Of a stretch of 64,000 bases of DNA, positions 1 through 64,000 are shown in pieces. How positions within the stretch are numbered: position 1 is the stretch's first letter; each line of letters begins with the position of its first letter. The position numbers were made by a program, and so were the translations under genes. The DNA is from an uncultured Mucilaginibacter sp. (GTDB taxonomy: Bacteria; Bacteroidota; Bacteroidia; Sphingobacteriales; Sphingobacteriaceae): assembly GCA_913775265.1 (NCBI GenBank), contig CAJYJH010000078.1, forward strand, positions 90,342 through 154,341. The letters run 5' to 3'. The notes beneath the pieces were generated by a model. The model saw nothing but the letters and a program-made list of their open reading frames with translations, made no database searches and was not told where the DNA came from.

Positions 1-653
1 GTAAAAATCGCAGAAGCCGCCAATGCCATAAGGCTTGATATTGTCTGTATTGTTTGTTTTTCCGGTGGAAACTTTTTTGCGTATTCGATCATGTGCCAAC
101 AAATAAATTGAGCTGCATCTATATCCGCATCGAACTCGCGTAGGTGTTGATTGAAATCATAAGCGACGTTAGGGCCTTGTACATACTCTTCGTTAATTAC
201 TTGAGCTAATTCTGGTGATCGTTGAATGAGATGCGCCCGTTCATGATAAAATGCGAATTGTGTTGCAGCCTGATACATCAAAACGCCAGGTGTAATATCT
301 TCCAGCGTAAGGGGCATGTATTTTTGATGAAGTATTTGGTCGGCATCAAACCCATCATTATAATTATATAAATAATCGTAAAGTTTAATAAGCAATCCAA
401 CATAGAATTCAATTAGGAAGTACCCGTTACGCTCGTAAGCGCAAGCGTTAACACGTTGGTCTGGGTTATAATAGAACCTAGCTGGCTGTATATCTGCTTC
501 GGTGGTATGGCCAGTGAGGTTGGTTTGGCAGAAATCATAAAAGCGTTCAAATATGGGGGATTTTTCAGCAGCTCTGAAGTCAAATATATCACCATAAGGA
601 ACTCCAGCTTTATCGGTGAGTTCTTGCATTACGCTATCGAAATCTAGATTCAT
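1..653 (-). CDS. Zincin-like metallopeptidase protein (C-terminus cut by window edge)
   Basis: The reading frame starts at an ATG at 651-653 and runs off the window edge, so 217 residues are visible and the C-terminus is missing. Residues 137-141 read HERAH, a match to the HExxH zinc-peptidase motif. About 30 residues later an acidic stretch (EFDADIDAAQF, about 173-183) could supply the third metal ligand, as in ImmA/IrrE-like or Lit/U49-like peptidases. No signal peptide or membrane segment is seen, so it is probably cytoplasmic. It lies 39 bases downstream of the nuclease-like gene on the same strand, which suggests one transcript. The motif is seen; protease activity and any role in defence or regulation are inferred. 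I do not recognise the exact family. Confidence 0.7.
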   Translation of the reverse strand, partial: MNLDFDSVMQELTDKAGVPYGDIFDFRAAEKSPIFERFYDFCQTNLTGHTTEADIQPARFYYNPDQRVNACAYERNGYFLIEFYVGLLIKLYDYLYNYNDGFDADQILHQKYMPLTLEDITPGVLMYQAATQFAFYHERAHLIQRSPELAQVINEEYVQGPNVAYDFNQHLREFDADIDAAQFICWHMIEYAKKFPPEKQTIQTISSLMALAASAIF

Positions 654-692
654 GATTTTTAAATTGATAATTAAAAAGATATTAGTCGAAGA

Positions 693-2783
693 CTATCTAA
701 GCTTTAAAATATAAAAATGATAAAAATCATAGTAGAAATTTCCAACTCCAAAAGTTATATTTCTAGTTGCTTTAAGCGCACTCGCGAAGTCTTCATTAGT
801 TTTGCAATATCGAATAATCATCAGCAATTGTGATAAGCTTAAAAACCAGCAATTAAAAAAGGGCGCCTTGTCAAAATCAGGGTCAAGTAGTTTCAAGTCT
901 TTTGATTGTTGTTCCCATTCCGAACGCTTGGCCTCGAGTTTGGCAAATTTTTCAACATCTTCTGTGTTGGCTTTGTCGATAACATGATATGATGCATTAG
1001 CAAGATTGGTTAGAAGTCCATTAATAATCATCCGATCCTGAAAGGATCCAAAATCCAATACGCTCATAGCAATGCGGTCAATCTCCCTGTCGTTCAAATC
1101 AATTCGATTAATATTTCCATTGTTAACTAGGTAAAGATGTCCATTCCTACGTAGCTTAATTTCTGTTTTGCCGGATTGCACATGAGCGGCCAATAAGCTT
1201 CCGGCAAGATCAATCAATAAAGCAACATCCGAACCGCCACGGGCGCGCCTAGTCAAGGATTTCTTTTTACTTTCCAGTGTTATTATCATTTTTGAACTCT
1301 CAATAATCCCATCAGCTTCTCCCTCTCCGGTTTTTTTACCATCGGGGCGGGCGTAATCTCCTTGGATAAGATTAATTCCTGCATTAAGACACTTATCAGT
1401 CAGGTATCGCTCTGCAGCCAATCCAATCTTGTTATCACAGCCTCGATCTACCTCTCTGCAACAGGCGGAAAATGCTTCAAAAAAAGCTTGAGCACACCAT
1501 GATCTATCTGCCAAAATATAACTATGAGCCTTGATTTTTACCAATGGTTTGAATCCAAAGTCTAAGGCCTGATAGTCATTTAAATACTTGTAATCTTTGT
1601 TAACTACTTCTGAATCGTGGGAAAGGTAATCTAAAATAGATTGTATCCTTTCTTCGGGTATACCATGATTCCAATTTCTGACATTTTGTAACGTAAAGAG
1701 ATAAGGGCCGTGTAGTGGAGCATGGGTGATAATTGACTCACTTACCTTCTTAAATTGTGTAACCGAAAAGTTGTACTTAGCTTCAAATGCCGCTTCAGTT
1801 AGCCAGTCAAATAAATGCGTTAAGTACTCTAAGCACTCACTGGGATCATTACTGACAATACTGTAAGTTGAATCGAACAATGCCAATCGACTTATAAAAT
1901 CAGGCAATTTTTCTGTTGATTGAAATACCAAGTCAAAAGTGCCATAGTTACGTATACCCATAACTGTCGCTAATAAACAAGCGCGTTCCAGTGCTTCCGC
2001 ATATTTATCCTGTTGTTGTTTATTGGAAAGCTGTGCTGGAAGAACGTCTAAATGTTTGATGGCTAGATTCAACAAAAACCCGAAGGGGAGTATAGAACGT
2101 GCTTGGCTCGGTAAAAGGGTCACCGGATTAACTACTACATATCGTTTTAGTGGTTTTAGATAATACCCTTTATTTACCATGAAAGTAAATAATGACTTGA
2201 TAAAGGAGATAGCACCTAATTGCTTGATTCTTTCTTCTATAGATTCAGCTATAACTTCAAGACCTGCTATTATCTTCAATGTGTAATCATCCAATTCTAC
2301 TGTAACTCCAAGTTTCTTTAGTTCTTTTGCGGCTTGAGCCACCTCATGAGTTTTATGGTATTTATCCTTTAATTTGTGGTTGTGAACTGTATAGACATCA
2401 GGACTGAAGAAATCATAGTCTTTGGCAAAGACTATTGCCCGATGCCAATTGCTTTCTGCTGTAAAAGGCTGTAAACCTTTGTGGCCTCTACGTACAATTT
2501 CAAGAACGGTCAGGTAGATACTATTGTCACAATCCATTAGAACTGATTCGTAAATTAAGCCGTCGCGCAGATCTGTTAACAATTGTGAAGATATCGAATC
2601 TAAAAGACCAGTTGGATCGAGTAACTTATCTATGTTGGTTTTAAGTTTGTCGGTAACCCATTGGTGTGCATAACCATTATTAGAGTCAATCTGTAGATAT
2701 TCGCAAACTGCATTATAGTCATTAGAAAGGGTAGGGATCACTGCAGTGGCGTTATCCACCATCGTCTTGAATTTATTTAGCAT
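693..2783 (-). CDS. Large protein with PD-(D/E)XK nuclease-like core
   Basis: A 696-residue protein with no signal peptide and no membrane segment. The first 440 residues are mostly helical and match nothing I recognise. From about residue 452 the pattern fits a PD-(D/E)XK nuclease: a helix carrying Glu458 (GLAAERY), then E489-x-D491 (GEGEADGII), then a strand ending in E504-x-K506 (ITLESKKK). These are the spacing and chemistry of the metal-binding site in restriction-like endonucleases. It is first of two co-directional genes, the second being a zincin-like protein. Codon use and AT-richness differ from the genes after the tRNA, which suggests acquired DNA. The catalytic pattern is seen by eye; DNA cleavage and a defence role are inference. 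No restriction methyltransferase is present nearby. Confidence 0.7.
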   Translation of the reverse strand: MLNKFKTMVDNATAVIPTLSNDYNAVCEYLQIDSNNGYAHQWVTDKLKTNIDKLLDPTGLLDSISSQLLTDLRDGLIYESVLMDCDNSIYLTVLEIVRRGHKGLQPFTAESNWHRAIVFAKDYDFFSPDVYTVHNHKLKDKYHKTHEVAQAAKELKKLGVTVELDDYTLKIIAGLEVIAESIEERIKQLGAISFIKSLFTFMVNKGYYLKPLKRYVVVNPVTLLPSQARSILPFGFLLNLAIKHLDVLPAQLSNKQQQDKYAEALERACLLATVMGIRNYGTFDLVFQSTEKLPDFISRLALFDSTYSIVSNDPSECLEYLTHLFDWLTEAAFEAKYNFSVTQFKKVSESIITHAPLHGPYLFTLQNVRNWNHGIPEERIQSILDYLSHDSEVVNKDYKYLNDYQALDFGFKPLVKIKAHSYILADRSWCAQAFFEAFSACCREVDRGCDNKIGLAAERYLTDKCLNAGINLIQGDYARPDGKKTGEGEADGIIESSKMIITLESKKKSLTRRARGGSDVALLIDLAGSLLAAHVQSGKTEIKLRRNGHLYLVNNGNINRIDLNDREIDRIAMSVLDFGSFQDRMIINGLLTNLANASYHVIDKANTEDVEKFAKLEAKRSEWEQQSKDLKLLDPDFDKAPFFNCWFLSLSQLLMIIRYCKTNEDFASALKATRNITFGVGNFYYDFYHFYILKLR

Positions 2784-3155
2784 GATAGGAAAGGTATTTA
2801 GGAACGTTTTCCAATGATAAGAACTTACCGCTGAAATAGTTTACTAAGACACCAATATTTCAATCAATAATTCCTTTTTGGAAACATTGTATTTAAGTAA
2901 ATATGTGAAGATTAATTAAATTGGAAATATCATCGACTTATCCTAAAGTTTCAAGCCGAATAATTGAGATTGAACTGTTATAAGATGATTGTATAGGAAC
3001 GACAATCGGATACTTAACATGATAATATCTAATTGTGACTAAATGCTTTTCTGAATTGGCTATCCAATAAACCATCGGGTGGAGCATAAACGTTGCCCTT
3101 ATTGGCGCGAGCGTGTATCATAAGAAGGTTAGGTCTCTATTTTTTTCTCCCAAAC
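2784..3155. other. AT-rich intergenic region upstream of the nuclease-like gene
   Basis: About 370 bases with no convincing reading frame. It must contain the promoter of the leftward nuclease-zincin pair, but no clear TTTG/TAnnTTTG promoter pair is visible. No direct repeat of the tRNA-Asp 3' end was found here. Confidence 0.5.
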
Positions 3156-3192
3156 AAAAAAAGCGCCTACATCATTGATATAAGCGCTTTTT
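3156..3192 (-). terminator. Terminator after tRNA-Asp
   Basis: The arms at 3158-3166 and 3184-3192 are a perfect 9-base inverted repeat (AAAAAGCGC/GCGCTTTTT). On the minus strand the hairpin ends in a run of T, directly after the mature 3' end of the tRNA. Confidence 0.75.
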
Positions 3193-3193
3193 G

Positions 3194-3267
3194 CGGAATG
3201 GACGGGACTCGAACCCGCGACCCCATGCGTGACAGGCATGTATTCTAACCAGCTGAACTACCACTCC
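3194..3267 (-). tRNA. tRNA-Asp (GTC anticodon)
   Basis: The minus strand folds into a full cloverleaf of 74 bases. The acceptor stem GGAGTGG pairs with CCATTCC, with G as discriminator base. The anticodon stem CATGC/GCATG encloses CTGTCAC, giving anticodon GTC (Asp). The T arm reads GCGGG-TTCGAGT-CCCGT. CCA is not encoded. It lies downstream of prfA on the same strand with its own promoter and terminator. Its 3' end faces the AT-rich accessory segment, the usual geometry for an integration target, though no flanking repeat is visible. Confidence 0.95.
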
Positions 3268-3282
3268 TCCCGTTTGGGAATG

Positions 3283-3313
3283 CAAATATAGAAATTGGAT
3301 GGCAGTAAGCAAA
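3283..3313 (-). promoter_or_regulatory. tRNA-Asp promoter (TTTG-N19-TATATTTG)
   Basis: On the minus strand TTTG (3313-3310) is followed after 19 bases by TATATTTG (3290-3283). This matches the Bacteroidota primary sigma factor consensus. It would start transcription about 10 bases before the mature tRNA 5' end at 3267. Its -33 element lies inside the prfA terminator hairpin. Confidence 0.75.
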
Positions 3314-3341
3314 AATTATTTCAACTTTTTCTGAAATAATT
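3310..3341 (-). terminator. prfA terminator overlapping the stop codon
   Basis: The arms 3314-3323 and 3332-3341 form a 10-bp hairpin (AATTATTTCA/TGAAATAATT on the minus strand), followed by T residues. The first arm includes part of the prfA stop codon (3340-3342). Confidence 0.65.
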
Positions 3342-4413
3342 AAGCTACCGTGCCTTCTTTCAGTTTCTCGGCGTTTTCGGCAAACTGCAGCGACTCCATA
3401 ATCTCCTGTAAATCACCGTTCATTACGTTAGGCAGGTTGTAAATGGTTAAACCAATGCGGTGCTCAGTAACCCGGCCCTGCGGATAATTATAGGTACGCA
3501 CCTTGGCCGACCGGTCGCCGGTTGATACCATGGTTTTACGTTTTTTAGAGGTTACTTCCAGGTGTTTCTGCAATTCCACCTCATAAATACGCGAGCGCAA
3601 TACCTGTAAAGCCTTATCGTAGTTTTTCAGCTGCGATTTCTGGTCCTGGCACTGGGCCACAATACCGGTAGGGATGTGCGTTAAACGCACGGCCGAGTAG
3701 GTGGTATTCACCGACTGTCCGCCCGGGCCCGAAGCACAGAACAAATCCTTACGGATATCGCTTACCTTTAAATCAATATCAAACTCATCGGCCTCGGGCA
3801 ATACCACTACCGATGCTGCCGAGGTATGTACACGGCCCTGAGTTTCGGTATCGGGCACGCGCTGCACCCGGTGCACGCCCGATTCGTATTTCAATGTACC
3901 GTAAGCGTCTTCGGCATTTACGTTAAACACAATCTCTTTGTAACCGCCCGAAGTACCTTCGGTGTAATCCACCAGTTCGGTACGCCAGCCCATGCGCTCG
4001 CAGTAGCGCATATACATGCGGTACAAGTCGCCAGCAAACAAAGCGGCCTCGTCGCCACCGGTACCACCGCGAATTTCCACAATGGCAGGGCGCGCATCTT
4101 CCGGATCTTTCGGAATCAGCATCAAACGAATTTCTTCTTCTTTTTCGTCGCGCTGGGCAATCAGCTCGTCCAGTTCAATCTTGGCCATCTCTCTAAACTC
4201 TTCGTCTTTTTCGGTGGCTAAAATTTCTTTATTGGCGTCGATATTGCTCATGATGTTGGCGTAGATCTTATACTGATCTACAATCACACCTAAATCTTTA
4301 TACTCTTTGTTTAACTGGGCAAAACGTTTCATGTCAGCCATGGCATCCGGGCTGCTTAATTCGTTTTCAACAGTTTGCCAGCGGTCTCTGATGGCTTCTA
4401 ATTTATCTAACAT
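3340..4413 (-). CDS. prfA: Peptide chain release factor 1
   Basis: Class I release factor that reads UAA and UAG and triggers hydrolysis of peptidyl-tRNA on the ribosome. The GGQ motif is at about residues 231-233 (SGPGGQSVNTT). The codon-reading tripeptide PxT is present as PDT at about 187-189, which separates it from RF2 (SPF). The start chosen is the ATG at 4411-4413, giving 357 residues, the usual length. An in-frame extension upstream is not typical of the family, and an AGGAGA lies a few bases before this ATG. It is monocistronic here, ending in a terminator that overlaps its stop codon. RF1 assignment is firm. Confidence 0.97.
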   Translation of the reverse strand: MLDKLEAIRDRWQTVENELSSPDAMADMKRFAQLNKEYKDLGVIVDQYKIYANIMSNIDANKEILATEKDEEFREMAKIELDELIAQRDEKEEEIRLMLIPKDPEDARPAIVEIRGGTGGDEAALFAGDLYRMYMRYCERMGWRTELVDYTEGTSGGYKEIVFNVNAEDAYGTLKYESGVHRVQRVPDTETQGRVHTSAASVVVLPEADEFDIDLKVSDIRKDLFCASGPGGQSVNTTYSAVRLTHIPTGIVAQCQDQKSQLKNYDKALQVLRSRIYEVELQKHLEVTSKKRKTMVSTGDRSAKVRTYNYPQGRVTEHRIGLTIYNLPNVMNGDLQEIMESLQFAENAEKLKEGTVA

Positions 4414-4820
4414 GGTATCTTTCTCCTCGGGATGGCGGCAGCGCACTTTCCGGAAAAATGTGTCGATACCCGGAACGGCCTGCTGCAAAAAATTTTACAA
4501 AAATACACAAAGTCGCGCACAATTTTTAGCCTAAGTGCAAGCCATAGGTAAGCACAACGTAAAAACATTTGGCATGTATCAGGCCTCCAACAACCGCAAA
4601 ATCATCAAGCCGAAACCAGCTGGAAATACGTTTTAGCAAGGCTTTTTGCCAAGAAAAAACGGACTCCACCAACCTCCGGCTTCCGGACTTATTCGCACTC
4701 CTATTTAGATTACTCACATAAGTTGTTGATAATAAGTGGTTTTTGTCAATCCATTGTCAGGCGGTATTCGTTACGTTATAATAAACCAACTTACTGAGGA
4801 TCTAATTAACAACATTAATT
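4414..4820. other. Intergenic region between prfA and the ferritin-like genes
   Basis: About 400 bases between divergent genes. A 63-codon minus-strand frame (4526-4717) exists but has no recognisable domain, and I do not call it a gene. No consensus TAnnTTTG promoter was found for the rightward gene. Confidence 0.4.
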
Positions 4821-5510
4821 ATGGAAACATTATCACCGAAAGATGCGCTTAGCGAAGGCATGGCCCGCCGGTCATTTTTACGCTACGCCGGCATTGGGGT
4901 TGCCGCAGGCACCATCGCTATGACCAGCGCCTGTAAAAAAGACAAAAACAACAATTCATCAAACGTTATTGATATCGGTTCGGGCGATGTAGGTATCTTG
5001 AACTACGCCTACGCACTGGAGCAGTTAGAAGCTGCCTTTTATGTACGCGTAGCTGCTTCGCCTTACGCTAACATCACTTCGGCCGAAAGCGCATTGTTAA
5101 CCGACATCCGCGACCACGAAGTAGCACACCGCGAGTTTTTTAAAGCCGCTTTAGGTGCTAATGCCATCGCCGGTTTAACCGTAGATTTTAGCTTAATTAA
5201 CTTTGCCGACCGTACCAGCGTATTAAATACAGCCAAAGCGTTCGAAGATTTAGGTGTTGCTGCCTACAATGGCGCAGGTTATTTAATTAAAGATGCAGGC
5301 TATTTAACACTGGCCGGTAAAATTGTTTCGGTAGAGGCTCGTCACGCAGCTTACATCCGTAACCTGATTAGCCCCGGTAGCTATGCAGATAGTACTGTGG
5401 TAGACTCAAACGGTTTGGATAAAGTAATGCCGATTGCCCAGGTTTTACCTACAGCTAACCAATTCCTGAGTACAAAAGTGAGTGCTAACAATTATGGTTA
5501 CAACATTTAA
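4821..5510 (+). CDS. Tat-exported ferritin-like domain lipoprotein
   Basis: A 229-residue protein. The N-terminus has a twin-arginine signal (RRSFLRYAGIGVAAG) ending in a lipobox-like TSAC followed by a charged, Asn-rich spacer, so export folded and lipid anchoring are likely. The mature part has the four-helix ferritin-like pattern with paired Glu and ExxH elements: EQLEAAFY, DHEVAHREFF, EDLGVAAY and EARHAAYIRNL. This fits the desiccation-related/Rds1-like DUF4439-type ferritin-like family, whose biochemical role is not established. The next gene, 12 bases on, encodes a paralogue, so the two are probably co-transcribed and may act together. Metal binding is inferred from the conserved Glu/His pattern. 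Confidence 0.85.
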   Translation: METLSPKDALSEGMARRSFLRYAGIGVAAGTIAMTSACKKDKNNNSSNVIDIGSGDVGILNYAYALEQLEAAFYVRVAASPYANITSAESALLTDIRDHEVAHREFFKAALGANAIAGLTVDFSLINFADRTSVLNTAKAFEDLGVAAYNGAGYLIKDAGYLTLAGKIVSVEARHAAYIRNLISPGSYADSTVVDSNGLDKVMPIAQVLPTANQFLSTKVSANNYGYNI

Positions 5511-5522
5511 TCTGTCTTTATC

Positions 5523-6362
5523 ATGAATTTTTTCAATATCATATCAGAAATAGAAAAAGTAGATCCGGAATTTCAGGACAGAATTAGTCCGCGCCGTGCT
5601 GCTATTAAAAATATAACCAGCTTTGGCTCAAAAGTAGCTGTAGCTGCTTTACCTTTCGCTGTAAGTACACTGTTTAAAAAAGCTTACGGCCAAACTGCTA
5701 CCGTGGCTGTTAACGATGTGTTAAACTACGCGTTAAAGCTGGAGTACCTGGAGGCTGCCTTTTATAACCAGGGCGCTACTGCAGCTGCTTTAAACATCCC
5801 ATCGGCTGATAAAGCATATTTAACTACAGCTCAAAACCACGAAAACCAACACGTTGCCTTTTTGAAGCAAATCTTAGGTTCGGCTGCGGTAAATGCTGCT
5901 GCGGCTTATGATTTTACTGCTAAAGGTACTTTCCCAACCGTATTTACTAACTACGATACCTATTTAGCGGTAGCCCAAGCGTTAGAAGATACAGGTGTAC
6001 GTGCTTACAAAGGCCAGGCGCCAAACTTGTTGGGTAACCAAACTGTGTTATCTGCTGCGTTGGCTATCCACTCGGTAGAAGCCCGTCACGCATCGGCTGT
6101 TCGCCAGATCCGCAGATCAAGAGGTGCTACTACTACCAAGCCTTGGATTTCGGGTAGCGCAACTGTTGCTAACGATACCGGTATTTCTGCAGTAGACGGT
6201 AACTACGCTGGTGAAAATAACGTTAACCAAGGTGGTGTAGATATCACTAAACTGCCAGCTACAAGCGGTACCACATCCATCACTGCGGCTATCGAGAGCT
6301 TTGACGAGCCATTAACCATGGCACAGGTGGTAGCTTTAGTTGCACCTTTCGGTGTATCATAG
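5523..6362 (+). CDS. Ferritin-like domain protein, paralogue of the preceding gene
   Basis: A 279-residue protein with the same helical ferritin-like core as its neighbour: LEYLEAAFY, NHENQHVAFLKQ, EDTGVRAYKG and EARHASAVRQIR. An Arg-Arg pair (SPRRAAIKN) precedes a hydrophobic segment ending AYGQ at about residue 57, so Tat-dependent export is plausible although the n-region is unusually long (about 25 residues). No lipobox Cys is present, unlike the upstream partner. The extra C-terminal 60 residues are Gly/Thr/Asn rich. The short 12-base gap suggests one operon ending at the hairpin at 6395-6426. Function in desiccation or oxidative stress is a family-level guess. Confidence 0.83.
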   Translation: MNFFNIISEIEKVDPEFQDRISPRRAAIKNITSFGSKVAVAALPFAVSTLFKKAYGQTATVAVNDVLNYALKLEYLEAAFYNQGATAAALNIPSADKAYLTTAQNHENQHVAFLKQILGSAAVNAAAAYDFTAKGTFPTVFTNYDTYLAVAQALEDTGVRAYKGQAPNLLGNQTVLSAALAIHSVEARHASAVRQIRRSRGATTTKPWISGSATVANDTGISAVDGNYAGENNVNQGGVDITKLPATSGTTSITAAIESFDEPLTMAQVVALVAPFGVS

Positions 6363-6394
6363 TTATACCATTAACTGACCAACTATACAAAAGC

Positions 6395-6426
6395 ACAACG
6401 CCATTCCTGATTGGGGATGGCGTTGT
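6395..6426. terminator. Convergent terminator hairpin
   Basis: The arms ACAACGCCAT (6395-6404) and ATGGCGTTGT (6417-6426) are perfectly complementary. The hairpin sits between convergent genes. The T-runs are weak, so termination efficiency is uncertain. Confidence 0.55.
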
Positions 6427-6448
6427 CGTTTACGAAGTATTTTATGGT

Positions 6449-7228
6449 TTAAATAGAAGCAGGTTGTGTAACCGGAGCTTCCTGCTCAAAGTAGCAAAGT
6501 TGCACCGTGCCGTTTTCCATCACCGCATAAGAGTTACTAAAAATCCACTCACCCAGGTTAACGTATTTGCTGCCACCCGATAGCTCAATTACCATTGGGA
6601 TATGCCGGTGGCCAAAGATGAAGTAATCGTAATGGGCGGTTTTAAGCACATCGCGGGCAAAGCTCACCAGCCATTCGTTTTCAAATAGTTTTTGGTCCTG
6701 TCCGGTGGCATTGGCCAGGCGGCTATGCTGCGACCACCGGTTGGCAATACCTACGCCCAGGTTGGGGTGCAGACGCTCAAACAACCACTGGCACACCGGG
6801 CTGCGAAATACCTTTTTAAGTACCTTGTATTTATTATCACCGGGACCAAGGCCGTCGCCGTGGTGCAAGTAAAGCTTTTTGCCCTGCCGGTCTAAAATCA
6901 ATTCATCGCTAATGATGGTGGCATTGAGTTCTTTTACAAAGTAATCAAACATCCACATGTCGTGGTTTCCTTTAAACAGATACAGCTTTACGCCGCCATC
7001 TACCAGTTCGGCCAGTTTACCCAAAAAGCGGATGTAGCCACGGGGCACTACCGTTTTATACTCAAACCAAAAATCAAATACATCGCCCACCAAAAACAGC
7101 TCGTGTGCATCGTGCTTAATGCTGTCTAGCCAGCGTACAATACGTGCTTCGCGGTCGCGGCTGCTTTGGTAGCCCAACGCACCGAGGTGAATATCAGAGG
7201 CAAAGTAGATTTTGTTCCGGATGGTCAT
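6449..7228 (-). CDS. lpxH: UDP-2,3-diacylglucosamine diphosphatase
   Basis: A calcineurin-like metallophosphoesterase of about 259 residues. It carries the family metal motifs in order: SDIHLG near the N-terminus, GDVFDFW, GNHD, HHGDG and GHRH. This order and the length fit LpxH, which removes UMP from UDP-2,3-diacylglucosamine to give lipid X in lipid A synthesis at the cytoplasmic face of the inner membrane. The ATG at 7226-7228 is preferred; a TTG one codon upstream is also possible. It stands alone between a convergent ferritin-like operon and a divergent CsbD-like gene. A general phosphoesterase cannot be fully excluded. Confidence 0.88.
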   Translation of the reverse strand: MTIRNKIYFASDIHLGALGYQSSRDREARIVRWLDSIKHDAHELFLVGDVFDFWFEYKTVVPRGYIRFLGKLAELVDGGVKLYLFKGNHDMWMFDYFVKELNATIISDELILDRQGKKLYLHHGDGLGPGDNKYKVLKKVFRSPVCQWLFERLHPNLGVGIANRWSQHSRLANATGQDQKLFENEWLVSFARDVLKTAHYDYFIFGHRHIPMVIELSGGSKYVNLGEWIFSNSYAVMENGTVQLCYFEQEAPVTQPASI

Positions 7229-7382
7229 CAAGCCTCAAAAATAGGGTTTTATGGCCTGAATTTAAAGTATCAGCTGCTAAACACCGGTGGTCTTTTAGCA
7301 GATTGGGCCCTCTGCTTACCGTTAAGTTGATTAATTGGCAGATTATATTAGCTGATTGCCGTTTTTTTCTATTTTTGTTTCT

Positions 7383-7598
7383 ATGGCAGCAATCAGTATC
7401 AGTAATAAAGACTGGCCCCGTGTTAAAATAAAATTGAAGCGTAAATACCGGGAGCTTACCGATGAGCAATTGCAATATACCGAGGGGCAGGAAGATAATT
7501 TAATTAGTAAACTGGCTACCCTGGTAAACCGCGACCAGGATTATGTGGTGTTTACCCTTAAGAAGGCGCTGGTGAATATTGACAATAACCGGTTGTAA
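7383..7598 (+). CDS. Small CsbD-like stress protein
   Basis: A 71-residue soluble protein starting at ATG 7383; the TTG further upstream in frame is less likely. The pattern WPRVKIKLKRKYRELTDEQL, then an EGQEDNLIxKL segment and a C-terminal LKKAL helix, resembles the CsbD family (W-x3-K-x-KxK...LTDxDL...G..D.L), which is induced by general stress in Bacillus. The biochemical role of CsbD is unknown. It is a single-gene unit with a strong terminator at 7609-7635. Assignment rests on the pattern by eye. Confidence 0.7.
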   Translation: MAAISISNKDWPRVKIKLKRKYRELTDEQLQYTEGQEDNLISKLATLVNRDQDYVVFTLKKALVNIDNNRL

Positions 7599-7608
7599 AA
7601 TTTTAGTG

Positions 7609-7635
7609 CCCTTCTGCTAAAACAGAAGGGTTTTT
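7609..7635 (+). terminator. Rho-independent terminator after the CsbD-like gene
   Basis: The CCCTTCTG/CAGAAGGG stem with a 6-base loop is followed by TTTTT. Confidence 0.85.
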
Positions 7636-7681
7636 CATATCTTTATATATCTGTCTAATTTACAGTGATTTTAGTAGCCAA

Positions 7682-9412
7682 ATGAGTGTAAAGCAAATTT
7701 ACCGTAGAGCGGGTGTAATAGTGGGTGGCGCATTACTGGCTACCGGCGTGTGGAGCTTTAGCGACGATCTTTTTCAGATATCAAAAAACCTGGATGTTTT
7801 TGCCTCGGTTTATAAAGAGGTAAACCTCAATTATGTAGATGACATTAACTCGGCCCAACTAGTTAAAACCGGGGTTGATGCCATGCTAAACGGTTTAGAC
7901 CCGTACACCGAGTTTGTACCCGAATCGGAAATTGAAGATTATAAGCTGCACTACGTAAGCACGCAGTATGGCGGCATTGGTACCGGCATATTTTCTCGCA
8001 ATGGCAAAGTGTATGTTTCTGAAGTGTTCGAGGGTTTTCCGGCACAAAAGGCTGACATTCGGGCCGGTGATCAGATCATTAAAATCAATGATATTGAACT
8101 TACTGCCCGTAACGGCGACCAGGTAAGCCAGCTGCTGAAAGGCAGCAAAGGCGCCGGCGTGAAGCTGATGATTAAGCGCGGCGACGAGCAGATTGAAAAA
8201 AGCCTCATCCGCGAAGAAATTAAACAGCCCAACGTATCATACTATGGTATGGTAGAGGGCAACATGGGCTATATTAAGCTGGATAAGTTTCTGGAAAACT
8301 CGGCTGATGAAGTAACTGCCGCTTTAACCAGCATCAAAAAAAATAATCCTAACGGTATCATCCTGGATTTACGCTCGAACGGTGGCGGTATTTTGCAAGA
8401 AGCTGTAAAAATTGTGAACCTGTTTGTTCCACGAGATGTAGAGGTGGTATCGCAAAAAGGGAAGATTAAAGAAAAGAATTTTACTTATCGTACCATCAAT
8501 ACGCCGCTGGAACCTAACCTGCCTTTGGTAGTACTGGTGAACGGCCGCTCAGCTTCGGCCTCAGAGATTGTAGCCGGTTCGCTGCAGGACCTGGATCGGG
8601 CTATTATTATCGGTCAGCGTAGTTATGGTAAAGGGCTGGTGCAGCAAACGTTTAGCTTGCCTTATAGCAGCCTGGTTAAAATTACCATTGCCAAATATTT
8701 TATCCCGTCGGGCCGTTGCGTGCAGGCGTTGGATTATGCCCACCGTAAAGATGATGGCAGCGTGCTAAAAATGGCCGATTCATCATTACATGAATATAAA
8801 ACCCGCGCGGGCAGGTCGGTATACGATGGTAGTGGTGTTTACCCTGATATTGCCATTAAACAGGAACGCTTTGCCGATGTTACCCAAACGCTGGTAGGCA
8901 AATATCTTATTTTTGATTACGCCAGTTTGTACCGCAGTACCCATCCTAAAATAAGCCCGGCCAAAAGCTTTAGTTTAAATGATGAAGAATACGCCGATTT
9001 TGTAAAATACCTGTCGGGCAAAAACTACAGCTACAGCACCGCCAGCGAAAAAATACTATCAGCTCTAAAAACCGAAGCTTCTAAAGACAAACAGTTTTCC
9101 GAATTACAGCCCGAACTGGAAGCGCTGAGAAGCAAATTATCCAGCACCAAAAAGAACGACTTGCAAGTACACAAACCTGAGATTAAACAGGTGCTCGAAA
9201 ACGAGATCGCCTCACGTTACTACTTTGAAAAAGGCCGCTACGAAGCTAATTTTAAATACGATAATGAGCTTGCGCAAGCGATAAAAACCATGCAGGATAA
9301 AATTCAGATTGCTGCTGTTTTAAAGGGTGAAGGTGTGTACAAGGTAATCGGTAAGCCGCAACTTACTTTAGCTGCCGCTAAACCAGCTGACGATAATAGC
9401 AATAAACAGTAG
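7682..9412 (+). CDS. S41 family C-terminal processing peptidase
   Basis: A 576-residue CtpA/Prc-like serine protease. An N-terminal hydrophobic segment (about 11-25) acts as signal or anchor, placing the protease in the periplasm. A PDZ domain spans about 90-170 (GGIGTGI... GDQIIKIND). The catalytic Ser lies in GRSASASEIVAG (about 288-298), and the general-base Lys is K317 in SYGKGLVQ. The C-terminal 180 residues are charged and helical. Such enzymes trim C-termini of periplasmic proteins or degrade damaged ones; the substrate here is unknown. It is monocistronic. Confidence 0.93.
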   Translation: MSVKQIYRRAGVIVGGALLATGVWSFSDDLFQISKNLDVFASVYKEVNLNYVDDINSAQLVKTGVDAMLNGLDPYTEFVPESEIEDYKLHYVSTQYGGIGTGIFSRNGKVYVSEVFEGFPAQKADIRAGDQIIKINDIELTARNGDQVSQLLKGSKGAGVKLMIKRGDEQIEKSLIREEIKQPNVSYYGMVEGNMGYIKLDKFLENSADEVTAALTSIKKNNPNGIILDLRSNGGGILQEAVKIVNLFVPRDVEVVSQKGKIKEKNFTYRTINTPLEPNLPLVVLVNGRSASASEIVAGSLQDLDRAIIIGQRSYGKGLVQQTFSLPYSSLVKITIAKYFIPSGRCVQALDYAHRKDDGSVLKMADSSLHEYKTRAGRSVYDGSGVYPDIAIKQERFADVTQTLVGKYLIFDYASLYRSTHPKISPAKSFSLNDEEYADFVKYLSGKNYSYSTASEKILSALKTEASKDKQFSELQPELEALRSKLSSTKKNDLQVHKPEIKQVLENEIASRYYFEKGRYEANFKYDNELAQAIKTMQDKIQIAAVLKGEGVYKVIGKPQLTLAAAKPADDNSNKQ

Positions 9413-9505
9413 TGGCTTATCTTAAAATTGTAACCAAACCGATACAATATATTTTTTAAACTTTGGGGCGGTGATGATTGTCATATTATCAAATTATTAG
9501 ATACT

Positions 9506-9991
9506 ATGAAAAAGTTCATCATTGCAGCAGCCATTTTAGTAAGTGGCCTTGCATACAATAACACAGCCGAAGCACAAGTAAGAGTAAATGTAAACATTGG
9601 CAGCCAGCCAGACTGGGGACCTGCCGGGTATGATTACGTAAATTATTACTATATGCCCGATATTGATGCATATTATTCGGTGCCTGATCGCGAGTATATT
9701 TATTTTAATAATAACCGCTGGATACACGCCCGGAGCCTGCCATCACGCTATGGTAACTTTAACCCATACAACAGTTATAAAGTAGTAATTAACGACCGTA
9801 ATCCATGGGAGCGTAACAATGTATACCGCAGCCGTTATGCCCAATACCGTGGTCGCCATGATCAGGTGATTATAAAAAATGCCAAAATCAAATACAAAGG
9901 TGATAATGGTAAACACAAAGGATGGGATAAAGGCCCAGGTCGTGGACATGACCGTGACGATCGTGGCCGTGGTCACGGAAGATGGAACTAA
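9506..9991 (+). CDS. Small secreted basic protein, unknown function
   Basis: A 161-residue protein with a clear Sec signal peptide (MKKFIIAAAILVSGLAYNNTAEAQ, cut after AEA). The mature part is rich in Tyr and Asn (YDYVNYYYMPDIDAYYSVP, a Tyr-rich motif seen in Bacteroidota secreted proteins). Its last 40 residues are dense in Gly, Lys, Arg, His and Asp (KGWDKGPGRGHDRDDRGRG), a low-complexity tail. No enzyme motif is seen. It is probably a periplasmic or surface-associated structural protein, but no function is claimed. It ends at a strong hairpin at 10008-10048. Confidence 0.8.
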   Translation: MKKFIIAAAILVSGLAYNNTAEAQVRVNVNIGSQPDWGPAGYDYVNYYYMPDIDAYYSVPDREYIYFNNNRWIHARSLPSRYGNFNPYNSYKVVINDRNPWERNNVYRSRYAQYRGRHDQVIIKNAKIKYKGDNGKHKGWDKGPGRGHDRDDRGRGHGRWN

Positions 9992-10007
9992 ATTTTTAAA
10001 ACATAAT

Positions 10008-10048
10008 AAAACGAGAAAGCCGCTTTTGATAAGCGGCTTTCTCGTTTT
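10008..10048. terminator. Strong bidirectional terminator hairpin
   Basis: The AAACGAGAAAGCCGCTT arm is perfectly complementary to AAGCGGCTTTCTCGTTT across a 5-base loop, with flanking A and T runs. It ends the small secreted protein gene. Confidence 0.85.
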
Positions 10049-10049
10049 A

Positions 10050-10104
10050 TATAAACCGGTGCAGTAGTGCTATAGCTTTAATAGCACTACTGCACCGGTT
10101 TATA
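10050..10104. repeat. Perfect 24-bp inverted repeat spanning the end of the oligopeptidase gene
   Basis: Arms 10050-10073 and 10081-10104 are exactly complementary (begin TATAAACCGGTGCAG) with a 7-base loop AGCTTTA. The right arm contains the last codons (YKPVQ) and the TAG stop of the leftward prolyl oligopeptidase gene. It probably acts as its terminator, back to back with the hairpin at 10008-10048. Confidence 0.9.
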
Positions 10105-12216
10105 ATTAACACCCATGTTGGCAAACATAAATGCCCATTTATCAGTTTCCTGCCCGATGATTTGCGCGGTTGATCGGCCGGCACCATGCCCGGCATTAGT
10201 TTCAATACGGATTAAGGTAGGGGCCGTGCCTTGCTGAGACTCTTGTAAGCGTGCAGCAAATTTAAACGAGTGAGCCGGTACCACGCGGTCGTCATGATCG
10301 GCCGTGGTTACCAAAGTAGCGGGGTAGCTGGCTGGTTTTAGTGCATGATAGGGCGAGTAGTGATATAAGTAATTAAACATTTCTTCACTTTCTTCGGCCG
10401 TGCCATAATCATAGGCCCAGCCGGCACCTGCGGTAAATTTGTTATATCGCAACATATCTAACACCCCTACCGCCGGGAAGGCTACTTTGCATAAGTCGGG
10501 GCGCTGGGTGATAGTAGCACCCACCAATAACCCACCGTTAGAGCCGCCGGCAATGGCCAGATAATCTTTAGATGTATATTTATTTTTGATGAGGTACTCG
10601 GCTGCCGCAATAAAGTCGTCAAATACGTTTTGCTTACGGAGTTTGGTACCGGCTTTATGCCAGGTTTCGCCGTATTCGCCGCCGCCACGCAGGTTAGGTA
10701 CGGCGTAAATACCGCCTTGCTCCAGCAGTACAATATTACTGGTGCTAAAAGCAGGGGTGAGGCTTACCCCAAAGCCACCATAGGCATACAGCAAAGTTGG
10801 ATTATGCCCGTTTAGCACCGTTCCCTTTTTATAGGTGATTATCATGGGGATGGTGGTACGATCTTTTGATTTATAGAACACTTGTTTGGACTCGTACAGC
10901 TCCGGATTAAACTGTACGCCCGATTTTTTATAAATCTCTGATTGCCCTGTTGCAACGTTATATTTAAAAATAGTGGGCGGATAAGTATAAGAGGTAAACG
11001 TATAGTATATCTCCTTTTCCTCCTTTTTAGCGCTGAAGCCAGATGCTGTACCTACTGAGGGTAAAGTAACGGCATGTTCCATTTTGCCATTCATATCATA
11101 CTGCTGTATAAAGGTGGTCGCGTCTTTTAAATAATGGGCAAACAGCTTTCCGCCGGCGGTTGATACTTCAAGTACATCTTTACTTTTAGGGATGATATTT
11201 TTCCAGTTACCCGAATGCGGATTAGCCGCATCAACGGTAACCAGCCGATAGGTTGGTGCATACAAATTGGTGTAGATGTATAATGTGCTGCCTACGTTAT
11301 CTATCACCACATGCACATTGTCCGTGTTATCTACAATGTTTACAATGGAACTGTTAGGCTGGCTCAAATCCTGAATATATAATTCGTTGCCGGTGGTAGA
11401 GTTGGCCGCAGTGATAACCAGGTAACGCTCATCTTCGGTCAAGTAAGCACCAATGTAACGGCGGGGTGTTTGTTCGCCACCAAAAACAAGTTTATCCTGG
11501 CTTTGCGGTGTTCCTAACTTATGATAATATAGTTTGTGATGCTGTGTCATACCCGAGAGCTGACTGGCATCTTTTGGTTTATCATAACTGCTATAATAAA
11601 AGCCATCATTTCCTTTCCAGGCAATACCCGAAAATTTGATGTCTTTTAAGGTATCGCCAATCTGGCTTTTATCAGATGCCTTAATCACCACAGCATTGGT
11701 CCAATCCGACCCACCTGCCGAAAGCTGATAGGCAGCCAAACTCCCATCTTTGCTAAAGCCAATATTAGCCATTGAGGTAGTACCGTCTTCCGAAAATTTA
11801 TTGGGGTCTAAAAATACTTCGGGCTGTCCACCGACAGCTTGGCGGTATAACACGGCCTGGCTTTGCAGGCCATCGTTTTTATAAAAATAGGTATAAGCGC
11901 CTTCTTTAAAAGGGGCACTGTATTTTTCATAATTCCATAAAGTTTCCAGCCGCTTGCGAATAGTTTCACGGTAGGGTACTTGGTTTAGATAGCTTTGTGT
12001 TACCTTATTTTGAGCAACTACCCATGCCTTGGTATTTTCGGCCCGGTCGTCTTCCAGCCAGCGGTAGGGGTCGGCAACGGTGGTGTTAAAGTAAGTATCG
12101 TTAACCGTTTCTTTTTGGGTCTGAGGGTATGCAGGTGTTTTAATATTCATAGTTTGCGCATAGCATAGGCTGCAAGTTAAATAAGCAGTCCAGAATAAAC
12201 AGCTTGTTTTTTTCAT
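10087..12216 (-). CDS. Prolyl oligopeptidase family protein (S9A)
   Basis: A 709-residue serine peptidase with a signal peptide ending CYAQ at about residue 21, so it is periplasmic. An N-terminal beta-propeller (about 30-430) precedes an alpha/beta-hydrolase domain. The catalytic triad is visible: Ser in GGSNGGLL (about 558), Asp in DHDDRV (about 642), His in NAGHGAG (about 676). S9A enzymes cleave short peptides after proline. The stop codon lies inside a perfect inverted repeat that probably terminates the transcript. A single-gene unit. Substrate preference is from the family, not from this sequence. Confidence 0.94.
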   Translation of the reverse strand: MKKTSCLFWTAYLTCSLCYAQTMNIKTPAYPQTQKETVNDTYFNTTVADPYRWLEDDRAENTKAWVVAQNKVTQSYLNQVPYRETIRKRLETLWNYEKYSAPFKEGAYTYFYKNDGLQSQAVLYRQAVGGQPEVFLDPNKFSEDGTTSMANIGFSKDGSLAAYQLSAGGSDWTNAVVIKASDKSQIGDTLKDIKFSGIAWKGNDGFYYSSYDKPKDASQLSGMTQHHKLYYHKLGTPQSQDKLVFGGEQTPRRYIGAYLTEDERYLVITAANSTTGNELYIQDLSQPNSSIVNIVDNTDNVHVVIDNVGSTLYIYTNLYAPTYRLVTVDAANPHSGNWKNIIPKSKDVLEVSTAGGKLFAHYLKDATTFIQQYDMNGKMEHAVTLPSVGTASGFSAKKEEKEIYYTFTSYTYPPTIFKYNVATGQSEIYKKSGVQFNPELYESKQVFYKSKDRTTIPMIITYKKGTVLNGHNPTLLYAYGGFGVSLTPAFSTSNIVLLEQGGIYAVPNLRGGGEYGETWHKAGTKLRKQNVFDDFIAAAEYLIKNKYTSKDYLAIAGGSNGGLLVGATITQRPDLCKVAFPAVGVLDMLRYNKFTAGAGWAYDYGTAEESEEMFNYLYHYSPYHALKPASYPATLVTTADHDDRVVPAHSFKFAARLQESQQGTAPTLIRIETNAGHGAGRSTAQIIGQETDKWAFMFANMGVNYKPVQ

Positions 12217-12333
12217 CAGTACAGCAATTTGACTAAAAGTTGATGGGCTATAAAAGGTAAAACGCTAATTAAGCAAATTTCGATATAAGCGCAAACAACA
12301 TAGCTATTGCTTTAAAGAGTGAAAGGAGCAGAG

Positions 12334-12846
12334 CTATGCCTTAAACGCAGCATACACGTGCTCGTCCATTACTTCGCCGCGTTTAATAATACATTTACGC
12401 AATACACCCTGCTTTTCATAACCGGCTTTTTCAAGTACCCGCATTGATTTGGGGTTGGCGCTTAACACGCCGGCTTGTATACAAATCAAATCCAGGTTAG
12501 CAAGGGCGTAGTCAGTCATGAGTTTTACGGCTTGGGGCATAATGCCTTGGCCCCAAAAATCTTCACTAAGCCAATAGCCAATCAAAGCTGTTTTGCGGTA
12601 AACATCATGCCTGAACTCCAGGCCTACACCGCCAATAGCTTTTCCGTCTATGGTGATGGCAAAATTGCTTACCGGACCAGGATTTTGTAACTGGCTGTTT
12701 AACCAGCTAACAGCATCGGGCAAGGTATACGGGAATGGGAAGCGGTCTAATAAATAAGCGCTTACATTAAAATTATTGGCATGCTGCTGTAACGATAAAG
12801 CATCGTCGGGCTGCCACGGCGCATCATAAAGCCTGATCCTGTTAAT
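12334..12846 (-). CDS. GNAT N-acetyltransferase, RimJ-like, uncertain start
   Basis: The frame encodes the RimJ/RimL type of GNAT fold: WQPDDALSLQQHANN, FPFPYT, AITIDGKAIGGVGL, IGYWLSEDFWGQGIM and NPKSMRVLEKAGYE, the last two being the acetyl-CoA-binding and family-end motifs. The first usable start, TTG at 12721-12723, would remove about 40 conserved N-terminal residues. Upstream in frame there is no ATG, GTG or TTG before the stop at 12886-12888. I place the start at a tentative ATT (12844-12846). An ATG about 10 bases further upstream is out of frame, so a frameshift or a rare start codon is possible. The substrate is unknown. Confidence 0.7.
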   Translation of the reverse strand: MNRIRLYDAPWQPDDALSLQQHANNFNVSAYLLDRFPFPYTLPDAVSWLNSQLQNPGPVSNFAITIDGKAIGGVGLEFRHDVYRKTALIGYWLSEDFWGQGIMPQAVKLMTDYALANLDLICIQAGVLSANPKSMRVLEKAGYEKQGVLRKCIIKRGEVMDEHVYAAFKA

Positions 12847-12938
12847 TCCATTACGTAAAAATACTATTGTAAAAGGTGAAAAGCTTTATCCTACAGCAAT
12901 TGACCTTATATTTAGCCTGCTATTGTTTACTCCATTGT

Positions 12939-15368
12939 ATGAAAAAAATCCTTACGCTATACCTTGCGCTATCTGCCGGTAGCTTATATGCTCAAAAGCT
13001 GGAAAAGCTAACCGTCGAAAAAATAATGCGTGACCCTAAATGGATGGGTACCTCACCCGAAAACATCCGTTGGAGTGACGACAGTAAGAAAGTTTATTTT
13101 AACTGGAATCCTGACAACGCCGACCGGAGCGTGATGTATGCCATCACTACCGGCAACTACAAACCTCAAAAAGTAAGCTTAGACGAACGCAAGGCTCTTA
13201 GTGGCAATGGCGTTTGGAATAAAAGGCATACTGTTAAGCTTTTTGAACGGAACGGTGATATTTTCTTGTCGGACGTGAAGTCGGGCTTGGTTAAGCCTTT
13301 GGCTACTACTACCGATCGTGAAAGTAACCCAACATTTAGTGCCGACGAAACGCTGGCTTTGTTTATGCATAACGATAACTTTTACAGCATAAAGCTGAAC
13401 ACCGGCGAGCTCAGTCAACTCACTAATTTTACGCGTACCGGTGCAATAGCCAACAGTACAGCTTTTGCAGGAGCTCGCGGCGGAGCAGGACGTATGGGGG
13501 CCAACGCGCAGCAAAATGCTTCATCGGGCAATGCACAAGAACGTTGGTTACGCAATGAGCAAACGGAGTTGTTTGAAGTCATTAGGGAAAAAGAAAAAAA
13601 TGATCGGCTGGATGCTGCCGAGCGTAAAGCCTTGCAACCGAAGGCACTTAAGGCTATTGCTATTGGCGATCAATCGCTGAGTTACGTTCAACTAAGTCCT
13701 GATAGCCGGTATATCACTTATCGATTAATTAAGTTGGCTGATGGTGCCAAAATTACTCAGGTACCTGCGTATGTAACTGCTTCGGGGTATACTGAAGATA
13801 TTCCGAACCGAACCAAAGTTGGTAGTCCGCAACCCACTTCGCAGTCGTTTATTTACGACAGGCAACGCGATACGGTTTATGCCATATCTACCAAAGAAAT
13901 ACCCGGCATTAAAGATCTACCCGATTATGTAAAGGATTACCCTAAACAACTGGAAGAGCGTACCAAACTAAACGAAGATCGTAAGGTAGTGGTACAGGGG
14001 CCTATCTGGAGTGATAACGGTAAATATGCGGTGGCAATAGTTACATCGCAAGATAATAAAGACCGCTGGATCATGAAACTTGATCCGGCTACCGGTCAGT
14101 TAAGTTTGTTAGACCGCCAGCGTGACGAAGCCTGGATAGGCGGCCCGGGCATTAGCGGTGGTGGCTTTACATCGGGCAGTACTGGTTGGTTAGACAATAC
14201 TCATTTCTATTTTCAAAGCGAAGCAACAGGCTATTCACATATCTACTTGGTAGATGTAACCACCGGAGCCAAAAAGCAACTGACCAGCGGTAAATGGGAA
14301 GTGTCGGATTTGTATTTGTCTAACGATCAAAAATATTTCTATTTTACCGGCAACATAGAACATCCGGGCATAGCGCATTATTACCGTTTGCCAGTTGCGG
14401 GAGGTTCACCGGTAAAATTAACCGGCATGAAGGGCGGGAACGAAGTAACCTTATCGCCCGATGAAAAATGGCTGGCTGTCCGTTACTCTTACGCTAACAA
14501 GCCCTGGGAGTTATATATGCAGCCCAATAAGCCAGGTGCTAAAGCAGTCAAGGTTACCCAATCAACCTCCGCCGAGTTTAACTCATATACCTGGCGCGAT
14601 CCGGAGATGGTGACGTTTAAAAACCGTTATGGCAGCGACGTTTATGCTCGTGTGTATACGCCTAAAGTACCCCATCCAGCCAAGCCTGCTGTGGTATTTG
14701 TGCATGGCGCCGGCTATTTGCAAAATGTGCATTACTGGTGGAGTTCTTATTTCAGAGAGTATATGTTCAATAACTTATTGGCTGATAACGGATACACCGT
14801 AATTGATATTGATTATACCGGGAGTGCTGGCTATGGCCGTAACTGGCGTACAGGTATATACCGCCATATGGGTGGTAAAGACCTGGACGACCAGGTGGAT
14901 GGTATCAAATATCTGGTAGAAAAATATGGTGTAAACCCGAAACATGTAGGTATGTACGGCGGCTCGTACGGCGGCTTTATGACCTTGATGGCGCTGTTTA
15001 CCCAGCCTGATGTAGTGGCTACCGGGGCAGCTTTACGTTCTGTAACGGATTGGGCGCATTATAATCATGGTTACACATCAAACATCCTGAACGAGCCGTT
15101 TACTGATGAAAAGGCTTATAAACAAAGTTCGCCTATTAATTTTGCCAATGGATTGAAGGGTAAGCTATTGATGTGCCATGGTATGGTAGACGTTAATGTG
15201 AATTACCAGGATATTGTCCGTTTGTCGCAAAAGCTGATCGAGTTGCATAAAGACAATTGGGAACTGGCTTCGTACCCGGTGGAAGATCACGGCTTTGTGC
15301 AGCCCAGCAGTTGGACAGATGAATATAAGCGTATTTATAAGTTGTTTGAAGAAACACTGAAGCAGTAG
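12939..15368 (+). CDS. S9 family peptidase, DPP IV-like
   Basis: An 809-residue exported serine peptidase. The start at ATG 12939 gives a clean signal peptide (MKKILTLYLALSAGSLYAQ); an in-frame start 63 bases upstream would put extra residues before it. A long beta-propeller domain is followed by the hydrolase domain with Ser in YGGSYGGF (about 676), Asp in GMVDVNVN (about 751) and His in EDHGF (about 784). This resembles dipeptidyl peptidase IV or acylaminoacyl-peptidase types. It is divergent from the GNAT gene and ends at a strong terminator. It is not in one operon with the other S9 gene at 10087. Confidence 0.93.
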   Translation: MKKILTLYLALSAGSLYAQKLEKLTVEKIMRDPKWMGTSPENIRWSDDSKKVYFNWNPDNADRSVMYAITTGNYKPQKVSLDERKALSGNGVWNKRHTVKLFERNGDIFLSDVKSGLVKPLATTTDRESNPTFSADETLALFMHNDNFYSIKLNTGELSQLTNFTRTGAIANSTAFAGARGGAGRMGANAQQNASSGNAQERWLRNEQTELFEVIREKEKNDRLDAAERKALQPKALKAIAIGDQSLSYVQLSPDSRYITYRLIKLADGAKITQVPAYVTASGYTEDIPNRTKVGSPQPTSQSFIYDRQRDTVYAISTKEIPGIKDLPDYVKDYPKQLEERTKLNEDRKVVVQGPIWSDNGKYAVAIVTSQDNKDRWIMKLDPATGQLSLLDRQRDEAWIGGPGISGGGFTSGSTGWLDNTHFYFQSEATGYSHIYLVDVTTGAKKQLTSGKWEVSDLYLSNDQKYFYFTGNIEHPGIAHYYRLPVAGGSPVKLTGMKGGNEVTLSPDEKWLAVRYSYANKPWELYMQPNKPGAKAVKVTQSTSAEFNSYTWRDPEMVTFKNRYGSDVYARVYTPKVPHPAKPAVVFVHGAGYLQNVHYWWSSYFREYMFNNLLADNGYTVIDIDYTGSAGYGRNWRTGIYRHMGGKDLDDQVDGIKYLVEKYGVNPKHVGMYGGSYGGFMTLMALFTQPDVVATGAALRSVTDWAHYNHGYTSNILNEPFTDEKAYKQSSPINFANGLKGKLLMCHGMVDVNVNYQDIVRLSQKLIELHKDNWELASYPVEDHGFVQPSSWTDEYKRIYKLFEETLKQ

Positions 15369-15395
15369 TTAAGGAATATTTGATACAAACAACAC

Positions 15396-15436
15396 AAAGC
15401 GCCTTTTGCCTCATAATAGCAAAAGGCGCTTTTTTA
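15396..15436. terminator. Terminator between convergent genes
   Basis: The AAAGCGCCTTTTGC/GCAAAAGGCGCTTT stem has a 9-base loop followed by T residues. It serves the rightward S9 gene and, with the A-run, probably the leftward neighbour too. Confidence 0.85.
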
Positions 15437-15441
15437 TGAAA

Positions 15442-15951
15442 TTACATTTCCCACTCAACCGACCGCAGGGCGCTTACAATGCCATTAATGCAGTTGTTTA
15501 CATTAGTCATGCTCTTAACAGGGAAGGGCGTTACAGCAATATGTTCTACAGAGGTCATATTGGCTATTTTAATTGCTTCGCGGGCATATTTCTCTATAGC
15601 TTTTAAAGAGATAATGATAACCCGGGGATGCATTTCAGATAGGCGCTCTGCTAACGGCTGTACACCTTCCTGCCGGGCTTTGCGTTGCTCGGGTGGTGGC
15701 AAGGTTTTAATGGGTACTTTACTTAGGTTTTCAAAGTAAGCACCTATCTCTTTAAAAAAAGCTAAAAACTCGTCGTCGCTGTTAAAATCACCGAACACTT
15801 GGGTAAAAGCTTCTTTTACTGCCTTATACATATTAGAATTTTTCAGGTAGAAGTATCTGTCTTTTACAGGCAATCCATCTGCAATAAATAAGATTGTAAT
15901 ATCATCAGGCTTGTATTTAGCTTTTAGCGCTTGTAGTTCAGCAAATTCCAT
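15442..15951 (-). CDS. Uracil-DNA glycosylase-superfamily-like protein
   Basis: A 169-residue cytoplasmic protein. The segments ILFIADGLPVKDRYFY near residue 20-35, SNMYKAVKEAFTQVF, and a later PRVIIISLKAIEKYAREA resemble the fold of UDG-superfamily proteins, where the first strand has a G-x-P signature. The catalytic Asp/Asn and His motifs of active glycosylases are not clear, so enzymatic activity is doubtful. The gene stands alone between a convergent S9 peptidase and a divergent ahpC. The family call is a guess from pattern only; otherwise it is a conserved hypothetical. Confidence 0.5.
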   Translation of the reverse strand: MEFAELQALKAKYKPDDITILFIADGLPVKDRYFYLKNSNMYKAVKEAFTQVFGDFNSDDEFLAFFKEIGAYFENLSKVPIKTLPPPEQRKARQEGVQPLAERLSEMHPRVIIISLKAIEKYAREAIKIANMTSVEHIAVTPFPVKSMTNVNNCINGIVSALRSVEWEM

Positions 15952-16074
15952 GATGATGGATTAGCAAAATGTAAGCCATGATAACACGATTGGTGGCTAT
16001 ATCAGTTCTTGATATGTATAGATAAATCCTATAGGGTATTGATTAATAAAATACTGGTAAAAAATTAAGTTAGT

Positions 16075-16082
16075 TATATTTG
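16075..16082 (+). promoter_or_regulatory. ahpC promoter -7 element
   Basis: TATATTTG matches TAnnTTTG, 25 bases before the ahpC start codon. The -33 TTTG element is weak. Confidence 0.55.
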
Positions 16083-16107
16083 TGAAAATTATAACAAATA
16101 ACACATT

Positions 16108-16653
16108 ATGATAACAGTTGGTGAAAAATTCCCATCATTTAATAAAAAAGCTGTAGTAAGCATCGAAAAAGGTAAAGAATTTGAAGATATCACTTCAGAT
16201 TTTTTAGCTAACGATGATAACGTTTGGACGGTAATGTTCTGGTGGCCAAAAGATTTCACTTTTGTTTGTCCTACCGAGATTGCTGAGTTTAACAAAAACT
16301 ATGGCGAGTTCCGCGACCGCGAGACCCGATTAATTGGTGCTTCTACCGATTCTGAATTTGTACACGCAGCCTGGAGAACACACCACGATGACCTGCGCGA
16401 CCTGAAATTCCCTATGTTGGCTGATACTTCAAAATCATTAGCTGAGGACTTAGGTATTCTAGAGCCAACCGAAAAAATTGCTTATCGTGCTACTTTCATC
16501 ATCGATCCTACAGGTGTTGTACGTTGGGTATGTGTTAACGACCTGAATGTAGGCCGTAACGTTAAAGAAGTTTTACGTGTATTAGACGGTTTACAAACTG
16601 ACGAGCTTTGCCCATGTAACTGGGAAAAAGGTCAGGAAACTTTAACTGTATAA
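16108..16653 (+). CDS. ahpC: Peroxiredoxin, AhpC type
   Basis: A 181-residue thiol peroxidase reducing peroxides in the cytoplasm. The peroxidatic Cys is C54 in FTFVCPTEIAEF. Near the C-terminus are Cys168 and Cys170 (ELCPCNW), as in AhpC of the mycobacterial type, which uses extra Cys and AhpD instead of AhpF. That fits the next gene, an AhpD-like protein. It has its own terminator at 16664-16697, so the second gene is expressed by readthrough or a separate promoter. Expected to be induced by peroxide in other bacteria; no OxyR site is identified here. Confidence 0.92.
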   Translation: MITVGEKFPSFNKKAVVSIEKGKEFEDITSDFLANDDNVWTVMFWWPKDFTFVCPTEIAEFNKNYGEFRDRETRLIGASTDSEFVHAAWRTHHDDLRDLKFPMLADTSKSLAEDLGILEPTEKIAYRATFIIDPTGVVRWVCVNDLNVGRNVKEVLRVLDGLQTDELCPCNWEKGQETLTV

Positions 16654-16663
16654 GTAACTTATA

Positions 16664-16697
16664 AAAATCCCCGTATTTAATCCTACGGGGATTTTTG
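16664..16697 (+). terminator. Terminator after ahpC
   Basis: AATCCCCGTA/TACGGGGATT stem followed by a T-run. Confidence 0.8.
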
Positions 16698-16787
16698 TTT
16701 CTAAACCACATTGTTTAAAAACAAGCTAAGCCAAGAGCAGTCGCTTATTTAAAATGCACTTGCTTAGCAACAAGATCAAAAACCAAA

Positions 16788-17372
16788 ATGAGCGAAAGCA
16801 CTGAAACCATAAAAGAATTACTACAAAGCGTGGGCGTTGATAAAGATTATCGCACCGATAGCTTGACCCTGCTTGAAAAAGGCGAATCACGTTACCTGCG
16901 CGATTTAAAACTAAATTTAAATAGTACCCTAACCTCAGAGCATCTAAGCGCTAAAGAATGTGCTCTGTTAGCTTTAAGTACTGCCGTTAACAACAACAAT
17001 AAGCCTCTAACACAATACTTCACTAAATATGCCGAAGAGCAAGGGGCTACCGCAGCCGAAACCGGAGAAGCTGTTGGCTGTGCATCACTGTTAGCGTCGA
17101 ACAATATATTTTACCGTTTCCGTCATTTTACGCAAAAAGAAAAATATACGCAGATCCCGGCACGTATACGTATGCAACTGATGATGAAACCGGTAACAGG
17201 TAAAGAATTTTTTGAATTGATGAGCTTGGCTATTTCGGCGGTTAATGGTTGCGAAATGTGTGTAAACGCGCACGAAGACTCGCTGATTAAATTAGGCACT
17301 ACTGAGGAGCGCATTTTTGATGCTGTGCGTATTGCCTCATTGGTAACTGCTACCGGCAAAGTTATTTATTAA
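16788..17372 (+). CDS. Carboxymuconolactone decarboxylase/AhpD-like reductase
   Basis: A 194-residue all-helical protein. The AhpD active-site pattern is present as C155-E-M-C158 with H162 (NGCEMCVNAHED). AhpD recycles AhpC with electrons from lipoylated dehydrogenase subunits in mycobacteria. Co-location with an AhpC having C-terminal Cys residues supports the same role. The N-terminal half also has a CMD-fold pattern (SAKECALLALSTAVNN), with CMD-fold duplication likely. Terminated by the hairpin at 17395-17433. Confidence 0.88.
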   Translation: MSESTETIKELLQSVGVDKDYRTDSLTLLEKGESRYLRDLKLNLNSTLTSEHLSAKECALLALSTAVNNNNKPLTQYFTKYAEEQGATAAETGEAVGCASLLASNNIFYRFRHFTQKEKYTQIPARIRMQLMMKPVTGKEFFELMSLAISAVNGCEMCVNAHEDSLIKLGTTEERIFDAVRIASLVTATGKVIY

Positions 17373-17394
17373 CTATTTGCCAAGGATTTAAATA

Positions 17395-17433
17395 AAAAAT
17401 GGAGCTGATTTTCGGATCAGCTCCATTTTTTTT
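17395..17433 (+). terminator. Terminator after the ahpD-like gene
   Basis: AAAATGGAGCTGAT/ATCAGCTCCATTTT stem, 6-base loop, then TTTT. Confidence 0.88.
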
Positions 17434-17434
17434 C

Positions 17435-17618
17435 AGGTAATTTGAAATTATTTGCTTTTTAATATATTAAAAGCTAAATTTAAAACCAAGATTAAACACA
17501 CTTAAGGCCAAGTAATTTTATGCTCAACCCTTAGAATTACGGCCTTAGGCGTTAAACAAAACAAATTGATTGTACTTAGTACTTAAAGCCGTTCTGCTGA
17601 CTCCAGAACGGCTTTTTA
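17435..17618 (+). other. Intergenic region with bulged hairpin and a terminator, possible small RNA
   Basis: Between two terminators there is a 13-bp hairpin (TAAGGCC..GTAATT at 17503-17517 with AATTAC..GGCCTTA at 17535-17547, 2-base bulge). About 40 bases later comes a second terminator hairpin. No reading frame is seen. It could be an orphan sRNA, but no consensus promoter is visible upstream. Confidence 0.35.
17587..17618. terminator. Terminator hairpin after the EmrB-like gene
   Basis: AGCCGTTCTG/CAGAACGGCT with a 7-base loop and TTTTT on the plus strand. It lies just past the stop of the leftward efflux operon. Confidence 0.75.
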
Positions 17619-17621
17619 TTT

Positions 17622-19169
17622 TTAGTGTGCATCGGCAGCCGGTTTTAGATTTCTGCGGAATGGCTGCAGGTACAATAGTGGTATCGAGAACAGCATTACC
17701 AAGCCTGTAAGCCAATAAGCATCATCGTAAGTGAGTAACATCGATTGGCGGGTGATAGTGCCTTCTATCGAAGCGTATGCCATCCGTGTAGCATCTGCCA
17801 TGCTACGGCCATGTGCCATAAAATTATGTATGGCACCTTGTAACCGTTGATTAAATGCCGGATTATATTCGTTGATGTTAACTAACAAGTTATTACGGTG
17901 TATACCCTGGCGAATGTGAATGATGGTTGTTAAGGCAGCAATACCAAATGAGCCACCTAACTGGCGCATCATGTTATTTAAACCTGTACCCTGTCCAATC
18001 TCGGCACCTTTTAAGTCGGCAATGGCCAGTGTAGTTAGCGGTACAAACAGCAAAGCCATACCAATACCACGAATGGCTAAAGGCCAAAAGAAATCTCCGC
18101 GGCCGGTGGCCAAAGTTGAGCCGGATAGCATGTGGGTAAACACAAAGAATAAGAACATGCCAATGGTAGCCATAAACTGAGCCGGTATACCTTTATTCAG
18201 CATTTTGCCAATAAATGGCATCATCCCTATAGTAAATAAGCCGCCGGGGAAAAGCAACTCGCCTGTTTGCTGTGCCGAAAAGCCCAGTAACGCCTGGCAG
18301 AATATCGGGAAAACAAACACCGAACCATATAATCCAAAGCCTAAGATGAATGACGTAAACATACCTATCGAGAAACTTCGGTGTCTCATAATGCTAAAGT
18401 TTACGATGGGGTGGTCAGTACTTAATTCGCGCCATATAAAGAGTAATACGCCAATTACGGCGGTTGCTGTAAGCACAGTAATATATGGAGTAGCAAACCA
18501 GTCTTCAGACTCACCTTTTTCCAAAATGGTTTGCAAGCTGCCTACCGCAATGGCAAGTAACGCAATGCCCCACCAGTCAATCGGCTTGTCGCGCCCCTCT
18601 TTGGGCGTCTCGCGTACGAAGGTGTAGGTAAAGAAAGCTGCTAATGCACCTACCGGGATGTTTACATAAAATATCCATGGCCATGAGGCGTGATCGGTAA
18701 TGTAACCACCAATGGTGGGTCCAACGGTTGGGCCTACTACTGCACCTAATCCGAACAGAGCAGTGGCTGTACCCACCTGTTCACGCGGCCAAGTTTCTAA
18801 CAAGATAGCCTGAGAGGTGGAGATTAACCCGCCCCCGGCCATACCCTGTATAATACGGAATATTACCAGCTCTGATAAGCTCGTTGCATTACCACATAAA
18901 AATGAGGCAATAGTAAATATGATGATAGAGGCTAAAAAATAATTTTTTCGGCCAAAAAAGCCACCCAGCCAACCCGACATGGGTAAAATAATTACGTTGG
19001 CTACTGCGTAACCGGTAGTAATCCAGGCCACGTCTTCGAGCGTGGCGCCCAGATTGCCTTGTATGGTTGGCAAGGATACGTTTACAATGGTGGTATCAAT
19101 CAGCTCCAATAATGAAGCTGTAATTACCGTAATGGTAATGATCCACTTTTTAAATCCTACTTCAGCCAT
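17622..19169 (-). CDS. DHA2-family MFS drug exporter, EmrB-like
   Basis: A 515-residue inner-membrane permease. It has about 14 hydrophobic segments and the DHA2 hallmark LELIDTTIVNVSLPTI in the first helix. GRKNYFL in the loop after TM2 and WPWIFYVNIPVG in the middle are also typical. It would pump hydrophobic drugs or toxins using the proton gradient, with the HlyD-like gene immediately upstream as adaptor. The gap to that gene is 6 bases. It is the last gene of the TetR-TolC-EmrA-EmrB operon and ends at the hairpin at 17587-17618. Substrate unknown. Confidence 0.93.
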   Translation of the reverse strand: MAEVGFKKWIITITVITASLLELIDTTIVNVSLPTIQGNLGATLEDVAWITTGYAVANVIILPMSGWLGGFFGRKNYFLASIIIFTIASFLCGNATSLSELVIFRIIQGMAGGGLISTSQAILLETWPREQVGTATALFGLGAVVGPTVGPTIGGYITDHASWPWIFYVNIPVGALAAFFTYTFVRETPKEGRDKPIDWWGIALLAIAVGSLQTILEKGESEDWFATPYITVLTATAVIGVLLFIWRELSTDHPIVNFSIMRHRSFSIGMFTSFILGFGLYGSVFVFPIFCQALLGFSAQQTGELLFPGGLFTIGMMPFIGKMLNKGIPAQFMATIGMFLFFVFTHMLSGSTLATGRGDFFWPLAIRGIGMALLFVPLTTLAIADLKGAEIGQGTGLNNMMRQLGGSFGIAALTTIIHIRQGIHRNNLLVNINEYNPAFNQRLQGAIHNFMAHGRSMADATRMAYASIEGTITRQSMLLTYDDAYWLTGLVMLFSIPLLYLQPFRRNLKPAADAH

Positions 19170-19175
19170 TTAAAT

Positions 19176-20237
19176 TTAGTCTTTGATAGAAACCGAAACA
19201 TTTACGCTCATGCCGGCGCGCAGTTTATCTAAAGTTTCTTTGTTGCCGTTTATTTTAATTTTAACAGGTACGCGTTGTACAACTTTTACGAAGTTACCGG
19301 TAGCATTATCCGGAGGCAGTAAAGAGAAGCGTGCACCGGTAGCAGGCGAGAAGTTATAAACCGCTCCTTCAATGTCTAAGTCAGGAAATGCATCTACTTC
19401 AATTTTAACTTTCTGGCCGTTACGCAGATGCTCTAACTGAGTTTCTTTAAAGTTAGCAGTAACATACAAGCTGTTGTCATTAACTACCGAAAACAAGGTT
19501 TGTCCGGCTTGTACTAACTGGCCCAACTGTACGCTCTTTTTAGAGGTAATACCGCTGGCCGGTGCTTTAATAGTAGTGTAGCTCAACTGTAGTTTAGCAA
19601 AGTCAACATCAGCCTGGCGTTGGTTAACACCAGTATTGGTAACCTTTAATTGTTTACGGGTGGTACCTACTTGTTGCTGAGCAGCTTTATACTGATCAAG
19701 TGCAGCCTGGTAATTAGCTCTGGCCACCTCTAAATCTGATTTAGATTGATCAAATTGTTGTTGTGTGATAGAGCCATCTTTAACCAGGTTAGCGTAACGG
19801 GCATAATCTTTCTGCATTTTTTCGAGCCTTGCTGCAGCTGAGGTTACCTGTGCTTTTGCACTGGCTGCATTAGCTGCTGTGCTGTAAATCTGCGATTCGC
19901 CTACGCCTATGCTGGCGCCTGCACCTTGTTGTGCAGCCTGAGCCTGCTCTAATTTAACCCGGTAATCACGGTCATCAATTTTAACCAGTACCTGACCTTT
20001 GTCTACGTGCTGGTTGTCTTCAAAAAATATACTGTCTACATAACCGCCTACGCGGGCAACCACGGGGCTAATGTCGGCATCAATTTGTGCATCGTCAGTA
20101 TCTTCGTGTTTGGTTGAATAGATATACTCTTTTACACCGAAAATTAAACCTGCAATAATGATGATACCTAATATGATAGGAATAACCCGGTTAGGTTTTT
20201 TCTTCTCTTCGTGCTGAATTTCTTGTTCTTGTGCCAT
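19176..20237 (-). CDS. HlyD/EmrA-family efflux adaptor
   Basis: A 353-residue periplasmic adaptor with one N-terminal membrane helix (about 16-37, PIILGIIIIAGLIFG). A biotinyl-lipoyl half (DEDTDDAQIDADISPVVARVGGYV) precedes a long Ala/Gln-rich coiled coil (about 95-210, QAQAAQQGAG, YQAALDQYKAAQQQ). Then the second lipoyl half and a beta-barrel (APASGITSKKSVQ, LVQAGQTLFSVV) follow. It links the EmrB permease to the TolC channel. It sits between the TolC and EmrB genes with short gaps. Confidence 0.93.
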   Translation of the reverse strand: MAQEQEIQHEEKKKPNRVIPIILGIIIIAGLIFGVKEYIYSTKHEDTDDAQIDADISPVVARVGGYVDSIFFEDNQHVDKGQVLVKIDDRDYRVKLEQAQAAQQGAGASIGVGESQIYSTAANAASAKAQVTSAAARLEKMQKDYARYANLVKDGSITQQQFDQSKSDLEVARANYQAALDQYKAAQQQVGTTRKQLKVTNTGVNQRQADVDFAKLQLSYTTIKAPASGITSKKSVQLGQLVQAGQTLFSVVNDNSLYVTANFKETQLEHLRNGQKVKIEVDAFPDLDIEGAVYNFSPATGARFSLLPPDNATGNFVKVVQRVPVKIKINGNKETLDKLRAGMSVNVSVSIKD

Positions 20238-20266
20238 TGTATTAATAGTAGAATTGTGTTGTTTTA

Positions 20267-21640
20267 TTATTTAGTGAGTTTTCCGGTTGCTTTAAGCAGG
20301 TTGTAATAGGCCAATACTGCATCTGCTTTAGCTAATTCTAAATTGATCTGTGCCTGGTACAGTAATGTTTCGGCATCTGCACGGTCTGTGGCAGAAGCTG
20401 TGGAGTTGGCATACTTAGAAGTTAAAATGCGGTTATTCTCCGTAGCCTGAGCAATAGAGGTTTCGAGCAGTTGGATTTTGTTAACAGCCGTGAGGTAGTT
20501 TTGATAATTCTGGTTAACCTCGTTCTTCACATTATCAACTGTAATGCCTTTTTCAATAACGGTTTGTTCGCGCTGTACGCGGGCTTCGGCAACTTTATTT
20601 TTGTTGCTCCAAAGCGAACCAAAGTTCCAGTTTAAGGCTAAACCTGCGGTTAATGGCGTAATAAACTTACCACCATTAGGGAATGGGTTAGCAGAAGCAT
20701 TTACATAGTACAAACCTGCAGTAGCTGCTAAGGTAGGCAGTTTGTTAGCCTGAACGTTCTTAATATTGGTTTCGGCCACGCGGGTGCGTAAATCAATAGT
20801 ACGTAGTTCCTGTCGGTCGGCTAAGGCAGTGTCTAAGTAATTAGCCAAAGGTGCTACCTGCAAACTGTTACTGGTAATCTGGTCTATGTTAACCTGAGTA
20901 CTTTCAGGTAAGCCTAACAATATGTCCAGGCTGTAGTTAATTACTTTGCGGTTGCTTTCCAATTCAATACCGTTCAGTTCAACGTTAGAGCGTTGCAATT
21001 GAAAACGCAACACATCGTTACGGGTTACTAAACCTTGATCAAAAAAGCGTTGCGCCTGGTGTATCTGCTGGTCAATAGCTTTTAGGTTTTGCTCAACTAC
21101 ACGTTTGCTTTGCAAAACTTTATATAGGTTGTAGTAAGCATTCACTACGTTTAAAGCAATCTGCTCTTTGTCTTTATCGGCATCAAGCTTAGCTACCTGG
21201 ATTAATAGATCGGTTGACTCTTTGGCATAACGCAAACGGCCACCACCATAAATAACTTCCTCAACTGATACTATACCCAGGTTGGCGTTGGCACTCTTAG
21301 GTAAGGTAAATGATGCATCAGGGCCCAAATCCAACCGGTTAGCCGGTATCTGAGCGCGGCTATACATAAAACTGGCGCTACCGGTGGGCAATGCTTGGTC
21401 TTTAGCCTGGTTATACTGAGTTACAGCACGGTCAATTTTAGATTGTGAGTATTTTAATGTTTTGCTGTTTTCTACCCCTAACTTAATGGCTTCATCCAGT
21501 GTAAGGGTGCGGTCCTGTGCGTTGGCGGGATTGCCTAACACCATTGCTGTAAGTACAGCAACAATGCCTGCACGCCAAGGCTTAGTCAGGAGCCTTTTTA
21601 AAGTGTAGTGATTGTCGGTTGTATTAGTGATCGTTGTCAT
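20267..21640 (-). CDS. TolC-family outer-membrane efflux channel
   Basis: A 457-residue outer-membrane factor. The signal peptide ends ANAQ, near residue 41, and LTLDEAIKLGVENS marks the mature start. Two OEP repeats with long helices follow (SKIDRAVTQYNQAKDQ; NKIQLLETSIAQATENN), then the LLYQAQINLELAKAD end segment. The start is ATG 21640; a TTG three codons upstream would overlap the TetR gene by more. The gene overlaps the TetR stop by a few bases, so translation is probably coupled. Confidence 0.92.
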   Translation of the reverse strand: MTTITNTTDNHYTLKRLLTKPWRAGIVAVLTAMVLGNPANAQDRTLTLDEAIKLGVENSKTLKYSQSKIDRAVTQYNQAKDQALPTGSASFMYSRAQIPANRLDLGPDASFTLPKSANANLGIVSVEEVIYGGGRLRYAKESTDLLIQVAKLDADKDKEQIALNVVNAYYNLYKVLQSKRVVEQNLKAIDQQIHQAQRFFDQGLVTRNDVLRFQLQRSNVELNGIELESNRKVINYSLDILLGLPESTQVNIDQITSNSLQVAPLANYLDTALADRQELRTIDLRTRVAETNIKNVQANKLPTLAATAGLYYVNASANPFPNGGKFITPLTAGLALNWNFGSLWSNKNKVAEARVQREQTVIEKGITVDNVKNEVNQNYQNYLTAVNKIQLLETSIAQATENNRILTSKYANSTASATDRADAETLLYQAQINLELAKADAVLAYYNLLKATGKLTK

Positions 21641-22271
21641 TTTCAACAAGTAAATATGCTTTAAGTAATTTTTTCAGGTAATTATTTACCCGGGGTTTTA
21701 GTTTTTCATCAATGTTCTGCGCGTCTTGGGTATCGTAACCTAACATAATGCTGGCAATCTGCGGAGCGTTAACCAACTGGCTCTTGATGCCAAACAGAGT
21801 TGCCACAACCATGTCTGTATCAGTATCTTTGCCAAATTCGCCCTTCTCAATACCCTCATGCAGTATTTTCCTAAATTCCAGAACATTCTGCATTATCATC
21901 TGGATAACTTTATCAGCCAGTTCACCGGTTCGCTTAACAGCCATCTCTTGATGAATTACCTTCTGAAAGCAGTTATTATTAAAAACCCGGTCTAAGTAGG
22001 CATTTACATATTCTTCAACCTTTTGCCACGAGGAGGTATTTTCATTTTTACCAATATCCCTGATTAAGCTATGAAAGGTAGAAGTACGGCGCTCGAATAT
22101 GGCAATCAACAAACCTTCTTTAGAGCCAAAATAGTAGTTAAGCATGGCCATGTTTACGCCTGCCTCGCCCGATATCAACCGGGTAGAGGCACCGTCAAAA
22201 CCATACTCGGCAAATATCCTTTCGGCTACGTCCAAAATATGATCTCTTTTATCAATCTTTTCTTTTTCCAT
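21624..22271 (-). CDS. TetR-family transcriptional regulator of the efflux operon
   Basis: A 215-residue repressor. The N-terminal helix-turn-helix pattern is clear (HILDVAERIFAEYGFDGASTRL... GVNMAMLNYYFGSKEGLL), followed by a ligand-binding all-helical domain. The ATG at 22269-22271 is preferred to an upstream TTG. It is first gene of an operon encoding TolC, EmrA and EmrB, so it probably represses the operon and is induced by a transported compound. A 22-bp palindrome overlapping the predicted promoter, 20 bases upstream, is the likely operator. Confidence 0.92.
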   Translation of the reverse strand: MEKEKIDKRDHILDVAERIFAEYGFDGASTRLISGEAGVNMAMLNYYFGSKEGLLIAIFERRTSTFHSLIRDIGKNENTSSWQKVEEYVNAYLDRVFNNNCFQKVIHQEMAVKRTGELADKVIQMIMQNVLEFRKILHEGIEKGEFGKDTDTDMVVATLFGIKSQLVNAPQIASIMLGYDTQDAQNIDEKLKPRVNNYLKKLLKAYLLVENDNDH

Positions 22272-22286
22272 TACCTTTTCGATGTA

Positions 22287-22294
22287 CAAAGTTA
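22287..22294 (-). promoter_or_regulatory. -7 element of the TetR-efflux operon
   Basis: TAACTTTG on the minus strand matches TAnnTTTG and overlaps the palindromic operator by four bases. The -33 element is not obvious. Confidence 0.55.
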
Positions 22295-22312
22295 ATCAAA
22301 CGATTGATTAAC
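22291..22312. promoter_or_regulatory. Palindromic operator, probable TetR binding site
   Basis: GTTAATCAA, four bases, TTGATTAAC: a perfect 9-bp inverted repeat. Size and symmetry fit a TetR-family operator. It overlaps the predicted -7 element, so binding would block transcription of the TetR-TolC-EmrA-EmrB operon. Confidence 0.7.
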
Positions 22313-22460
22313 CATTAATAAATCTTGTAATGTTTATGTAAAATGGTTGTAATCAAAACTAAAAATGCCGTTATTCATTGACATATTTAAAGCGTAATAG
22401 CTTGGCTTTCTTAATTGTTTTTAATATTTGTACAAATGATACAAGTGTATTCTATTGCTT

Positions 22461-24917
22461 ATGAAAATATTTAAACTACTGCCTTTTCTAATATTATTTG
22501 CGAATGCCGGTTTTGCGCAGACAGCTCCGCCTGCCGATATAGCTACTATAAAACAAGATTTTAAAAAGCTTAATGTCTTGGGCAGTGTACTTTATATTGC
22601 TGCACACCCGGATGATGAAAATACACGCCTGCTGGCTTACCTGGCACAAGAGAAAGGTTACCGCACCGGCTATCTGGCTTTAACGCGTGGCGACGGCGGT
22701 CAAAACCTTATAGGGAATGAGCAAGCCGAACTTTTAGGCCTGATACGTACTCAAGAGTTACTGGCTGCCCGACGGGTAGATGGTGCGGAACAGTTTTTTA
22801 GTCGTGCCAACGACTTTGGTTTTTCAAAAGGACCGGAGGAAACTTTGAAAATATGGGACCGGGATAAAATTTTAGGTGACATGGTATGGGTAATACGTCA
22901 GTTTAAGCCCGATGTAATGATTTGCCGCTTTCCTACAACCGGCGAGGGTGGACACGGGCATCATACGTCATCAGCCATATTAGCGCAGGAAGCATTTACC
23001 GCAGCAGCTGACCCGAAGCGATATCCTGAACAGCTAAAGTACGTACAGCCGTGGCAAGCCAAACGTTTATTATGGAACACCTTTAACTTTGGCAGTGCCA
23101 ACACCACTAGCGAAAGCCAGTTTAAAATTGACGTAGGTGTAAATAACCCCATATTGGGTAAAGGCTACGGTGAATTAGCGGCCGAAAGCCGTTCTAATCA
23201 TAAGTCGCAAGGTTTTGGTTCCGCGCGCCAGCGTGGTCGCGCTTTAGAATATTTTAAAACCATATTAGGTGACGCTCCACAAAACGAGCTACTGGATGGT
23301 GTAACTACTACTTGGCGCCGGGTAAAGGGCGGTGATGATATTGCTGTAAGCTTAGCTGCTATTGTTAAAGGGTTTGACGATAATAATCCGGAAAAATCAG
23401 TTTCGGCATTAGTTGAGTTGCGCAGCAAAATAGAAAAAGTACCAGATGCTTATTGGCGTAGGCAAAAAATTAAGCAAATAGATGAGTTGATAGCGGCCTG
23501 TGCCGGTTTGTGGTTTGAAAGTTACGCTACCGAAGCCAGCTATGCTTTAGGTGATAGCATTACTATTAAGGCTCAGGTTATTGATCGCTATAACGATCTG
23601 GTAAAACTGCAACGCATCAGCATACAAAAACAAACATTAAATTTTGGCAATGCGGGCATTACCATACCTGCCAACCAATTACAGGAAAAATTGATTAAAG
23701 CCTATGCCGCCAGCGTGACGCAACCTTATTGGCTTAGCCAACCGCACAACATTGGCACGTATACTTTAGCTGATGATAAGTTAGCGGGTAATCCCGAAAA
23801 TCCGGACGTATTAAAAGTCACTTACGAATTTATGATTGATGGCAAGACTATCAGTTACGAACGCCGCCTGGCTTATAAATATGTTGACCCGGTAAGGGGA
23901 GAGGTTTATCAGCCTATCGAGATTGCTCCACCATTTACAGCAACTATCGAAAATAAAGTATATGTGTATAGCAATACGCAGCCACAGCAATTGCAGTTAA
24001 AGTTAAAAAGCCTTACTAACGGAGGAGGCAGTGTTAGCATTAAACCGGTGGCAGGCTGGCAAATTACTCCGGCTGCGATCAGCTTTAGCAACAAACATAA
24101 AGGTGACGAGTGGGCCGAAAACTTTACCATTACACCAACTGCGTCAGCTAAAAATAGTGTTGCTCAAGCTATTGTATCGGCTAATGGGCAAACCTTTAAT
24201 ATGGGGCTGCAACGCATCCGGTATGAACATATACCAAATATTACTTTGTTCCCGCCCGCTCAGGCCAAACTGGTGAACCTGGATTTAAAAACGGCCGGTA
24301 AACGCATTGGCTATATTGCCGGTGCGGGCGACCTGATCCCCGAAGCCTTAAGGCAGGTTGGTTATGATGTGCATTTTTTGACTGAAGGCGAAATTACGAA
24401 TACCGATCTGTCTTATTATGATGCGATAGTAACCGGTGTGAGAGCTTATAACGTTGACGCTCGCTTAGCTTTTGAGCAGGCTAAATTAATGGACTATGTA
24501 AAAAATGGTGGTAACCTGGTGGTGCAGTATAATAACTTTGCCGGCTTGGTGATACCGCAAATTGGTCCCTACCCTTTTAATGTGGTCAATCAGCGTGTGA
24601 CAGACGAATTTGCCAAGGTAACCATTACCGATCCGCAAAGTCCATTGTTAAACTACCCTAACAAAATTACGCAGGCTGATTTTGACGGTTGGGTGCAGGA
24701 GCGGGGTTTGTATTTTGTGAGCAATATTGCTCCGGAGTATAAAACTGTTTTCGAAATGAATGATGCCGGTGAGAGCCCAAACAAGGGTTCTTTGATTACT
24801 GCTAATTATGGTAAAGGGCGGTTTACTTACACATCACTGGCATTTTTCAGGCAATTACCTGCAGGTGTGCCGGGTGCGTACAGATTATTTATAAACTTAC
24901 TGAGCAAGCCTAAATAG
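22461..24917 (+). CDS. PIG-L family deacetylase with C-terminal ThuA/GATase-like domain
   Basis: An 818-residue exported protein; the start is ATG 22461 (a TTG two codons earlier is possible) with a signal peptide ending GFAQ. The N-terminal domain carries the LmbE/PIG-L metal motifs AHPDDE (about residue 48) and GHGHHTSS. These enzymes remove acetyl groups from N-acetylglucosaminyl compounds. The C-terminal 250 residues (IGYIAGAGDLIPEALRQVGYDVHF) look like a ThuA or class-I glutamine amidotransferase fold, common in Bacteroidota fusions. Periplasmic sugar or cell-wall processing is inferred; the natural substrate is unknown. Confidence 0.88.
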   Translation: MKIFKLLPFLILFANAGFAQTAPPADIATIKQDFKKLNVLGSVLYIAAHPDDENTRLLAYLAQEKGYRTGYLALTRGDGGQNLIGNEQAELLGLIRTQELLAARRVDGAEQFFSRANDFGFSKGPEETLKIWDRDKILGDMVWVIRQFKPDVMICRFPTTGEGGHGHHTSSAILAQEAFTAAADPKRYPEQLKYVQPWQAKRLLWNTFNFGSANTTSESQFKIDVGVNNPILGKGYGELAAESRSNHKSQGFGSARQRGRALEYFKTILGDAPQNELLDGVTTTWRRVKGGDDIAVSLAAIVKGFDDNNPEKSVSALVELRSKIEKVPDAYWRRQKIKQIDELIAACAGLWFESYATEASYALGDSITIKAQVIDRYNDLVKLQRISIQKQTLNFGNAGITIPANQLQEKLIKAYAASVTQPYWLSQPHNIGTYTLADDKLAGNPENPDVLKVTYEFMIDGKTISYERRLAYKYVDPVRGEVYQPIEIAPPFTATIENKVYVYSNTQPQQLQLKLKSLTNGGGSVSIKPVAGWQITPAAISFSNKHKGDEWAENFTITPTASAKNSVAQAIVSANGQTFNMGLQRIRYEHIPNITLFPPAQAKLVNLDLKTAGKRIGYIAGAGDLIPEALRQVGYDVHFLTEGEITNTDLSYYDAIVTGVRAYNVDARLAFEQAKLMDYVKNGGNLVVQYNNFAGLVIPQIGPYPFNVVNQRVTDEFAKVTITDPQSPLLNYPNKITQADFDGWVQERGLYFVSNIAPEYKTVFEMNDAGESPNKGSLITANYGKGRFTYTSLAFFRQLPAGVPGAYRLFINLLSKPK

Positions 24918-24933
24918 GAAAAAAATATCTGTT

Positions 24934-24984
24934 AAAAAGCCTGTATTTTATTATACTAGATGTCTGTAAAATACAGGCTTTTTT
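24934..24984. terminator. Bidirectional terminator between convergent genes
   Basis: AAAAAGCCTGTATTTTA/TAAAATACAGGCTTTTT stem with a 16-base loop. Confidence 0.8.
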
Positions 24985-24999
24985 ATGAAATAAAAAAAT

Positions 25000-25866
25000 C
25001 TATTCCTGAACCTGGATATGATTACGGGTGATGATGAAATGCAGTAAGTCATCAATAGGATGGCGCATAATTTTACCAACAGAGATGCCGTTTTCTTCAC
25101 ACAATGCTTTTAGTTCTTCGCGGAAGAAGTAAGCAATAGAGCCTACAAAATGGCAAACGTGCTGATGATATTCAGGATAAGATTTAATGTTGATATCAAT
25201 AAAATCCAGTAGCCCCTTTCGCAGTAAATTTTTACCGTATTCGGTATCCTTAATTACCGACATAAAGCTGGCAAATGAGGCCAGGTAAGAATTGGCTTTA
25301 CGCTTAAAATATACGTTGTTTATAACTTCGTTTTTGGTTAGATGGTAGGCTTCTTTAAACTGCGCCTGTATCTCAGCAGGCATCACGCCGTATAAGTATT
25401 GCGTAATTAATGCCTTGCCAAACCAGGTGCCCGATCCTTCATCACCCAGGATATAACCTAAGCCATGTTTGCCTGCTGCTACCTCTTCGCCATCAAAAAA
25501 CGAAATATTGGAGCCGGTTCCTAATACACAAACCAAGCCTTTATGACTGCCGCAGGTAGCATAAGCCGAGCCCAGCAAATCACTGTCTACACTAACAAAA
25601 GCACGTGGAAATAGCTGCGTGAGGGCATTAGAGATTACCTCGCGTTTATCCGGACTGGAACAGCCTGCGCCGAAAAAGTAAATCTCATCGATCAGTGGAA
25701 AATGGTTAACCATTACCGGGGCATCTTCCTGTATAATTTTTACGATTTCCTTTTCGGACAAAAAGTAGGGATTTAAGCCGCCTGTATTAAATTTGACCGG
25801 CTTTTGCTTATCTGACGCCAGCACCCAGTCGGTTTTTGAAGATCCGCTATCGGCTACTAATATCAT
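25000..25866 (-). CDS. N-acetylglucosamine kinase (BadF/BadG ATPase family)
   Basis: A 288-residue ASKHA-fold kinase. It has the phosphate-1 motif DSGSSKTDW near the N-terminus, then VLGTGSN (phosphate-2) and GYILGDEGSGTWFG. These features match GlcNAc kinases of the BadF/BadG/BcrA family, which phosphorylate GlcNAc at C6 for amino-sugar recycling. The start codon overlaps the stop of the upstream response-regulator gene by ATGA, so the two are probably translationally coupled. NagA is encoded elsewhere in the window (59709). Other hexosamine substrates are possible. Confidence 0.85.
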   Translation of the reverse strand: MILVADSGSSKTDWVLASDKQKPVKFNTGGLNPYFLSEKEIVKIIQEDAPVMVNHFPLIDEIYFFGAGCSSPDKREVISNALTQLFPRAFVSVDSDLLGSAYATCGSHKGLVCVLGTGSNISFFDGEEVAAGKHGLGYILGDEGSGTWFGKALITQYLYGVMPAEIQAQFKEAYHLTKNEVINNVYFKRKANSYLASFASFMSVIKDTEYGKNLLRKGLLDFIDINIKSYPEYHQHVCHFVGSIAYFFREELKALCEENGISVGKIMRHPIDDLLHFIITRNHIQVQE

Positions 25867-26252
25867 GCGCTCAGTTCTTCCAGAATCTTTTGGGTGATGG
25901 GTTTATGAATAAACTGCGTAATATATTTGTTCTGACCGGAGCGTTTTACATCCACCGGGTCAAGCGACGAGGAAAGCATAAATATTTTGCTGGCACTTTT
26001 ATTTTGCTCCGGCAACTTATCATATTCCTGCAAAAACTCAAAACCATTCATCATCGGCATACGTAAATCCAGGAAAATAACATCCGGTTTAACCTGCCCG
26101 GTTCTGATGGCTTCTATAGCATCAAAAGCAGATTGCTGTACAACGATGTTTTCGGCGAAATTGCTGTTTTCTAATATACGTCTGGTGACAAAATTATCAA
26201 TGTAATTGTCATCAATCAGCAAACAGGTTTTATAGCCTTTAAACATGGTCAT
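25863..26252 (-). CDS. Single-domain response regulator
   Basis: A CheY-like receiver of about 129 residues with no output domain. The acidic pair DD is near residue 15 (LIDDNYID), the phospho-acceptor Asp is in VIFLDLRMP (about 59) and the conserved Lys in HKP (about 113). It probably acts by protein interaction after phosphotransfer. No histidine kinase is adjacent; a kinase pair lies 29 kb away. The stop overlaps the kinase start by four bases. Start is ATG 26250-26252, preferred to an upstream TTG. Confidence 0.9.
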   Translation of the reverse strand: MTMFKGYKTCLLIDDNYIDNFVTRRILENSNFAENIVVQQSAFDAIEAIRTGQVKPDVIFLDLRMPMMNGFEFLQEYDKLPEQNKSASKIFMLSSSLDPVDVKRSGQNKYITQFIHKPITQKILEELSA

Positions 26253-26296
26253 CAAATTTATGCTTTTGCCGCAATAAAAAAAATAAAGTATATGTT

Positions 26297-27631
26297 TTAC
26301 TGGATGTTAATACTGCCTATAATTTGTTTTAACGTAGTTTCGGCCACTTTAGCCTGATACTCGGCATTTAAAAAGATAGATTGTGCATTTAGGTAATTTC
26401 GTTGTGCCTCACGGATCTCGAGCGGTGTGATCGTTCCAAGCCGGTATTTTGCCAGCGAGATGTCCAGACTTTTACGGGCCAAATCTACGTTCGACTGGCC
26501 AAGCTTGATCAAATCTAAGCCTGATAAATAGCTGCTGTAAAGTGTATTTATCTGTGCCTCTATTTCTACACGGGTACGTGCCACATTTAGTTTTGAATTG
26601 TCAATCTGTAGCTTGGCGTTACGCTCGCGCCGCCACTGGTTAAATCCATCAAATATATTGATGGTAGCTGCCAAACCATAATTTAAGCCGTTGGAGTTTT
26701 GCACTCTGGCAAAGCCCGCCGGGTTGCGGCTGTTGTTCCAGATATAGCCGGTATTTACGGTAAGCTGTGGGTAACGTGTAGACCGTACCTGTTTTAGATT
26801 GATCTCGGAGATTCGCTGGTTTATTGCGGCCGATAGTATAGCCGGGTTTTGCGTTTGTGCCTGGTTAATCACATCGGCCAGGATCAATTTTTCATCTACA
26901 ATAATGGTATCAGATACGTTAAACTCTGTAGCCGGATCGCGCGACAAAACGCGATTAAGCTCTATTTTGCTGGCTTTAAAAGTTTGTAATTGACTAATCA
27001 GCGTAGAGGTATCAGTGTTTAAAGCTACCTCAGCATTATAAACATCCAACCGTGCTACACGGCCTACCTGGAAACGGTCGTTAGCGTAACGCAATTGTGT
27101 ACGCGATATAGCAATTACACCTTGCAGAGCCTCAATCTGTTTTTGTTGGTTAATCAGATCATAATAGGTGTTTAATACCGCTGCTACCGTTTGCTGTACA
27201 GTATCACGTAACCTCACCTGGCCTAACTTGTCGCGTTGCTTTAAGGCATCGTAAGTTGCAAACATGTTAAAGCCATCAAATATGGTCCAGTTTAGGGTTG
27301 CTCCATAATTATGGCCGGTATTGTTGGCGCCAATAATTCGGTTCACTGTATTGTCAGACCGGGTTTGAGTAGTGTTTAAAATACTGTTGGCAATAGTATA
27401 AGTGCCACTTATGGTAGGCAGTATACCTGCGTTACCAAGCGTAACATTATTGCCAGCTATTTTGGATGTATTGCGCGATAATTGAATGTTGTAATTATTT
27501 TGTAATGCAATTTCCATTGCATCCTTAAGGGTTAATACCGGGGCGCCGGGTACCTTGCCGGGTTGTGCCTTAATAGTAGTAATGGTTGCAAAGCATACTA
27601 TGGCAAGGCATAAAAGTTTTCTTAAACTCAT
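26297..27631 (-). CDS. TolC-family outer-membrane efflux channel (RND operon)
   Basis: A 444-residue outer-membrane factor with a signal peptide ending IKAQ and a mature start near LTLKDAMEIALQNN. Two OEP repeats are present (QKQIEALQGVIAISRTQL; LDLIKLGQSNVDLARKSL), and the LGTITPLEIREAQRNYLNAQ tail is typical. The ATG at 27629-27631 lies 7 bases after the RND stop. With the RND pump and MFP adaptor upstream it forms a tripartite exporter. Last gene of the operon; no clear terminator is seen after it. Confidence 0.92.
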   Translation of the reverse strand: MSLRKLLCLAIVCFATITTIKAQPGKVPGAPVLTLKDAMEIALQNNYNIQLSRNTSKIAGNNVTLGNAGILPTISGTYTIANSILNTTQTRSDNTVNRIIGANNTGHNYGATLNWTIFDGFNMFATYDALKQRDKLGQVRLRDTVQQTVAAVLNTYYDLINQQKQIEALQGVIAISRTQLRYANDRFQVGRVARLDVYNAEVALNTDTSTLISQLQTFKASKIELNRVLSRDPATEFNVSDTIIVDEKLILADVINQAQTQNPAILSAAINQRISEINLKQVRSTRYPQLTVNTGYIWNNSRNPAGFARVQNSNGLNYGLAATINIFDGFNQWRRERNAKLQIDNSKLNVARTRVEIEAQINTLYSSYLSGLDLIKLGQSNVDLARKSLDISLAKYRLGTITPLEIREAQRNYLNAQSIFLNAEYQAKVAETTLKQIIGSINIQ

Positions 27632-27638
27632 GGTATAC

Positions 27639-30600
27639 TTACAGGTTTTCAATTAATAGTGGCTCTTTTTTAGGGGCTTCTTCCGGAGGTTCCTGGTCAG
27701 GGTCGCGGCGTGTTTTGGCAGCCAGTAACACGTACATCATAGGTATTACATACAGCGTAAGTATTAGTGAAAACATCATACCGCCCATAATAACTATACC
27801 TAAGGATACACGGCTTTTGGCACCCGCGCCTAATGCAAAGGCAATAGGTACAGCACCTAAAACTACGGCCAAACTGGTCATCAATATAGGGCGCAGGCGG
27901 GCTGTAGCTGCTTCAATTACCGCTTCGTATTTTGCCAAGCCATGCTCCATGCGCTGGTTAGCAAATTCTACAATCAAAATACCGTTTTTAGTTACCAGAC
28001 CTACTAAAGTAATCATGCCAATTTCGCTGAAAATGTTGAGCGTTTGATCAAACAACCATAACGATACAAAGGCACCGGCAATAGCCAGAGGTACGGTAAG
28101 CATTACAATGACCGGGTCCATAAAGCTTTCAAACTGTGCGGCTAACACTAAGTAAATAAGTAATAGAGCAAAGCCAAATGCAAAGAGGATGTTCGACGAA
28201 CTTTCGGCATAATCTCGCGACGGTCCGCTTAAGGCGGTACTGAATGAAGGATCGAGCATCTGGTTGGCGATGCGCTGCATTTCGGCAATACCATCGCCAA
28301 TGGTATAACCCGGCGAAAGACCTGCCTGTACAGTGGCCGACTTAAAACGATTGAAGTGATAGATAGCCGGCGGCGATGCACTCTCTTCAACTTTTACTAC
28401 GTTGTCCAGCTGTACTAAAGTGCCTTTGGTACTGCGTACATAAACTGATTTCAGGTCGAGCGGCTGGTCGCGGTTGGCGCGGTCAACCTGGGCTATTACC
28501 TGATATTGCTTGCCGCTCATTAAAAAGTAATCTAAACGACCACCGCTATAATACAGCTGCAGCGTTTGCGAAATAGACTCTACCGACACACCCAGGTCGC
28601 GTGCCCGGTCGCGGTCGGTGGTGATACGCAGCTCAGGTTTAGTAAATTTCAGGTTGACGTCCGACGTAGAGAAAACCGGGCTTTTACTTACTTCATTAAA
28701 AAAAGTAGGCAATACCTTACGTATCTTTTCAAAGTCCTGATTTTGTATTACAAACTGTACTGGCAGCGAGGTACGTGCACCGCTACCGCCGCCGCTTATG
28801 GTTTGTTCTTGTATTACCAAAGCGCGGGCGTCAGGCATGCGTTTAAGCTTGGCGTTCAGCCAGTCGGCAATCTGTGCTTGTGTTCGCGTTCTTTTATCCG
28901 GATCGACCAAGCCAATACGGCCAAAGCCGGAGTTAGCCGAGCTATTACCCCCGAAGCCCGGAGAAACAATTTCTAAGTTGATTTTGGCTTCCGGAATAGA
29001 GTCTTCTACCAATTGCGAAACCTTGTCCATGTATTTGGTCATGAACTCGTAAGTGGCACCTTCAGATCCGGTAACGCTATAACGCAATAAGCTACGGTCG
29101 TCAAGCGGAGCTAATTCGGCCGGAATGGCTTTGATCAGCACACCGATTAGTCCGATAGAAACTACCAGTATAGCGATAGATATCCATTTGAAACGCATAA
29201 ATGAAACCAGCGTTTGGGTGTACGCGTTATTCATGCGAACAAAAAATGGCTCGGTTTTTTCGTAAAACGCCGACCTTTTATGGTTTTTGCGAACCAGTTT
29301 TACATTAAGCATCGGTGTTAACGACAGTGATACGAAGGCTGAAATCAATACCGCACCCGCTACCACCACCGCAAACTCCCTGAACAATCGGCCCGTAAAG
29401 CCCTGCAAAAACACAATGGGTAAAAATACAGCGGCCAGCGTAACCGAAGTAGATATTACCGCAAAAAATATTTCGGCAGAGCCTTCAAATGCAGCCTGCC
29501 GTATCGGCATACCCTCTTCCACCTTTTTATATATATTTTCGGTGACCACTATACCGTCATCCACTACTAAACCTGTAGCCAGTACAATGCCCAGTAAGGT
29601 CAGGATGTTGATAGAGAACCCGAAAATGTACATGATAAAGAAAGCGCCTATCAGTGATACCGGAATATCTATCAATGGCCGGAAAGCAATCAACCAGTCG
29701 CGGAAAAAGAGGTAAATGATGATAACCACCAGCACAAATGAAATAACCAGCGTTTCTTCCACCTCCTCAATAGATTGGTTAATGAAACGGGTATTATCCA
29801 ATGCTACCTGCAATTTGATGTCCGGAGGAAGATCTTTTTTAATTTGGTCAAGCCGTTTATAAAAGTCTTTGGCTATCTGCACATAGTTGGCACCCGGTTG
29901 CGGCACTACGGCCAAGCCCACCTGCAGAACGCCCGATTCTTTAAACGCTGTTTCTTCGTTAGCTGAGCCCAAAACGGCATAACCCACATCACGAAACCGG
30001 ATAACCCGGTTACTGTCCGAACGGATAATCAGGTTGTTGAAGTCCTGTTCGGTTACCAGTTTACCTAATGCTCTTACGGTTACTTCAGTATTATTGCCGG
30101 CAATTTTACCAGCTGGTAATTCTACGTTTTCCTGGGCCAATGCGGCGCTGATATCAGAAGCAGTAAGGCTCAGGGAAGAAAGCTTCATCGGGTCAATCCA
30201 TAAGCGCATGGCGTATTGCCTTTGCCCTTGTAGGTTTATCGCACTTACGCCCGGGATAGTTTGCAAACCTTCCTGTAAAACGTTTTCGGCGTAGTCATTA
30301 ATCTGGGTGATGTTGCGGGTGTTACTGCTTACGGTAAGTGTGATGATATTGTCTGCATTCGCATCGGCTTTACTGACTACCGGCGGCGCATTGATATCCT
30401 GGGGTAACTGGCGCTGTGCCTGCGAAACTTTGTCGCGAACGTCGTTAGCCGCAGTCTCTAAGTCGGCATCCAAATCAAATTCGACTGTGATATTGCTGGA
30501 GCCTACCGAACTGGTTGACGAGATATTACGAATACCCTGAACTCCATTAATGGCTTTTTCGAGCGGCTCGGTAATCTGCGACTCGATTACGTCGGCATTG

Positions 30601-30761
30601 GCACCCGAGTAGCTGGTACTAACGCTGATGATAGGTGGATCCACCGACGGAAAATCGCGGATACCTAAAAATTTATAGCCAATAACCCCGAACACCACAA
30701 TAACGACCGACATTACCGTGGCCAGTACCGGCCTTTTTATACTAACTGAGGATAAACTCAT
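27639..30761 (-). CDS. RND-family (HAE1) efflux pump
   Basis: A 1040-residue inner-membrane transporter. MSLSSVSIKRPVLATVMSVVIVVFG is the first helix, and two large periplasmic domains alternate with 12 membrane helices. The proton-relay Asp pair is in TM4 (LATGLVVDDGIVVTEN). Length and N-terminal pattern fit AcrB/MexF-type HAE1 pumps. The MFP adaptor gene lies 51 bases upstream and the TolC gene overlaps within 8 bases, so it is one operon. Substrate cannot be read from the sequence. Confidence 0.96.
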   Translation of the reverse strand: MSLSSVSIKRPVLATVMSVVIVVFGVIGYKFLGIRDFPSVDPPIISVSTSYSGANADVIESQITEPLEKAINGVQGIRNISSTSSVGSSNITVEFDLDADLETAANDVRDKVSQAQRQLPQDINAPPVVSKADANADNIITLTVSSNTRNITQINDYAENVLQEGLQTIPGVSAINLQGQRQYAMRLWIDPMKLSSLSLTASDISAALAQENVELPAGKIAGNNTEVTVRALGKLVTEQDFNNLIIRSDSNRVIRFRDVGYAVLGSANEETAFKESGVLQVGLAVVPQPGANYVQIAKDFYKRLDQIKKDLPPDIKLQVALDNTRFINQSIEEVEETLVISFVLVVIIIYLFFRDWLIAFRPLIDIPVSLIGAFFIMYIFGFSINILTLLGIVLATGLVVDDGIVVTENIYKKVEEGMPIRQAAFEGSAEIFFAVISTSVTLAAVFLPIVFLQGFTGRLFREFAVVVAGAVLISAFVSLSLTPMLNVKLVRKNHKRSAFYEKTEPFFVRMNNAYTQTLVSFMRFKWISIAILVVSIGLIGVLIKAIPAELAPLDDRSLLRYSVTGSEGATYEFMTKYMDKVSQLVEDSIPEAKINLEIVSPGFGGNSSANSGFGRIGLVDPDKRTRTQAQIADWLNAKLKRMPDARALVIQEQTISGGGSGARTSLPVQFVIQNQDFEKIRKVLPTFFNEVSKSPVFSTSDVNLKFTKPELRITTDRDRARDLGVSVESISQTLQLYYSGGRLDYFLMSGKQYQVIAQVDRANRDQPLDLKSVYVRSTKGTLVQLDNVVKVEESASPPAIYHFNRFKSATVQAGLSPGYTIGDGIAEMQRIANQMLDPSFSTALSGPSRDYAESSSNILFAFGFALLLIYLVLAAQFESFMDPVIVMLTVPLAIAGAFVSLWLFDQTLNIFSEIGMITLVGLVTKNGILIVEFANQRMEHGLAKYEAVIEAATARLRPILMTSLAVVLGAVPIAFALGAGAKSRVSLGIVIMGGMMFSLILTLYVIPMMYVLLAAKTRRDPDQEPPEEAPKKEPLLIENL

Positions 30762-30812
30762 GCTAAATAGCTTATGTGAACAGGTGCTAATAAAACACCC
30801 GAATGGCTTTAC

Positions 30813-31904
30813 TTAATGAACTACTTTGGTAATTTTTAAAGGTACTTTAGGTCGCATCTGTATAATGCCCGAAATGATTAAGCTATCTCCGGGTTTTAAA
30901 CCGTCGGTAATTTCGATAGCCACATCAGTGCGGGTATCTGTTTTAACCGGTACGGCAACGGCAGTGTCATTACGTGCAATAAAAACTTTGCTCGATTTTA
31001 AGTCGGGCACCACGCATTGTGTAGGCACCAGGATGGTACGTGGTGTTTGTTCAAGTATCAGATTAATTTTTGCAAAACCACCGGCACTGATTTCATTATT
31101 TGGATTGGCTGCCCTTGCGCGTACAGTCAACGTTCGAGATACCGGATCAATAGCCGGATCGATAACATAAACTGTTGCCGAAAATGTTTTGCGCGAGCTG
31201 GCAATAGTAAAGTTTACCTTGCTACCTACCTTTATTAACGGACGATATTTCTCCGGCACCGAAAAGGTAACTTTCATGGGGTCTGTATTTACCAGCGTAG
31301 CAATCGGTGTAGTTGGCGATAAATAGCCTCCCGGGCTTACACTGCGCAAACCAATGGTGCCGCTAAACGGTGCCCGGATTACCGTACGTGCAATCTGCGC
31401 CTTTACTAAATCGGCCTGAGCTTTTAACGAATTATAGCTGGATAGGGAGGTGTCGTATTCCTGGCGGCTTACAGCTTCTTTTTCTAACAAAATGCGGTTA
31501 CGGTATTCATTCTCTTTTGCTAAGGTGAGTTGATACTGCGTTTGTTTAAGCGAGGCCTGTAAATCCTGGTCATACACTTTCACCAAAACCTGGCCTTTGG
31601 TAACATGGCTGCCTTCGCTAAAGTAAATATTGGTAATGTTGCCTGCAGTCTGGCTCACGAGGTTTACCCGCTCATTGGGGTCAACCGTGCCGGTGAGTTC
31701 AATATCGTTATTCATCACCGTATCCTTAACAATCTGCACAGTGACAGGAATAGGGCCGCCTTTTTTCTTGCCGTCTTTACCACCGCCGGCACCTCCGCCG
31801 CTTTGTGCCTGGCCGTTTTTATCCTTACTACCATGAAGTTTATTGTAAATCAGGTATCCCACAATTAATGCTATGGCAATGTAAACGATGTATCTAATCT
31901 TCAT
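30813..31904 (-). CDS. RND efflux periplasmic adaptor subunit
   Basis: A 363-residue membrane-fusion protein. An N-terminal helix (IVYIAIALIVGYLIY) anchors it, followed by a Gly/Lys-rich linker (about 30-50). The lipoyl half (VDPNERVNLVSQTAGNI), a hairpin of coiled helices, and the barrel segment (TLTVRARAANPNNEISAGG) follow in order. It connects the RND pump to the TolC partner and is the first gene of the three-gene operon. No regulator gene is adjacent. Confidence 0.94.
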   Translation of the reverse strand: MKIRYIVYIAIALIVGYLIYNKLHGSKDKNGQAQSGGGAGGGKDGKKKGGPIPVTVQIVKDTVMNNDIELTGTVDPNERVNLVSQTAGNITNIYFSEGSHVTKGQVLVKVYDQDLQASLKQTQYQLTLAKENEYRNRILLEKEAVSRQEYDTSLSSYNSLKAQADLVKAQIARTVIRAPFSGTIGLRSVSPGGYLSPTTPIATLVNTDPMKVTFSVPEKYRPLIKVGSKVNFTIASSRKTFSATVYVIDPAIDPVSRTLTVRARAANPNNEISAGGFAKINLILEQTPRTILVPTQCVVPDLKSSKVFIARNDTAVAVPVKTDTRTDVAIEITDGLKPGDSLIISGIIQMRPKVPLKITKVVH

Positions 31905-32169
31905 GGATGGTTTTGACCTCGGTAATTGGTGTTAAATTTAAAGTTTTGCAGCCAGTTTATTCAATCGATATCCGGCAGCTTTGTTTGGCTTATTTTGATG
32001 CTGGCCATATTAAGGTTGGTTTAAATAACCATACCTGTATATAGCTGTTGTACTAACCTGCAAAATAAGGTCTTATTGCAGTGCCATTAAGTATGTATCA
32101 ACCATTTTACAACGTACGTAATCACTTACACAGCGGCTTTAAGCGGCAAGAAATGTTTAAATTGCCGGC

Positions 32170-33966
32170 ATGAAAAAATGGGGTTTTAACGTTGTTGTAT
32201 TTTTTTGTTTTTTTCTGATGAGTTTATCTGTAGAGGCAGCCGGGGCGCTGCAAATTTCTTACACGGTTAGTTTTCCGGAAGCACAGGCGCACTATGCCGA
32301 TATCGAGATGGATATTAAAGGCTTATCGCAAAACAAGCTTAATTTGCATTTGCCGGTATGGACGCCGGGTTCTTACCTGGTGCGCGAATTTTCTAAAAAC
32401 GTAGAATCTTTTAGCGCTGCAAGCGGTGCCAAGGCCGTAGCTTTTACCAAAACCCGTAAAAACGTTTGGCAAATTAACACGCAGGGCCTAAGCTCGGTTA
32501 AGGTAAAATACCGTTTTTACTCTTTTGAAATTTCGGTACGTACGGCATTTATTGATGTGACCCATGCTTTTTTGGCAACCTCTAATATGTTTTTTTACCC
32601 CGAGGGCGGATTAAATCTACCATCGACCATTCATATCAATCCTTATAAAAACTGGGATAAAGTATCAACCAGTTTGGATATGGTAGGCAATGATCCGTTT
32701 ACGGTAAAGGCGCCTAATTACGATATTCTTTATGATTCGCCTATCGAAGTAGGTAACCAGGATGTGTTTGGCTTTAAAGCTGCTGGTGTAAACTACGAAG
32801 TGGCTATGTATGGCGGTGGCAATTATGACAAGGAGCGCCTCAAAAAAGACATGGCCAAAATTATTGAGGTAGAAACGGCCATTTTTGGTGAAAACCCTAA
32901 CAAGCGTTACGTATTCATCGTGCACAACTACTCCAAAGGTGGTGGAGGTTTAGAGCATTTGAGCTCAACTGTTTTAGGTGCTGCGCGTGATGGTTATGCT
33001 AAAGAATCGAGTTACGAAGGATTTTTAGGTTTGGTAGCACACGAGCATTTTCACTTATGGAATGTTAAACGCTTACGCCCGATAGCTTTAGGTCCGTTTG
33101 ATTACGAAAACGAAAACTATACCACCAACTTATGGATTGCCGAAGGTTTTACAGCTTATTATGATAACCTGGCAGTAAGACGTACACAGCTATTCCCGGT
33201 TGACCATTACTTAGGCGCTTTAGCTGCCGATTTTAACACCATCGATAACACGCCGGGTACCAAACTACAGCCTTTAGCCATGGCCAGCTTTGATGCCTGG
33301 ATCAAGAGCTATCGCCCGGATGAAAATACGGTAAACACCAGTATTTCTTATTATAACAAAGGTGCGGTAATTGCTATGCTGCTGGACCTGGAAATTATTA
33401 ACGATACGCAAGGCAAGCAATCGCTGGATGATGTGATGCGTTACATGTATAACGAGTACTACAAAAACAAAAAGCGTGGTTACACTGATGCCGAGTTTAA
33501 ACAAGCGGTAGAAAAATTTGCCGGTAAAAATATGGACGAGTTTTACCGCAAATACATTAATGGGGTTGATAACATTGACTACGATAAATATTTAGGCTAC
33601 GCCGGTTACAAAGCAGTAGATGAATATGCTGGTTTAGAAGGCCCTGATTTAGGTATCAGGATGGTTTTGGTTAATGGCAAGCTGCGCATCAGCGGTGTTT
33701 TGCGTGGTACATCAGCTTGGGTTGATGGCCTGAACGTGAATGACGAACTGGCATCTATTGACGGTGTACCGGCTACTGATCCGAAAACGCTGATGTTAAA
33801 CAAGCGTGTTGGCGAAAAAATTTCGGTAGTGGTAATGCGCGACGGGCAGATGCTGACCATCCCGGTTACCTTACTTCAAAACAAACAAGTGAAGTATCAT
33901 ATTGAAAGTATGTCATCACTTTCGCCACAGCAGGAAGTTGTTCGAAAAAAATGGCTTAAATTATAA
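32170..33966 (+). CDS. M61 family glycyl aminopeptidase with PDZ domain
   Basis: A 598-residue secreted metallopeptidase. The signal peptide ends VEAA. The zinc site is HEHFH (about residue 291-295, LVAHEHFHLWNVKRLRP) with the distal Glu in WIAEGFTAYY (about 325). A PDZ domain occupies about 495-575 (GPDLGIRMVLVNGKLRISGVL). M61 enzymes remove N-terminal Gly or Ala; family knowledge, not shown here. It is divergent from the RND operon. A 49-residue membrane protein gene follows. Confidence 0.93.
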   Translation: MKKWGFNVVVFFCFFLMSLSVEAAGALQISYTVSFPEAQAHYADIEMDIKGLSQNKLNLHLPVWTPGSYLVREFSKNVESFSAASGAKAVAFTKTRKNVWQINTQGLSSVKVKYRFYSFEISVRTAFIDVTHAFLATSNMFFYPEGGLNLPSTIHINPYKNWDKVSTSLDMVGNDPFTVKAPNYDILYDSPIEVGNQDVFGFKAAGVNYEVAMYGGGNYDKERLKKDMAKIIEVETAIFGENPNKRYVFIVHNYSKGGGGLEHLSSTVLGAARDGYAKESSYEGFLGLVAHEHFHLWNVKRLRPIALGPFDYENENYTTNLWIAEGFTAYYDNLAVRRTQLFPVDHYLGALAADFNTIDNTPGTKLQPLAMASFDAWIKSYRPDENTVNTSISYYNKGAVIAMLLDLEIINDTQGKQSLDDVMRYMYNEYYKNKKRGYTDAEFKQAVEKFAGKNMDEFYRKYINGVDNIDYDKYLGYAGYKAVDEYAGLEGPDLGIRMVLVNGKLRISGVLRGTSAWVDGLNVNDELASIDGVPATDPKTLMLNKRVGEKISVVVMRDGQMLTIPVTLLQNKQVKYHIESMSSLSPQQEVVRKKWLKL

Positions 33967-34033
33967 TTTCAAAACAGGCAACTTTCAATAAACTTGTTGC
34001 GTATACCGTTTATACACAACAACAAAGAGCGTT

Positions 34034-34183
34034 ATGATGACAGTATTGTTTTTTTATATAGTAGCTTTTATGCTGATCTTTTCGGCAGTAATGTTATATA
34101 ACAATTACAAGCTCCGTAAAAAGGAGATGGTGCCTGTCAGAGTAATTGCCCGTAAAGCGTCGCAACGTAGTTTACTGCGTTAA
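34034..34183 (+). CDS. Small membrane protein (49 residues)
   Basis: An ATG at 34034 opens 49 codons ending in TAA at 34181-34183. The product has one hydrophobic helix (TVLFFYIVAFMLIFSAVML) then a basic, soluble tail (NNYKLRKKEMVPVRV...ARKASQRSLLR). The positive-inside rule predicts the C-terminus in the cytoplasm. It is 67 bases downstream of the M61 gene and is followed by a terminator at 34230-34263, which supports a real gene. It could be co-transcribed with the peptidase. Function unknown. Confidence 0.65.
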   Translation: MMTVLFFYIVAFMLIFSAVMLYNNYKLRKKEMVPVRVIARKASQRSLLR

Positions 34184-34229
34184 TAGCTTTGATTGAAAGA
34201 GAAAAGTTTTAGGTTAAGATTGAATAAGT

Positions 34230-34263
34230 AGGCCTGGCATCGCAATGATGTCAGGCCTTTTTT
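34230..34263 (+). terminator. Terminator after the small membrane protein
   Basis: AGGCCTGGCAT/ATGTCAGGCCT stem with one mismatch, followed by TTTTTT. Confidence 0.75.
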
Positions 34264-34379
34264 GTGTGATTGATGATTGGTTTGATTTTGAAAAGGATGC
34301 TTCTAAAAAGATTTGAGCAACCAAGTTAAAGCTTCAAAATCTGATTATAAGATACCTTAACAATAAGAATTGCTATAAG

Positions 34380-34420
34380 ACACAAAGCCCGGAACTAATT
34401 AGCTCCGAGCTTTGTGTTTT
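34380..34420 (-). terminator. Terminator after the HtrA-like gene
   Basis: ACACAAAGC (34380-34388) pairs with GCTTTGTGT (34409-34417), with a second inner stem. It lies 26 bases after the stop of the leftward protease gene. Confidence 0.65.
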
Positions 34421-34445
34421 AATCTATTTATTCGGCTTCAGATGC

Positions 34446-36014
34446 TTATCTAACATCAAAGCTGTTGCGGAAACGCATACCATCTGAAGTGTAGCCTTCA
34501 ATGGTCATCTGTCCGTTTTTAAGATTGGTAATGGCCTTATCAATATCACCAGTGTTGTTGATAGGCTGCTGGTTAATGCTGGTGATGATAGTACCTTCAG
34601 GAATATCATAATTCTCGAAGAAACCACCACGACGAACCTGAGTTACCACCACACCAGAGTTTAAACGGAACTTAGACTTCTGAGCCGGAGTTAACGGCTG
34701 GAAGCTTGCACCCAATTTGTTGTAAAGCTCTTCGGCCGATTTGGAAACGGCAGCTGTACGGTTAGTGGCTGCAACATCACCTTTCAGGGTTACAGTAACG
34801 TTTTTCTCACTGCCTGCACGTAATACAGTTAAGCGTACTTTATCACCAGGCTGTAAACGGCCAACACGCTCTTGTAAATCTGACGACTCATAAACAGGGT
34901 TGCCTTCTACTTTAGTAATCACATCACCTTTTTGTATACCTGCTGCTTCAGCGCCGCCACCAGCTACCAGTTCGCTTACATACAAACCGTTAGTGGTGTT
35001 AATTTTAAGCTCTTGGGCAACATCTGGGTTAAGCTCAGTAAAGCTTACACCAATATAACCACGTTTAACCGAACCAAATTTTTCAAGGTCGTTCAATACT
35101 TTTTTAGCCAGGTTAACCGGTACGGCAAATCCATAACCTTCGTATGATCCAGTGTGTGATGCTATAGCCGAGTTGATACCAATCAGCTCACCTTTAGTGT
35201 TTACCAAGGCACCACCGCTGTTACCAGGGTTAATGGCAGCATCAGTTTGGATGAACGACTCGATAGCTTTGTTTAAACGAGGCTGTTGTGGTTGCTGCTG
35301 ATAACGGCTGCGGCCAAAAGGATTGCTATCCTGGTCTTCGTCGTTATCGCGGCCCAAAATACCTATGTTACGGCCTTTTGCGCTTACAATACCTGCAGTT
35401 ACGGTAGAGTTAAGGTTAAAAGGGTTACCTACGGCTAATACCCATTCGCCTACGCGCACATCATCAGAGTTGCCTAATTTTACAATAGGCAAATTGGTGG
35501 CGCTTACTTTAATTAAAGCCAGGTCGGTATTAGGGTCGGTACCAATAACTTTAGCTTGCAGTGTGCGGTGGTCGTTAGTGGTCACTTCTACTTTGCTGGC
35601 GTTAGCCACTACGTGGTTGTTGGTTACAATGTACCCATCAGGCGAAATAATTACACCCGAACCAGATGCTTTTTGCGGGGTGCTGCGTTGCGGCTGCATA
35701 CGCTGACCGAACATATCACCAAACATTTCCTCTAACGGATCGCGGCCACTGCTACGGCCTGACGACTGGTTAGCATACGTGGTACGGATATACACTACCG
35801 CCGGGGTAACCGCTGCTGCTGCCTGCGTAAAATCTAACTCGCCTGCCGACGACATAATGTGGTTACTTGAAACCGGGTTATTTGTAAAATAAACTTTCTG
35901 GCGCTCCTCAAAGGTCATTCCTTCCAGTGGATCTTTCTCAAATACCTTATAGGTACCGAGCGCCATTGCACCGCCTACAAAAGCGGTCAATAAGGTTAAA
36001 CCAATTTTTCTCAT
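34446..36014 (-). CDS. Do/DegQ-family serine protease (HtrA-like)
   Basis: A 522-residue periplasmic protease with an N-terminal signal or anchor (MRKIGLTLLTAFVGGAMALG). The catalytic triad is His (TNNHVV, about 132), Asp (NTDLALIK, about 163) and Ser in GNSGGAL (about 264). Two PDZ domains follow: one from GYIGVSFTE, the other near the C-terminus (VVVTQVRRGGFFENYDIPEG). It degrades misfolded envelope proteins or acts as a chaperone. A consensus promoter lies about 50 bases upstream. Confidence 0.95.
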   Translation of the reverse strand: MRKIGLTLLTAFVGGAMALGTYKVFEKDPLEGMTFEERQKVYFTNNPVSSNHIMSSAGELDFTQAAAAVTPAVVYIRTTYANQSSGRSSGRDPLEEMFGDMFGQRMQPQRSTPQKASGSGVIISPDGYIVTNNHVVANASKVEVTTNDHRTLQAKVIGTDPNTDLALIKVSATNLPIVKLGNSDDVRVGEWVLAVGNPFNLNSTVTAGIVSAKGRNIGILGRDNDEDQDSNPFGRSRYQQQPQQPRLNKAIESFIQTDAAINPGNSGGALVNTKGELIGINSAIASHTGSYEGYGFAVPVNLAKKVLNDLEKFGSVKRGYIGVSFTELNPDVAQELKINTTNGLYVSELVAGGGAEAAGIQKGDVITKVEGNPVYESSDLQERVGRLQPGDKVRLTVLRAGSEKNVTVTLKGDVAATNRTAAVSKSAEELYNKLGASFQPLTPAQKSKFRLNSGVVVTQVRRGGFFENYDIPEGTIITSINQQPINNTGDIDKAITNLKNGQMTIEGYTSDGMRFRNSFDVR

Positions 36015-36063
36015 ATTATCTTTCTTTTCTTTGCTGTTATTTATCAGGTTATAATCAACCTTT

Positions 36064-36095
36064 CAAATTTAATACCATTAAGACGATAGGAACAA
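36064..36095 (-). promoter_or_regulatory. Promoter of the HtrA-like gene
   Basis: On the minus strand TAAATTTG (36071-36064) matches TAnnTTTG, and a TTG about 21 bases upstream can act as the -33 element. It lies about 50 bases before the start codon at 36014. Confidence 0.55.
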
Positions 36096-36193
36096 CAATA
36101 AGTTATTCCGATTTTTGTTAAAAAATGTTAAATACAAAATGATAACTTTTAACAGTTGTTATAGCGTGTTTGGCTTTGATAAACGAGCATAAA

Positions 36194-36994
36194 ATGAAGC
36201 TAAATTTTTATAAATATCAAGGTGCCGGCAACGATTTTATTTTGGTTGATAACCGGGATTTGCATATCGATCATCATAACCCCAACTTAATCAGTAAGTT
36301 GTGCGACAGGCACTTTGGTGTTGGTGGCGACGGTATCATGTTTTTGCAAAACCGCGAAGGTTATGATTTTGAGATGGTATACTACAATTCCGATGGTCAG
36401 CCAAGCAGCATGTGCGGTAACGGCGGACGGTGTATTGTGGCTTTTGCCAAGCACTTGGATGTAATTGGTCAGGAGACTGACTTTTTGGCGGTAGACGGCC
36501 CTCATTATGCCAAGGTTTCCGAGTCGGGCGATTGGGTAAGCCTGCAGATGATTGATGTTGACACCGTGCAGCGCGACGCTGAAGCGTATGTGTTAAATAC
36601 AGGATCGCCGCATTACGTAAAATTAACAAACGATTTAGCGCACAAAGATGTATTTGCCGAAGGTCGTGCCATCCGTAATAATAGTACTTATCTGGCTAAA
36701 GGCATCAATGTAAACTTTGTGGAACCGTTAGAAGATGGATATTTTGTTCGTACGTACGAACGTGGGGTAGAAGACGAGACTTATGCTTGCGGCACCGGTG
36801 TAACTGCCGTAGCCTTAGCCATGGCGCAAGAAAGTGGGCAAACCGGCACCATTAGCACGCCTGTTAAAGTATTGGGCGGCAATCTTAACATCCGATTCGA
36901 CTACGACGGACAAAAGTACAGCAACATCTTTTTGGAAGGACCTGCGGTTAGGGTTTTTAGCGGAGAGATTGAAGTAGATCTGGCCGCCTTATGA
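36194..36994 (+). CDS. dapF: Diaminopimelate epimerase
   Basis: A 266-residue PLP-independent racemase converting LL- to meso-diaminopimelate for lysine and peptidoglycan synthesis. The two catalytic Cys residues are visible: C74 in MCGNGGRC and C199 in YACGTGVTAVAL. The start is placed at ATG 36194 (MKLNFYKYQGAGNDF), matching the usual N-terminus; an upstream in-frame start is less likely. The stop overlaps the next gene by ATGA, which suggests translational coupling. Confidence 0.95.
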   Translation: MKLNFYKYQGAGNDFILVDNRDLHIDHHNPNLISKLCDRHFGVGGDGIMFLQNREGYDFEMVYYNSDGQPSSMCGNGGRCIVAFAKHLDVIGQETDFLAVDGPHYAKVSESGDWVSLQMIDVDTVQRDAEAYVLNTGSPHYVKLTNDLAHKDVFAEGRAIRNNSTYLAKGINVNFVEPLEDGYFVRTYERGVEDETYACGTGVTAVALAMAQESGQTGTISTPVKVLGGNLNIRFDYDGQKYSNIFLEGPAVRVFSGEIEVDLAAL

Positions 36995-37374
36995 AGTATA
37001 TAGGTTATAATTCTGATATTATTAATTATCTCACCGGCGATTTGACGTTATTGAACGCCATCATCAAAAATTTTAAGAAGCACTTGGTGGATGGCGAACC
37101 TGCCATCAGCATTATGTTCGAGTTGGGATATACCGAGGCGGATGTGATGCTTACGTTTACCGACATTTTTAAAAGCAGTTTTGAGGCTATCCCGGTGGAG
37201 GGTGAGTATGAAGTAGACTCGTGCAAGTTTTACCATATCGGCAGCAAGGTTTATTTCTCGCTCGACCCGGACGAAACGCCGGACGGTGTTGATGGTATTT
37301 CGGCAGATGATAACGATTACATTCTGAGCGGGCGGGTAGAAGGGTATATCTTTGAGCAAAATGCTGAAGATTAA
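36991..37374 (+). CDS. Hypothetical protein coupled to dapF
   Basis: A 127-residue soluble acidic protein starting with the ATG that overlaps the dapF stop. No signal peptide, membrane helix or known motif is seen. The overlap points to co-translation with dapF, so a role in the same process is possible, but nothing in the sequence identifies it. Confidence 0.75.
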   Translation: MKYIGYNSDIINYLTGDLTLLNAIIKNFKKHLVDGEPAISIMFELGYTEADVMLTFTDIFKSSFEAIPVEGEYEVDSCKFYHIGSKVYFSLDPDETPDGVDGISADDNDYILSGRVEGYIFEQNAED

Positions 37375-37428
37375 CATCGATTTATTTGTTTTAATAGAGT
37401 TTTAGGTGACCTCATTGTAATAAAGTAC

Positions 37429-37459
37429 TTGCAAGTCATCAGGTTGTCGCTTACCTTTG
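37429..37459 (+). promoter_or_regulatory. Promoter of the HYC_CC_PP gene
   Basis: TTG at 37429-37431 and TACCTTTG at 37452-37459, separated by 20 bases, match the Bacteroidota consensus closely. The HYC_CC_PP ATG follows at 37464, so the mRNA would be nearly leaderless. Confidence 0.7.
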
Positions 37460-37463
37460 TGCT

Positions 37464-37859
37464 ATGTTTAAAAAGTCGGGAGCTTTAGGTTTAGCTTTAC
37501 TCTACACCATTACGGTGTTAGGGTTTGCGCTTAATCTGCATTACTGCGGCACTAAGGTGGCGTCGGTAAAAATCTCGGCTTCGGCTAAACAACACCAGTC
37601 TGATACTACCTGCGGCATGAAAATGAATTGCTGCAAAAATCATCAGGTTGAGGTAAAGGTAAAAGACGATCACCAAGCCGGCGAAACCTCTTTTCTGGCT
37701 AAAATCTTTGCCTTCGAAATTCCAAAGCTACCTTTCGAAGATTTTGTTTTCTCGGCTCAAAAAGCCCTGTTAGAAAAATTCTTCGACCGTGGTCCGCCCG
37801 AAAGTCAGCCTGTTAGTAAAGTGGCTACTTTCATCCGTAATTGTACCTTCCGTCTTTGA
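37464..37859 (+). CDS. HYC_CC_PP family protein
   Basis: A 131-residue protein with one hydrophobic segment near the N-terminus (ALGLALLYTITVLGFALNL) then HYCGTK, a CC pair in MKMNCCKNH and a PP in RGPPES. This is the H-Y-C, CC and PP signature of the family found beside metal transport genes in Bacteroidota. Its role is not known; Cys/His content suggests metal contact. It has its own promoter and starts a cluster with an HMA protein and a beta-rich outer-membrane protein. Confidence 0.8.
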   Translation: MFKKSGALGLALLYTITVLGFALNLHYCGTKVASVKISASAKQHQSDTTCGMKMNCCKNHQVEVKVKDDHQAGETSFLAKIFAFEIPKLPFEDFVFSAQKALLEKFFDRGPPESQPVSKVATFIRNCTFRL

Positions 37860-37951
37860 TCAAATTTAATTGTACTGCTTAAATGCATAGCTGTATAGCA
37901 TAGCTTATGCCTTACTGTTTTATCCTACAATTATTTATTTGATCAATTTTC

Positions 37952-38446
37952 ATGAAAACTATAAAAATCTTTATAGCCTTATTGGCTATCTCTGTAAGCG
38001 CAGCTAAAGCGCAATTTGTTAAAGCCGAATTACAGGTAAGCGGACTAACCTGCTCTATGTGTTCAAAAGCTACCGAAAAATCATTGCGTACCCTTCCTTT
38101 TATCAGCGATATTAAACCAGATCTCAATCGTAATTTATTTGTAATTACGTTTAACCCGGCCGCGCCTGTTAATTTGGATCAGATAGGCAAAAAGGTGCAA
38201 AGCGCAGGTTTTGCCGTTAACCAGTTAAAAACCACCATTAACTTTGATAAGCTTAAAGTAAGCGACAATAAGTTTAATTACAGTGGAGACACTTACCAGG
38301 TGGTAAACGCAGGTACTAAAAGCCCGGAAGGTGTTTTGCCTGTTACTATTGTAAGCAAAGGTTTGGCATCAGCAGCTACCCTGAAAAAGTATAATAGCGT
38401 TACCGCTGCACAAGGTAACGGCAAGGTATATCAGGTAGTACTGTAA
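37952..38446 (+). CDS. Secreted heavy-metal-associated (HMA) domain protein
   Basis: A 164-residue exported protein. The signal peptide (MKTIKIFIALLAISVSAAKAQ) is followed by a ferredoxin-like HMA fold with the metal motif GLTCSMCS (CxxC), then the family-typical EKSLRTLPFISDIKPDLNRN. This domain binds Cu(I) or similar metals. The C-terminal half is unrecognised. It is flanked by HYC_CC_PP and an outer-membrane protein gene, 12 bases before the latter. Confidence 0.85.
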   Translation: MKTIKIFIALLAISVSAAKAQFVKAELQVSGLTCSMCSKATEKSLRTLPFISDIKPDLNRNLFVITFNPAAPVNLDQIGKKVQSAGFAVNQLKTTINFDKLKVSDNKFNYSGDTYQVVNAGTKSPEGVLPVTIVSKGLASAATLKKYNSVTAAQGNGKVYQVVL

Positions 38447-38458
38447 GTAACTATAGCA

Positions 38459-39262
38459 ATGTATAAAAAGCTATGGCTTACCTTTTGGGGTACACTGGTA
38501 TGGGTGTGCCCCCTAATGGCGCAGGAGTTATACGTGAACACTGAGCCCGCCAGCAATATGGCAGCAAAATCATTAGGCATCAGACTGGAAAATCAGGGAT
38601 ACTTTAAGCCCGATTTTAAAAACCGCTATACGTTTGAGCTGATGTATGGTGTAAACAAAAATCTGATGGTACATGGTACATTGTATGCCTCAGATTATTA
38701 CCAGAAAAGTCAGCATTTTGAAGGTGTGAGTGCTTATGCTAAATACCGTTTTTACTCAGTGGATAGTGTGCAACGGCACTTTCGTATGGCAGCTTTTGCC
38801 AAAGTGGCCAGCATCAACAACCGCACTCCCAACCAGGAAATTGCTTTAGAGGGCGATAACTCCGGTGTACAAGGCGGATTGGTAGCTACGCAACTGTTGC
38901 ACAAACTGGCTTTATCGGGATCGTTGAGCTATCTGCGTGCTTTTGAAAATCGTGGAGGGTACGATCCGATTAATCACAACAGTGTTGCCTATACCTTATC
39001 GGCCGGGTACTTGTTGTTCCCAAAGCAGTATACTAACTACGAGCAAACCAATATTAACTTGTATGCCGAGCTGTTGGGTAAAACCAACCCGGGCAAGGGG
39101 CAGTATTATCTGGATATAGCGCCGGCCGTGCAGTTTATTTTCAATAGTAATTTGCGGGTTGATTTATCGTACCGTACGCCGCTAACTAACCACATGGTGC
39201 GTAACACCCAAAACATGTACTTAGTGCGGGTGGAGTATAACTTGTTTAACATTTTTAATTGA
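38459..39262 (+). CDS. Beta-rich outer-membrane protein, unknown
   Basis: A 267-residue protein with a signal peptide ending PLMAQ. The mature chain has alternating amphipathic strands (YTFELMYGVNKNLMVHGTLY; QYYLDIAPAVQFIFN) and ends in a hydrophobic-aromatic strand (LVRVEYNLFNIFN), the mark of an outer-membrane beta-barrel. It has no plug or TonB box. Encoded 12 bases after the HMA gene, it probably belongs to the same operon and may be a metal-related porin or sensor. Function is inferred from neighbours only. Confidence 0.75.
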   Translation: MYKKLWLTFWGTLVWVCPLMAQELYVNTEPASNMAAKSLGIRLENQGYFKPDFKNRYTFELMYGVNKNLMVHGTLYASDYYQKSQHFEGVSAYAKYRFYSVDSVQRHFRMAAFAKVASINNRTPNQEIALEGDNSGVQGGLVATQLLHKLALSGSLSYLRAFENRGGYDPINHNSVAYTLSAGYLLFPKQYTNYEQTNINLYAELLGKTNPGKGQYYLDIAPAVQFIFNSNLRVDLSYRTPLTNHMVRNTQNMYLVRVEYNLFNIFN

Positions 39263-39277
39263 TGTTAGATTGAATTG

Positions 39278-39327
39278 CTCAATAAAAAAACGGCTTGCTG
39301 AAATCAGCAAGCCGTTTTTTTATTGAG
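39278..39327. terminator. Long bidirectional terminator between convergent genes
   Basis: Arms 39278-39301 and 39304-39327 are a 24-bp perfect inverted repeat (CTCAATAAAAAAACGGCTTG core) with a physical loop of at least 4 bases, and T-runs on both strands. Confidence 0.88.
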
Positions 39328-39347
39328 CGATAATAAGTTATTTACTT

Positions 39348-40676
39348 TTACTTGTCGCCTAATTGTGCTTTAAAGCCATACTTTTCGGCATAGCGGCGGT
39401 AAAGCTGCTTGTGCAGGTTATCCAAACTAATGCTTTTGCCTTGAATGTAGGCATTCTCTACGTTTAAGGTCAGCATATCCAAAGCGTCACCGGTAGAGAT
39501 GAACAGGTTGGCATCTTTACCGGTTTCGAGTGTTCCGGTAGTTTTATCCAAACCTAAAATTTTAGCATTGTTCAGGGTGATCATTGATACGGCTTGTTCT
39601 TTACCTAAACCGTAACCCACAGCCTGTCCTGCCTCGAAAGGTAAGTTGCGCTGGCGCCAAAAACCGGTGCCGGTCAGGCCATATAACACACCTGCATCCT
39701 GTAATAAATGCGGCAGCTTGTAAGGTAGGTACACATCGTCTTCATCCTTATCAGGCAAGGTTTGAGTCTCTTTAATAATGACCGGAACATTATTGTCTTT
39801 TAAAACATCGGTTACTAAATATGACTCACGACCGCCTACAATCACGGCTTGTACCCCAAATTGCTTTGCAAAGTTTACGGCCTGGATAATTTCTTTAGCG
39901 CCATCGGCATTAATGAAAAGCTTTTTGGTGCCATTAAATAAACCGGACATAGCGGCCAAGCGGTTATTAATTACCGCTGGCTTAGCTTCGTTATAACTTT
40001 TAGCTTGTGAAAAAAGGCTGGCAATATCATCGATAGCCTTTTGTGCACGCTCGGTCGGCGACTCTTGCGGTGTACCTGTTGGTGCACCAAAGCCTCCGCG
40101 ACGACCGCGGGCCGTGCGGGCTACCGGCCAGGTAAGGTGTATGCCGATGTCCTTTTTATAAGCAGCATCTTCCCAGTTCCATCCATCCAGCATCATTACT
40201 GATGATTGACCGGGCATAGTGCCTCCCTGTGGGGTTGGCTGTGCCAGCAAAACACCGTTTGACCGGACGGTAGGAATAACTTTTGAGTCGGTGTTATAAG
40301 CAATCAGCGAGCGTACGTGAGGGTTTAACTCGCCGGTTTCGGTTTCGTCATCTGTAGCTCTTACCGATTCAAACTCTACCAAACCTAACGAGGTAATGGG
40401 GCAGATAAAGCCGGGATAAACCTGCTTGCCGTTAGCATTCACCACGGTTGCACCGGTAGTATTAGGCGCAGTGCCTGTACCTACAGCGGTTATTTTGCCT
40501 TTATCAAAAGCGATGTAGCCATTATTAATTACCTGGCCATTGCCCACATGTATGGTAGCGCCGGTAATAACCATGGGTCCGGCTTGTGGTTTGGCCGGCA
40601 TAATGGTAGCCTGGCCAAACGCGAGGACTGTGCTGAGCATTAATCCTCCAAAACTTAAAACTAATTTCTTTTTCAT
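39348..40676 (-). CDS. Amidohydrolase-like protein lacking the HxH metal motif
   Basis: A 442-residue exported protein starting at ATG 40674-40676 with a signal peptide ending AFGQ. The composite amidohydrolase layout is present: ITGATIHVGNGQVINNGYIAF, then GKQVYPGFICPITSLG, and the C-terminal TGTLETGKDANLFIS. Where active enzymes have HxH after PGF, this has no His (CPITSLG), so the metal site looks lost. It is 22 bases downstream of a 1032-residue amidohydrolase and probably co-transcribed. It may be a pseudoenzyme partner; function unknown. Confidence 0.8.
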   Translation of the reverse strand: MKKKLVLSFGGLMLSTVLAFGQATIMPAKPQAGPMVITGATIHVGNGQVINNGYIAFDKGKITAVGTGTAPNTTGATVVNANGKQVYPGFICPITSLGLVEFESVRATDDETETGELNPHVRSLIAYNTDSKVIPTVRSNGVLLAQPTPQGGTMPGQSSVMMLDGWNWEDAAYKKDIGIHLTWPVARTARGRRGGFGAPTGTPQESPTERAQKAIDDIASLFSQAKSYNEAKPAVINNRLAAMSGLFNGTKKLFINADGAKEIIQAVNFAKQFGVQAVIVGGRESYLVTDVLKDNNVPVIIKETQTLPDKDEDDVYLPYKLPHLLQDAGVLYGLTGTGFWRQRNLPFEAGQAVGYGLGKEQAVSMITLNNAKILGLDKTTGTLETGKDANLFISTGDALDMLTLNVENAYIQGKSISLDNLHKQLYRRYAEKYGFKAQLGDK

Positions 40677-40698
40677 AACTGTATCAGGGATGAGAGGA

Positions 40699-43600
40699 TT
40701 AATGTTGTGCTTTGTCAACTGCGGTTTGGTTTTGTTTCATGCCGTTATACTCATCAGCAATTACATAAGCAGCATCTTCAATGTCGGTACACTCGTACAA
40801 GCGTGGGCGCTGAAACGCCGGGCGCTGGGTAGCATTACCGCGGCCTTTAGACTCAATCATTTTCTGGATGATGCGGACTTCATCTGCTTTTAATGCTTTT
40901 TGCTGCTCGGCATCTTTAGCATAATCCCAGTAAGGTATACCATCAACATAGGTTTTTTCGGCTACGGCATAAATGGAAAGCGGATTGGCCGACCATAATA
41001 CCAAATCGGCATCTTTGCCCGGTTTTAAGCTGCCCACACGGTTTTCGATGTGCAGCATTTTGGCCGGGTTAAGAGTGACCAGTTTCAGCGCGTCTTCCTG
41101 GTTCATCATACCATAAGTTACCGCTTTGGCAGCTTCCTGGTTAAGGCGACGGGCCATTTCGGCGTCATCAGAGTTAAAACCGGTTAACACGCCTACTTCG
41201 TGCATCAGCTTACCGTTATAAGGGATGGCTTCTGCTACTTCCATTTTGTAAGCCCACCAGTCGGAGAAGGTAGAACCTGCAATTTTGCGTGCTTTCATTT
41301 TGTCGGCTACTTTGTAACCTTCCAGGATATGCGTAAAGGTATTGATCTTAAAGCCCATCGAATCGGCTACGTGCATCAGCATATTAATTTCTGATTGTAC
41401 GTAAGAGTGGCAGGTAATAAAGCGTTTGCCATCTAAAATTTCGGCTAAAGCTTCTAACTCCAGGTCGCGGCGTGTGGTGCTGTTTTTAGCAGCACGGGCA
41501 GCTTTGTACTCTTTGGCGCGGGTAAAGGCATCAACATAAACCTGCTCAACACCCATGCGGGTTTGTGGGAAACGTACATTGGCATCGCCGAATGATTGCG
41601 GGCGGTTGCTTTGTTTAACGTTTTCGCCCAGTGCAAATTTGATGAAACCGTCGCTGCCGGCAAATTTGAGCTGCTCAGGTAATACCCCCCAGCGAAGTTT
41701 GATTAATTGCGTTTGACCGCCAATGGCGTTGGCCGAACCGTGCAATATATGCGAGGTAGTAACACCACCGGCTAACTGACGGTAGATGTTAATGTCTTCT
41801 GCATCAATTACGTCGGCAATACGAACTTCTGAAGTTACAGATTGCGTACCTTCGTTAATGCCGTTTGATGCTGCAATGTGCGAATGCTCGTCAATAATAC
41901 CTGCCGAAATATGTTTGCCGGTGGCATCAATTACCTTAGCACCAGCAGCAGATAAGTTTTTACCAATGGCTTTAATTTTACCGCCCTCAATCAATACATC
42001 TGCGTTTTGCAGGATGCCTTCTTTTTCGTTGGTCCAAACGGTTGCGTTTTTGAATAAGGTAGTCTCTGTTTTAGGGACGCTGGTATTACCATAAGCCACA
42101 AATGGATATACTACCGGGCCTACTACCGGTGTTTTAGCCGCTTGATCGGCACCAACTCCGAGACCACCTCTGCCGCCAAAGCCACCGGCCGGGGCAGCAC
42201 CAGTATAAGTAGCCGTCCATCTAACTGCACCGCCATCAGGCAATACACCCTCACCGCGCAAAGTAACAGGCGACATAGAAGTGATGTAACCGTTTAAGCG
42301 GATATTACCTGACGGCTTATTTTTTAAGTCGAAATACAGGTTTACCAAATCGCCGGTACGAACAATGGTGCCTTGCGCACGGGCACTATCGGCACCGGTG
42401 CGGTTAATGTTAGCGGTGTAAGCACCCGGCGTGCCGCCAATAACCAGAGTAGTATTAGCTAAGCCGCTGCCGCTTAATGAATACGTGCCGCGCAGGTCGC
42501 TTACGTCCATTTTACTTACCACAAATTTCTGACCTTGTACCCAGTTTTCGTAAATGATATTGTCGGGTTTAAACAGGGTAGACGAAGTAATAATAAAGTT
42601 GGCCAGTTTGCCTTTAGCCAGGCTGCCCACTTTATCGCTAACACCTAACATAGAGGCAGGAACTTCGGTTAGCGACATTAAAGCCTGCTTTTCGCTTAAG
42701 CCATTATTGATAGCGGTACGCAGGTTGGTCCAGAAGTCGCGGGCGTTGGTTAAGCCTGCACTGGTAAGCGCAAAGCGGATGCCTGCCTTCTCGAGCGCTG
42801 CCGGATTAGTGGGTGCCAGTTCCCAATTTTTCATTTGGGCGTATGATACGTTGCGGGCTTCTAAAGCGTCCTCAACATCAAAAGCCGCCGGAAAGTTTAA
42901 CGGAACAATAAAGCTGGCGTTTAATGCTTTAACCGCATCAATACGCTGGTATTCTTGTCCGTCGGTTTTGTAGATGTATTGTTTGGTAAACTCTTTGGCT
43001 ATTTTATCAGCACGTAAGATGCTTTGCACATCGCTTACCTCAAAAATTTGCGGCAGAGCTTGTGTGCGGTTAAATTCGGCTAAAGAGATGTTATATTCTT
43101 TGTTTTGCCCTTTATACCATTGTGCATCATAATAAGTCTGGCGCAGCAACGCAATGCTACCCATTAATGATGACGGGTAGTTAGTAGCAGCCGTTCCTTT
43201 GTTAAAGGAGTAATGCGCAGCCACCTCATCCTTAATCATTACCTCATTATCGCTTGCATTGGCCAAGGTTAGAACTGATGACGTACCGCGTGCAATACCA
43301 TCCTGAACCAAAGTTTGCACAGCGCCAAAGCCATTGCGTTTCAATTCTTCGGCACGGGTAGTGTTTACATGGAACAGTTTGCGGGCCTGTACATCTGGAC
43401 GGATGGCATCGTTCCAGCCATAAGGACCAGGCTTGGTTGATACCGGCACCGATACGCGGTTAAATCCACCGAAACCACCTGCCTGGCGTGGTACCTCGGG
43501 GATGCCATACGTGGTAAAGGCATCTACCAGTCCGGGATAAATAAACTTGCCTTTTAAATCAACAGCTACATAGCCTTTAGGCACCGAGCCACCGGCACCT

Positions 43601-43797
43601 ACCGACTCGATGTAACCATCTTTAATAATAAGTGTACCATTGCTAATGGTTTGGTTGGCGTTCACTACAATGGTGGCGTTAGTGAAGGCGTACTGCCCCG
43701 ACCGGATGTCCCACGAGCCGTTAACCGGGAAAGTTTCCTGGGCATAGCTTAAATGGGTAATCAGGAGGGCAAAACAAGCAAGTAAAATTTTCTTCAT
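40699..43797 (-). CDS. Tandem amidohydrolase protein
   Basis: A 1032-residue exported protein (signal peptide ending SYAQ) with two amidohydrolase modules. The first (about 25-430) has a PGLVDAFTTYG segment without HxH. The second (from about 590) has the full site: DEHSHIA (HxH), FITCHSYVQS, FTHILEG and GFNSDDAEMA. So only the second half is expected to bind metals. An about 100-residue beta-rich insert with TxTGxxAP-like repeats separates them. It is probably in one operon with the downstream 442-residue gene. Substrate is unknown; peptide or imidazolonepropionase-like amide hydrolysis is a family guess. Confidence 0.87.
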   Translation of the reverse strand: MKKILLACFALLITHLSYAQETFPVNGSWDIRSGQYAFTNATIVVNANQTISNGTLIIKDGYIESVGAGGSVPKGYVAVDLKGKFIYPGLVDAFTTYGIPEVPRQAGGFGGFNRVSVPVSTKPGPYGWNDAIRPDVQARKLFHVNTTRAEELKRNGFGAVQTLVQDGIARGTSSVLTLANASDNEVMIKDEVAAHYSFNKGTAATNYPSSLMGSIALLRQTYYDAQWYKGQNKEYNISLAEFNRTQALPQIFEVSDVQSILRADKIAKEFTKQYIYKTDGQEYQRIDAVKALNASFIVPLNFPAAFDVEDALEARNVSYAQMKNWELAPTNPAALEKAGIRFALTSAGLTNARDFWTNLRTAINNGLSEKQALMSLTEVPASMLGVSDKVGSLAKGKLANFIITSSTLFKPDNIIYENWVQGQKFVVSKMDVSDLRGTYSLSGSGLANTTLVIGGTPGAYTANINRTGADSARAQGTIVRTGDLVNLYFDLKNKPSGNIRLNGYITSMSPVTLRGEGVLPDGGAVRWTATYTGAAPAGGFGGRGGLGVGADQAAKTPVVGPVVYPFVAYGNTSVPKTETTLFKNATVWTNEKEGILQNADVLIEGGKIKAIGKNLSAAGAKVIDATGKHISAGIIDEHSHIAASNGINEGTQSVTSEVRIADVIDAEDINIYRQLAGGVTTSHILHGSANAIGGQTQLIKLRWGVLPEQLKFAGSDGFIKFALGENVKQSNRPQSFGDANVRFPQTRMGVEQVYVDAFTRAKEYKAARAAKNSTTRRDLELEALAEILDGKRFITCHSYVQSEINMLMHVADSMGFKINTFTHILEGYKVADKMKARKIAGSTFSDWWAYKMEVAEAIPYNGKLMHEVGVLTGFNSDDAEMARRLNQEAAKAVTYGMMNQEDALKLVTLNPAKMLHIENRVGSLKPGKDADLVLWSANPLSIYAVAEKTYVDGIPYWDYAKDAEQQKALKADEVRIIQKMIESKGRGNATQRPAFQRPRLYECTDIEDAAYVIADEYNGMKQNQTAVDKAQH

Positions 43798-43922
43798 TTT
43801 GCAGTATTTGAGTTAATCGCTTTAAATATATTTAATTACCTGCCCAATTTTTAGCAAGTTTTCAATATTATCCTGATTGTTACATCAATTTTTTCATAAA
43901 CAAGAGGGTGTATATTTTCTTT

Positions 43923-43930
43923 TATATTTG
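43923..43930 (+). promoter_or_regulatory. -7 element before the membrane protein gene
   Basis: TATATTTG matches TAnnTTTG, 16 bases before the ATG at 43946. No good -33 TTTG is visible. Confidence 0.45.
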
Positions 43931-43945
43931 TCAAAAATTAAAACT

Positions 43946-44395
43946 ATGTCTGCGTACGAAATTTTAAGGTACTTGCACTCTTTTGTAAGATTTATAGTGC
44001 TGGCTCTTGTTTTGGTGGCTATTATTCAATCTTTAGTAGGTTGGCTGGGTCACAAAACTTACTCAAAAGGTAACCGTAAGTTAAACTTGTTTGCTATGAT
44101 CTCGGCTCATACCCAATTGTTGATTGGCTTGGTATTGTATTTTTTGAGCCCTTTTGTACAATTTGGCGGCAACACCATGAAAGATGCTACAACCCGTTAC
44201 TGGACAGTAGAGCACATTGCCATGATGATATTTGCATTGGTTTTAATCACCATTGGTCACAGCCGTTCTAAAAAAGCAGTGGTTCCGGAAGATAAGCACC
44301 GCGCCATTGCCATATTTTATCTGCTGGCTGTAGTAGTTATTGTAGTTGCTATCGTGCAAAGTCATCGTCCTTTCTTGGGCGTGACCGGATTGTAA
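43946..44395 (+). CDS. Small four-helix membrane protein
   Basis: A 149-residue protein from ATG 43946; an in-frame start 69 bases upstream lies before the predicted promoter and is not used. Four hydrophobic segments are visible (FIVLALVLVAIIQSLVGW; LNLFAMISAHTQLLIGLVLYFL; MIFALVLITIGH; IFYLLAVVVIVVAIVQ). Conserved His residues in or next to helices (SFV..., SAHTQ, VEHIAM, IGHSRS) resemble cytochrome b-like proteins of Bacteroidota. Haem binding is a guess. Confidence 0.7.
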   Translation: MSAYEILRYLHSFVRFIVLALVLVAIIQSLVGWLGHKTYSKGNRKLNLFAMISAHTQLLIGLVLYFLSPFVQFGGNTMKDATTRYWTVEHIAMMIFALVLITIGHSRSKKAVVPEDKHRAIAIFYLLAVVVIVVAIVQSHRPFLGVTGL

Positions 44396-44471
44396 AAACG
44401 CATTTTGTTTCGGCTAACAGGTTTTAGCAAAAATTATTGCCCTGCATAGGCAAAAAAAGTTTCACAAAAAG

Positions 44472-44501
44472 TTTGCAGCGTAATATTTCTTTCTATATTT
44501 G
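44472..44501 (+). promoter_or_regulatory. trp operon promoter
   Basis: TTTG at 44472-44475 and TATATTTG at 44494-44501 are separated by 18 bases, a near-ideal Bacteroidota promoter. It precedes the trp leader peptide ATG (44513) by only a dozen bases, so the leader mRNA has a very short 5' end. Confidence 0.75.
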
Positions 44502-44512
44502 CCTTTGTATAT

Positions 44513-44557
44513 ATGACAAAACAATTACATAATCTTGGCTGGTGGCACCTTATTTAA
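44513..44557 (+). CDS. trpL: trp leader peptide
   Basis: A 14-residue open frame: MTKQLHNLGWWHLI, stop TAA at 44555-44557. It contains two adjacent Trp codons (44540-44545), the mark of ribosome-mediated attenuation at trp operons. It lies between the trp promoter and an attenuator hairpin, followed by trpE. Too short to be found by length filters. The function in control is inferred from the layout. Confidence 0.85.
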   Translation: MTKQLHNLGWWHLI

Positions 44558-44560
44558 ATG

Positions 44561-44643
44561 AGCCCGGTAAGTTTATGAATTAAAAAGATTAAGCAATTAT
44601 AAACCTGATTTGAGACCCGGCGCCAACCACGCCGGGTTTTTTT
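44561..44643 (+). promoter_or_regulatory. trp attenuator (terminator hairpin and competing pairing)
   Basis: ACCCGGCG (44615-44622) and CGCCGGGT (44630-44637) form an 8-bp hairpin followed by T7 ending at 44643, directly before trpE. AGCCCGG at 44561-44567 can instead pair with CCGGGTT at 44633-44639 (one G-U), which would remove the terminator. A ribosome stalled at the Trp codons leaves 44561 free; one at the leader stop would cover it. Confidence 0.8.
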
Positions 44644-44664
44644 ATGGATATTTGTGAACCATTT

Positions 44665-46077
44665 ATGCAAAAGTTTAAACTACATACCAACTATAAAAAA
44701 CTACTTGCCGATACGACTACCCCGGTAAGCATCTACCTGCGCTTGCGCGATATATTCCCTAATTCGTTATTGCTGGAGAGTTCTGATTATCACAGCCGCG
44801 ATAACAGCTTAAGCTATATATGCTGCGAACCTATCGCCGGTTTGGTTTTAAACCAGGGCGAGTTGCGTGAACAATATCCAGACGGCAACGAGGAGTTTTT
44901 CGCCGCAGGTCAGTTTAATTTGGTAAATCAGATTGATGCTTTTTTAAAGCGATTTGAGGCTGATACGCTACCGCTCAAGGTAATTAGCAGTGGTTTGTTT
45001 GGTTATTTTACACACGAGGCAGTGGAGCATTATGAAACTATCACCTTAAAAAAAATAGCTGACGACCCGCGGCGGGTACCCGAAATGCAATACCACATTT
45101 ACCGGTACATCATCGCTATAGATCATTTTAAAAATGAACTTTACATATTCGAAAACCATTTTGGCGAAACGGCTGCCGACAGCGATGGTATCGAAAAGAT
45201 GCAGTACCTGCTAAAGAATAAGGATTTTCCGGAATACTATTTTCAAACTAAAAATACAGAGCAATCCAACCTAACCGACGAAGGTTTCATGGCCATTGTC
45301 GAAAAAATGAAGCAGCACATTTATCGCGGCGACGTTTTTCAAATTGTGCCGTCGCGTGCTTTTTCGCAAGCCTTTGCCGGTGATGAGTTTAACGTGTACC
45401 GTGCCCTGCGCTCGATCAATCCATCACCTTATTTGTTTTACTTTGACTATGGCGATTTCCGAATCTTTGGTTCATCGCCCGAAGCTCAGATTACGATCAA
45501 AAATAGGGTGGCCAGCATTTATCCAATTGCAGGAACCTTTAAACGCACAGGTAACGACGAGAAGGATGCCGAAGCGGCTAAAGCGCTCGAAAATGATCCG
45601 AAAGAATCGGCTGAGCATGTGATGCTGGTTGATTTGGCCCGTAACGATTTAAGCCGCCATTGCGAGCAGGTAGCGGTTAAGGCGTTTAAGCAAGTACAGT
45701 ATTACTCACATTTAATACACTTGGTTTCGCATGTGAGTGGTAAATTGAAACCCAATGTTTCTTCATTTAAAATCGTAGCTGATACTTTTCCGGCCGGTAC
45801 GCTGAGCGGTGCGCCCAAATTCAGGGCGATGGAGATTATTGATGAGAACGAAAACATCAAACGTAGCTTTTACAGCGGTGCTATCGGTTACCTGGGCTTT
45901 AACGGCGATTTTAACCATGCTATTATGATCCGCTCGTTATTGAGTAAAAACGGTGTGTTGCATTACCAGGCCGGTGCCGGTATTGTAGCAGATTCGGTTG
46001 CCGAAAGCGAACTTAACGAGGTAAATAATAAAGTTGCTGCCCTTCGCAAAGCCATCGAGACAGCTCAGGAATTGTAA
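44665..46077 (+). CDS. trpE: Anthranilate synthase component I
   Basis: Converts chorismate and glutamine-derived ammonia to anthranilate, the first step to tryptophan. A 470-residue protein from ATG 44665; an in-frame ATG at 44644 touches the attenuator T-run and gives an extra 7 residues. LLESSDYHS near residue 35 is the tryptophan feedback-site type motif. The chorismate-binding domain shows IVPSRAFSQ, PSPYLFYFDYGDF, GSSPEA, PIAGTFKRT, DLARND and DTFPAGTLSGAPKF. First gene of the attenuated operon. Confidence 0.97.
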   Translation: MQKFKLHTNYKKLLADTTTPVSIYLRLRDIFPNSLLLESSDYHSRDNSLSYICCEPIAGLVLNQGELREQYPDGNEEFFAAGQFNLVNQIDAFLKRFEADTLPLKVISSGLFGYFTHEAVEHYETITLKKIADDPRRVPEMQYHIYRYIIAIDHFKNELYIFENHFGETAADSDGIEKMQYLLKNKDFPEYYFQTKNTEQSNLTDEGFMAIVEKMKQHIYRGDVFQIVPSRAFSQAFAGDEFNVYRALRSINPSPYLFYFDYGDFRIFGSSPEAQITIKNRVASIYPIAGTFKRTGNDEKDAEAAKALENDPKESAEHVMLVDLARNDLSRHCEQVAVKAFKQVQYYSHLIHLVSHVSGKLKPNVSSFKIVADTFPAGTLSGAPKFRAMEIIDENENIKRSFYSGAIGYLGFNGDFNHAIMIRSLLSKNGVLHYQAGAGIVADSVAESELNEVNNKVAALRKAIETAQEL

Positions 46078-46125
46078 ATTAAAAGAATAACACAAGTTTA
46101 GCAGGCTGTAAAAGCGCAAACAACC

Positions 46126-46794
46126 ATGAATAATACAGACGGTAAAGTGGCCACAGAAAATAAAGGTGCAGGCAAAATTCTGATTGTAGATAATTACGAC
46201 TCGTTTACCTATAACCTGGTGCATTTAATTAACGAATTGGGCCTGGAGTGTGAAGTATGGCGTAACGACCAGTTTAAGCTGGAAGATATAGCGCAGTTTG
46301 ATAAAATTATTTTGTCGCCGGGGCCGGGCATTCCGTCCGAGGCTGGTTTATTGCTGGATGTGATCAGGGCTTACGCACCAACAAAAAGCATATTTGGTGT
46401 TTGCTTGGGCCAGCAGGCTATAGCCGAGGTTTTTGGCGGTAGCTTATATAACCTGAGCAGACCAATGCATGGCATTGCCACGCCTGTAAAGGTAACAGAC
46501 GCCACCGAGGCACTATTTACTGGCTTGCCCGAGCAAATCAACGTTGGGCGTTACCATTCGTGGGTAGTTTCGAAAGATGGTTTGCCTGATGAACTGGTGG
46601 TTACCGCTATCGATGAGAAAGATAACTCCATTATGGCTTTGCGTCATAAAACGTTGGATGTACGTGGTGTACAGTTTCACCCCGAATCGGTACTCACCGA
46701 ATACGGTAAAGAAATGATGCGTAACTGGTTGAATATACCAGCAAGCGGTTCTAAAGAAAAACAGGCTGCATCTACCGAAGAAAATTTATATTAA
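46126..46794 (+). CDS. trpG: Anthranilate synthase component II (glutamine amidotransferase)
   Basis: A 222-residue class-I glutamine amidotransferase supplying ammonia to TrpE. The catalytic Cys is in FGVCLGQQAI and the His-Glu pair in GVQFHPESVLTEYG. ILSPGPGIPSEAG is the TrpG/PabA-type signature. It follows trpE by 48 bases. The first 16 residues are an unusual hydrophilic extension; a later start is possible but no strong RBS argues for it. It could also serve PabB; context favours trp. Confidence 0.95.
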   Translation: MNNTDGKVATENKGAGKILIVDNYDSFTYNLVHLINELGLECEVWRNDQFKLEDIAQFDKIILSPGPGIPSEAGLLLDVIRAYAPTKSIFGVCLGQQAIAEVFGGSLYNLSRPMHGIATPVKVTDATEALFTGLPEQINVGRYHSWVVSKDGLPDELVVTAIDEKDNSIMALRHKTLDVRGVQFHPESVLTEYGKEMMRNWLNIPASGSKEKQAASTEENLY

Positions 46795-46848
46795 ATATAT
46801 TAGTTGGCCTCCTGCTTTGCGTTTAGTATAAGTGGGGGGTGATGATTT

Positions 46849-47634
46849 ATGACGATATTAGATAAAATAGTACAGCGTAAAAAGAAAGAGGTAGTAGCTT
46901 CTAAAATGGTGACCTCCTATACGCAGTTAGAAGAACGCGAATTATTTTTAAGAGAACCGCTTTCGTTCCGCGATTTTCTGCTCGACCCGGATCGTACCGG
47001 TATTATTGCGGAGTTTAAGCGCAAATCGCCATCAAAGGGTATCATTAACGACGAGGTTAAAGTTCGCGAAGTAACTAAGGCTTACGAACAGGCGGGCGCT
47101 TCGGCGTTGTCGGTATTAACCGACCGAAACTTTTTTGGAGGTAGTAAGACCGATTTGCTTACGGCTGCTCGTTTCTGTTATGTGCCCATTTTGCGCAAGG
47201 ATTTCATGATTGATGAGTACCAGATTGTGGAAGCCAAGACACTGGGGGCGGATATCATTTTATTAATTGCGGCTATACTCACGCCGGCCGAGATAAAACA
47301 GTTTGCTGGCTTGGCCAAAAGCATAGGGCTTAACGTGTTGCTCGAGGTGCATAACTTGGAAGAACTGGAGCGTAGCCTGGATGATAACGTTGATGCAGTA
47401 GGAGTTAACAACCGTAACCTGGCAGATTTCACTGTATCAGTCGAAAACTCGTTCCGCTTGGTTGAGTATATTCCTGATAATTTCCTAAAAATATCTGAAA
47501 GCGCCATCAGTAACCCTGAAACTATCAAACAACTCAAGGCGGTTGGTTTTAACGGATTTTTGATAGGTGAAAACTTTATGCGCCAAGCCGATCCGGGCGC
47601 AGCAATGGAAGCCTTTGTAAGTGAATTGAAATAG
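46849..47634 (+). CDS. trpC: Indole-3-glycerol phosphate synthase
   Basis: A 261-residue TIM-barrel enzyme closing the indole ring. Key motifs are IIAEFKRKSPSKG (catalytic Lys/Glu area), LSVLTDRNFFGGS, LRKDFMIDEYQ, AVGVNNRNL and SESAIS with a phosphate-binding GFLIGENFM. It comes directly after trpG with a 54-base gap. trpD, normally between or next to these, is absent from the window. It is not fused to trpF. Confidence 0.96.
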   Translation: MTILDKIVQRKKKEVVASKMVTSYTQLEERELFLREPLSFRDFLLDPDRTGIIAEFKRKSPSKGIINDEVKVREVTKAYEQAGASALSVLTDRNFFGGSKTDLLTAARFCYVPILRKDFMIDEYQIVEAKTLGADIILLIAAILTPAEIKQFAGLAKSIGLNVLLEVHNLEELERSLDDNVDAVGVNNRNLADFTVSVENSFRLVEYIPDNFLKISESAISNPETIKQLKAVGFNGFLIGENFMRQADPGAAMEAFVSELK

Positions 47635-47697
47635 ATAAATGCAAAGTGTAGAGAATGCTGTTCGACTCATGAAAAGGTTTTCTCTATACTAAAATCT

Positions 47698-47705
47698 TAT
47701 CTTTG
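47698..47705 (+). promoter_or_regulatory. -7 element before miaE
   Basis: TATCTTTG matches TAnnTTTG and lies only 5 bases before the GTG start of miaE at 47711, so a transcript from here would be leaderless. A -33 element is weak. Confidence 0.45.
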
Positions 47706-47710
47706 TAGCC

Positions 47711-48310
47711 GTGAGCGAAAGAACCATTTTAAAACTGCAACTGCCGACTGATCCGCGTTGGGTAACCAACGTGGTGGAGAGTAACATTGAAGAAATATTA
47801 ACTGACCATGCTTTTTGTGAGCAAAAGGCTGCCAGTAATGCCATCACACTGATTGTACAAAACCCAAACCTGAGCGATCTGGTGCAGGAAATGGCCTTAC
47901 TGGTGCAGGAAGAAATGGATCACTTTAAACGTGTTCACGATATTATTTTGGCCCGTGGCTATGTATTAGGCCGTGAGCGTAAAGATGATTATGTAGGCGA
48001 ACTGCTTAAGTTTATGAAAAAGGGTGGCAGCCGCGAAGAACAGCTGATAGACCGCCTGCTTTTTGCAGCCATGATTGAGGCCCGCAGCTGCGAACGTTTT
48101 AAAGTAATGTCAGAAAATATAAAAGATGCTGAGCTGGCTGCCTTTTATCATGAACTGATGATTAGTGAGGCTACGCATTACACCACGTTTATCCGCCTGG
48201 CAAAAAAATATGCCGGTAAGATTGATGTAGACGGCCGTTGGAATGCCTTTTTAGCATACGAAGCTGAAGTGATTAAGAACTACGGTAAAAAGGAAACGAT
48301 ACACGGTTAA
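47711..48310 (+). CDS. miaE: tRNA 2-methylthio-N6-isopentenyladenosine-37 hydroxylase
   Basis: A 199-residue non-haem diiron enzyme that hydroxylates the isopentenyl group of ms2i6A at tRNA position 37, next to the anticodon of UNN-reading tRNAs including tRNA-Trp. LPTDPRWV at the N-terminus is typical. The ferritin-like four-helix ligands appear as FCEQKAASNA, QEEMDHFKRV (ExxH), EARSCERF and SEATHYTTF (ExxH). GTG at 47711 is the only reasonable start, as no Met occurs in the first 20 residues. It lies 76 bases after trpC and may be co-transcribed. Confidence 0.92.
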   Translation: MSERTILKLQLPTDPRWVTNVVESNIEEILTDHAFCEQKAASNAITLIVQNPNLSDLVQEMALLVQEEMDHFKRVHDIILARGYVLGRERKDDYVGELLKFMKKGGSREEQLIDRLLFAAMIEARSCERFKVMSENIKDAELAAFYHELMISEATHYTTFIRLAKKYAGKIDVDGRWNAFLAYEAEVIKNYGKKETIHG

Positions 48311-48330
48311 GGCGTTTATAAGTTAGTAAT

Positions 48331-49950
48331 TCACATATCAGCAGAATTGGAAGGGTTGGGAATACAGCCTGCTACATTTTCAAGATAGTTCTTCATCATT
48401 TCCAGGTCTACTACATCGTTAATAAAACCGATATACATATCGGGCCTCACGATGATTGTTTTACTCTGACCTTCTTTAATCTCGAACACATTAAAAACAT
48501 GTTGGTTTTTTATGGATGGCGGCAGGTGATAAAAATTAAGCCAGCCATTGTAATTTTGCGTAATCCATTTAGCCAAGCTGAATAAATAAGACTCCTGCAG
48601 CGGACCTATGGTAATCAAAGTAAAACCGGGTTTGCTGCACCAGGCATGTAAATCAGTTTGCTGCTGTTTTTTCTCGTCGTATATTTTTAAGTAAGGCAGT
48701 CTGTCGCCGGCTTTAACGGTAGTTAGCTGACTTAAATGTAAGTTTAAACTGCTATGAGTATAGCTGATGCCGATTTGCGATACACGTTTAAAAAGCTTGA
48801 AACGTAAAGCTTCATTCTGCCACACTTTATTCAGCACTACCGGTACCAGCCACTTTTTGGCCAGTTTAGACCATAAGCTGTCCGACATGATAAACTTAAA
48901 GGCTCTGTCGGTGCTTCGGAGTAAATCTTTGGCTACCGGCATCCGCTCGGCGGCGTAGCTATTTAGTAGCTCCGGCTTTAATTTATGTTGGATGACTCCC
49001 GCCAGTTTCCAGGCCAGGTTATAAGCATCCTGCAGGCCGGTATTCATGCCTTGTCCGCCAACCGGAGAATGTATGTGTGCGGCATCGCCAATTAAAAAAC
49101 AACGCCCTAGGCTAAACCGGCCGGCCATGCGGTGATGTAGCTTGTAAGTAGCAAACCAGGTGCAATCTAAAACTGCCGCGTCTTTACCTGTTACTTTTTT
49201 CAAAGCAGGCATCACATCGGTTAGTTTGATTTCTTGATCAGCTATCAACCCTGACGGAAAATTGCCTACAATACGGTAAGCCCCATGCCCGGGCATCGGG
49301 AAAAATGCAGCAAAACCTCCGGAAGCTAAATAAAGGTTGATCAGCTTTTCGTTGCCGGGCATTACCACATCGGCTAAATAAAATTGGCTGGGGTAGGTGT
49401 CACCATTAAACGGAATTTGCAATTGCTGCCTTACTTTGCTGTGTGCACCATCGGCTCCAATAAGCCACTGGCAGGTTAGGTTATATTGCTGTTCGCCGTT
49501 GTTTAAGGTTACCTTAACCTCTCCCGGTTGCTGTTTTAAATCTATTAAAGTAGTGTTCCAATATACTGGGCAGCTTTTGTCGGTTAAGTAATTGAGCAGC
49601 GCACGTTCGTTTTTATTTTGCGGGTAAATATGCACATAGGGAAAAGGCGTATAATCTTGCCCGGTGTTTTGTATAGCAAAACCGGCTTTTTGCTCGCCAT
49701 CGTTATAAAATTTTATCCCTTCAGCCGGGAAACCTTCCGAAATAACGGTATCTATAATACCCAGCTGGCGGTAAATTTCTAAAGAGCGTGCTTGTACGGC
49801 CAGCGCCCGCGATTGCCGGGTTGGCCCTTGCCGGTTATCAATAATCACCGGTTGCAAGCCGTAGCGCAGTAATTGCGCCGCCATCATTAAACCTGATGGT
49901 CCGGCACCTACAATTAATACCTGGGTTGGGCTTTGGGCAACAGGCGTCAT
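48331..49950 (-). CDS. FAD-dependent aromatic-ring-type monooxygenase
   Basis: A 539-residue flavoprotein of the PheA/TfdB/pentachlorophenol hydroxylase class. The FAD-binding GxGxxG is at VLIVGAGPSGLMMA, with the DG motif in CQWLIGADGAHS and the GD motif in FLIGDAAHIHSPVGGQGMN. The C-terminal 150 residues look like the thioredoxin-like domain of this class. It hydroxylates aromatic rings using NAD(P)H and oxygen. It is convergent with miaE and stands alone. The natural substrate is unknown. Confidence 0.9.
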   Translation of the reverse strand: MTPVAQSPTQVLIVGAGPSGLMMAAQLLRYGLQPVIIDNRQGPTRQSRALAVQARSLEIYRQLGIIDTVISEGFPAEGIKFYNDGEQKAGFAIQNTGQDYTPFPYVHIYPQNKNERALLNYLTDKSCPVYWNTTLIDLKQQPGEVKVTLNNGEQQYNLTCQWLIGADGAHSKVRQQLQIPFNGDTYPSQFYLADVVMPGNEKLINLYLASGGFAAFFPMPGHGAYRIVGNFPSGLIADQEIKLTDVMPALKKVTGKDAAVLDCTWFATYKLHHRMAGRFSLGRCFLIGDAAHIHSPVGGQGMNTGLQDAYNLAWKLAGVIQHKLKPELLNSYAAERMPVAKDLLRSTDRAFKFIMSDSLWSKLAKKWLVPVVLNKVWQNEALRFKLFKRVSQIGISYTHSSLNLHLSQLTTVKAGDRLPYLKIYDEKKQQQTDLHAWCSKPGFTLITIGPLQESYLFSLAKWITQNYNGWLNFYHLPPSIKNQHVFNVFEIKEGQSKTIIVRPDMYIGFINDVVDLEMMKNYLENVAGCIPNPSNSADM

Positions 49951-50030
49951 AACCCAAATATGATTAAAAATATTGGCTTGATGAATTTAGTAAACTGGCA
50001 AATATATGCTGCAAACGGATAAGCCAGTTG

Positions 50031-50741
50031 CTATGCTTTGTATAACAGAAAAATAACAGGCCGTTTGTGCAAATCGGGTTGTTGCTTTTTCCATTGCGCA
50101 ATCGTTTGGGTTTTTACCATCTCATCCGTTGCGGTAAGGTTGCAGGCAATACATAAACGTGTAGCCGGTTTGCAAACTTTTAGTACCTCATCGAGTAGCT
50201 GATTATTGCGGAACGGGGTTTCGATAAAAAGCTGGGTCTGGCCAAAACGTTCGGCCTGGCTTTCCAATTCTTTAATACGTTTGCTGCGCTGGGCTTTATC
50301 AATAGGCAAGTAACCATGAAATGTAAAGCTTTGTCCGTTAAAGCCTGAGGCCATCAGCGATAACAAAATAGAACTTGGCCCTACCAATGGCACTACTTTA
50401 ATACCACGACGGTGTGCTTCGGCTACAATGTCTGCACCCGGATCAGCTACACCGGGGCAGCCGGCTTCGCTCATTAAACCGGCATTGCGGCCAGCAGTCA
50501 AACCACTAAAAAAAGTGGCAATGTCGGCACTGCGTTGGTGCTTGCCGTAATCGTGCATGATGAGCTGGTTTTGCGGCGTGGTTAGGCCTGCCTGTTTAAG
50601 AAACTTGCGGGCTGTCTTTTCGTTCTCCACAATATACTCAGTAATCTGGTTAATGGTTTGTACCAGATAAGGTGTAAAAGATTGGGCCGCGGCGTCATCA
50701 GCAAGCGGAACCGGGATTAAAAAAAGTGTTCCGGCGGGCAT
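50031..50741 (-). CDS. SAM-dependent methyltransferase, RsmI-like
   Basis: A 236-residue tetrapyrrole-methylase-fold protein. GTLFLIPVPLAD at the N-terminus, SEAGCPGVADPGADIV and VVPLVGPSSILLSLMASGF are the class motifs also seen in RsmI (2'-O-methylation of C1402 in 16S rRNA). The N-terminal part differs from classical RsmI, so it belongs to the short Bacteroidota form. The target is inferred. Confidence 0.85.
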   Translation of the reverse strand: MPAGTLFLIPVPLADDAAAQSFTPYLVQTINQITEYIVENEKTARKFLKQAGLTTPQNQLIMHDYGKHQRSADIATFFSGLTAGRNAGLMSEAGCPGVADPGADIVAEAHRRGIKVVPLVGPSSILLSLMASGFNGQSFTFHGYLPIDKAQRSKRIKELESQAERFGQTQLFIETPFRNNQLLDEVLKVCKPATRLCIACNLTATDEMVKTQTIAQWKKQQPDLHKRPVIFLLYKA

Positions 50742-50797
50742 GTTGCAAAGTTGGCTTTTTTATTTATAAATTAGGTTAAACAATAACATAGTTGCGT

Positions 50798-51514
50798 ATG
50801 AAATCATTGAGCAGGGATTGGTTTATAGAGGGAACTATTGATTTTGAACACAAAAAGTATGTTTTACTGGCTTACCTGCAAGAGATTAACCGTTATTTCG
50901 ATAAAAGCCATTTGTACCCTAACTTAGCCGATCTGATGTTTCACTACCGGAACCTGCTTAATTTTAAGGATAACAAAACGGTGCTGCAGCAAACCTTTCC
51001 GCAACGCATAAGCAAAGCAGATTTTGAAGCGGTAAAGCTGACCTACAAAAAAATGGTGCATGATGATTACACCATGCAGGAGATTGAGCGCATTATTACT
51101 TATGCCCTGAAAAAGATGTATCCGGCCCTGCAAACCGGGCAGGAAATTTATGATTTTGTGGAAAGCTGCCTGGACATTGACCCGGTAGGATTGGTACCAC
51201 TAATGCCTTATAATGGCTACTTTACCTTAAGCAATGGTACCCATAAAACCAATTGGGTATACGAATACCAGATTTCCTTGTTTGAAAACCAAAGCGATAA
51301 GTACCGGCACATATATGTAAACCTGATTGATACTTTTGAACAGAGCATAGTGAACACGCCTCAGGCGATAAAGCAGCAATTGATTAAAAGCCGCAAACAC
51401 TTACCCAACCCGGCTATGTACCATGTACAAAGTGAGGTGGCGTTCCCGTTAGAACAAACGCTGTTACCGGTAGCCAAGCGACGACTGGTGAGGTACATAT
51501 CGGATGCAGCATAA
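50798..51514 (+). CDS. Conserved hypothetical protein
   Basis: A 238-residue soluble protein starting at ATG 50798 (an in-frame TTG lies two codons upstream). No signal, membrane helix or known motif is seen. Its amino-acid style, rich in aromatic and charged residues (RDWFIEGTIDFEHKKY, FHYRNLLNFKDNK), is regular and codon use matches neighbours, so it is a real gene. It is divergent from the methyltransferase and ends at a terminator at 51541-51593. Function unknown. Confidence 0.8.
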   Translation: MKSLSRDWFIEGTIDFEHKKYVLLAYLQEINRYFDKSHLYPNLADLMFHYRNLLNFKDNKTVLQQTFPQRISKADFEAVKLTYKKMVHDDYTMQEIERIITYALKKMYPALQTGQEIYDFVESCLDIDPVGLVPLMPYNGYFTLSNGTHKTNWVYEYQISLFENQSDKYRHIYVNLIDTFEQSIVNTPQAIKQQLIKSRKHLPNPAMYHVQSEVAFPLEQTLLPVAKRRLVRYISDAA

Positions 51515-51540
51515 GCAAAGTTTTCTGACACGTCTAATGA

Positions 51541-51593
51541 AAAAAAGCCATACTGGCAATGTTATTAAACACATTACTGGTATGGCTTTTTTT
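51541..51593. terminator. Bidirectional terminator
   Basis: The AAAAAAGCCATAC/GTATGGCTTTTTT outer stem is extended inward by ACTGGCAATGT-like imperfect pairing. It separates convergent genes. Confidence 0.75.
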
Positions 51594-51605
51594 ATTTTGA
51601 TGTGA

Positions 51606-52859
51606 TTACTTCAGCGCGCTTAACGCTTCACGAATGCGTGGTATCATATTCTGGATGTCTTCCAGTGTTGACGTGCCAACCGATGCACGGAACCAGGTCA
51701 CATCTTCGCCGGTACCGAAAGCTGAGAAAGGAACCAAGGCTACCTTAGCAGCTTTAATCAAGTAAAAATTAATATCGGCTGATGTTTGCAGCAACTGGCC
51801 CTCAGGTGTGGTTTTGCCAATATAAGCTGCTTTTACGGTTAAGTAAATAGCACCCATGGGCTCGATAGCATCTACATCAAACCCTTCTTCTTTTAATTGT
51901 TTAAAGCCGTTGTATAGTGTGCTTAGGCTTTCTTGTACTCTGCCGCTAAAAGTATCCAGGTATTGGTGCAAAGCATCGGGTTGCTGTAAATATTTGGCAG
52001 TAGCTACCTGTTCTGCTTTCGGCGCCCAGGCGCCCATATGACCAACAATTGACTTCATCTGAGCAATTACTTTTTCCGGGCCAAAACCCCAGCCTACACG
52101 CACACCTGTAGCAGCCAGGCATTTCGAAATGCCATCAATATATATGATATAATCTTTTAATTCGGGGCGCAACGTAACCGGATCATAATGCTTTTTCCCA
52201 AAGGTCAGCATGGCATAAATCTGATCATACATAATGTACAGTGGCTTTTCACCAGACTGGCGCGAGGCATTTTCGGCAATTACCAGGTCGCAAATCTCTT
52301 CCAGGTCTGTTTTTTCAAACATAGTGCCTGTAGGGTTTTGCGGCGAACATAAGCAAAGCAGGGTGGCACCTTTCACGTGCGGGGCAATATCGGCTGCTTT
52401 AGGTAAAAAGTTGTTTTCGGGCGAGGTGTTGATTTGTATCTCTTGCGCACCGGTAATATGTGCATAATGGTTATTGTTCCAAGATGGTGAAGGGTAGATC
52501 ACTTTATCGCCCGGATCAACCAAGGCCAAAAACGTAGAATAAATTAAAGGGCGCGAACCGCTGGCAATTAAAACCTCGGTAGGTGTTACCTCGATGTTGT
52601 GTTGTTCGGCTAAAAAAGTAGCAACCTGCTTGCGCAAGTCCAGCAGTCCATCAGCCGGCGGGTAATTGGTTTGATGATCCTGATAGGCTTCAATAATGCC
52701 CTGCTGCAGTTCGGCAGGGATAGGGTATATATGCGGATCAAAATCGCCGATGGTTAAATTGGCAATTTGCTGGCCCTGACGTTTCAATTCGTTTATCTCG
52801 TTTCCTATTTTAATAATCTCAGAACCTTTTAAGGTTTGAGCCAAAACCGATACACTCAT
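51606..52859 (-). CDS. Class I/II pyridoxal-phosphate aminotransferase
   Basis: A 417-residue aspartate-aminotransferase-fold enzyme. The PLP Lys lies in GISKCLAATGVRVGWGFG (SKxxxxxGxRxG). LTIGDFDP near the N-terminus, CSPQNPTGTMF (Asn-Pro-Thr) and WFRASVGTS with the substrate-binding Arg near the C-terminus are present. It transfers amino groups between amino and keto acids; the specific substrate cannot be read. It is a single-gene unit. Confidence 0.9.
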   Translation of the reverse strand: MSVSVLAQTLKGSEIIKIGNEINELKRQGQQIANLTIGDFDPHIYPIPAELQQGIIEAYQDHQTNYPPADGLLDLRKQVATFLAEQHNIEVTPTEVLIASGSRPLIYSTFLALVDPGDKVIYPSPSWNNNHYAHITGAQEIQINTSPENNFLPKAADIAPHVKGATLLCLCSPQNPTGTMFEKTDLEEICDLVIAENASRQSGEKPLYIMYDQIYAMLTFGKKHYDPVTLRPELKDYIIYIDGISKCLAATGVRVGWGFGPEKVIAQMKSIVGHMGAWAPKAEQVATAKYLQQPDALHQYLDTFSGRVQESLSTLYNGFKQLKEEGFDVDAIEPMGAIYLTVKAAYIGKTTPEGQLLQTSADINFYLIKAAKVALVPFSAFGTGEDVTWFRASVGTSTLEDIQNMIPRIREALSALK

Positions 52860-52944
52860 AGTAGTTTGTTTATGAGCGGCAAAGATAGGTGTTTGGTGAT
52901 AAGATTTAAGCTTATTAAACGATGTGTTACAATAACACCGTGCA

Positions 52945-52978
52945 ATAAAAAAGGCCGCTAATTACTTAACGACCTTTA
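52945..52978 (-). terminator. Terminator after the desaturase gene
   Basis: On the minus strand AAAGGTCGTTAA pairs with TTAGCGGCCTTT (G-T pairs at two places), loop GTAA, followed by T-run. Confidence 0.7.
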
Positions 52979-53000
52979 AATATTATGAATGCTGTATTGT

Positions 53001-53738
53001 TTAAGCAGCTACTGGTTTGCGCAAGCGGATGATGCGCATCCAATGCATTGCTTTCATTACCGGGTAAACCGGATCAATCTCGAACCAACGGGCGCCAAAG
53101 TTAGGGCTGTTTGGGCGTTTGTGGTGATTGTTCTGAAACAGTTCGCCTAACATCAAAAAGTCGAAAGGCGTAGTATTCTTTGATTTATCACCATTATCAA
53201 AATTAGAATAGCCGTATTTATGACCGCACCAGTTTACAATAGCACCATGTAAAGGGCCCATAATAAACTGGATAGGCAACAACAACCACTGCCACCATGC
53301 AGTGGCAAAAGCAGCGTAAAAAGCTACATACAATAAACCAAACCCAACGCGGGTAATGGTGTGCGAACCGTAATAATCAAGCAAGCGCCATTCCGGATAG
53401 TTGCCTCTGAACTGCGCTTCTGGCTCACGTAGGCGTTTCTCATAAACTCTGAAGCTAACAGCCGTTTTATACATCATCTGAAAAACGTCGGTAAAAAAGT
53501 GCGGCGAATGAGGGTCTTTCTCCGTGTCGCTGTAAGCATGATGCTCGCGGTGCATAATAGCATAAGCACGCGGATTTAAAAACGATGATCCCTGGCAGAT
53601 AAAGGTAAGTGTATGAAAAATACGCTCAGTTACCTTGTGTGTGCTAAACATTTTATGAGCAGCATACCTGTGCAGGTAAAACGTTTGAAAGAACAGTGAC
53701 AGAAACCAGTGGCTAACGAAAAAAATTATAATTATCAC
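53001..53738 (-). CDS. Membrane fatty-acid desaturase
   Basis: A 245-residue diiron desaturase of the acyl-CoA/acyl-lipid type. The three His boxes are HRYAAH (about 23-28), HREHHAY (about 64-70) and NNHHKRP near residue 200. Hydrophobic segments surround them. Start is a GTG at 53736-53738, since the ORF begins in a membrane helix (IIIIFFVSHW). It inserts double bonds into fatty acyl chains, presumably adjusting membrane fluidity; regiospecificity is unknown. A single gene. Confidence 0.9.
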   Translation of the reverse strand: MIIIIFFVSHWFLSLFFQTFYLHRYAAHKMFSTHKVTERIFHTLTFICQGSSFLNPRAYAIMHREHHAYSDTEKDPHSPHFFTDVFQMMYKTAVSFRVYEKRLREPEAQFRGNYPEWRLLDYYGSHTITRVGFGLLYVAFYAAFATAWWQWLLLPIQFIMGPLHGAIVNWCGHKYGYSNFDNGDKSKNTTPFDFLMLGELFQNNHHKRPNSPNFGARWFEIDPVYPVMKAMHWMRIIRLRKPVAA

Positions 53739-53942
53739 GTTGTAAGTATATTATAGTAAAGCACTATAAATGATTTGATAGAGTGTTGTTAATTTGCGCA
53801 AAGGTAGCACTTAATAAGCTAAATGTTAATAGTTTTCCACAATAAAAACAGCGCCATTTTGTGCTTGCCTTTGGTTAGTATACGTAATGTATTTAACTCC
53901 TGGTTTTACGTTTTATTGCAAAAATTGTTTGTGTGTACTTTG

Positions 53943-54956
53943 TTATGGCACCGCCAATTCAAACTGATCGGCTAATAATTTATATGACTGCAACCGGTCT
54001 TCAAAATGTTCGGTAATGGTTACCAGCATCACCTCATCAACATTATAAACATTGGCTAAGCGGGTAATTGTTTCTTTCATTTGTGCCGGTGTGCCGCTAA
54101 TCACACGGCGCCTGTTCATTTTAATGCGTTCTTCTTCTTGTAGTGTATAAATCGCATCTTTTACATCGTCAAAGCTTAGCGGATTGATACCGCCACCTTT
54201 TTCAAATTGGATAAATCGGTAATCCATCACCGCTTGGTGCTGCCGTATCTTTTCTTCATCTTCTGAGCAAAAGGCAAAGATTGCCACGTTGGCTTCCGGT
54301 GCCGGCAGGTCTTCGGATGGTTCGAATTTAGCCCGGTAAAGGTCTATTGCGTTGGCGCCACCTGCAGGGTTAATAAAATGTGCAAAAGAAAAACCCATAC
54401 CAAAATGAGCGGCATATAAGCTGCTTTGCCCGCTCGAACTCAGCAACCATCTGCCTGGCACGGTATCAATCATGGGTATAGCCCTGATGCGGGCAGCCAC
54501 CGGTCCGTCCTCGGCTGTATCATGGAAATAATTTTGCAGGTCCATCAACTGCTCGGTAAAATCCTGTTCGTTAAACTGGTTAGACGGGTTGAGCACCGAG
54601 GCAGTTAGTCGGTCGGTGCCAGGTGCCCGGCCCATGCCCAAATCAATACGGCCCGGAAACAAGGCTTCCAGCATCCTGAAATTTTCCGCTACTTTTAAAG
54701 CACTATGATTAGGTAGCATCACCCCGCCCGACCCAATACGCAGGTGCTGCGTTTGCCCGGCCAGGTGAGCAATCAGAACTTCGGGTGTAGACCCTGCCAG
54801 GCTGCCGGTGTTATGGTGTTCGGATACCCAATAGCGGGTATAACCTAAATGGTCGGCCAGTTTAGCCAGCACAACAGTTTCCTGAACGGCTTGCCGGGCC
54901 GTTGTTCCCTTTCGCACCGGCGACTGGTCGAGCACACTCAATCGTATATTATTCAT
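53943..54956 (-). CDS. LLM-class flavin-dependent oxidoreductase
   Basis: A 337-residue TIM-barrel luciferase-like monooxygenase. LADHLGYTRYWVSEHHNTG, LRIGSGGVMLPNHSALKVAE and FPGRIDLGMGRAPGTD are the typical MsnO8-subgroup elements; the F420- or FMN-binding loop is similar. It likely oxidises an organic substrate with reduced FMN; substrate unknown. A single gene, divergent from the histidine kinase region. Confidence 0.88.
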   Translation of the reverse strand: MNNIRLSVLDQSPVRKGTTARQAVQETVVLAKLADHLGYTRYWVSEHHNTGSLAGSTPEVLIAHLAGQTQHLRIGSGGVMLPNHSALKVAENFRMLEALFPGRIDLGMGRAPGTDRLTASVLNPSNQFNEQDFTEQLMDLQNYFHDTAEDGPVAARIRAIPMIDTVPGRWLLSSSGQSSLYAAHFGMGFSFAHFINPAGGANAIDLYRAKFEPSEDLPAPEANVAIFAFCSEDEEKIRQHQAVMDYRFIQFEKGGGINPLSFDDVKDAIYTLQEEERIKMNRRRVISGTPAQMKETITRLANVYNVDEVMLVTITEHFEDRLQSYKLLADQFELAVP

Positions 54957-55210
54957 ACTCTCGTTTTAAACAATATTAAGGTTATTGGTAATAAGCCTTG
55001 CAATGCGTTTTCCTTTATGGCTTTAGGCTTACATTGTAGTAAAAGTGAAGTTGTTGCTTTTTGGTAAATGCTGAAATTTCTACAGGGTTAATTTGTTAAT
55101 GTTTCGGGTAATTTTTAATCTGTTAATTTCAAATCGTTAGCATCTTTTATTATTTTTCAGGTGCTAAACCATATAGCCTCTATAATATCTCCCAATTAGT
55201 TTAATTAAAT

Positions 55211-56299
55211 ATGAATGACGAAGTGAAGCAGTTTCGGCTGTCGAAGATGATTGAAGAAATTGAAGACTACGCCATACTGTTGTTGGACGAAAACGGGAAT
55301 ATTGAAAACTGGAACAAAGGCGCCGAAAAAATAAAAGGCTACAAAGCTCACGAAATAGTAGGCAAAAACTTCAGACTGTTTTATACAGATGAAGACCGCG
55401 AAAACCGAAAACCTGAATCACTGATAGAAACTGCCAAAAGGGAAGGCAAAGCCATTAGTGAGGGCTGGCGGGTACGTAAAGACCGCAGTATGTTTTGGGG
55501 AAGCATTGTGATTACTGCTATACACGACATGCAGGATAACATTATTGGCTTTACTAAAGTAACCCGTGATTTAACCGACAAAATGCTGGCTGCCGAAGCC
55601 ATACAACAACACCTCAATGAACTGCAACTAAAAAACAAGGAACTAGAGCAGTTTGTATACATAGCCTCGCATGATTTGCAAGAACCTCTGCTCACGGTAA
55701 GTAGCTTTGTTGAGTTGCTCAAAGAAGAATACGGGCATCTGTTTGACGAAGAAGGGCAGCTTTACATGGGTTATATTAACGAGGCTACCGGCCGTATGCG
55801 TAACCTGATCAAGGATCTGCTTGATTACTCGCACATTGGTCGGGATAAAGGTATAGAACAAGTAAATGTTAGCGAGCTGCTGGCAAACATTGTAAGTGAT
55901 TTAGACCAACGCATAGCGGCCACCGGCGCAAAAGTTGTAATTGGCGAAATGCCAACGGTGACAGCATACGCTACCGAGTTAAGGCAGTTGTTTCAAAATC
56001 TGATTGCTAATGCACTCAAGTTTTACCGAAAGGATGTGCCACCAGTAATTAAGATTGATGCTGAACCCTGCAAGGCGGGCTGGAAATTTAAAGTAAGTGA
56101 TAACGGCATAGGTATTAGGACGGAACACTTAGAGAAGATCTTTTTAATATTTCAGCGGTTGCATAACCGTGAGGAGTTCTCCGGTAACGGTATCGGGCTC
56201 GCTAATTGTAAGAAGATTGCCGTGATGCATAACGGCGATATTAGCGTTGAGTCGGTGCCGGGTAAAGGCAGCATATTTAGTTTTACTATTGAATTATAA
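55211..56299 (+). CDS. PAS-domain sensor histidine kinase
   Basis: A 362-residue soluble kinase with no membrane helix. A PAS domain (about 15-125, YAILLLDENGNIENWNKGAEKIKG, GFTKVTRDLTDK) precedes a HisKA helix with phospho-acceptor His154 (IASHDLQEPL). The HATPase domain has the N box (QNLIANALKF) and DNGIGI, and ends GKGSIF. It senses an intracellular signal, perhaps redox or light; the cofactor is unknown. The response regulator gene follows by 17 bases. Confidence 0.92.
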   Translation: MNDEVKQFRLSKMIEEIEDYAILLLDENGNIENWNKGAEKIKGYKAHEIVGKNFRLFYTDEDRENRKPESLIETAKREGKAISEGWRVRKDRSMFWGSIVITAIHDMQDNIIGFTKVTRDLTDKMLAAEAIQQHLNELQLKNKELEQFVYIASHDLQEPLLTVSSFVELLKEEYGHLFDEEGQLYMGYINEATGRMRNLIKDLLDYSHIGRDKGIEQVNVSELLANIVSDLDQRIAATGAKVVIGEMPTVTAYATELRQLFQNLIANALKFYRKDVPPVIKIDAEPCKAGWKFKVSDNGIGIRTEHLEKIFLIFQRLHNREEFSGNGIGLANCKKIAVMHNGDISVESVPGKGSIFSFTIEL

Positions 56300-56316
56300 G
56301 AAGTTCGTTAATAAAA

Positions 56317-56763
56317 ATGGCAAAAATTAAAGACCTGGAGTGTGTGTTGTTGATTGATGACGACAAGCCGACTAACCTAATCCATAAAAAGGTAATTGAA
56401 AAAACAGGTCTGGAAATAGAGGTGCAGGCACTAAACTCAGCCCGCGAAGCTCTTGATTTTTTAGCCTGCACGGGCAAATATGAGGGTGCCGAGCAAACAA
56501 GCAAGCCGGGTATCATTTTTTTAGACATTAATATGCCTGGCATGAACGGATGGGAGTTTATGGAAGCTTACCAGCAGTTGAGCGATAGCCAGAAAGCCCG
56601 CATCGTGGTGATAATGCTCACTACGTCGTTAAGTAACTCTGACCAGGAACGCGCCCTGCGCGATAAAAACATCACCACATTTTATCAAAAGCCACTACGA
56701 GCCAACATGGTGATGGATCTGGTAAATCAGCATTTTGATAGTAAGCCTGAAACTGAAGAATAA
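56317..56763 (+). CDS. Single-domain response regulator, partner of the PAS kinase
   Basis: A 148-residue receiver with no output domain. LLIDDDKPTN gives the acidic pair, the phospho-acceptor Asp is in FLDINMPG (about 70) and the Lys in YQKPLRAN (about 127). It closely resembles the orphan regulator at 25863. Adjacent to the PAS kinase, it probably is its target, relaying by protein interaction. Confidence 0.9.
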   Translation: MAKIKDLECVLLIDDDKPTNLIHKKVIEKTGLEIEVQALNSAREALDFLACTGKYEGAEQTSKPGIIFLDINMPGMNGWEFMEAYQQLSDSQKARIVVIMLTTSLSNSDQERALRDKNITTFYQKPLRANMVMDLVNQHFDSKPETEE

Positions 56764-56836
56764 ACCTCTGCCATCTCACTGACTTACTAACTCTTTAAAC
56801 TCACTGACTTCATTCCCATAATTTTTTGCAAACCGC

Positions 56837-56866
56837 TTGTAAATTAATTGGATACTCGTATCTTTG
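56837..56866 (+). promoter_or_regulatory. rplM promoter
   Basis: TTG at 56837-56839 and TATCTTTG at 56859-56866 with a 19-base spacer fit the Bacteroidota consensus. A small hairpin CCCG-AAATTA-CGGG (56871-56884) lies at the predicted transcript start. Confidence 0.75.
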
Positions 56867-56922
56867 CAGTCCCGAAATTACGGGGTATAGTAAACTGTTT
56901 CATATAAATTAATTTAAAGCAA

Positions 56923-57366
56923 GTGAATACGTTAAGTTACAAAACTGTCTCAGCCAACAAAAAAACCGTTAACAAACAATGGGTTGTTGTTGACGCGGAA
57001 GGCGAGATTTTGGGGCGCTTGACCTCTAAGATTGCTGCAATCATCAGAGGAAAACACAAACCAGGCTTCACTCCAAACGTAGACTGTGGTGATAATGTAA
57101 TTGTTATCAACGCAGACAAGGTAAAACTGACCGGGAACAAATTTGCCGACAAGCAATACGTTTCTTACACTGGTTATCCAGGTGGTCAGCGTTTCATTTC
57201 TCCTAAGGAGTTAATGGCTAAATTCCCTGAGCGCGTTATCGAGAAAGCCGTTCGTGGTATGTTACCTAAAAATCGTTTGGGCCGCGCCATTTATGGCAAC
57301 CTGCATGTTTATGCCGGTGCCGAGCATCCGCATGCTGCGCAAAACCCTACAACCATTAACTTTTAA
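56923..57366 (+). CDS. rplM: 50S ribosomal protein L13
   Basis: A 147-residue L13 that binds 23S rRNA early in large-subunit assembly. The start is GTG at 56923 (NTLSYKTVSANKK). Motifs VVDAEGEILGRLTSKIA and GMLPKNRLGR identify the family. First gene of a ribosomal cluster with rpsI and rpsB. Its 5' leader carries a small hairpin at the transcript start. Confidence 0.97.
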   Translation: MNTLSYKTVSANKKTVNKQWVVVDAEGEILGRLTSKIAAIIRGKHKPGFTPNVDCGDNVIVINADKVKLTGNKFADKQYVSYTGYPGGQRFISPKELMAKFPERVIEKAVRGMLPKNRLGRAIYGNLHVYAGAEHPHAAQNPTTINF

Positions 57367-57388
57367 TTTTTAAAGGAGAAAAGAAAAA

Positions 57389-57775
57389 ATGCCAACAACT
57401 AACACTTCAGGCAGAAGAAAAACAGCTGTTGCCCGCGTTTACTTAAACGAAGGTAACGGTGCCCTTACCGTTAACGGTAAAGACTACAAAGAGTATTTCC
57501 CAACCTTACCATTACAGTACGTTGCTACCCAATCTTTACTGGTTTCTGGTTCAGAAGGTAAATTCGATATTATGGTAAATGTTGCCGGTGGTGGTGTAAA
57601 AGGACAGGCAGAAGCCGTTCGTTTAGCTATCGCTAAGGCTATTGTTGAACTTGATGCTGAGAAAAAACCTGCATTACGTGCTAAAGGTTTAATGACCCGT
57701 GATGACCGTATGGTTGAGCGTAAAAAACCAGGACGTCGTAAAGCACGCAGAAGATTCCAATTCAGTAAACGTTAA
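57389..57775 (+). CDS. rpsI: 30S ribosomal protein S9
   Basis: A 128-residue S9. GRRKTAVARVYLNEGNGALTVNGKDY near the N-terminus and the basic end KKPGRRKARRRFQFSKR, which reaches the P-site tRNA, are diagnostic. A good AAGGAG ribosome site lies 12 bases upstream. Co-transcribed with rplM (22-base gap). Confidence 0.97.
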   Translation: MPTTNTSGRRKTAVARVYLNEGNGALTVNGKDYKEYFPTLPLQYVATQSLLVSGSEGKFDIMVNVAGGGVKGQAEAVRLAIAKAIVELDAEKKPALRAKGLMTRDDRMVERKKPGRRKARRRFQFSKR

Positions 57776-57796
57776 TATTTTAAGGAGGACACAACA

Positions 57797-58648
57797 ATGG
57801 CAAGAACAACATATCAGGATTTACTGGATGCAGGTGTACACTTTGGCCACCTTACCCGTAAATGGGATCCGAAAATGGCTCAGTACATTTTCATGGAGCG
57901 TAACGGTATCCACATTATCGATTTAAATAAAACCTTAACCAAGGTTGAAGAAGCTGCTTCAGCAATAAAACAAATTGTAAAATCAGGCCGTAAAGTTTTG
58001 TTTGTAGCTACCAAGAAACAAGCAAAAGACATCGTGGCCGATTATGCAAAATCAGTAAACATGCCTTTTGTAACCGAGCGTTGGTTAGGTGGTATGTTAA
58101 CTAACTTTGCTACTGTACGCAAGTCAATCAAAAAGATGTCAAACATCGACAAATTGACTAAAGACGGTACTTACAGCAACCTTTCTAAAAAAGAGCGTCT
58201 GATGATTCAGCGTGAGCGTGTAAAACTGGAAGCTTTGTTAGGTGGTATATCTGACTTAAACCGTTTACCGGCTGCATTGTTCCTGATCGACGTTAAGAAA
58301 GAGCACATTGCAGTTTCTGAAGCATTAAAGTTAAACATCCCTACCTTCGCAATGGTAGATACTAACTCTGATCCTTCGAACATCGACTTCCCTATCCCTG
58401 CTAACGATGACGCTACCAAATCAATTTCATTGGTTACCGGTATCATCATCCAGGCTATTCAGGAAGGTTTAGATGAGCGCAAACGCGAAAAAGAAGACGA
58501 AACTGAAAAAGAAGGTGCTGCTGCTAAAGCAAAAGTTGATGGTGGCGAAGCTAACGAAGGTACCCGTCGTCGTCGTGTAGCTGCAGAAACCGAAGCACCG
58601 TCAGACGCTGTTGATACTACAGCAACTGAAGGTAACGGCGCTGCTTAA
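57797..58648 (+). CDS. rpsB: 30S ribosomal protein S2
   Basis: A 283-residue S2 starting with ARTTYQDLLDAGVHFGH. VLFVATKKQAKDIV and RWLGGMLTNFAT are family motifs. An Ala/Glu/Thr-rich C-terminal tail (about 230-283) extends beyond the usual 240 residues, as in other Bacteroidota. The AAGGAGG site is strong. A hairpin follows before tsf. Confidence 0.97.
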   Translation: MARTTYQDLLDAGVHFGHLTRKWDPKMAQYIFMERNGIHIIDLNKTLTKVEEAASAIKQIVKSGRKVLFVATKKQAKDIVADYAKSVNMPFVTERWLGGMLTNFATVRKSIKKMSNIDKLTKDGTYSNLSKKERLMIQRERVKLEALLGGISDLNRLPAALFLIDVKKEHIAVSEALKLNIPTFAMVDTNSDPSNIDFPIPANDDATKSISLVTGIIIQAIQEGLDERKREKEDETEKEGAAAKAKVDGGEANEGTRRRRVAAETEAPSDAVDTTATEGNGAA

Positions 58649-58659
58649 TAAGCATATAT

Positions 58660-58723
58660 AAAGTTGCCGGTTGCGGGTTGTTAGTATTTAATACTGCAAT
58701 TTGCAATTGGCAACTTTCTTTTT
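58660..58723 (+). terminator. Imperfect terminator between rpsB and tsf
   Basis: AAAGTTGCC (58660-58668) pairs with GGCAACTTT (58709-58717), with internal partial pairing, followed by CTTTTT. tsf has its own TAATTTTG box downstream. Confidence 0.6.
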
Positions 58724-58736
58724 ATAAACAGATCAC

Positions 58737-58744
58737 TAATTTTG
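58737..58744 (+). promoter_or_regulatory. tsf -7 element
   Basis: TAATTTTG matches TAnnTTTG. The -33 element is not clear. It lies about 50 bases before the tsf start, after the terminator. Confidence 0.5.
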
Positions 58745-58794
58745 CGGTGAATTGCCATACAGGCAAGTAACATAGCATACAATCCATAAAAACA

Positions 58795-59646
58795 ATGTCT
58801 ACAGTACAAATTTCTGCATCAGACGTAAACAGACTGCGCCAGCAAACAGGTGCAGGTATGATGGACTGCAAAAAAGCCCTTACCGAAACTAATGGCGACT
58901 TTGAAGCAGCTATTGACTATTTAAGAAAAAAAGGCGCTAAAGTAGCGGCCAGCCGTCAAGACAGAGAATCTAACGAAGGTGTGGTTATTGCCCGTACTTC
59001 TGAGGATGGCAAACGCGGTGTAATTATATCTTTAAACTGCGAAACCGACTTCGTAGCTAAAAATGCTGAGTTTATTGCTTTCGCTAACGCTATCGCAAAC
59101 GGCGCAGTACAACACTTACCGGCCACTATCGACGATTTAAACAACCTGGAAATCGATACTGAAACTTCACGTGTTAAAATCGGCGAAGCTATCACTGACA
59201 TGACCGGTAAAATCGGTGAGAAAATCGGTGTTTCTAAATACGAAGTATTAGAAGGCGAGAAAGTAGTTGCTTACATCCACGGTAACTTCCGTTTAGGTGT
59301 ATTAGTTGGCTTAAGCGCTAACGTAGCAGGTGCCGAAGAAGCTGGTAAAGACGTGGCTATGCAAATTGCTGCCATGAACCCAGTTGCTTTAGATAAAGGT
59401 GACGTTGACGCTACTACTATTGAGCGTGAATTAGCAATTGCTAAAGAGCAGATCCGTGCTGAAGGTAAGCCAGAAGAAATGGTTGAAAAAATTGCTCAGG
59501 GTAAACTGAACAAATTTTATAAAGACTCAACCCTGTTAAACCAGGAGTTTGTAAAAGATTCATCTAAAAGCATTGCTCAGTTTTTGAGCAGTGTTGAAAA
59601 GGGTTTAACGGTAACCGCGTTTAAGCGAGTTGCTTTAGGAGCTTAA
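58795..59646 (+). CDS. tsf: Elongation factor Ts
   Basis: A 283-residue nucleotide-exchange factor for EF-Tu. The UBA-like N-terminus (VNRLRQQTGAGMMDCKKALTE), the hydrophobic dimerisation core and FYKDSTLLNQEFVKD are typical. The VSLNCETDFVAKN-type motif (SLNCETDFVAKN) is present. Followed by a strong terminator, so nagA is probably expressed separately. Confidence 0.97.
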   Translation: MSTVQISASDVNRLRQQTGAGMMDCKKALTETNGDFEAAIDYLRKKGAKVAASRQDRESNEGVVIARTSEDGKRGVIISLNCETDFVAKNAEFIAFANAIANGAVQHLPATIDDLNNLEIDTETSRVKIGEAITDMTGKIGEKIGVSKYEVLEGEKVVAYIHGNFRLGVLVGLSANVAGAEEAGKDVAMQIAAMNPVALDKGDVDATTIERELAIAKEQIRAEGKPEEMVEKIAQGKLNKFYKDSTLLNQEFVKDSSKSIAQFLSSVEKGLTVTAFKRVALGA

Positions 59647-59650
59647 TTAT

Positions 59651-59687
59651 AAAATCCCCGCCTTTTTTAAAGGCGGGGATTTTTTTT
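59651..59687 (+). terminator. Terminator after tsf
   Basis: AATCCCCGCCTTT/AAAGGCGGGGATT with a 3-base minimum loop then T8. Confidence 0.9.
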
Positions 59688-59708
59688 GAACTTTATTTTA
59701 CAACAAGC

Positions 59709-60821
59709 ATGTTAACAGCTTTACACAACACTCAAATTGTAACCGGCGGTGCCATCATCGCAGATAAAGCTATTATTATCGATCAGGATAAAATAACGGC
59801 TGTTGTTAACGAACAGGATATTCCGGCGGGAGCGGAGCTGATTGACCTAAAAGGCAATTACATTGCTCCCGGTTTACTGGACTTGCAAATTTACGGTGCC
59901 GGCGGCGCTCTATTTGGCGGGCTACCCAGTGAGGCAGCTCTACGGCAAATGGAGGTTACCCTGTTACAGCAAGGATGTGCCGGCTTTTTTGCTACTGTAG
60001 CTACTAACAGCGACGATGTAGTTTTAAAAGCTATTGAGTCGGCAAAAGCCTATCGTAAGCAGGCCATAGGCAACTTTTTAGGTTTACACTTAGAAGGGCC
60101 TTACCTCAACGCCGCACGCAAAGGTGCCCATCCCGAAAAATACATCAAGAAAGCCACGCTGCAAGAAGTTAAAAGCTGGGTGGAAATGGCCGACGGCGAG
60201 ATTAAGATGATGACCGTTGCGCCTGAGTTGCAGGACGACGAAGTTATTGAATATCTGCGCAGCCAAAACATCATCCTGTCGTCAGGGCATAGCAATGCGA
60301 CTTACGAGCAAGGGAAACAGTTTTTAAACCAGACCATCTCTGCGGTAACACATTTGTACAATGCTATGCCGCCTATCCATCATCGCGAGCCGGGTATTAT
60401 TCCGGCCATCTTTGAGGAAAAACCTTATACCAGCATTGTTGCCGATGGTATTCATGTATCATACCCTATGATAAAGCTGGCCAAACGCAATTTGAGTGAC
60501 AAATTGTTTTTGATTACTGATGCTGTTACCGAAGCTATAGAGGGAACTTATCAGCACCAGTATCAGGATAACAGATACGTGATGCCTGATGGTACACTAT
60601 CCGGTTCGGCACTGAGCATGCTGCAAGCCGTTGCTAATTGTGTAAATTTTGCGGATATAGAATTAGCCGAGGCCATCAATATGGCGTCGTTGTATCCGGC
60701 ACAGTTAGCTAATTTATCAACTAAAGGAAAAGTAGAAGCCGGATTTGAGGCAGATTTGATTATTTTTGATGCCGGGCTTAACCATATATTTACCGTATTT
60801 AAAGGTAAAGTACACAACTAA
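59709..60821 (+). CDS. nagA: N-acetylglucosamine-6-phosphate deacetylase
   Basis: A 370-residue amidohydrolase converting GlcNAc-6-P to glucosamine-6-P in amino-sugar recycling. PGLLDLQIYGAGG replaces the HxH, as in the NagA family; HLEGPYLN, SSGHSNATYEQ, VTHLYNAM and LITDA follow. It sits between tsf and pyrH, where other bacteria have no gene, 33 bases upstream of pyrH and probably in its transcript. The GlcNAc kinase gene lies at 25000. Confidence 0.92.
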   Translation: MLTALHNTQIVTGGAIIADKAIIIDQDKITAVVNEQDIPAGAELIDLKGNYIAPGLLDLQIYGAGGALFGGLPSEAALRQMEVTLLQQGCAGFFATVATNSDDVVLKAIESAKAYRKQAIGNFLGLHLEGPYLNAARKGAHPEKYIKKATLQEVKSWVEMADGEIKMMTVAPELQDDEVIEYLRSQNIILSSGHSNATYEQGKQFLNQTISAVTHLYNAMPPIHHREPGIIPAIFEEKPYTSIVADGIHVSYPMIKLAKRNLSDKLFLITDAVTEAIEGTYQHQYQDNRYVMPDGTLSGSALSMLQAVANCVNFADIELAEAINMASLYPAQLANLSTKGKVEAGFEADLIIFDAGLNHIFTVFKGKVHN

Positions 60822-60854
60822 AATTTCACCAACTACTATAAAATCATTATCTGC

Positions 60855-61559
60855 ATGAAGTATAACAGAATTTTACTGAAGCTAAGCGGCGAATCTTTAA
60901 TGGGCGCAAGACAGTATGGTATTGATAACGCACGTGTATTACAGTACGCGCACGATATTAAAACTGTATGTGATGCCGGTATTGAAGTAGCCATTGTTGT
61001 GGGCGGAGGTAATATTTTTAGAGGATTGAGCGCCGAAAAATCTGGCATGGAGCGTGCCCAAGCCGATTACATGGGCATGCTGGCCACCGTAATTAACTGT
61101 ATGGCTCTGCAAAGTGCTTTGGAGGGCATTGGTGTAGATACTCGTTTACAATCGGCTATTAAAATGGAGCAGATTTGTGAGCCTTACATCCGTCGCCGTG
61201 CCATGACTCATCTGGAAACAGGTAAAGTGGTGATTTTTGGTGCAGGTACCGGTAACCCTTACTTTACAACAGATACCGCAGCATCATTGCGTGCTATCGA
61301 GATCAAAGCCGACGTGGTATTGAAAGGTACCCGTGTTGATGGTATTTATACTGCCGACCCGGAAAAGGACCCCGCCGCAACCCGTTATGATGAAGTAAGC
61401 TTTGAAGAAGTTTACAGTAAAGGCCTTAACGTAATGGACATGACCGCCTTTACTTTGTGCCAGGAAAATAAGTTACCTATCATCGTATTTGATATGAACA
61501 AAGAGGGCAACTTTTTAAAAATTGCCCAGGGTGAAAAGGTAGGCACATTGGTGAGATAA
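60855..61559 (+). CDS. pyrH: UMP kinase
   Basis: A 234-residue hexameric kinase making UDP from [52 protein letters not shown] and [13 protein letters not shown] identify the amino-acid-kinase-fold PyrH. It follows nagA closely with no terminator. frr follows 140 bases on with its own -7 box. Confidence 0.97.
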
Positions 61560-61669
61560 CATATAGGTGCCTCAGATACGATTTCGGGAATGAATATTTG
61601 TTAAAACAGAAGCTTAAGTTTTTGGTATCTTAATTATTCACTCGCATTACCGACTCTATCAGGATTTAC

Positions 61670-61677
61670 TATTTTTG
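61670..61677 (+). promoter_or_regulatory. frr -7 element
   Basis: TATTTTTG matches TAnnTTTG, 22 bases before the frr start. The -33 element is weak. Confidence 0.5.
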
Positions 61678-61699
61678 CAATTACAAAAAATAAAATACA

Positions 61700-62263
61700 A
61701 TGAGCGAACTCATTAAAAAACAACTGAATGATGCCAAGGCTTTAATGGACAAAGCTATAAGTCATACAGATAACGAGTTATCAAAAATACGCGCCGGTAA
61801 AGCAAGCCCGGCTATGCTGGATGGTTTAGTAGTTGATTACTATGGTACCCCAACTCCTTTAAGCCAGGTAGGTAACGTAAATACTCCTGATGCACGTACC
61901 ATCGTGATACAACCATGGGAGAAAACTTTATTAGTGCCTATCGAAAAAGCAATTAAAGAGTCTTCTTTAGGTTTTAACCCACAAAACGATGGCAGCATTA
62001 TCCGTATTAATGTACCGCCATTAACCGAAGAGCGTCGTCGCGAATTGGTGAAACGTTTAAAAGGCGAGGCTGAAAACGGTAAGGTAGCTATTCGTAACAT
62101 CCGTAAAGATATTAACGATAAAATCAAAAAGTTAAAAACCGAAGGCGTATCTGAAGATGAAATTAAAGTAGGAGAGGCCGACGTACAGAAACTGGTTGAT
62201 ACTTACATTATAAAAGTAGACCAGTTATCTGAAGCTAAAGAAAAAGACATCATGACGGTTTAA
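61700..62263 (+). CDS. frr: Ribosome recycling factor
   Basis: A 187-residue factor that, with EF-G, splits the post-termination ribosome. Motifs IRAGKASPAMLDGLVVDYYG, INVPPLTEERRRELVKRLK and AIRNIRKDINDKIKK are characteristic. The length is normal. It completes the translation cluster and ends at a terminator. Confidence 0.97.
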   Translation: MSELIKKQLNDAKALMDKAISHTDNELSKIRAGKASPAMLDGLVVDYYGTPTPLSQVGNVNTPDARTIVIQPWEKTLLVPIEKAIKESSLGFNPQNDGSIIRINVPPLTEERRRELVKRLKGEAENGKVAIRNIRKDINDKIKKLKTEGVSEDEIKVGEADVQKLVDTYIIKVDQLSEAKEKDIMTV

Positions 62264-62284
62264 ATCTTAAGCCAACGTCAAATT

Positions 62285-62319
62285 AAAGGGAATGAGCATT
62301 TTGCATCATTCCCTTTTTT
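62285..62319 (+). terminator. Terminator after frr
   Basis: AAAGGGAATGA/TCATTCCCTTT with a 10-base loop, followed by TTTTTT. Confidence 0.82.
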
Positions 62320-62337
62320 ATTTTTGCGCCATAATCT

Positions 62338-64000
62338 ATGAAGTTACTTTTAACCTATTTATCCAAACATCGTTGGGTTGTGTTGCTGGCCTTGGGCCTG
62401 GCCGCTGTTAATATCAGCTTTTCCCTGCTCGATCCCTATATAACCGGCCGTGTGGTCGACCGCTTTATTGAAAAGCGTAAGCTTTTAAATCACCACGATT
62501 TTGTTTGGGGTGTACTTACCTGGGTAGGTTTGGCCGTAGGCGCTGCCATGGTGTCGCGTATTGCCAAAAACTTTCAGGACTATTTTACTAACATCATTAC
62601 CCAAAAGGTAGGTGCCAATATGTATGCGGATGGCTTGAAACATTCGCTCGAATTACCTTACCAGGTGTTCGAAGACCAGCGCAGCGGCGAAACCTTGGGC
62701 ATTTTACAAAAAGTACGTTTAGACTGCGAAAAATTTATCACCTCATTTATCAGCGTGTTATTTGTGAGTTTGGTAGGTATGGTATTCGTTATTTTTTACT
62801 CATTTAGCGTGAGCTATAAAGTTACGCTGGTTTATTTTGCAGCTATCCCTGTTATCGGTTTTGTGAGTACAGCTTTGAGCAAACGCATCAAAAACATACA
62901 ACGCACCATCGTGGCCGAGACTACAGCGTTGGCTGGCTCTACTACCGAATCACTGCGCAATATCGAGTTGGTGAAAAGTTTGGGTCTGGTAAGCCAAGAG
63001 ATTAACCGCCTGAATAAAACAACTTATAAGATACTCGACCTAGAGTTAAAAAAGGTGAAATACGTACGCAGTATGAGCTTTGTACAGGGCACTACTGTTA
63101 ACCTGGTGCGTAGTATTATGGTGGTTATTTTACTACTATTGATATTTGAAGAAACGATATCACCTGGACAATATTTTACATTCTTGTTCTACTCATTCTT
63201 CTTATTTAACCCGTTGCAAGAATTGGGCAATGTGATTTTGGCTTGGCGCGAGTCGCAAATTTCGTTAGCAAACTTTGAACAGATCATTAATACGCCGGTT
63301 GAGGTTAAGCCCGAAAAGCCGGTATTGTTAGAGAAAGTAAAAGATCTAATTTTTGCTAACGTAAGCTTTAAGCACTTAACCGCTAATCGCAATGCTCTTA
63401 ATCATATTAGTTTCGGTGTAAAAACGGGTACTACCATCGCCTTTGTTGGCCCGTCGGGTTCGGGTAAAACCACGCTGGTAAAGTTACTGGTGGGCTTGTA
63501 TCAGCCGTTGCAAGGTGACATTCTATACAACGGTGTGTTGAGCAAGGAGATTGATTTGGACCGCCTGCGTGAGCGGATTGGTTTCGTTACTCAGGATACT
63601 CAATTATTCTCGGGAACCATTCGCGAAAATCTACAGTTTGTTCGCCCTGGTGCTACCGATGAAGAATGTATGCAGGTATTGCAGCGGGCAGCTTGTCAAA
63701 CACTATTAGCTCGGGCTGATAAAGGATTGGATACCGTAATTGGCGAAGGCGGTGTTAAAGTATCAGGTGGCGAAAAGCAACGGCTATCTATAGCACGTGC
63801 ACTACTACGTCGTCCGGATATCTTAGTATTTGATGAGGCTACTTCGGCACTCGATTCTTTGACTGAAGAAGAAATCACTGAGACTATTAAAGAAGTGTCT
63901 GAACATCAGGAACACATTACCATTTTGATTGCTCACCGCTTAAGCACTATTATGCATGCCGACCGTATATACGTGTTAGAAAAAGGGCAGATTATAGAAG
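62338..64000 (+). CDS. ABC transporter, fused permease-ATPase (3' end cut by window)
   Basis: ATG at 62338 opens a frame still open at the window end (554 residues visible). The first 290 residues form an exporter-type membrane domain with about six helices (HRWVVLLALGLAAVNISFSLLDPYI). The ATPase domain has Walker A GPSGSGKTT (about 371-379), Q-loop VTQDTQ, signature VSGGEKQR and Walker B LVFDEATSALD, then the switch His in AHRLST. It pumps an unknown substrate as a dimer. Nearly complete; only the last few residues are missing. Confidence 0.95.
   Translation, partial: MKLLLTYLSKHRWVVLLALGLAAVNISFSLLDPYITGRVVDRFIEKRKLLNHHDFVWGVLTWVGLAVGAAMVSRIAKNFQDYFTNIITQKVGANMYADGLKHSLELPYQVFEDQRSGETLGILQKVRLDCEKFITSFISVLFVSLVGMVFVIFYSFSVSYKVTLVYFAAIPVIGFVSTALSKRIKNIQRTIVAETTALAGSTTESLRNIELVKSLGLVSQEINRLNKTTYKILDLELKKVKYVRSMSFVQGTTVNLVRSIMVVILLLLIFEETISPGQYFTFLFYSFFLFNPLQELGNVILAWRESQISLANFEQIINTPVEVKPEKPVLLEKVKDLIFANVSFKHLTANRNALNHISFGVKTGTTIAFVGPSGSGKTTLVKLLVGLYQPLQGDILYNGVLSKEIDLDRLRERIGFVTQDTQLFSGTIRENLQFVRPGATDEECMQVLQRAACQTLLARADKGLDTVIGEGGVKVSGGEKQRLSIARALLRRPDILVFDEATSALDSLTEEEITETIKEVSEHQEHITILIAHRLSTIMHADRIYVLEKGQIIE

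Follow-up and report, generated by a model that had tools for sequence, protein, structure and literature searches.

A predicted ribosome-mediated transcription attenuator with tandem Trp codons upstream of trpE-trpG-trpC in a Mucilaginibacter genome

The trp leader of E. coli encodes a peptide of 14 residues with two adjacent Trp codons, and its RNA comprises strands 1 to 4. The edge of the E. coli ribosome lies about 15 nucleotides from the P site, and this value was assumed for the stall and stop positions discussed below. Attenuators were reportedly predicted in several phyla, Bacteroidetes/Chlorobi included, by Vitreschak et al. in 2004, and predictions in several phyla are also said to have been made by Lopatovskaya et al. 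in 2010. For Bacteroidetes, excerpts of Weinberg et al. (2010; PMC2864571) describe the Rfam family RF01692 (Bacteroid-trp) as the Trp peptide leader of this group, and excerpts of a transcriptome study of Flavobacterium psychrophilum report strong indications of attenuation by leader peptides upstream of amino-acid operons (PMC9723704). In Sinorhizobium meliloti, according to the available part of PMC7298713, a 14-residue trpL leader is carried on a leaderless mRNA and trpLE(G) and trpDC are separate, much as in the genome considered here. A literature search, with most subscription journals outside its coverage, brought up no study that tests Trp attenuation experimentally in Bacteroidota.

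The stretch of DNA analysed in this work (64 kb, referred to as the window) carries a Trp leader before trpE. An initial annotation had placed a promoter, a 14-residue leader peptide with two adjacent Trp residues (WW) and a hairpin with seven T residues between positions 44472 and 44664. All of the attenuator elements claimed for this region are present, each located in the sequence as listed here together with the genes that follow.

44472..44475, + strand: −33 element of the Bacteroidetes sigma-A promoter, TTTG (read from the sequence; motif described in the part of PMC7366714 available)
44494..44501, + strand: −7 element, TATATTTG, with a predicted transcription start at about 44506
44513..44557, + strand: leader peptide ORF, MTKQLHNLGWWHLI plus stop, 14 residues, with the ATG at 44513 and the TAA at 44555-44557
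44540..44545, + strand: tandem Trp codons TGG TGG, the putative stall site, within strand 1 (sequence, alignment)
44562..44568, + strand: core of strand 2, the antiterminator strand, GCCCGGT (minimum free energy (MFE) fold of the stalled-ribosome case; covariation)
44571..44604, + strand: inner stem of the antiterminator, 44571-44578 with 44597-44604 (folding, alignment)
44615..44622, + strand: strand 3, the 5' arm of the terminator, ACCCGGCG (folding)
44630..44637, + strand: strand 4, the 3' arm of the terminator, CGCCGGGT (folding)
44637..44643, + strand: run of seven T residues (sequence)
44615..44643, + strand: the whole intrinsic terminator, between the leader and trpE
44665..46077, + strand: trpE (Pfam PF00425, PF04715)
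46126..46794, + strand: trpG (TIGR00566 above cut-off; PF00117)
46849..47634, + strand: trpC (NF001377 above cut-off; PF00218)

The mRNA had initially been taken to start about a dozen bases before the leader ATG. The predicted 5' untranslated region (UTR) is about 7 nucleotides rather than a dozen, because the sigma-A box is taken to lie at −12 to −5, which puts the start near 44506. The conserved start of trpE is probably at 44665 and not at the in-frame ATG at 44644, as full-length matches in relatives mostly start at query residues 5-11 and the ATG at 44644 abuts the T run. By TrpE, the nearest relatives that bear a name belong to Mucilaginibacter: M. galii and M. aquatilis (88% identity). 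Directly 3' of trpC, at 47711-48310, lies a gene for a MiaE-like tRNA hydroxylase (PF06175). Its pairing with trpC was considered as a possible tRNA-Trp modification link and was rejected, as the pair occurred in none of the 80 related loci, a number of which stop within trpC or soon after it.

As in the E. coli type of trp attenuator, there is a 14-residue WW leader with strands 1 to 4. The window differs from that type in its Bacteroidetes promoter, in the scant room left for a Shine-Dalgarno sequence and in the lack of a TrpR match. RF01692, by our own reading of its alignment, also resembles the window in having a start codon, a run of Trp codons, a hairpin and strand 3 before trpE. Nevertheless, when compared with RF01692 (cut-off 49 bits), neither the window nor the rest of the source genome gave a match at the thresholds used. 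A search of the whole window against Rfam at gathering thresholds returned one tRNA only; the best match of the window otherwise, by both score and E-value, was RF00513 (Trp_leader), at 24.6 bits with an E-value of 0.003 to 0.005, which does not reach the gathering threshold of 41 bits. Among 198 genomes of the class, RF01692 scored above its cut-off in eight, none of them in family f1, in a search with stricter filters by which weak matches may be lost. The RF01692 matches in genomes G170, G174, G178, G202 and G206 coincide with trpE leaders found by protein search. As RF01692 already covers Bacteroidetes, the kind of attenuator is not new. The novelty implied by the earlier remark that such systems were studied mainly in Proteobacteria is therefore weaker than stated, given RF01692 and the Flavobacterium clues; this lineage's version is, however, missed by public RNA models. 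The observation is confirmed, and the locus, very probably a real attenuator, is ordinary in mechanism with lineage-specific features.

Very probably, the leader acts as a ribosome-mediated transcription attenuator of trpE-trpG-trpC; its start site, the stall and the regulation by Trp are inferred, as are the ribosome edges, which follow E. coli. Transcription would begin at about 44506, and a ribosome would load seven bases downstream, at the leader ATG. When charged tRNA-Trp is scarce, this ribosome would stall at the Trp codons (44540-44545) with its front edge near 44555, leaving strand 2 (44562-44568) free; this strand would pair with strand 3 (44615-44621) ahead of the synthesis of strand 4, and transcription would read through to trpE. 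When Trp is ample, the ribosome would reach the stop codon at 44555-44557 and mask strand 2, allowing strands 3 and 4 to form the terminator. If there is no translation, strand 1 would pair with strand 2, and this too would lead to termination.

The segment that would be free with the ribosome stalled at the Trp codons, 44556-44622, has as its MFE structure the antiterminator GCC.GGU:ACC.GGC (−9.7 kcal/mol), in which 44562-44568 is paired to 44615-44621 with a C-C mismatch in between. The inner stem of the antiterminator overlaps a TAAACC block (44600-44605) that is conserved in the genus. With the ribosome at the stop codon, the free segment (44570-44643) folds into the terminator. The terminator also wins when strand 4 is included in the stalled case (44556-44643), so that read-through would require prior formation of the 2:3 duplex. 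The terminator fold, at −18.2 kcal/mol, was equalled by none of 500 shuffles. Shuffles as stable as the native sequence numbered 47 of 500 for the 2:3 (antiterminator) region and 323 of 500 for the 1:2 region, and the whole leader gave a z-score of −1.43, with 19 of 200 shuffles equally low. Taken by itself, the window gives weak competing folds that do not clearly outdo shuffles, and it is comparative evidence that carries the competing pairing. Such weak folds might point to a constitutive terminator that lets a fixed share of transcripts through to trpE, with the WW leader as a relic. However, lineages that have diverged elsewhere in the sequence still share the Trp codons, the distance from these to strand 2 and both the 1:2 and the 2:3 pairing, which makes a fixed-ratio terminator highly unlikely.

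ATG-started ORFs of 8-45 amino acids that carry WW number four in the 64 kb window when both strands are counted, and among them only the MTKQLHNLGWWHLI ORF has a terminator scoring at least 18 behind it. The 80 related loci (1.007 Mb, both strands), which come mostly from Mucilaginibacter, with some from Pedobacter, one from Hufsiella and a few from Bacteroidetes MAGs, hold 103 WW ORFs; 75 have a strong terminator, and all 75 lie just upstream of trpE. A pattern scan for sigma-70 promoters and terminators gave no excess over its shuffles, and the terminator at 44615-44643 was absent from its list.

Every one of the 109 places read before trpE, from 108 genomes of the family, holds a leader with Trp codons. 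These genomes come from 151 searched, 147 of which had a match, some of those left unread having only a weak PabB-like match. The leader carries WW or WWW in 85 places, at least two Trp codons without WW in 22, a single Trp codon in one (L022) and Trp codons one residue apart (W.W) in one more (L096, outside the scan and located later). W.W is also the arrangement in 19 of the 22 leaders without WW, the Trp codons being far apart in L020, L021 and L108; in L020-L022, one Trp codon only is found at the stall place. The scan recorded a terminator in 107 of the 109 family places. A check of the leader frame in relatives, suggested with the initial annotation, found it kept: a WW or W.W leader occurs in all 80 related loci, and none of 70 aligned leaders departs from the ATG or the TGGTGG, the remaining peptide being variable. 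These 70 are the window plus 69 from genus loci, leaving out L193, which has a bulged terminator, and three identical sequences.

Outside the family, at the class level, 39 of 43 genomes were read (the four omitted had weak matches only), and all 39 have a WW leader, with a terminator by scan in 38. The sequences collected here could serve to widen RF01692, which was found in 8 of 198 class genomes compared with 39 of 39 by protein-anchored search, the two samples overlapping only in part. Beyond the class, in a hand-chosen, non-random sample of 25 genomes (one to four per family), WW was found in 15, with a terminator by scan in 14; L155 has W.W and a terminator, and L173 is doubtful. No leader was found in 8 of the 25, namely three of f16, one each of f11, f17, f27 and f29, and one of two f28 genomes. 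In the f16 genomes, which belong to one family of the phylum (L172, L176 and L177), the 500 bases read upstream of trpE contain neither a WW nor a W.W leader.

The strand 2 motif could be located in 68 of the 70 aligned sequences, and in 67 of these it lies 22-27 nucleotides from the first Trp codon; one motif distance, 8 nucleotides, probably reflects a misplaced match. With ribosome edges as in E. coli, this conserved spacing would suit a stall that leaves strand 2 free. Leader length in the same set ranges from 14 to 28. The stop codon of the window's leader lies 7 nucleotides before the strand 2 motif, and in 67 other sequences it lies 2-34 nucleotides after the motif, making the window leader the shortest and most deviant of the set.

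Covariation was assessed by drawing one sequence from each of 39 lineages and permuting the partners 20000 times. The 2:3 duplex gave z-scores of −6.6 to −7.7 in six draws, with 0 of 20000 permutations as low each time, and strand 2 gave −5.6 to −7.2 when the whole hairpin was used as its partner. For the 1:2 duplex, z-scores were −8.1 to −9.6 in three draws (0 of 20000 as low). The control pairing, 1:3, gave +0.7, −0.3 and −1.5 in three draws, with 15374, 7445 and 1250 of 20000 permutations as low. Out-of-family tests leave out L134, L166, L173 and the leaderless genomes, and L106 is also left out of the within-family 1:2 test. Thus, the two exclusive structures proposed in the initial annotation gain comparative backing, as 1:2 and 2:3 covary across the 39 lineages and 1:3 does not, which supports mutually exclusive 1:2, 2:3 and 3:4 pairings. 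Sequence and comparison together establish the elements and how well these are conserved, along with the covariation of 1:2 and of 2:3.

Within the family, tests were run on 107 sequences, leaving out L081 and L096 (terminator score below 12, or outside the scan). The MFE structure joins strand 2 to strand 3 in 97 of them, and strand-2 duplexes were better than mononucleotide shuffles at p ≤ 0.05 in 62. A sequence's own strand 3 beat the mean of foreign strands in 55 of 107 only, the mean strand-2 duplex energy being −9.3 kcal/mol with own and −8.0 kcal/mol with foreign strands. Folds of the antiterminator region had a mean z-score of −0.89 and were significant in 25 of 107. In group f4 (the MKTILNNTWWWNNLRQSS type, e.g. 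L116, L120 and L123), the antiterminator duplex runs on through the terminator loop into the first part of the 3' arm, so that a test of the 5' arm only undercounts this group. Five of ten RF01692 matches fall in f4, with a duplex reaching the loop and the 3' arm, whereas the window uses the 5' arm. A different antiterminator is seen in L110, in which GCGACAAG is paired with CTTGTCGC.

Conservation also bears on the possibility that the terminated leader RNA or peptide works mainly in trans, by analogy with rnTrpL and peTrpL of S. meliloti. The predicted transcript is short and nearly leaderless, resembling rnTrpL as described in the accessible part of PMC7298713, and action towards trpD would suit the split regulon: the trp genes are divided, with trpD on another contig (C68). 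According to the same partial source, the leader sRNA of S. meliloti is reported to act in trans on trpDC mRNA and to lower its stability, whereas here trpD has its own attenuator, which makes a trans link unnecessary, and the peptide beyond WW is poorly conserved. A mainly trans-acting leader is hence a very improbable account. Even less probable, to the point of being nearly negligible, is a switch independent of translation, in which the structures would be flipped either by a protein that binds Trp, as TRAP does, or by an RNA aptamer of the T-box kind: no match to the TrpR or TRAP families was found in the 13 genomes in which they were sought, while the control genomes were positive, and the tRNA was the window's only Rfam match at gathering thresholds. 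Attenuation by a translating ribosome is the reading that we retain.

trpD is preceded by a second Trp leader, MNIQNNNWWWLNE, at L301:2616-2657 (minus strand), with a different terminator. In the family, 30 of the 73 genomes with a trpD match were read; 28 of these have a WW or W.W leader and 26 a terminator scoring at least 12.

The short distance between promoter and leader is shared by the trpE leaders of relatives. Of 107 family sequences, 91 have TAnnTTTG within 60 nucleotides upstream of the leader, at a median of 7 nucleotides from the ATG, compared with 9 of 321 control windows, and it precedes the leader in 79 of the 80 related loci, at 3-13 and most often 8 nucleotides. In F. psychrophilum this box is placed at −12 to −5 in the excerpts available of PMC9723704; read by this rule, the box-to-ATG distance in the relatives would give a 5' UTR of about 3-4 nucleotides. 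The predicted 5' UTR is about 12-16 nucleotides in 12 of 18 f4 sequences and 0-3 in the other six, compared with 7 in the window. In the portions of the sources at hand, 5' UTRs below 10 nucleotides make up about 3.7% in Bacteroides thetaiotaomicron (PMC7366714), leaderless mRNAs make up 5.5% in F. psychrophilum, and Flavobacterium mRNAs are reported to be without Shine-Dalgarno sequences (both PMC9723704). By eye, a −7-like box lies about 13 nucleotides before the trpD leader and about 29 nucleotides before the his leader of the same genome; the short distance is thus no rule for all leaders of this genome.

Further leaders in the source genome are a Thr/Ile-rich one before thrA (MIFNSTIIITIITIGTALGGR, L321:905-970) and a Phe/Tyr-rich one before pheA (MKLNNAFGFGFYYFYFSSKSRD, L317:1335-1403), each with a strong terminator. 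Among the genus loci read, terminators precede thrA in three of three and pheA in five of five. We tentatively propose, as a reading that we hold nearly as probable as its contrary, that the nearly leaderless trp leader, with a 5' UTR of a few nucleotides predicted family-wide, drives attenuation by initiation at the 5' end, and that it belongs to a set of four or more terminator-linked attenuators (trpE, trpD, thrA and pheA) which replace the missing TrpR and need tight coupling of transcription and translation in Bacteroidota. The attenuator set and the short UTR are of more interest than the trpE site itself. If the trpE leader works as described: Trp control in much of Bacteroidota would depend on coupled transcription-translation; translation of the leader peptide would here begin within a few bases of the 5' end without help from a Shine-Dalgarno sequence; and coupling in Bacteroidota would become testable by a simple reporter.

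The source genome also has a His-rich leader before hisG (MNGITLHHLHMHHRPCGDND, L262:1227-1289), and a His leader was found in eight of eight readable genus loci, a ninth (L267) being cut by the contig end. No strong terminator was seen before hisG in the genus loci, the best score being 13.6 (L269) with no real T run; hisG loci of three other families (L259-L261) have terminators scoring 19.3 to 26.8. A leader before ilvD was sought in 10 loci, and none was recognised in the source genome (L272). Among these 10 loci, L274 alone has a strong terminator, which lies behind an ORF containing Leu and Val codons.
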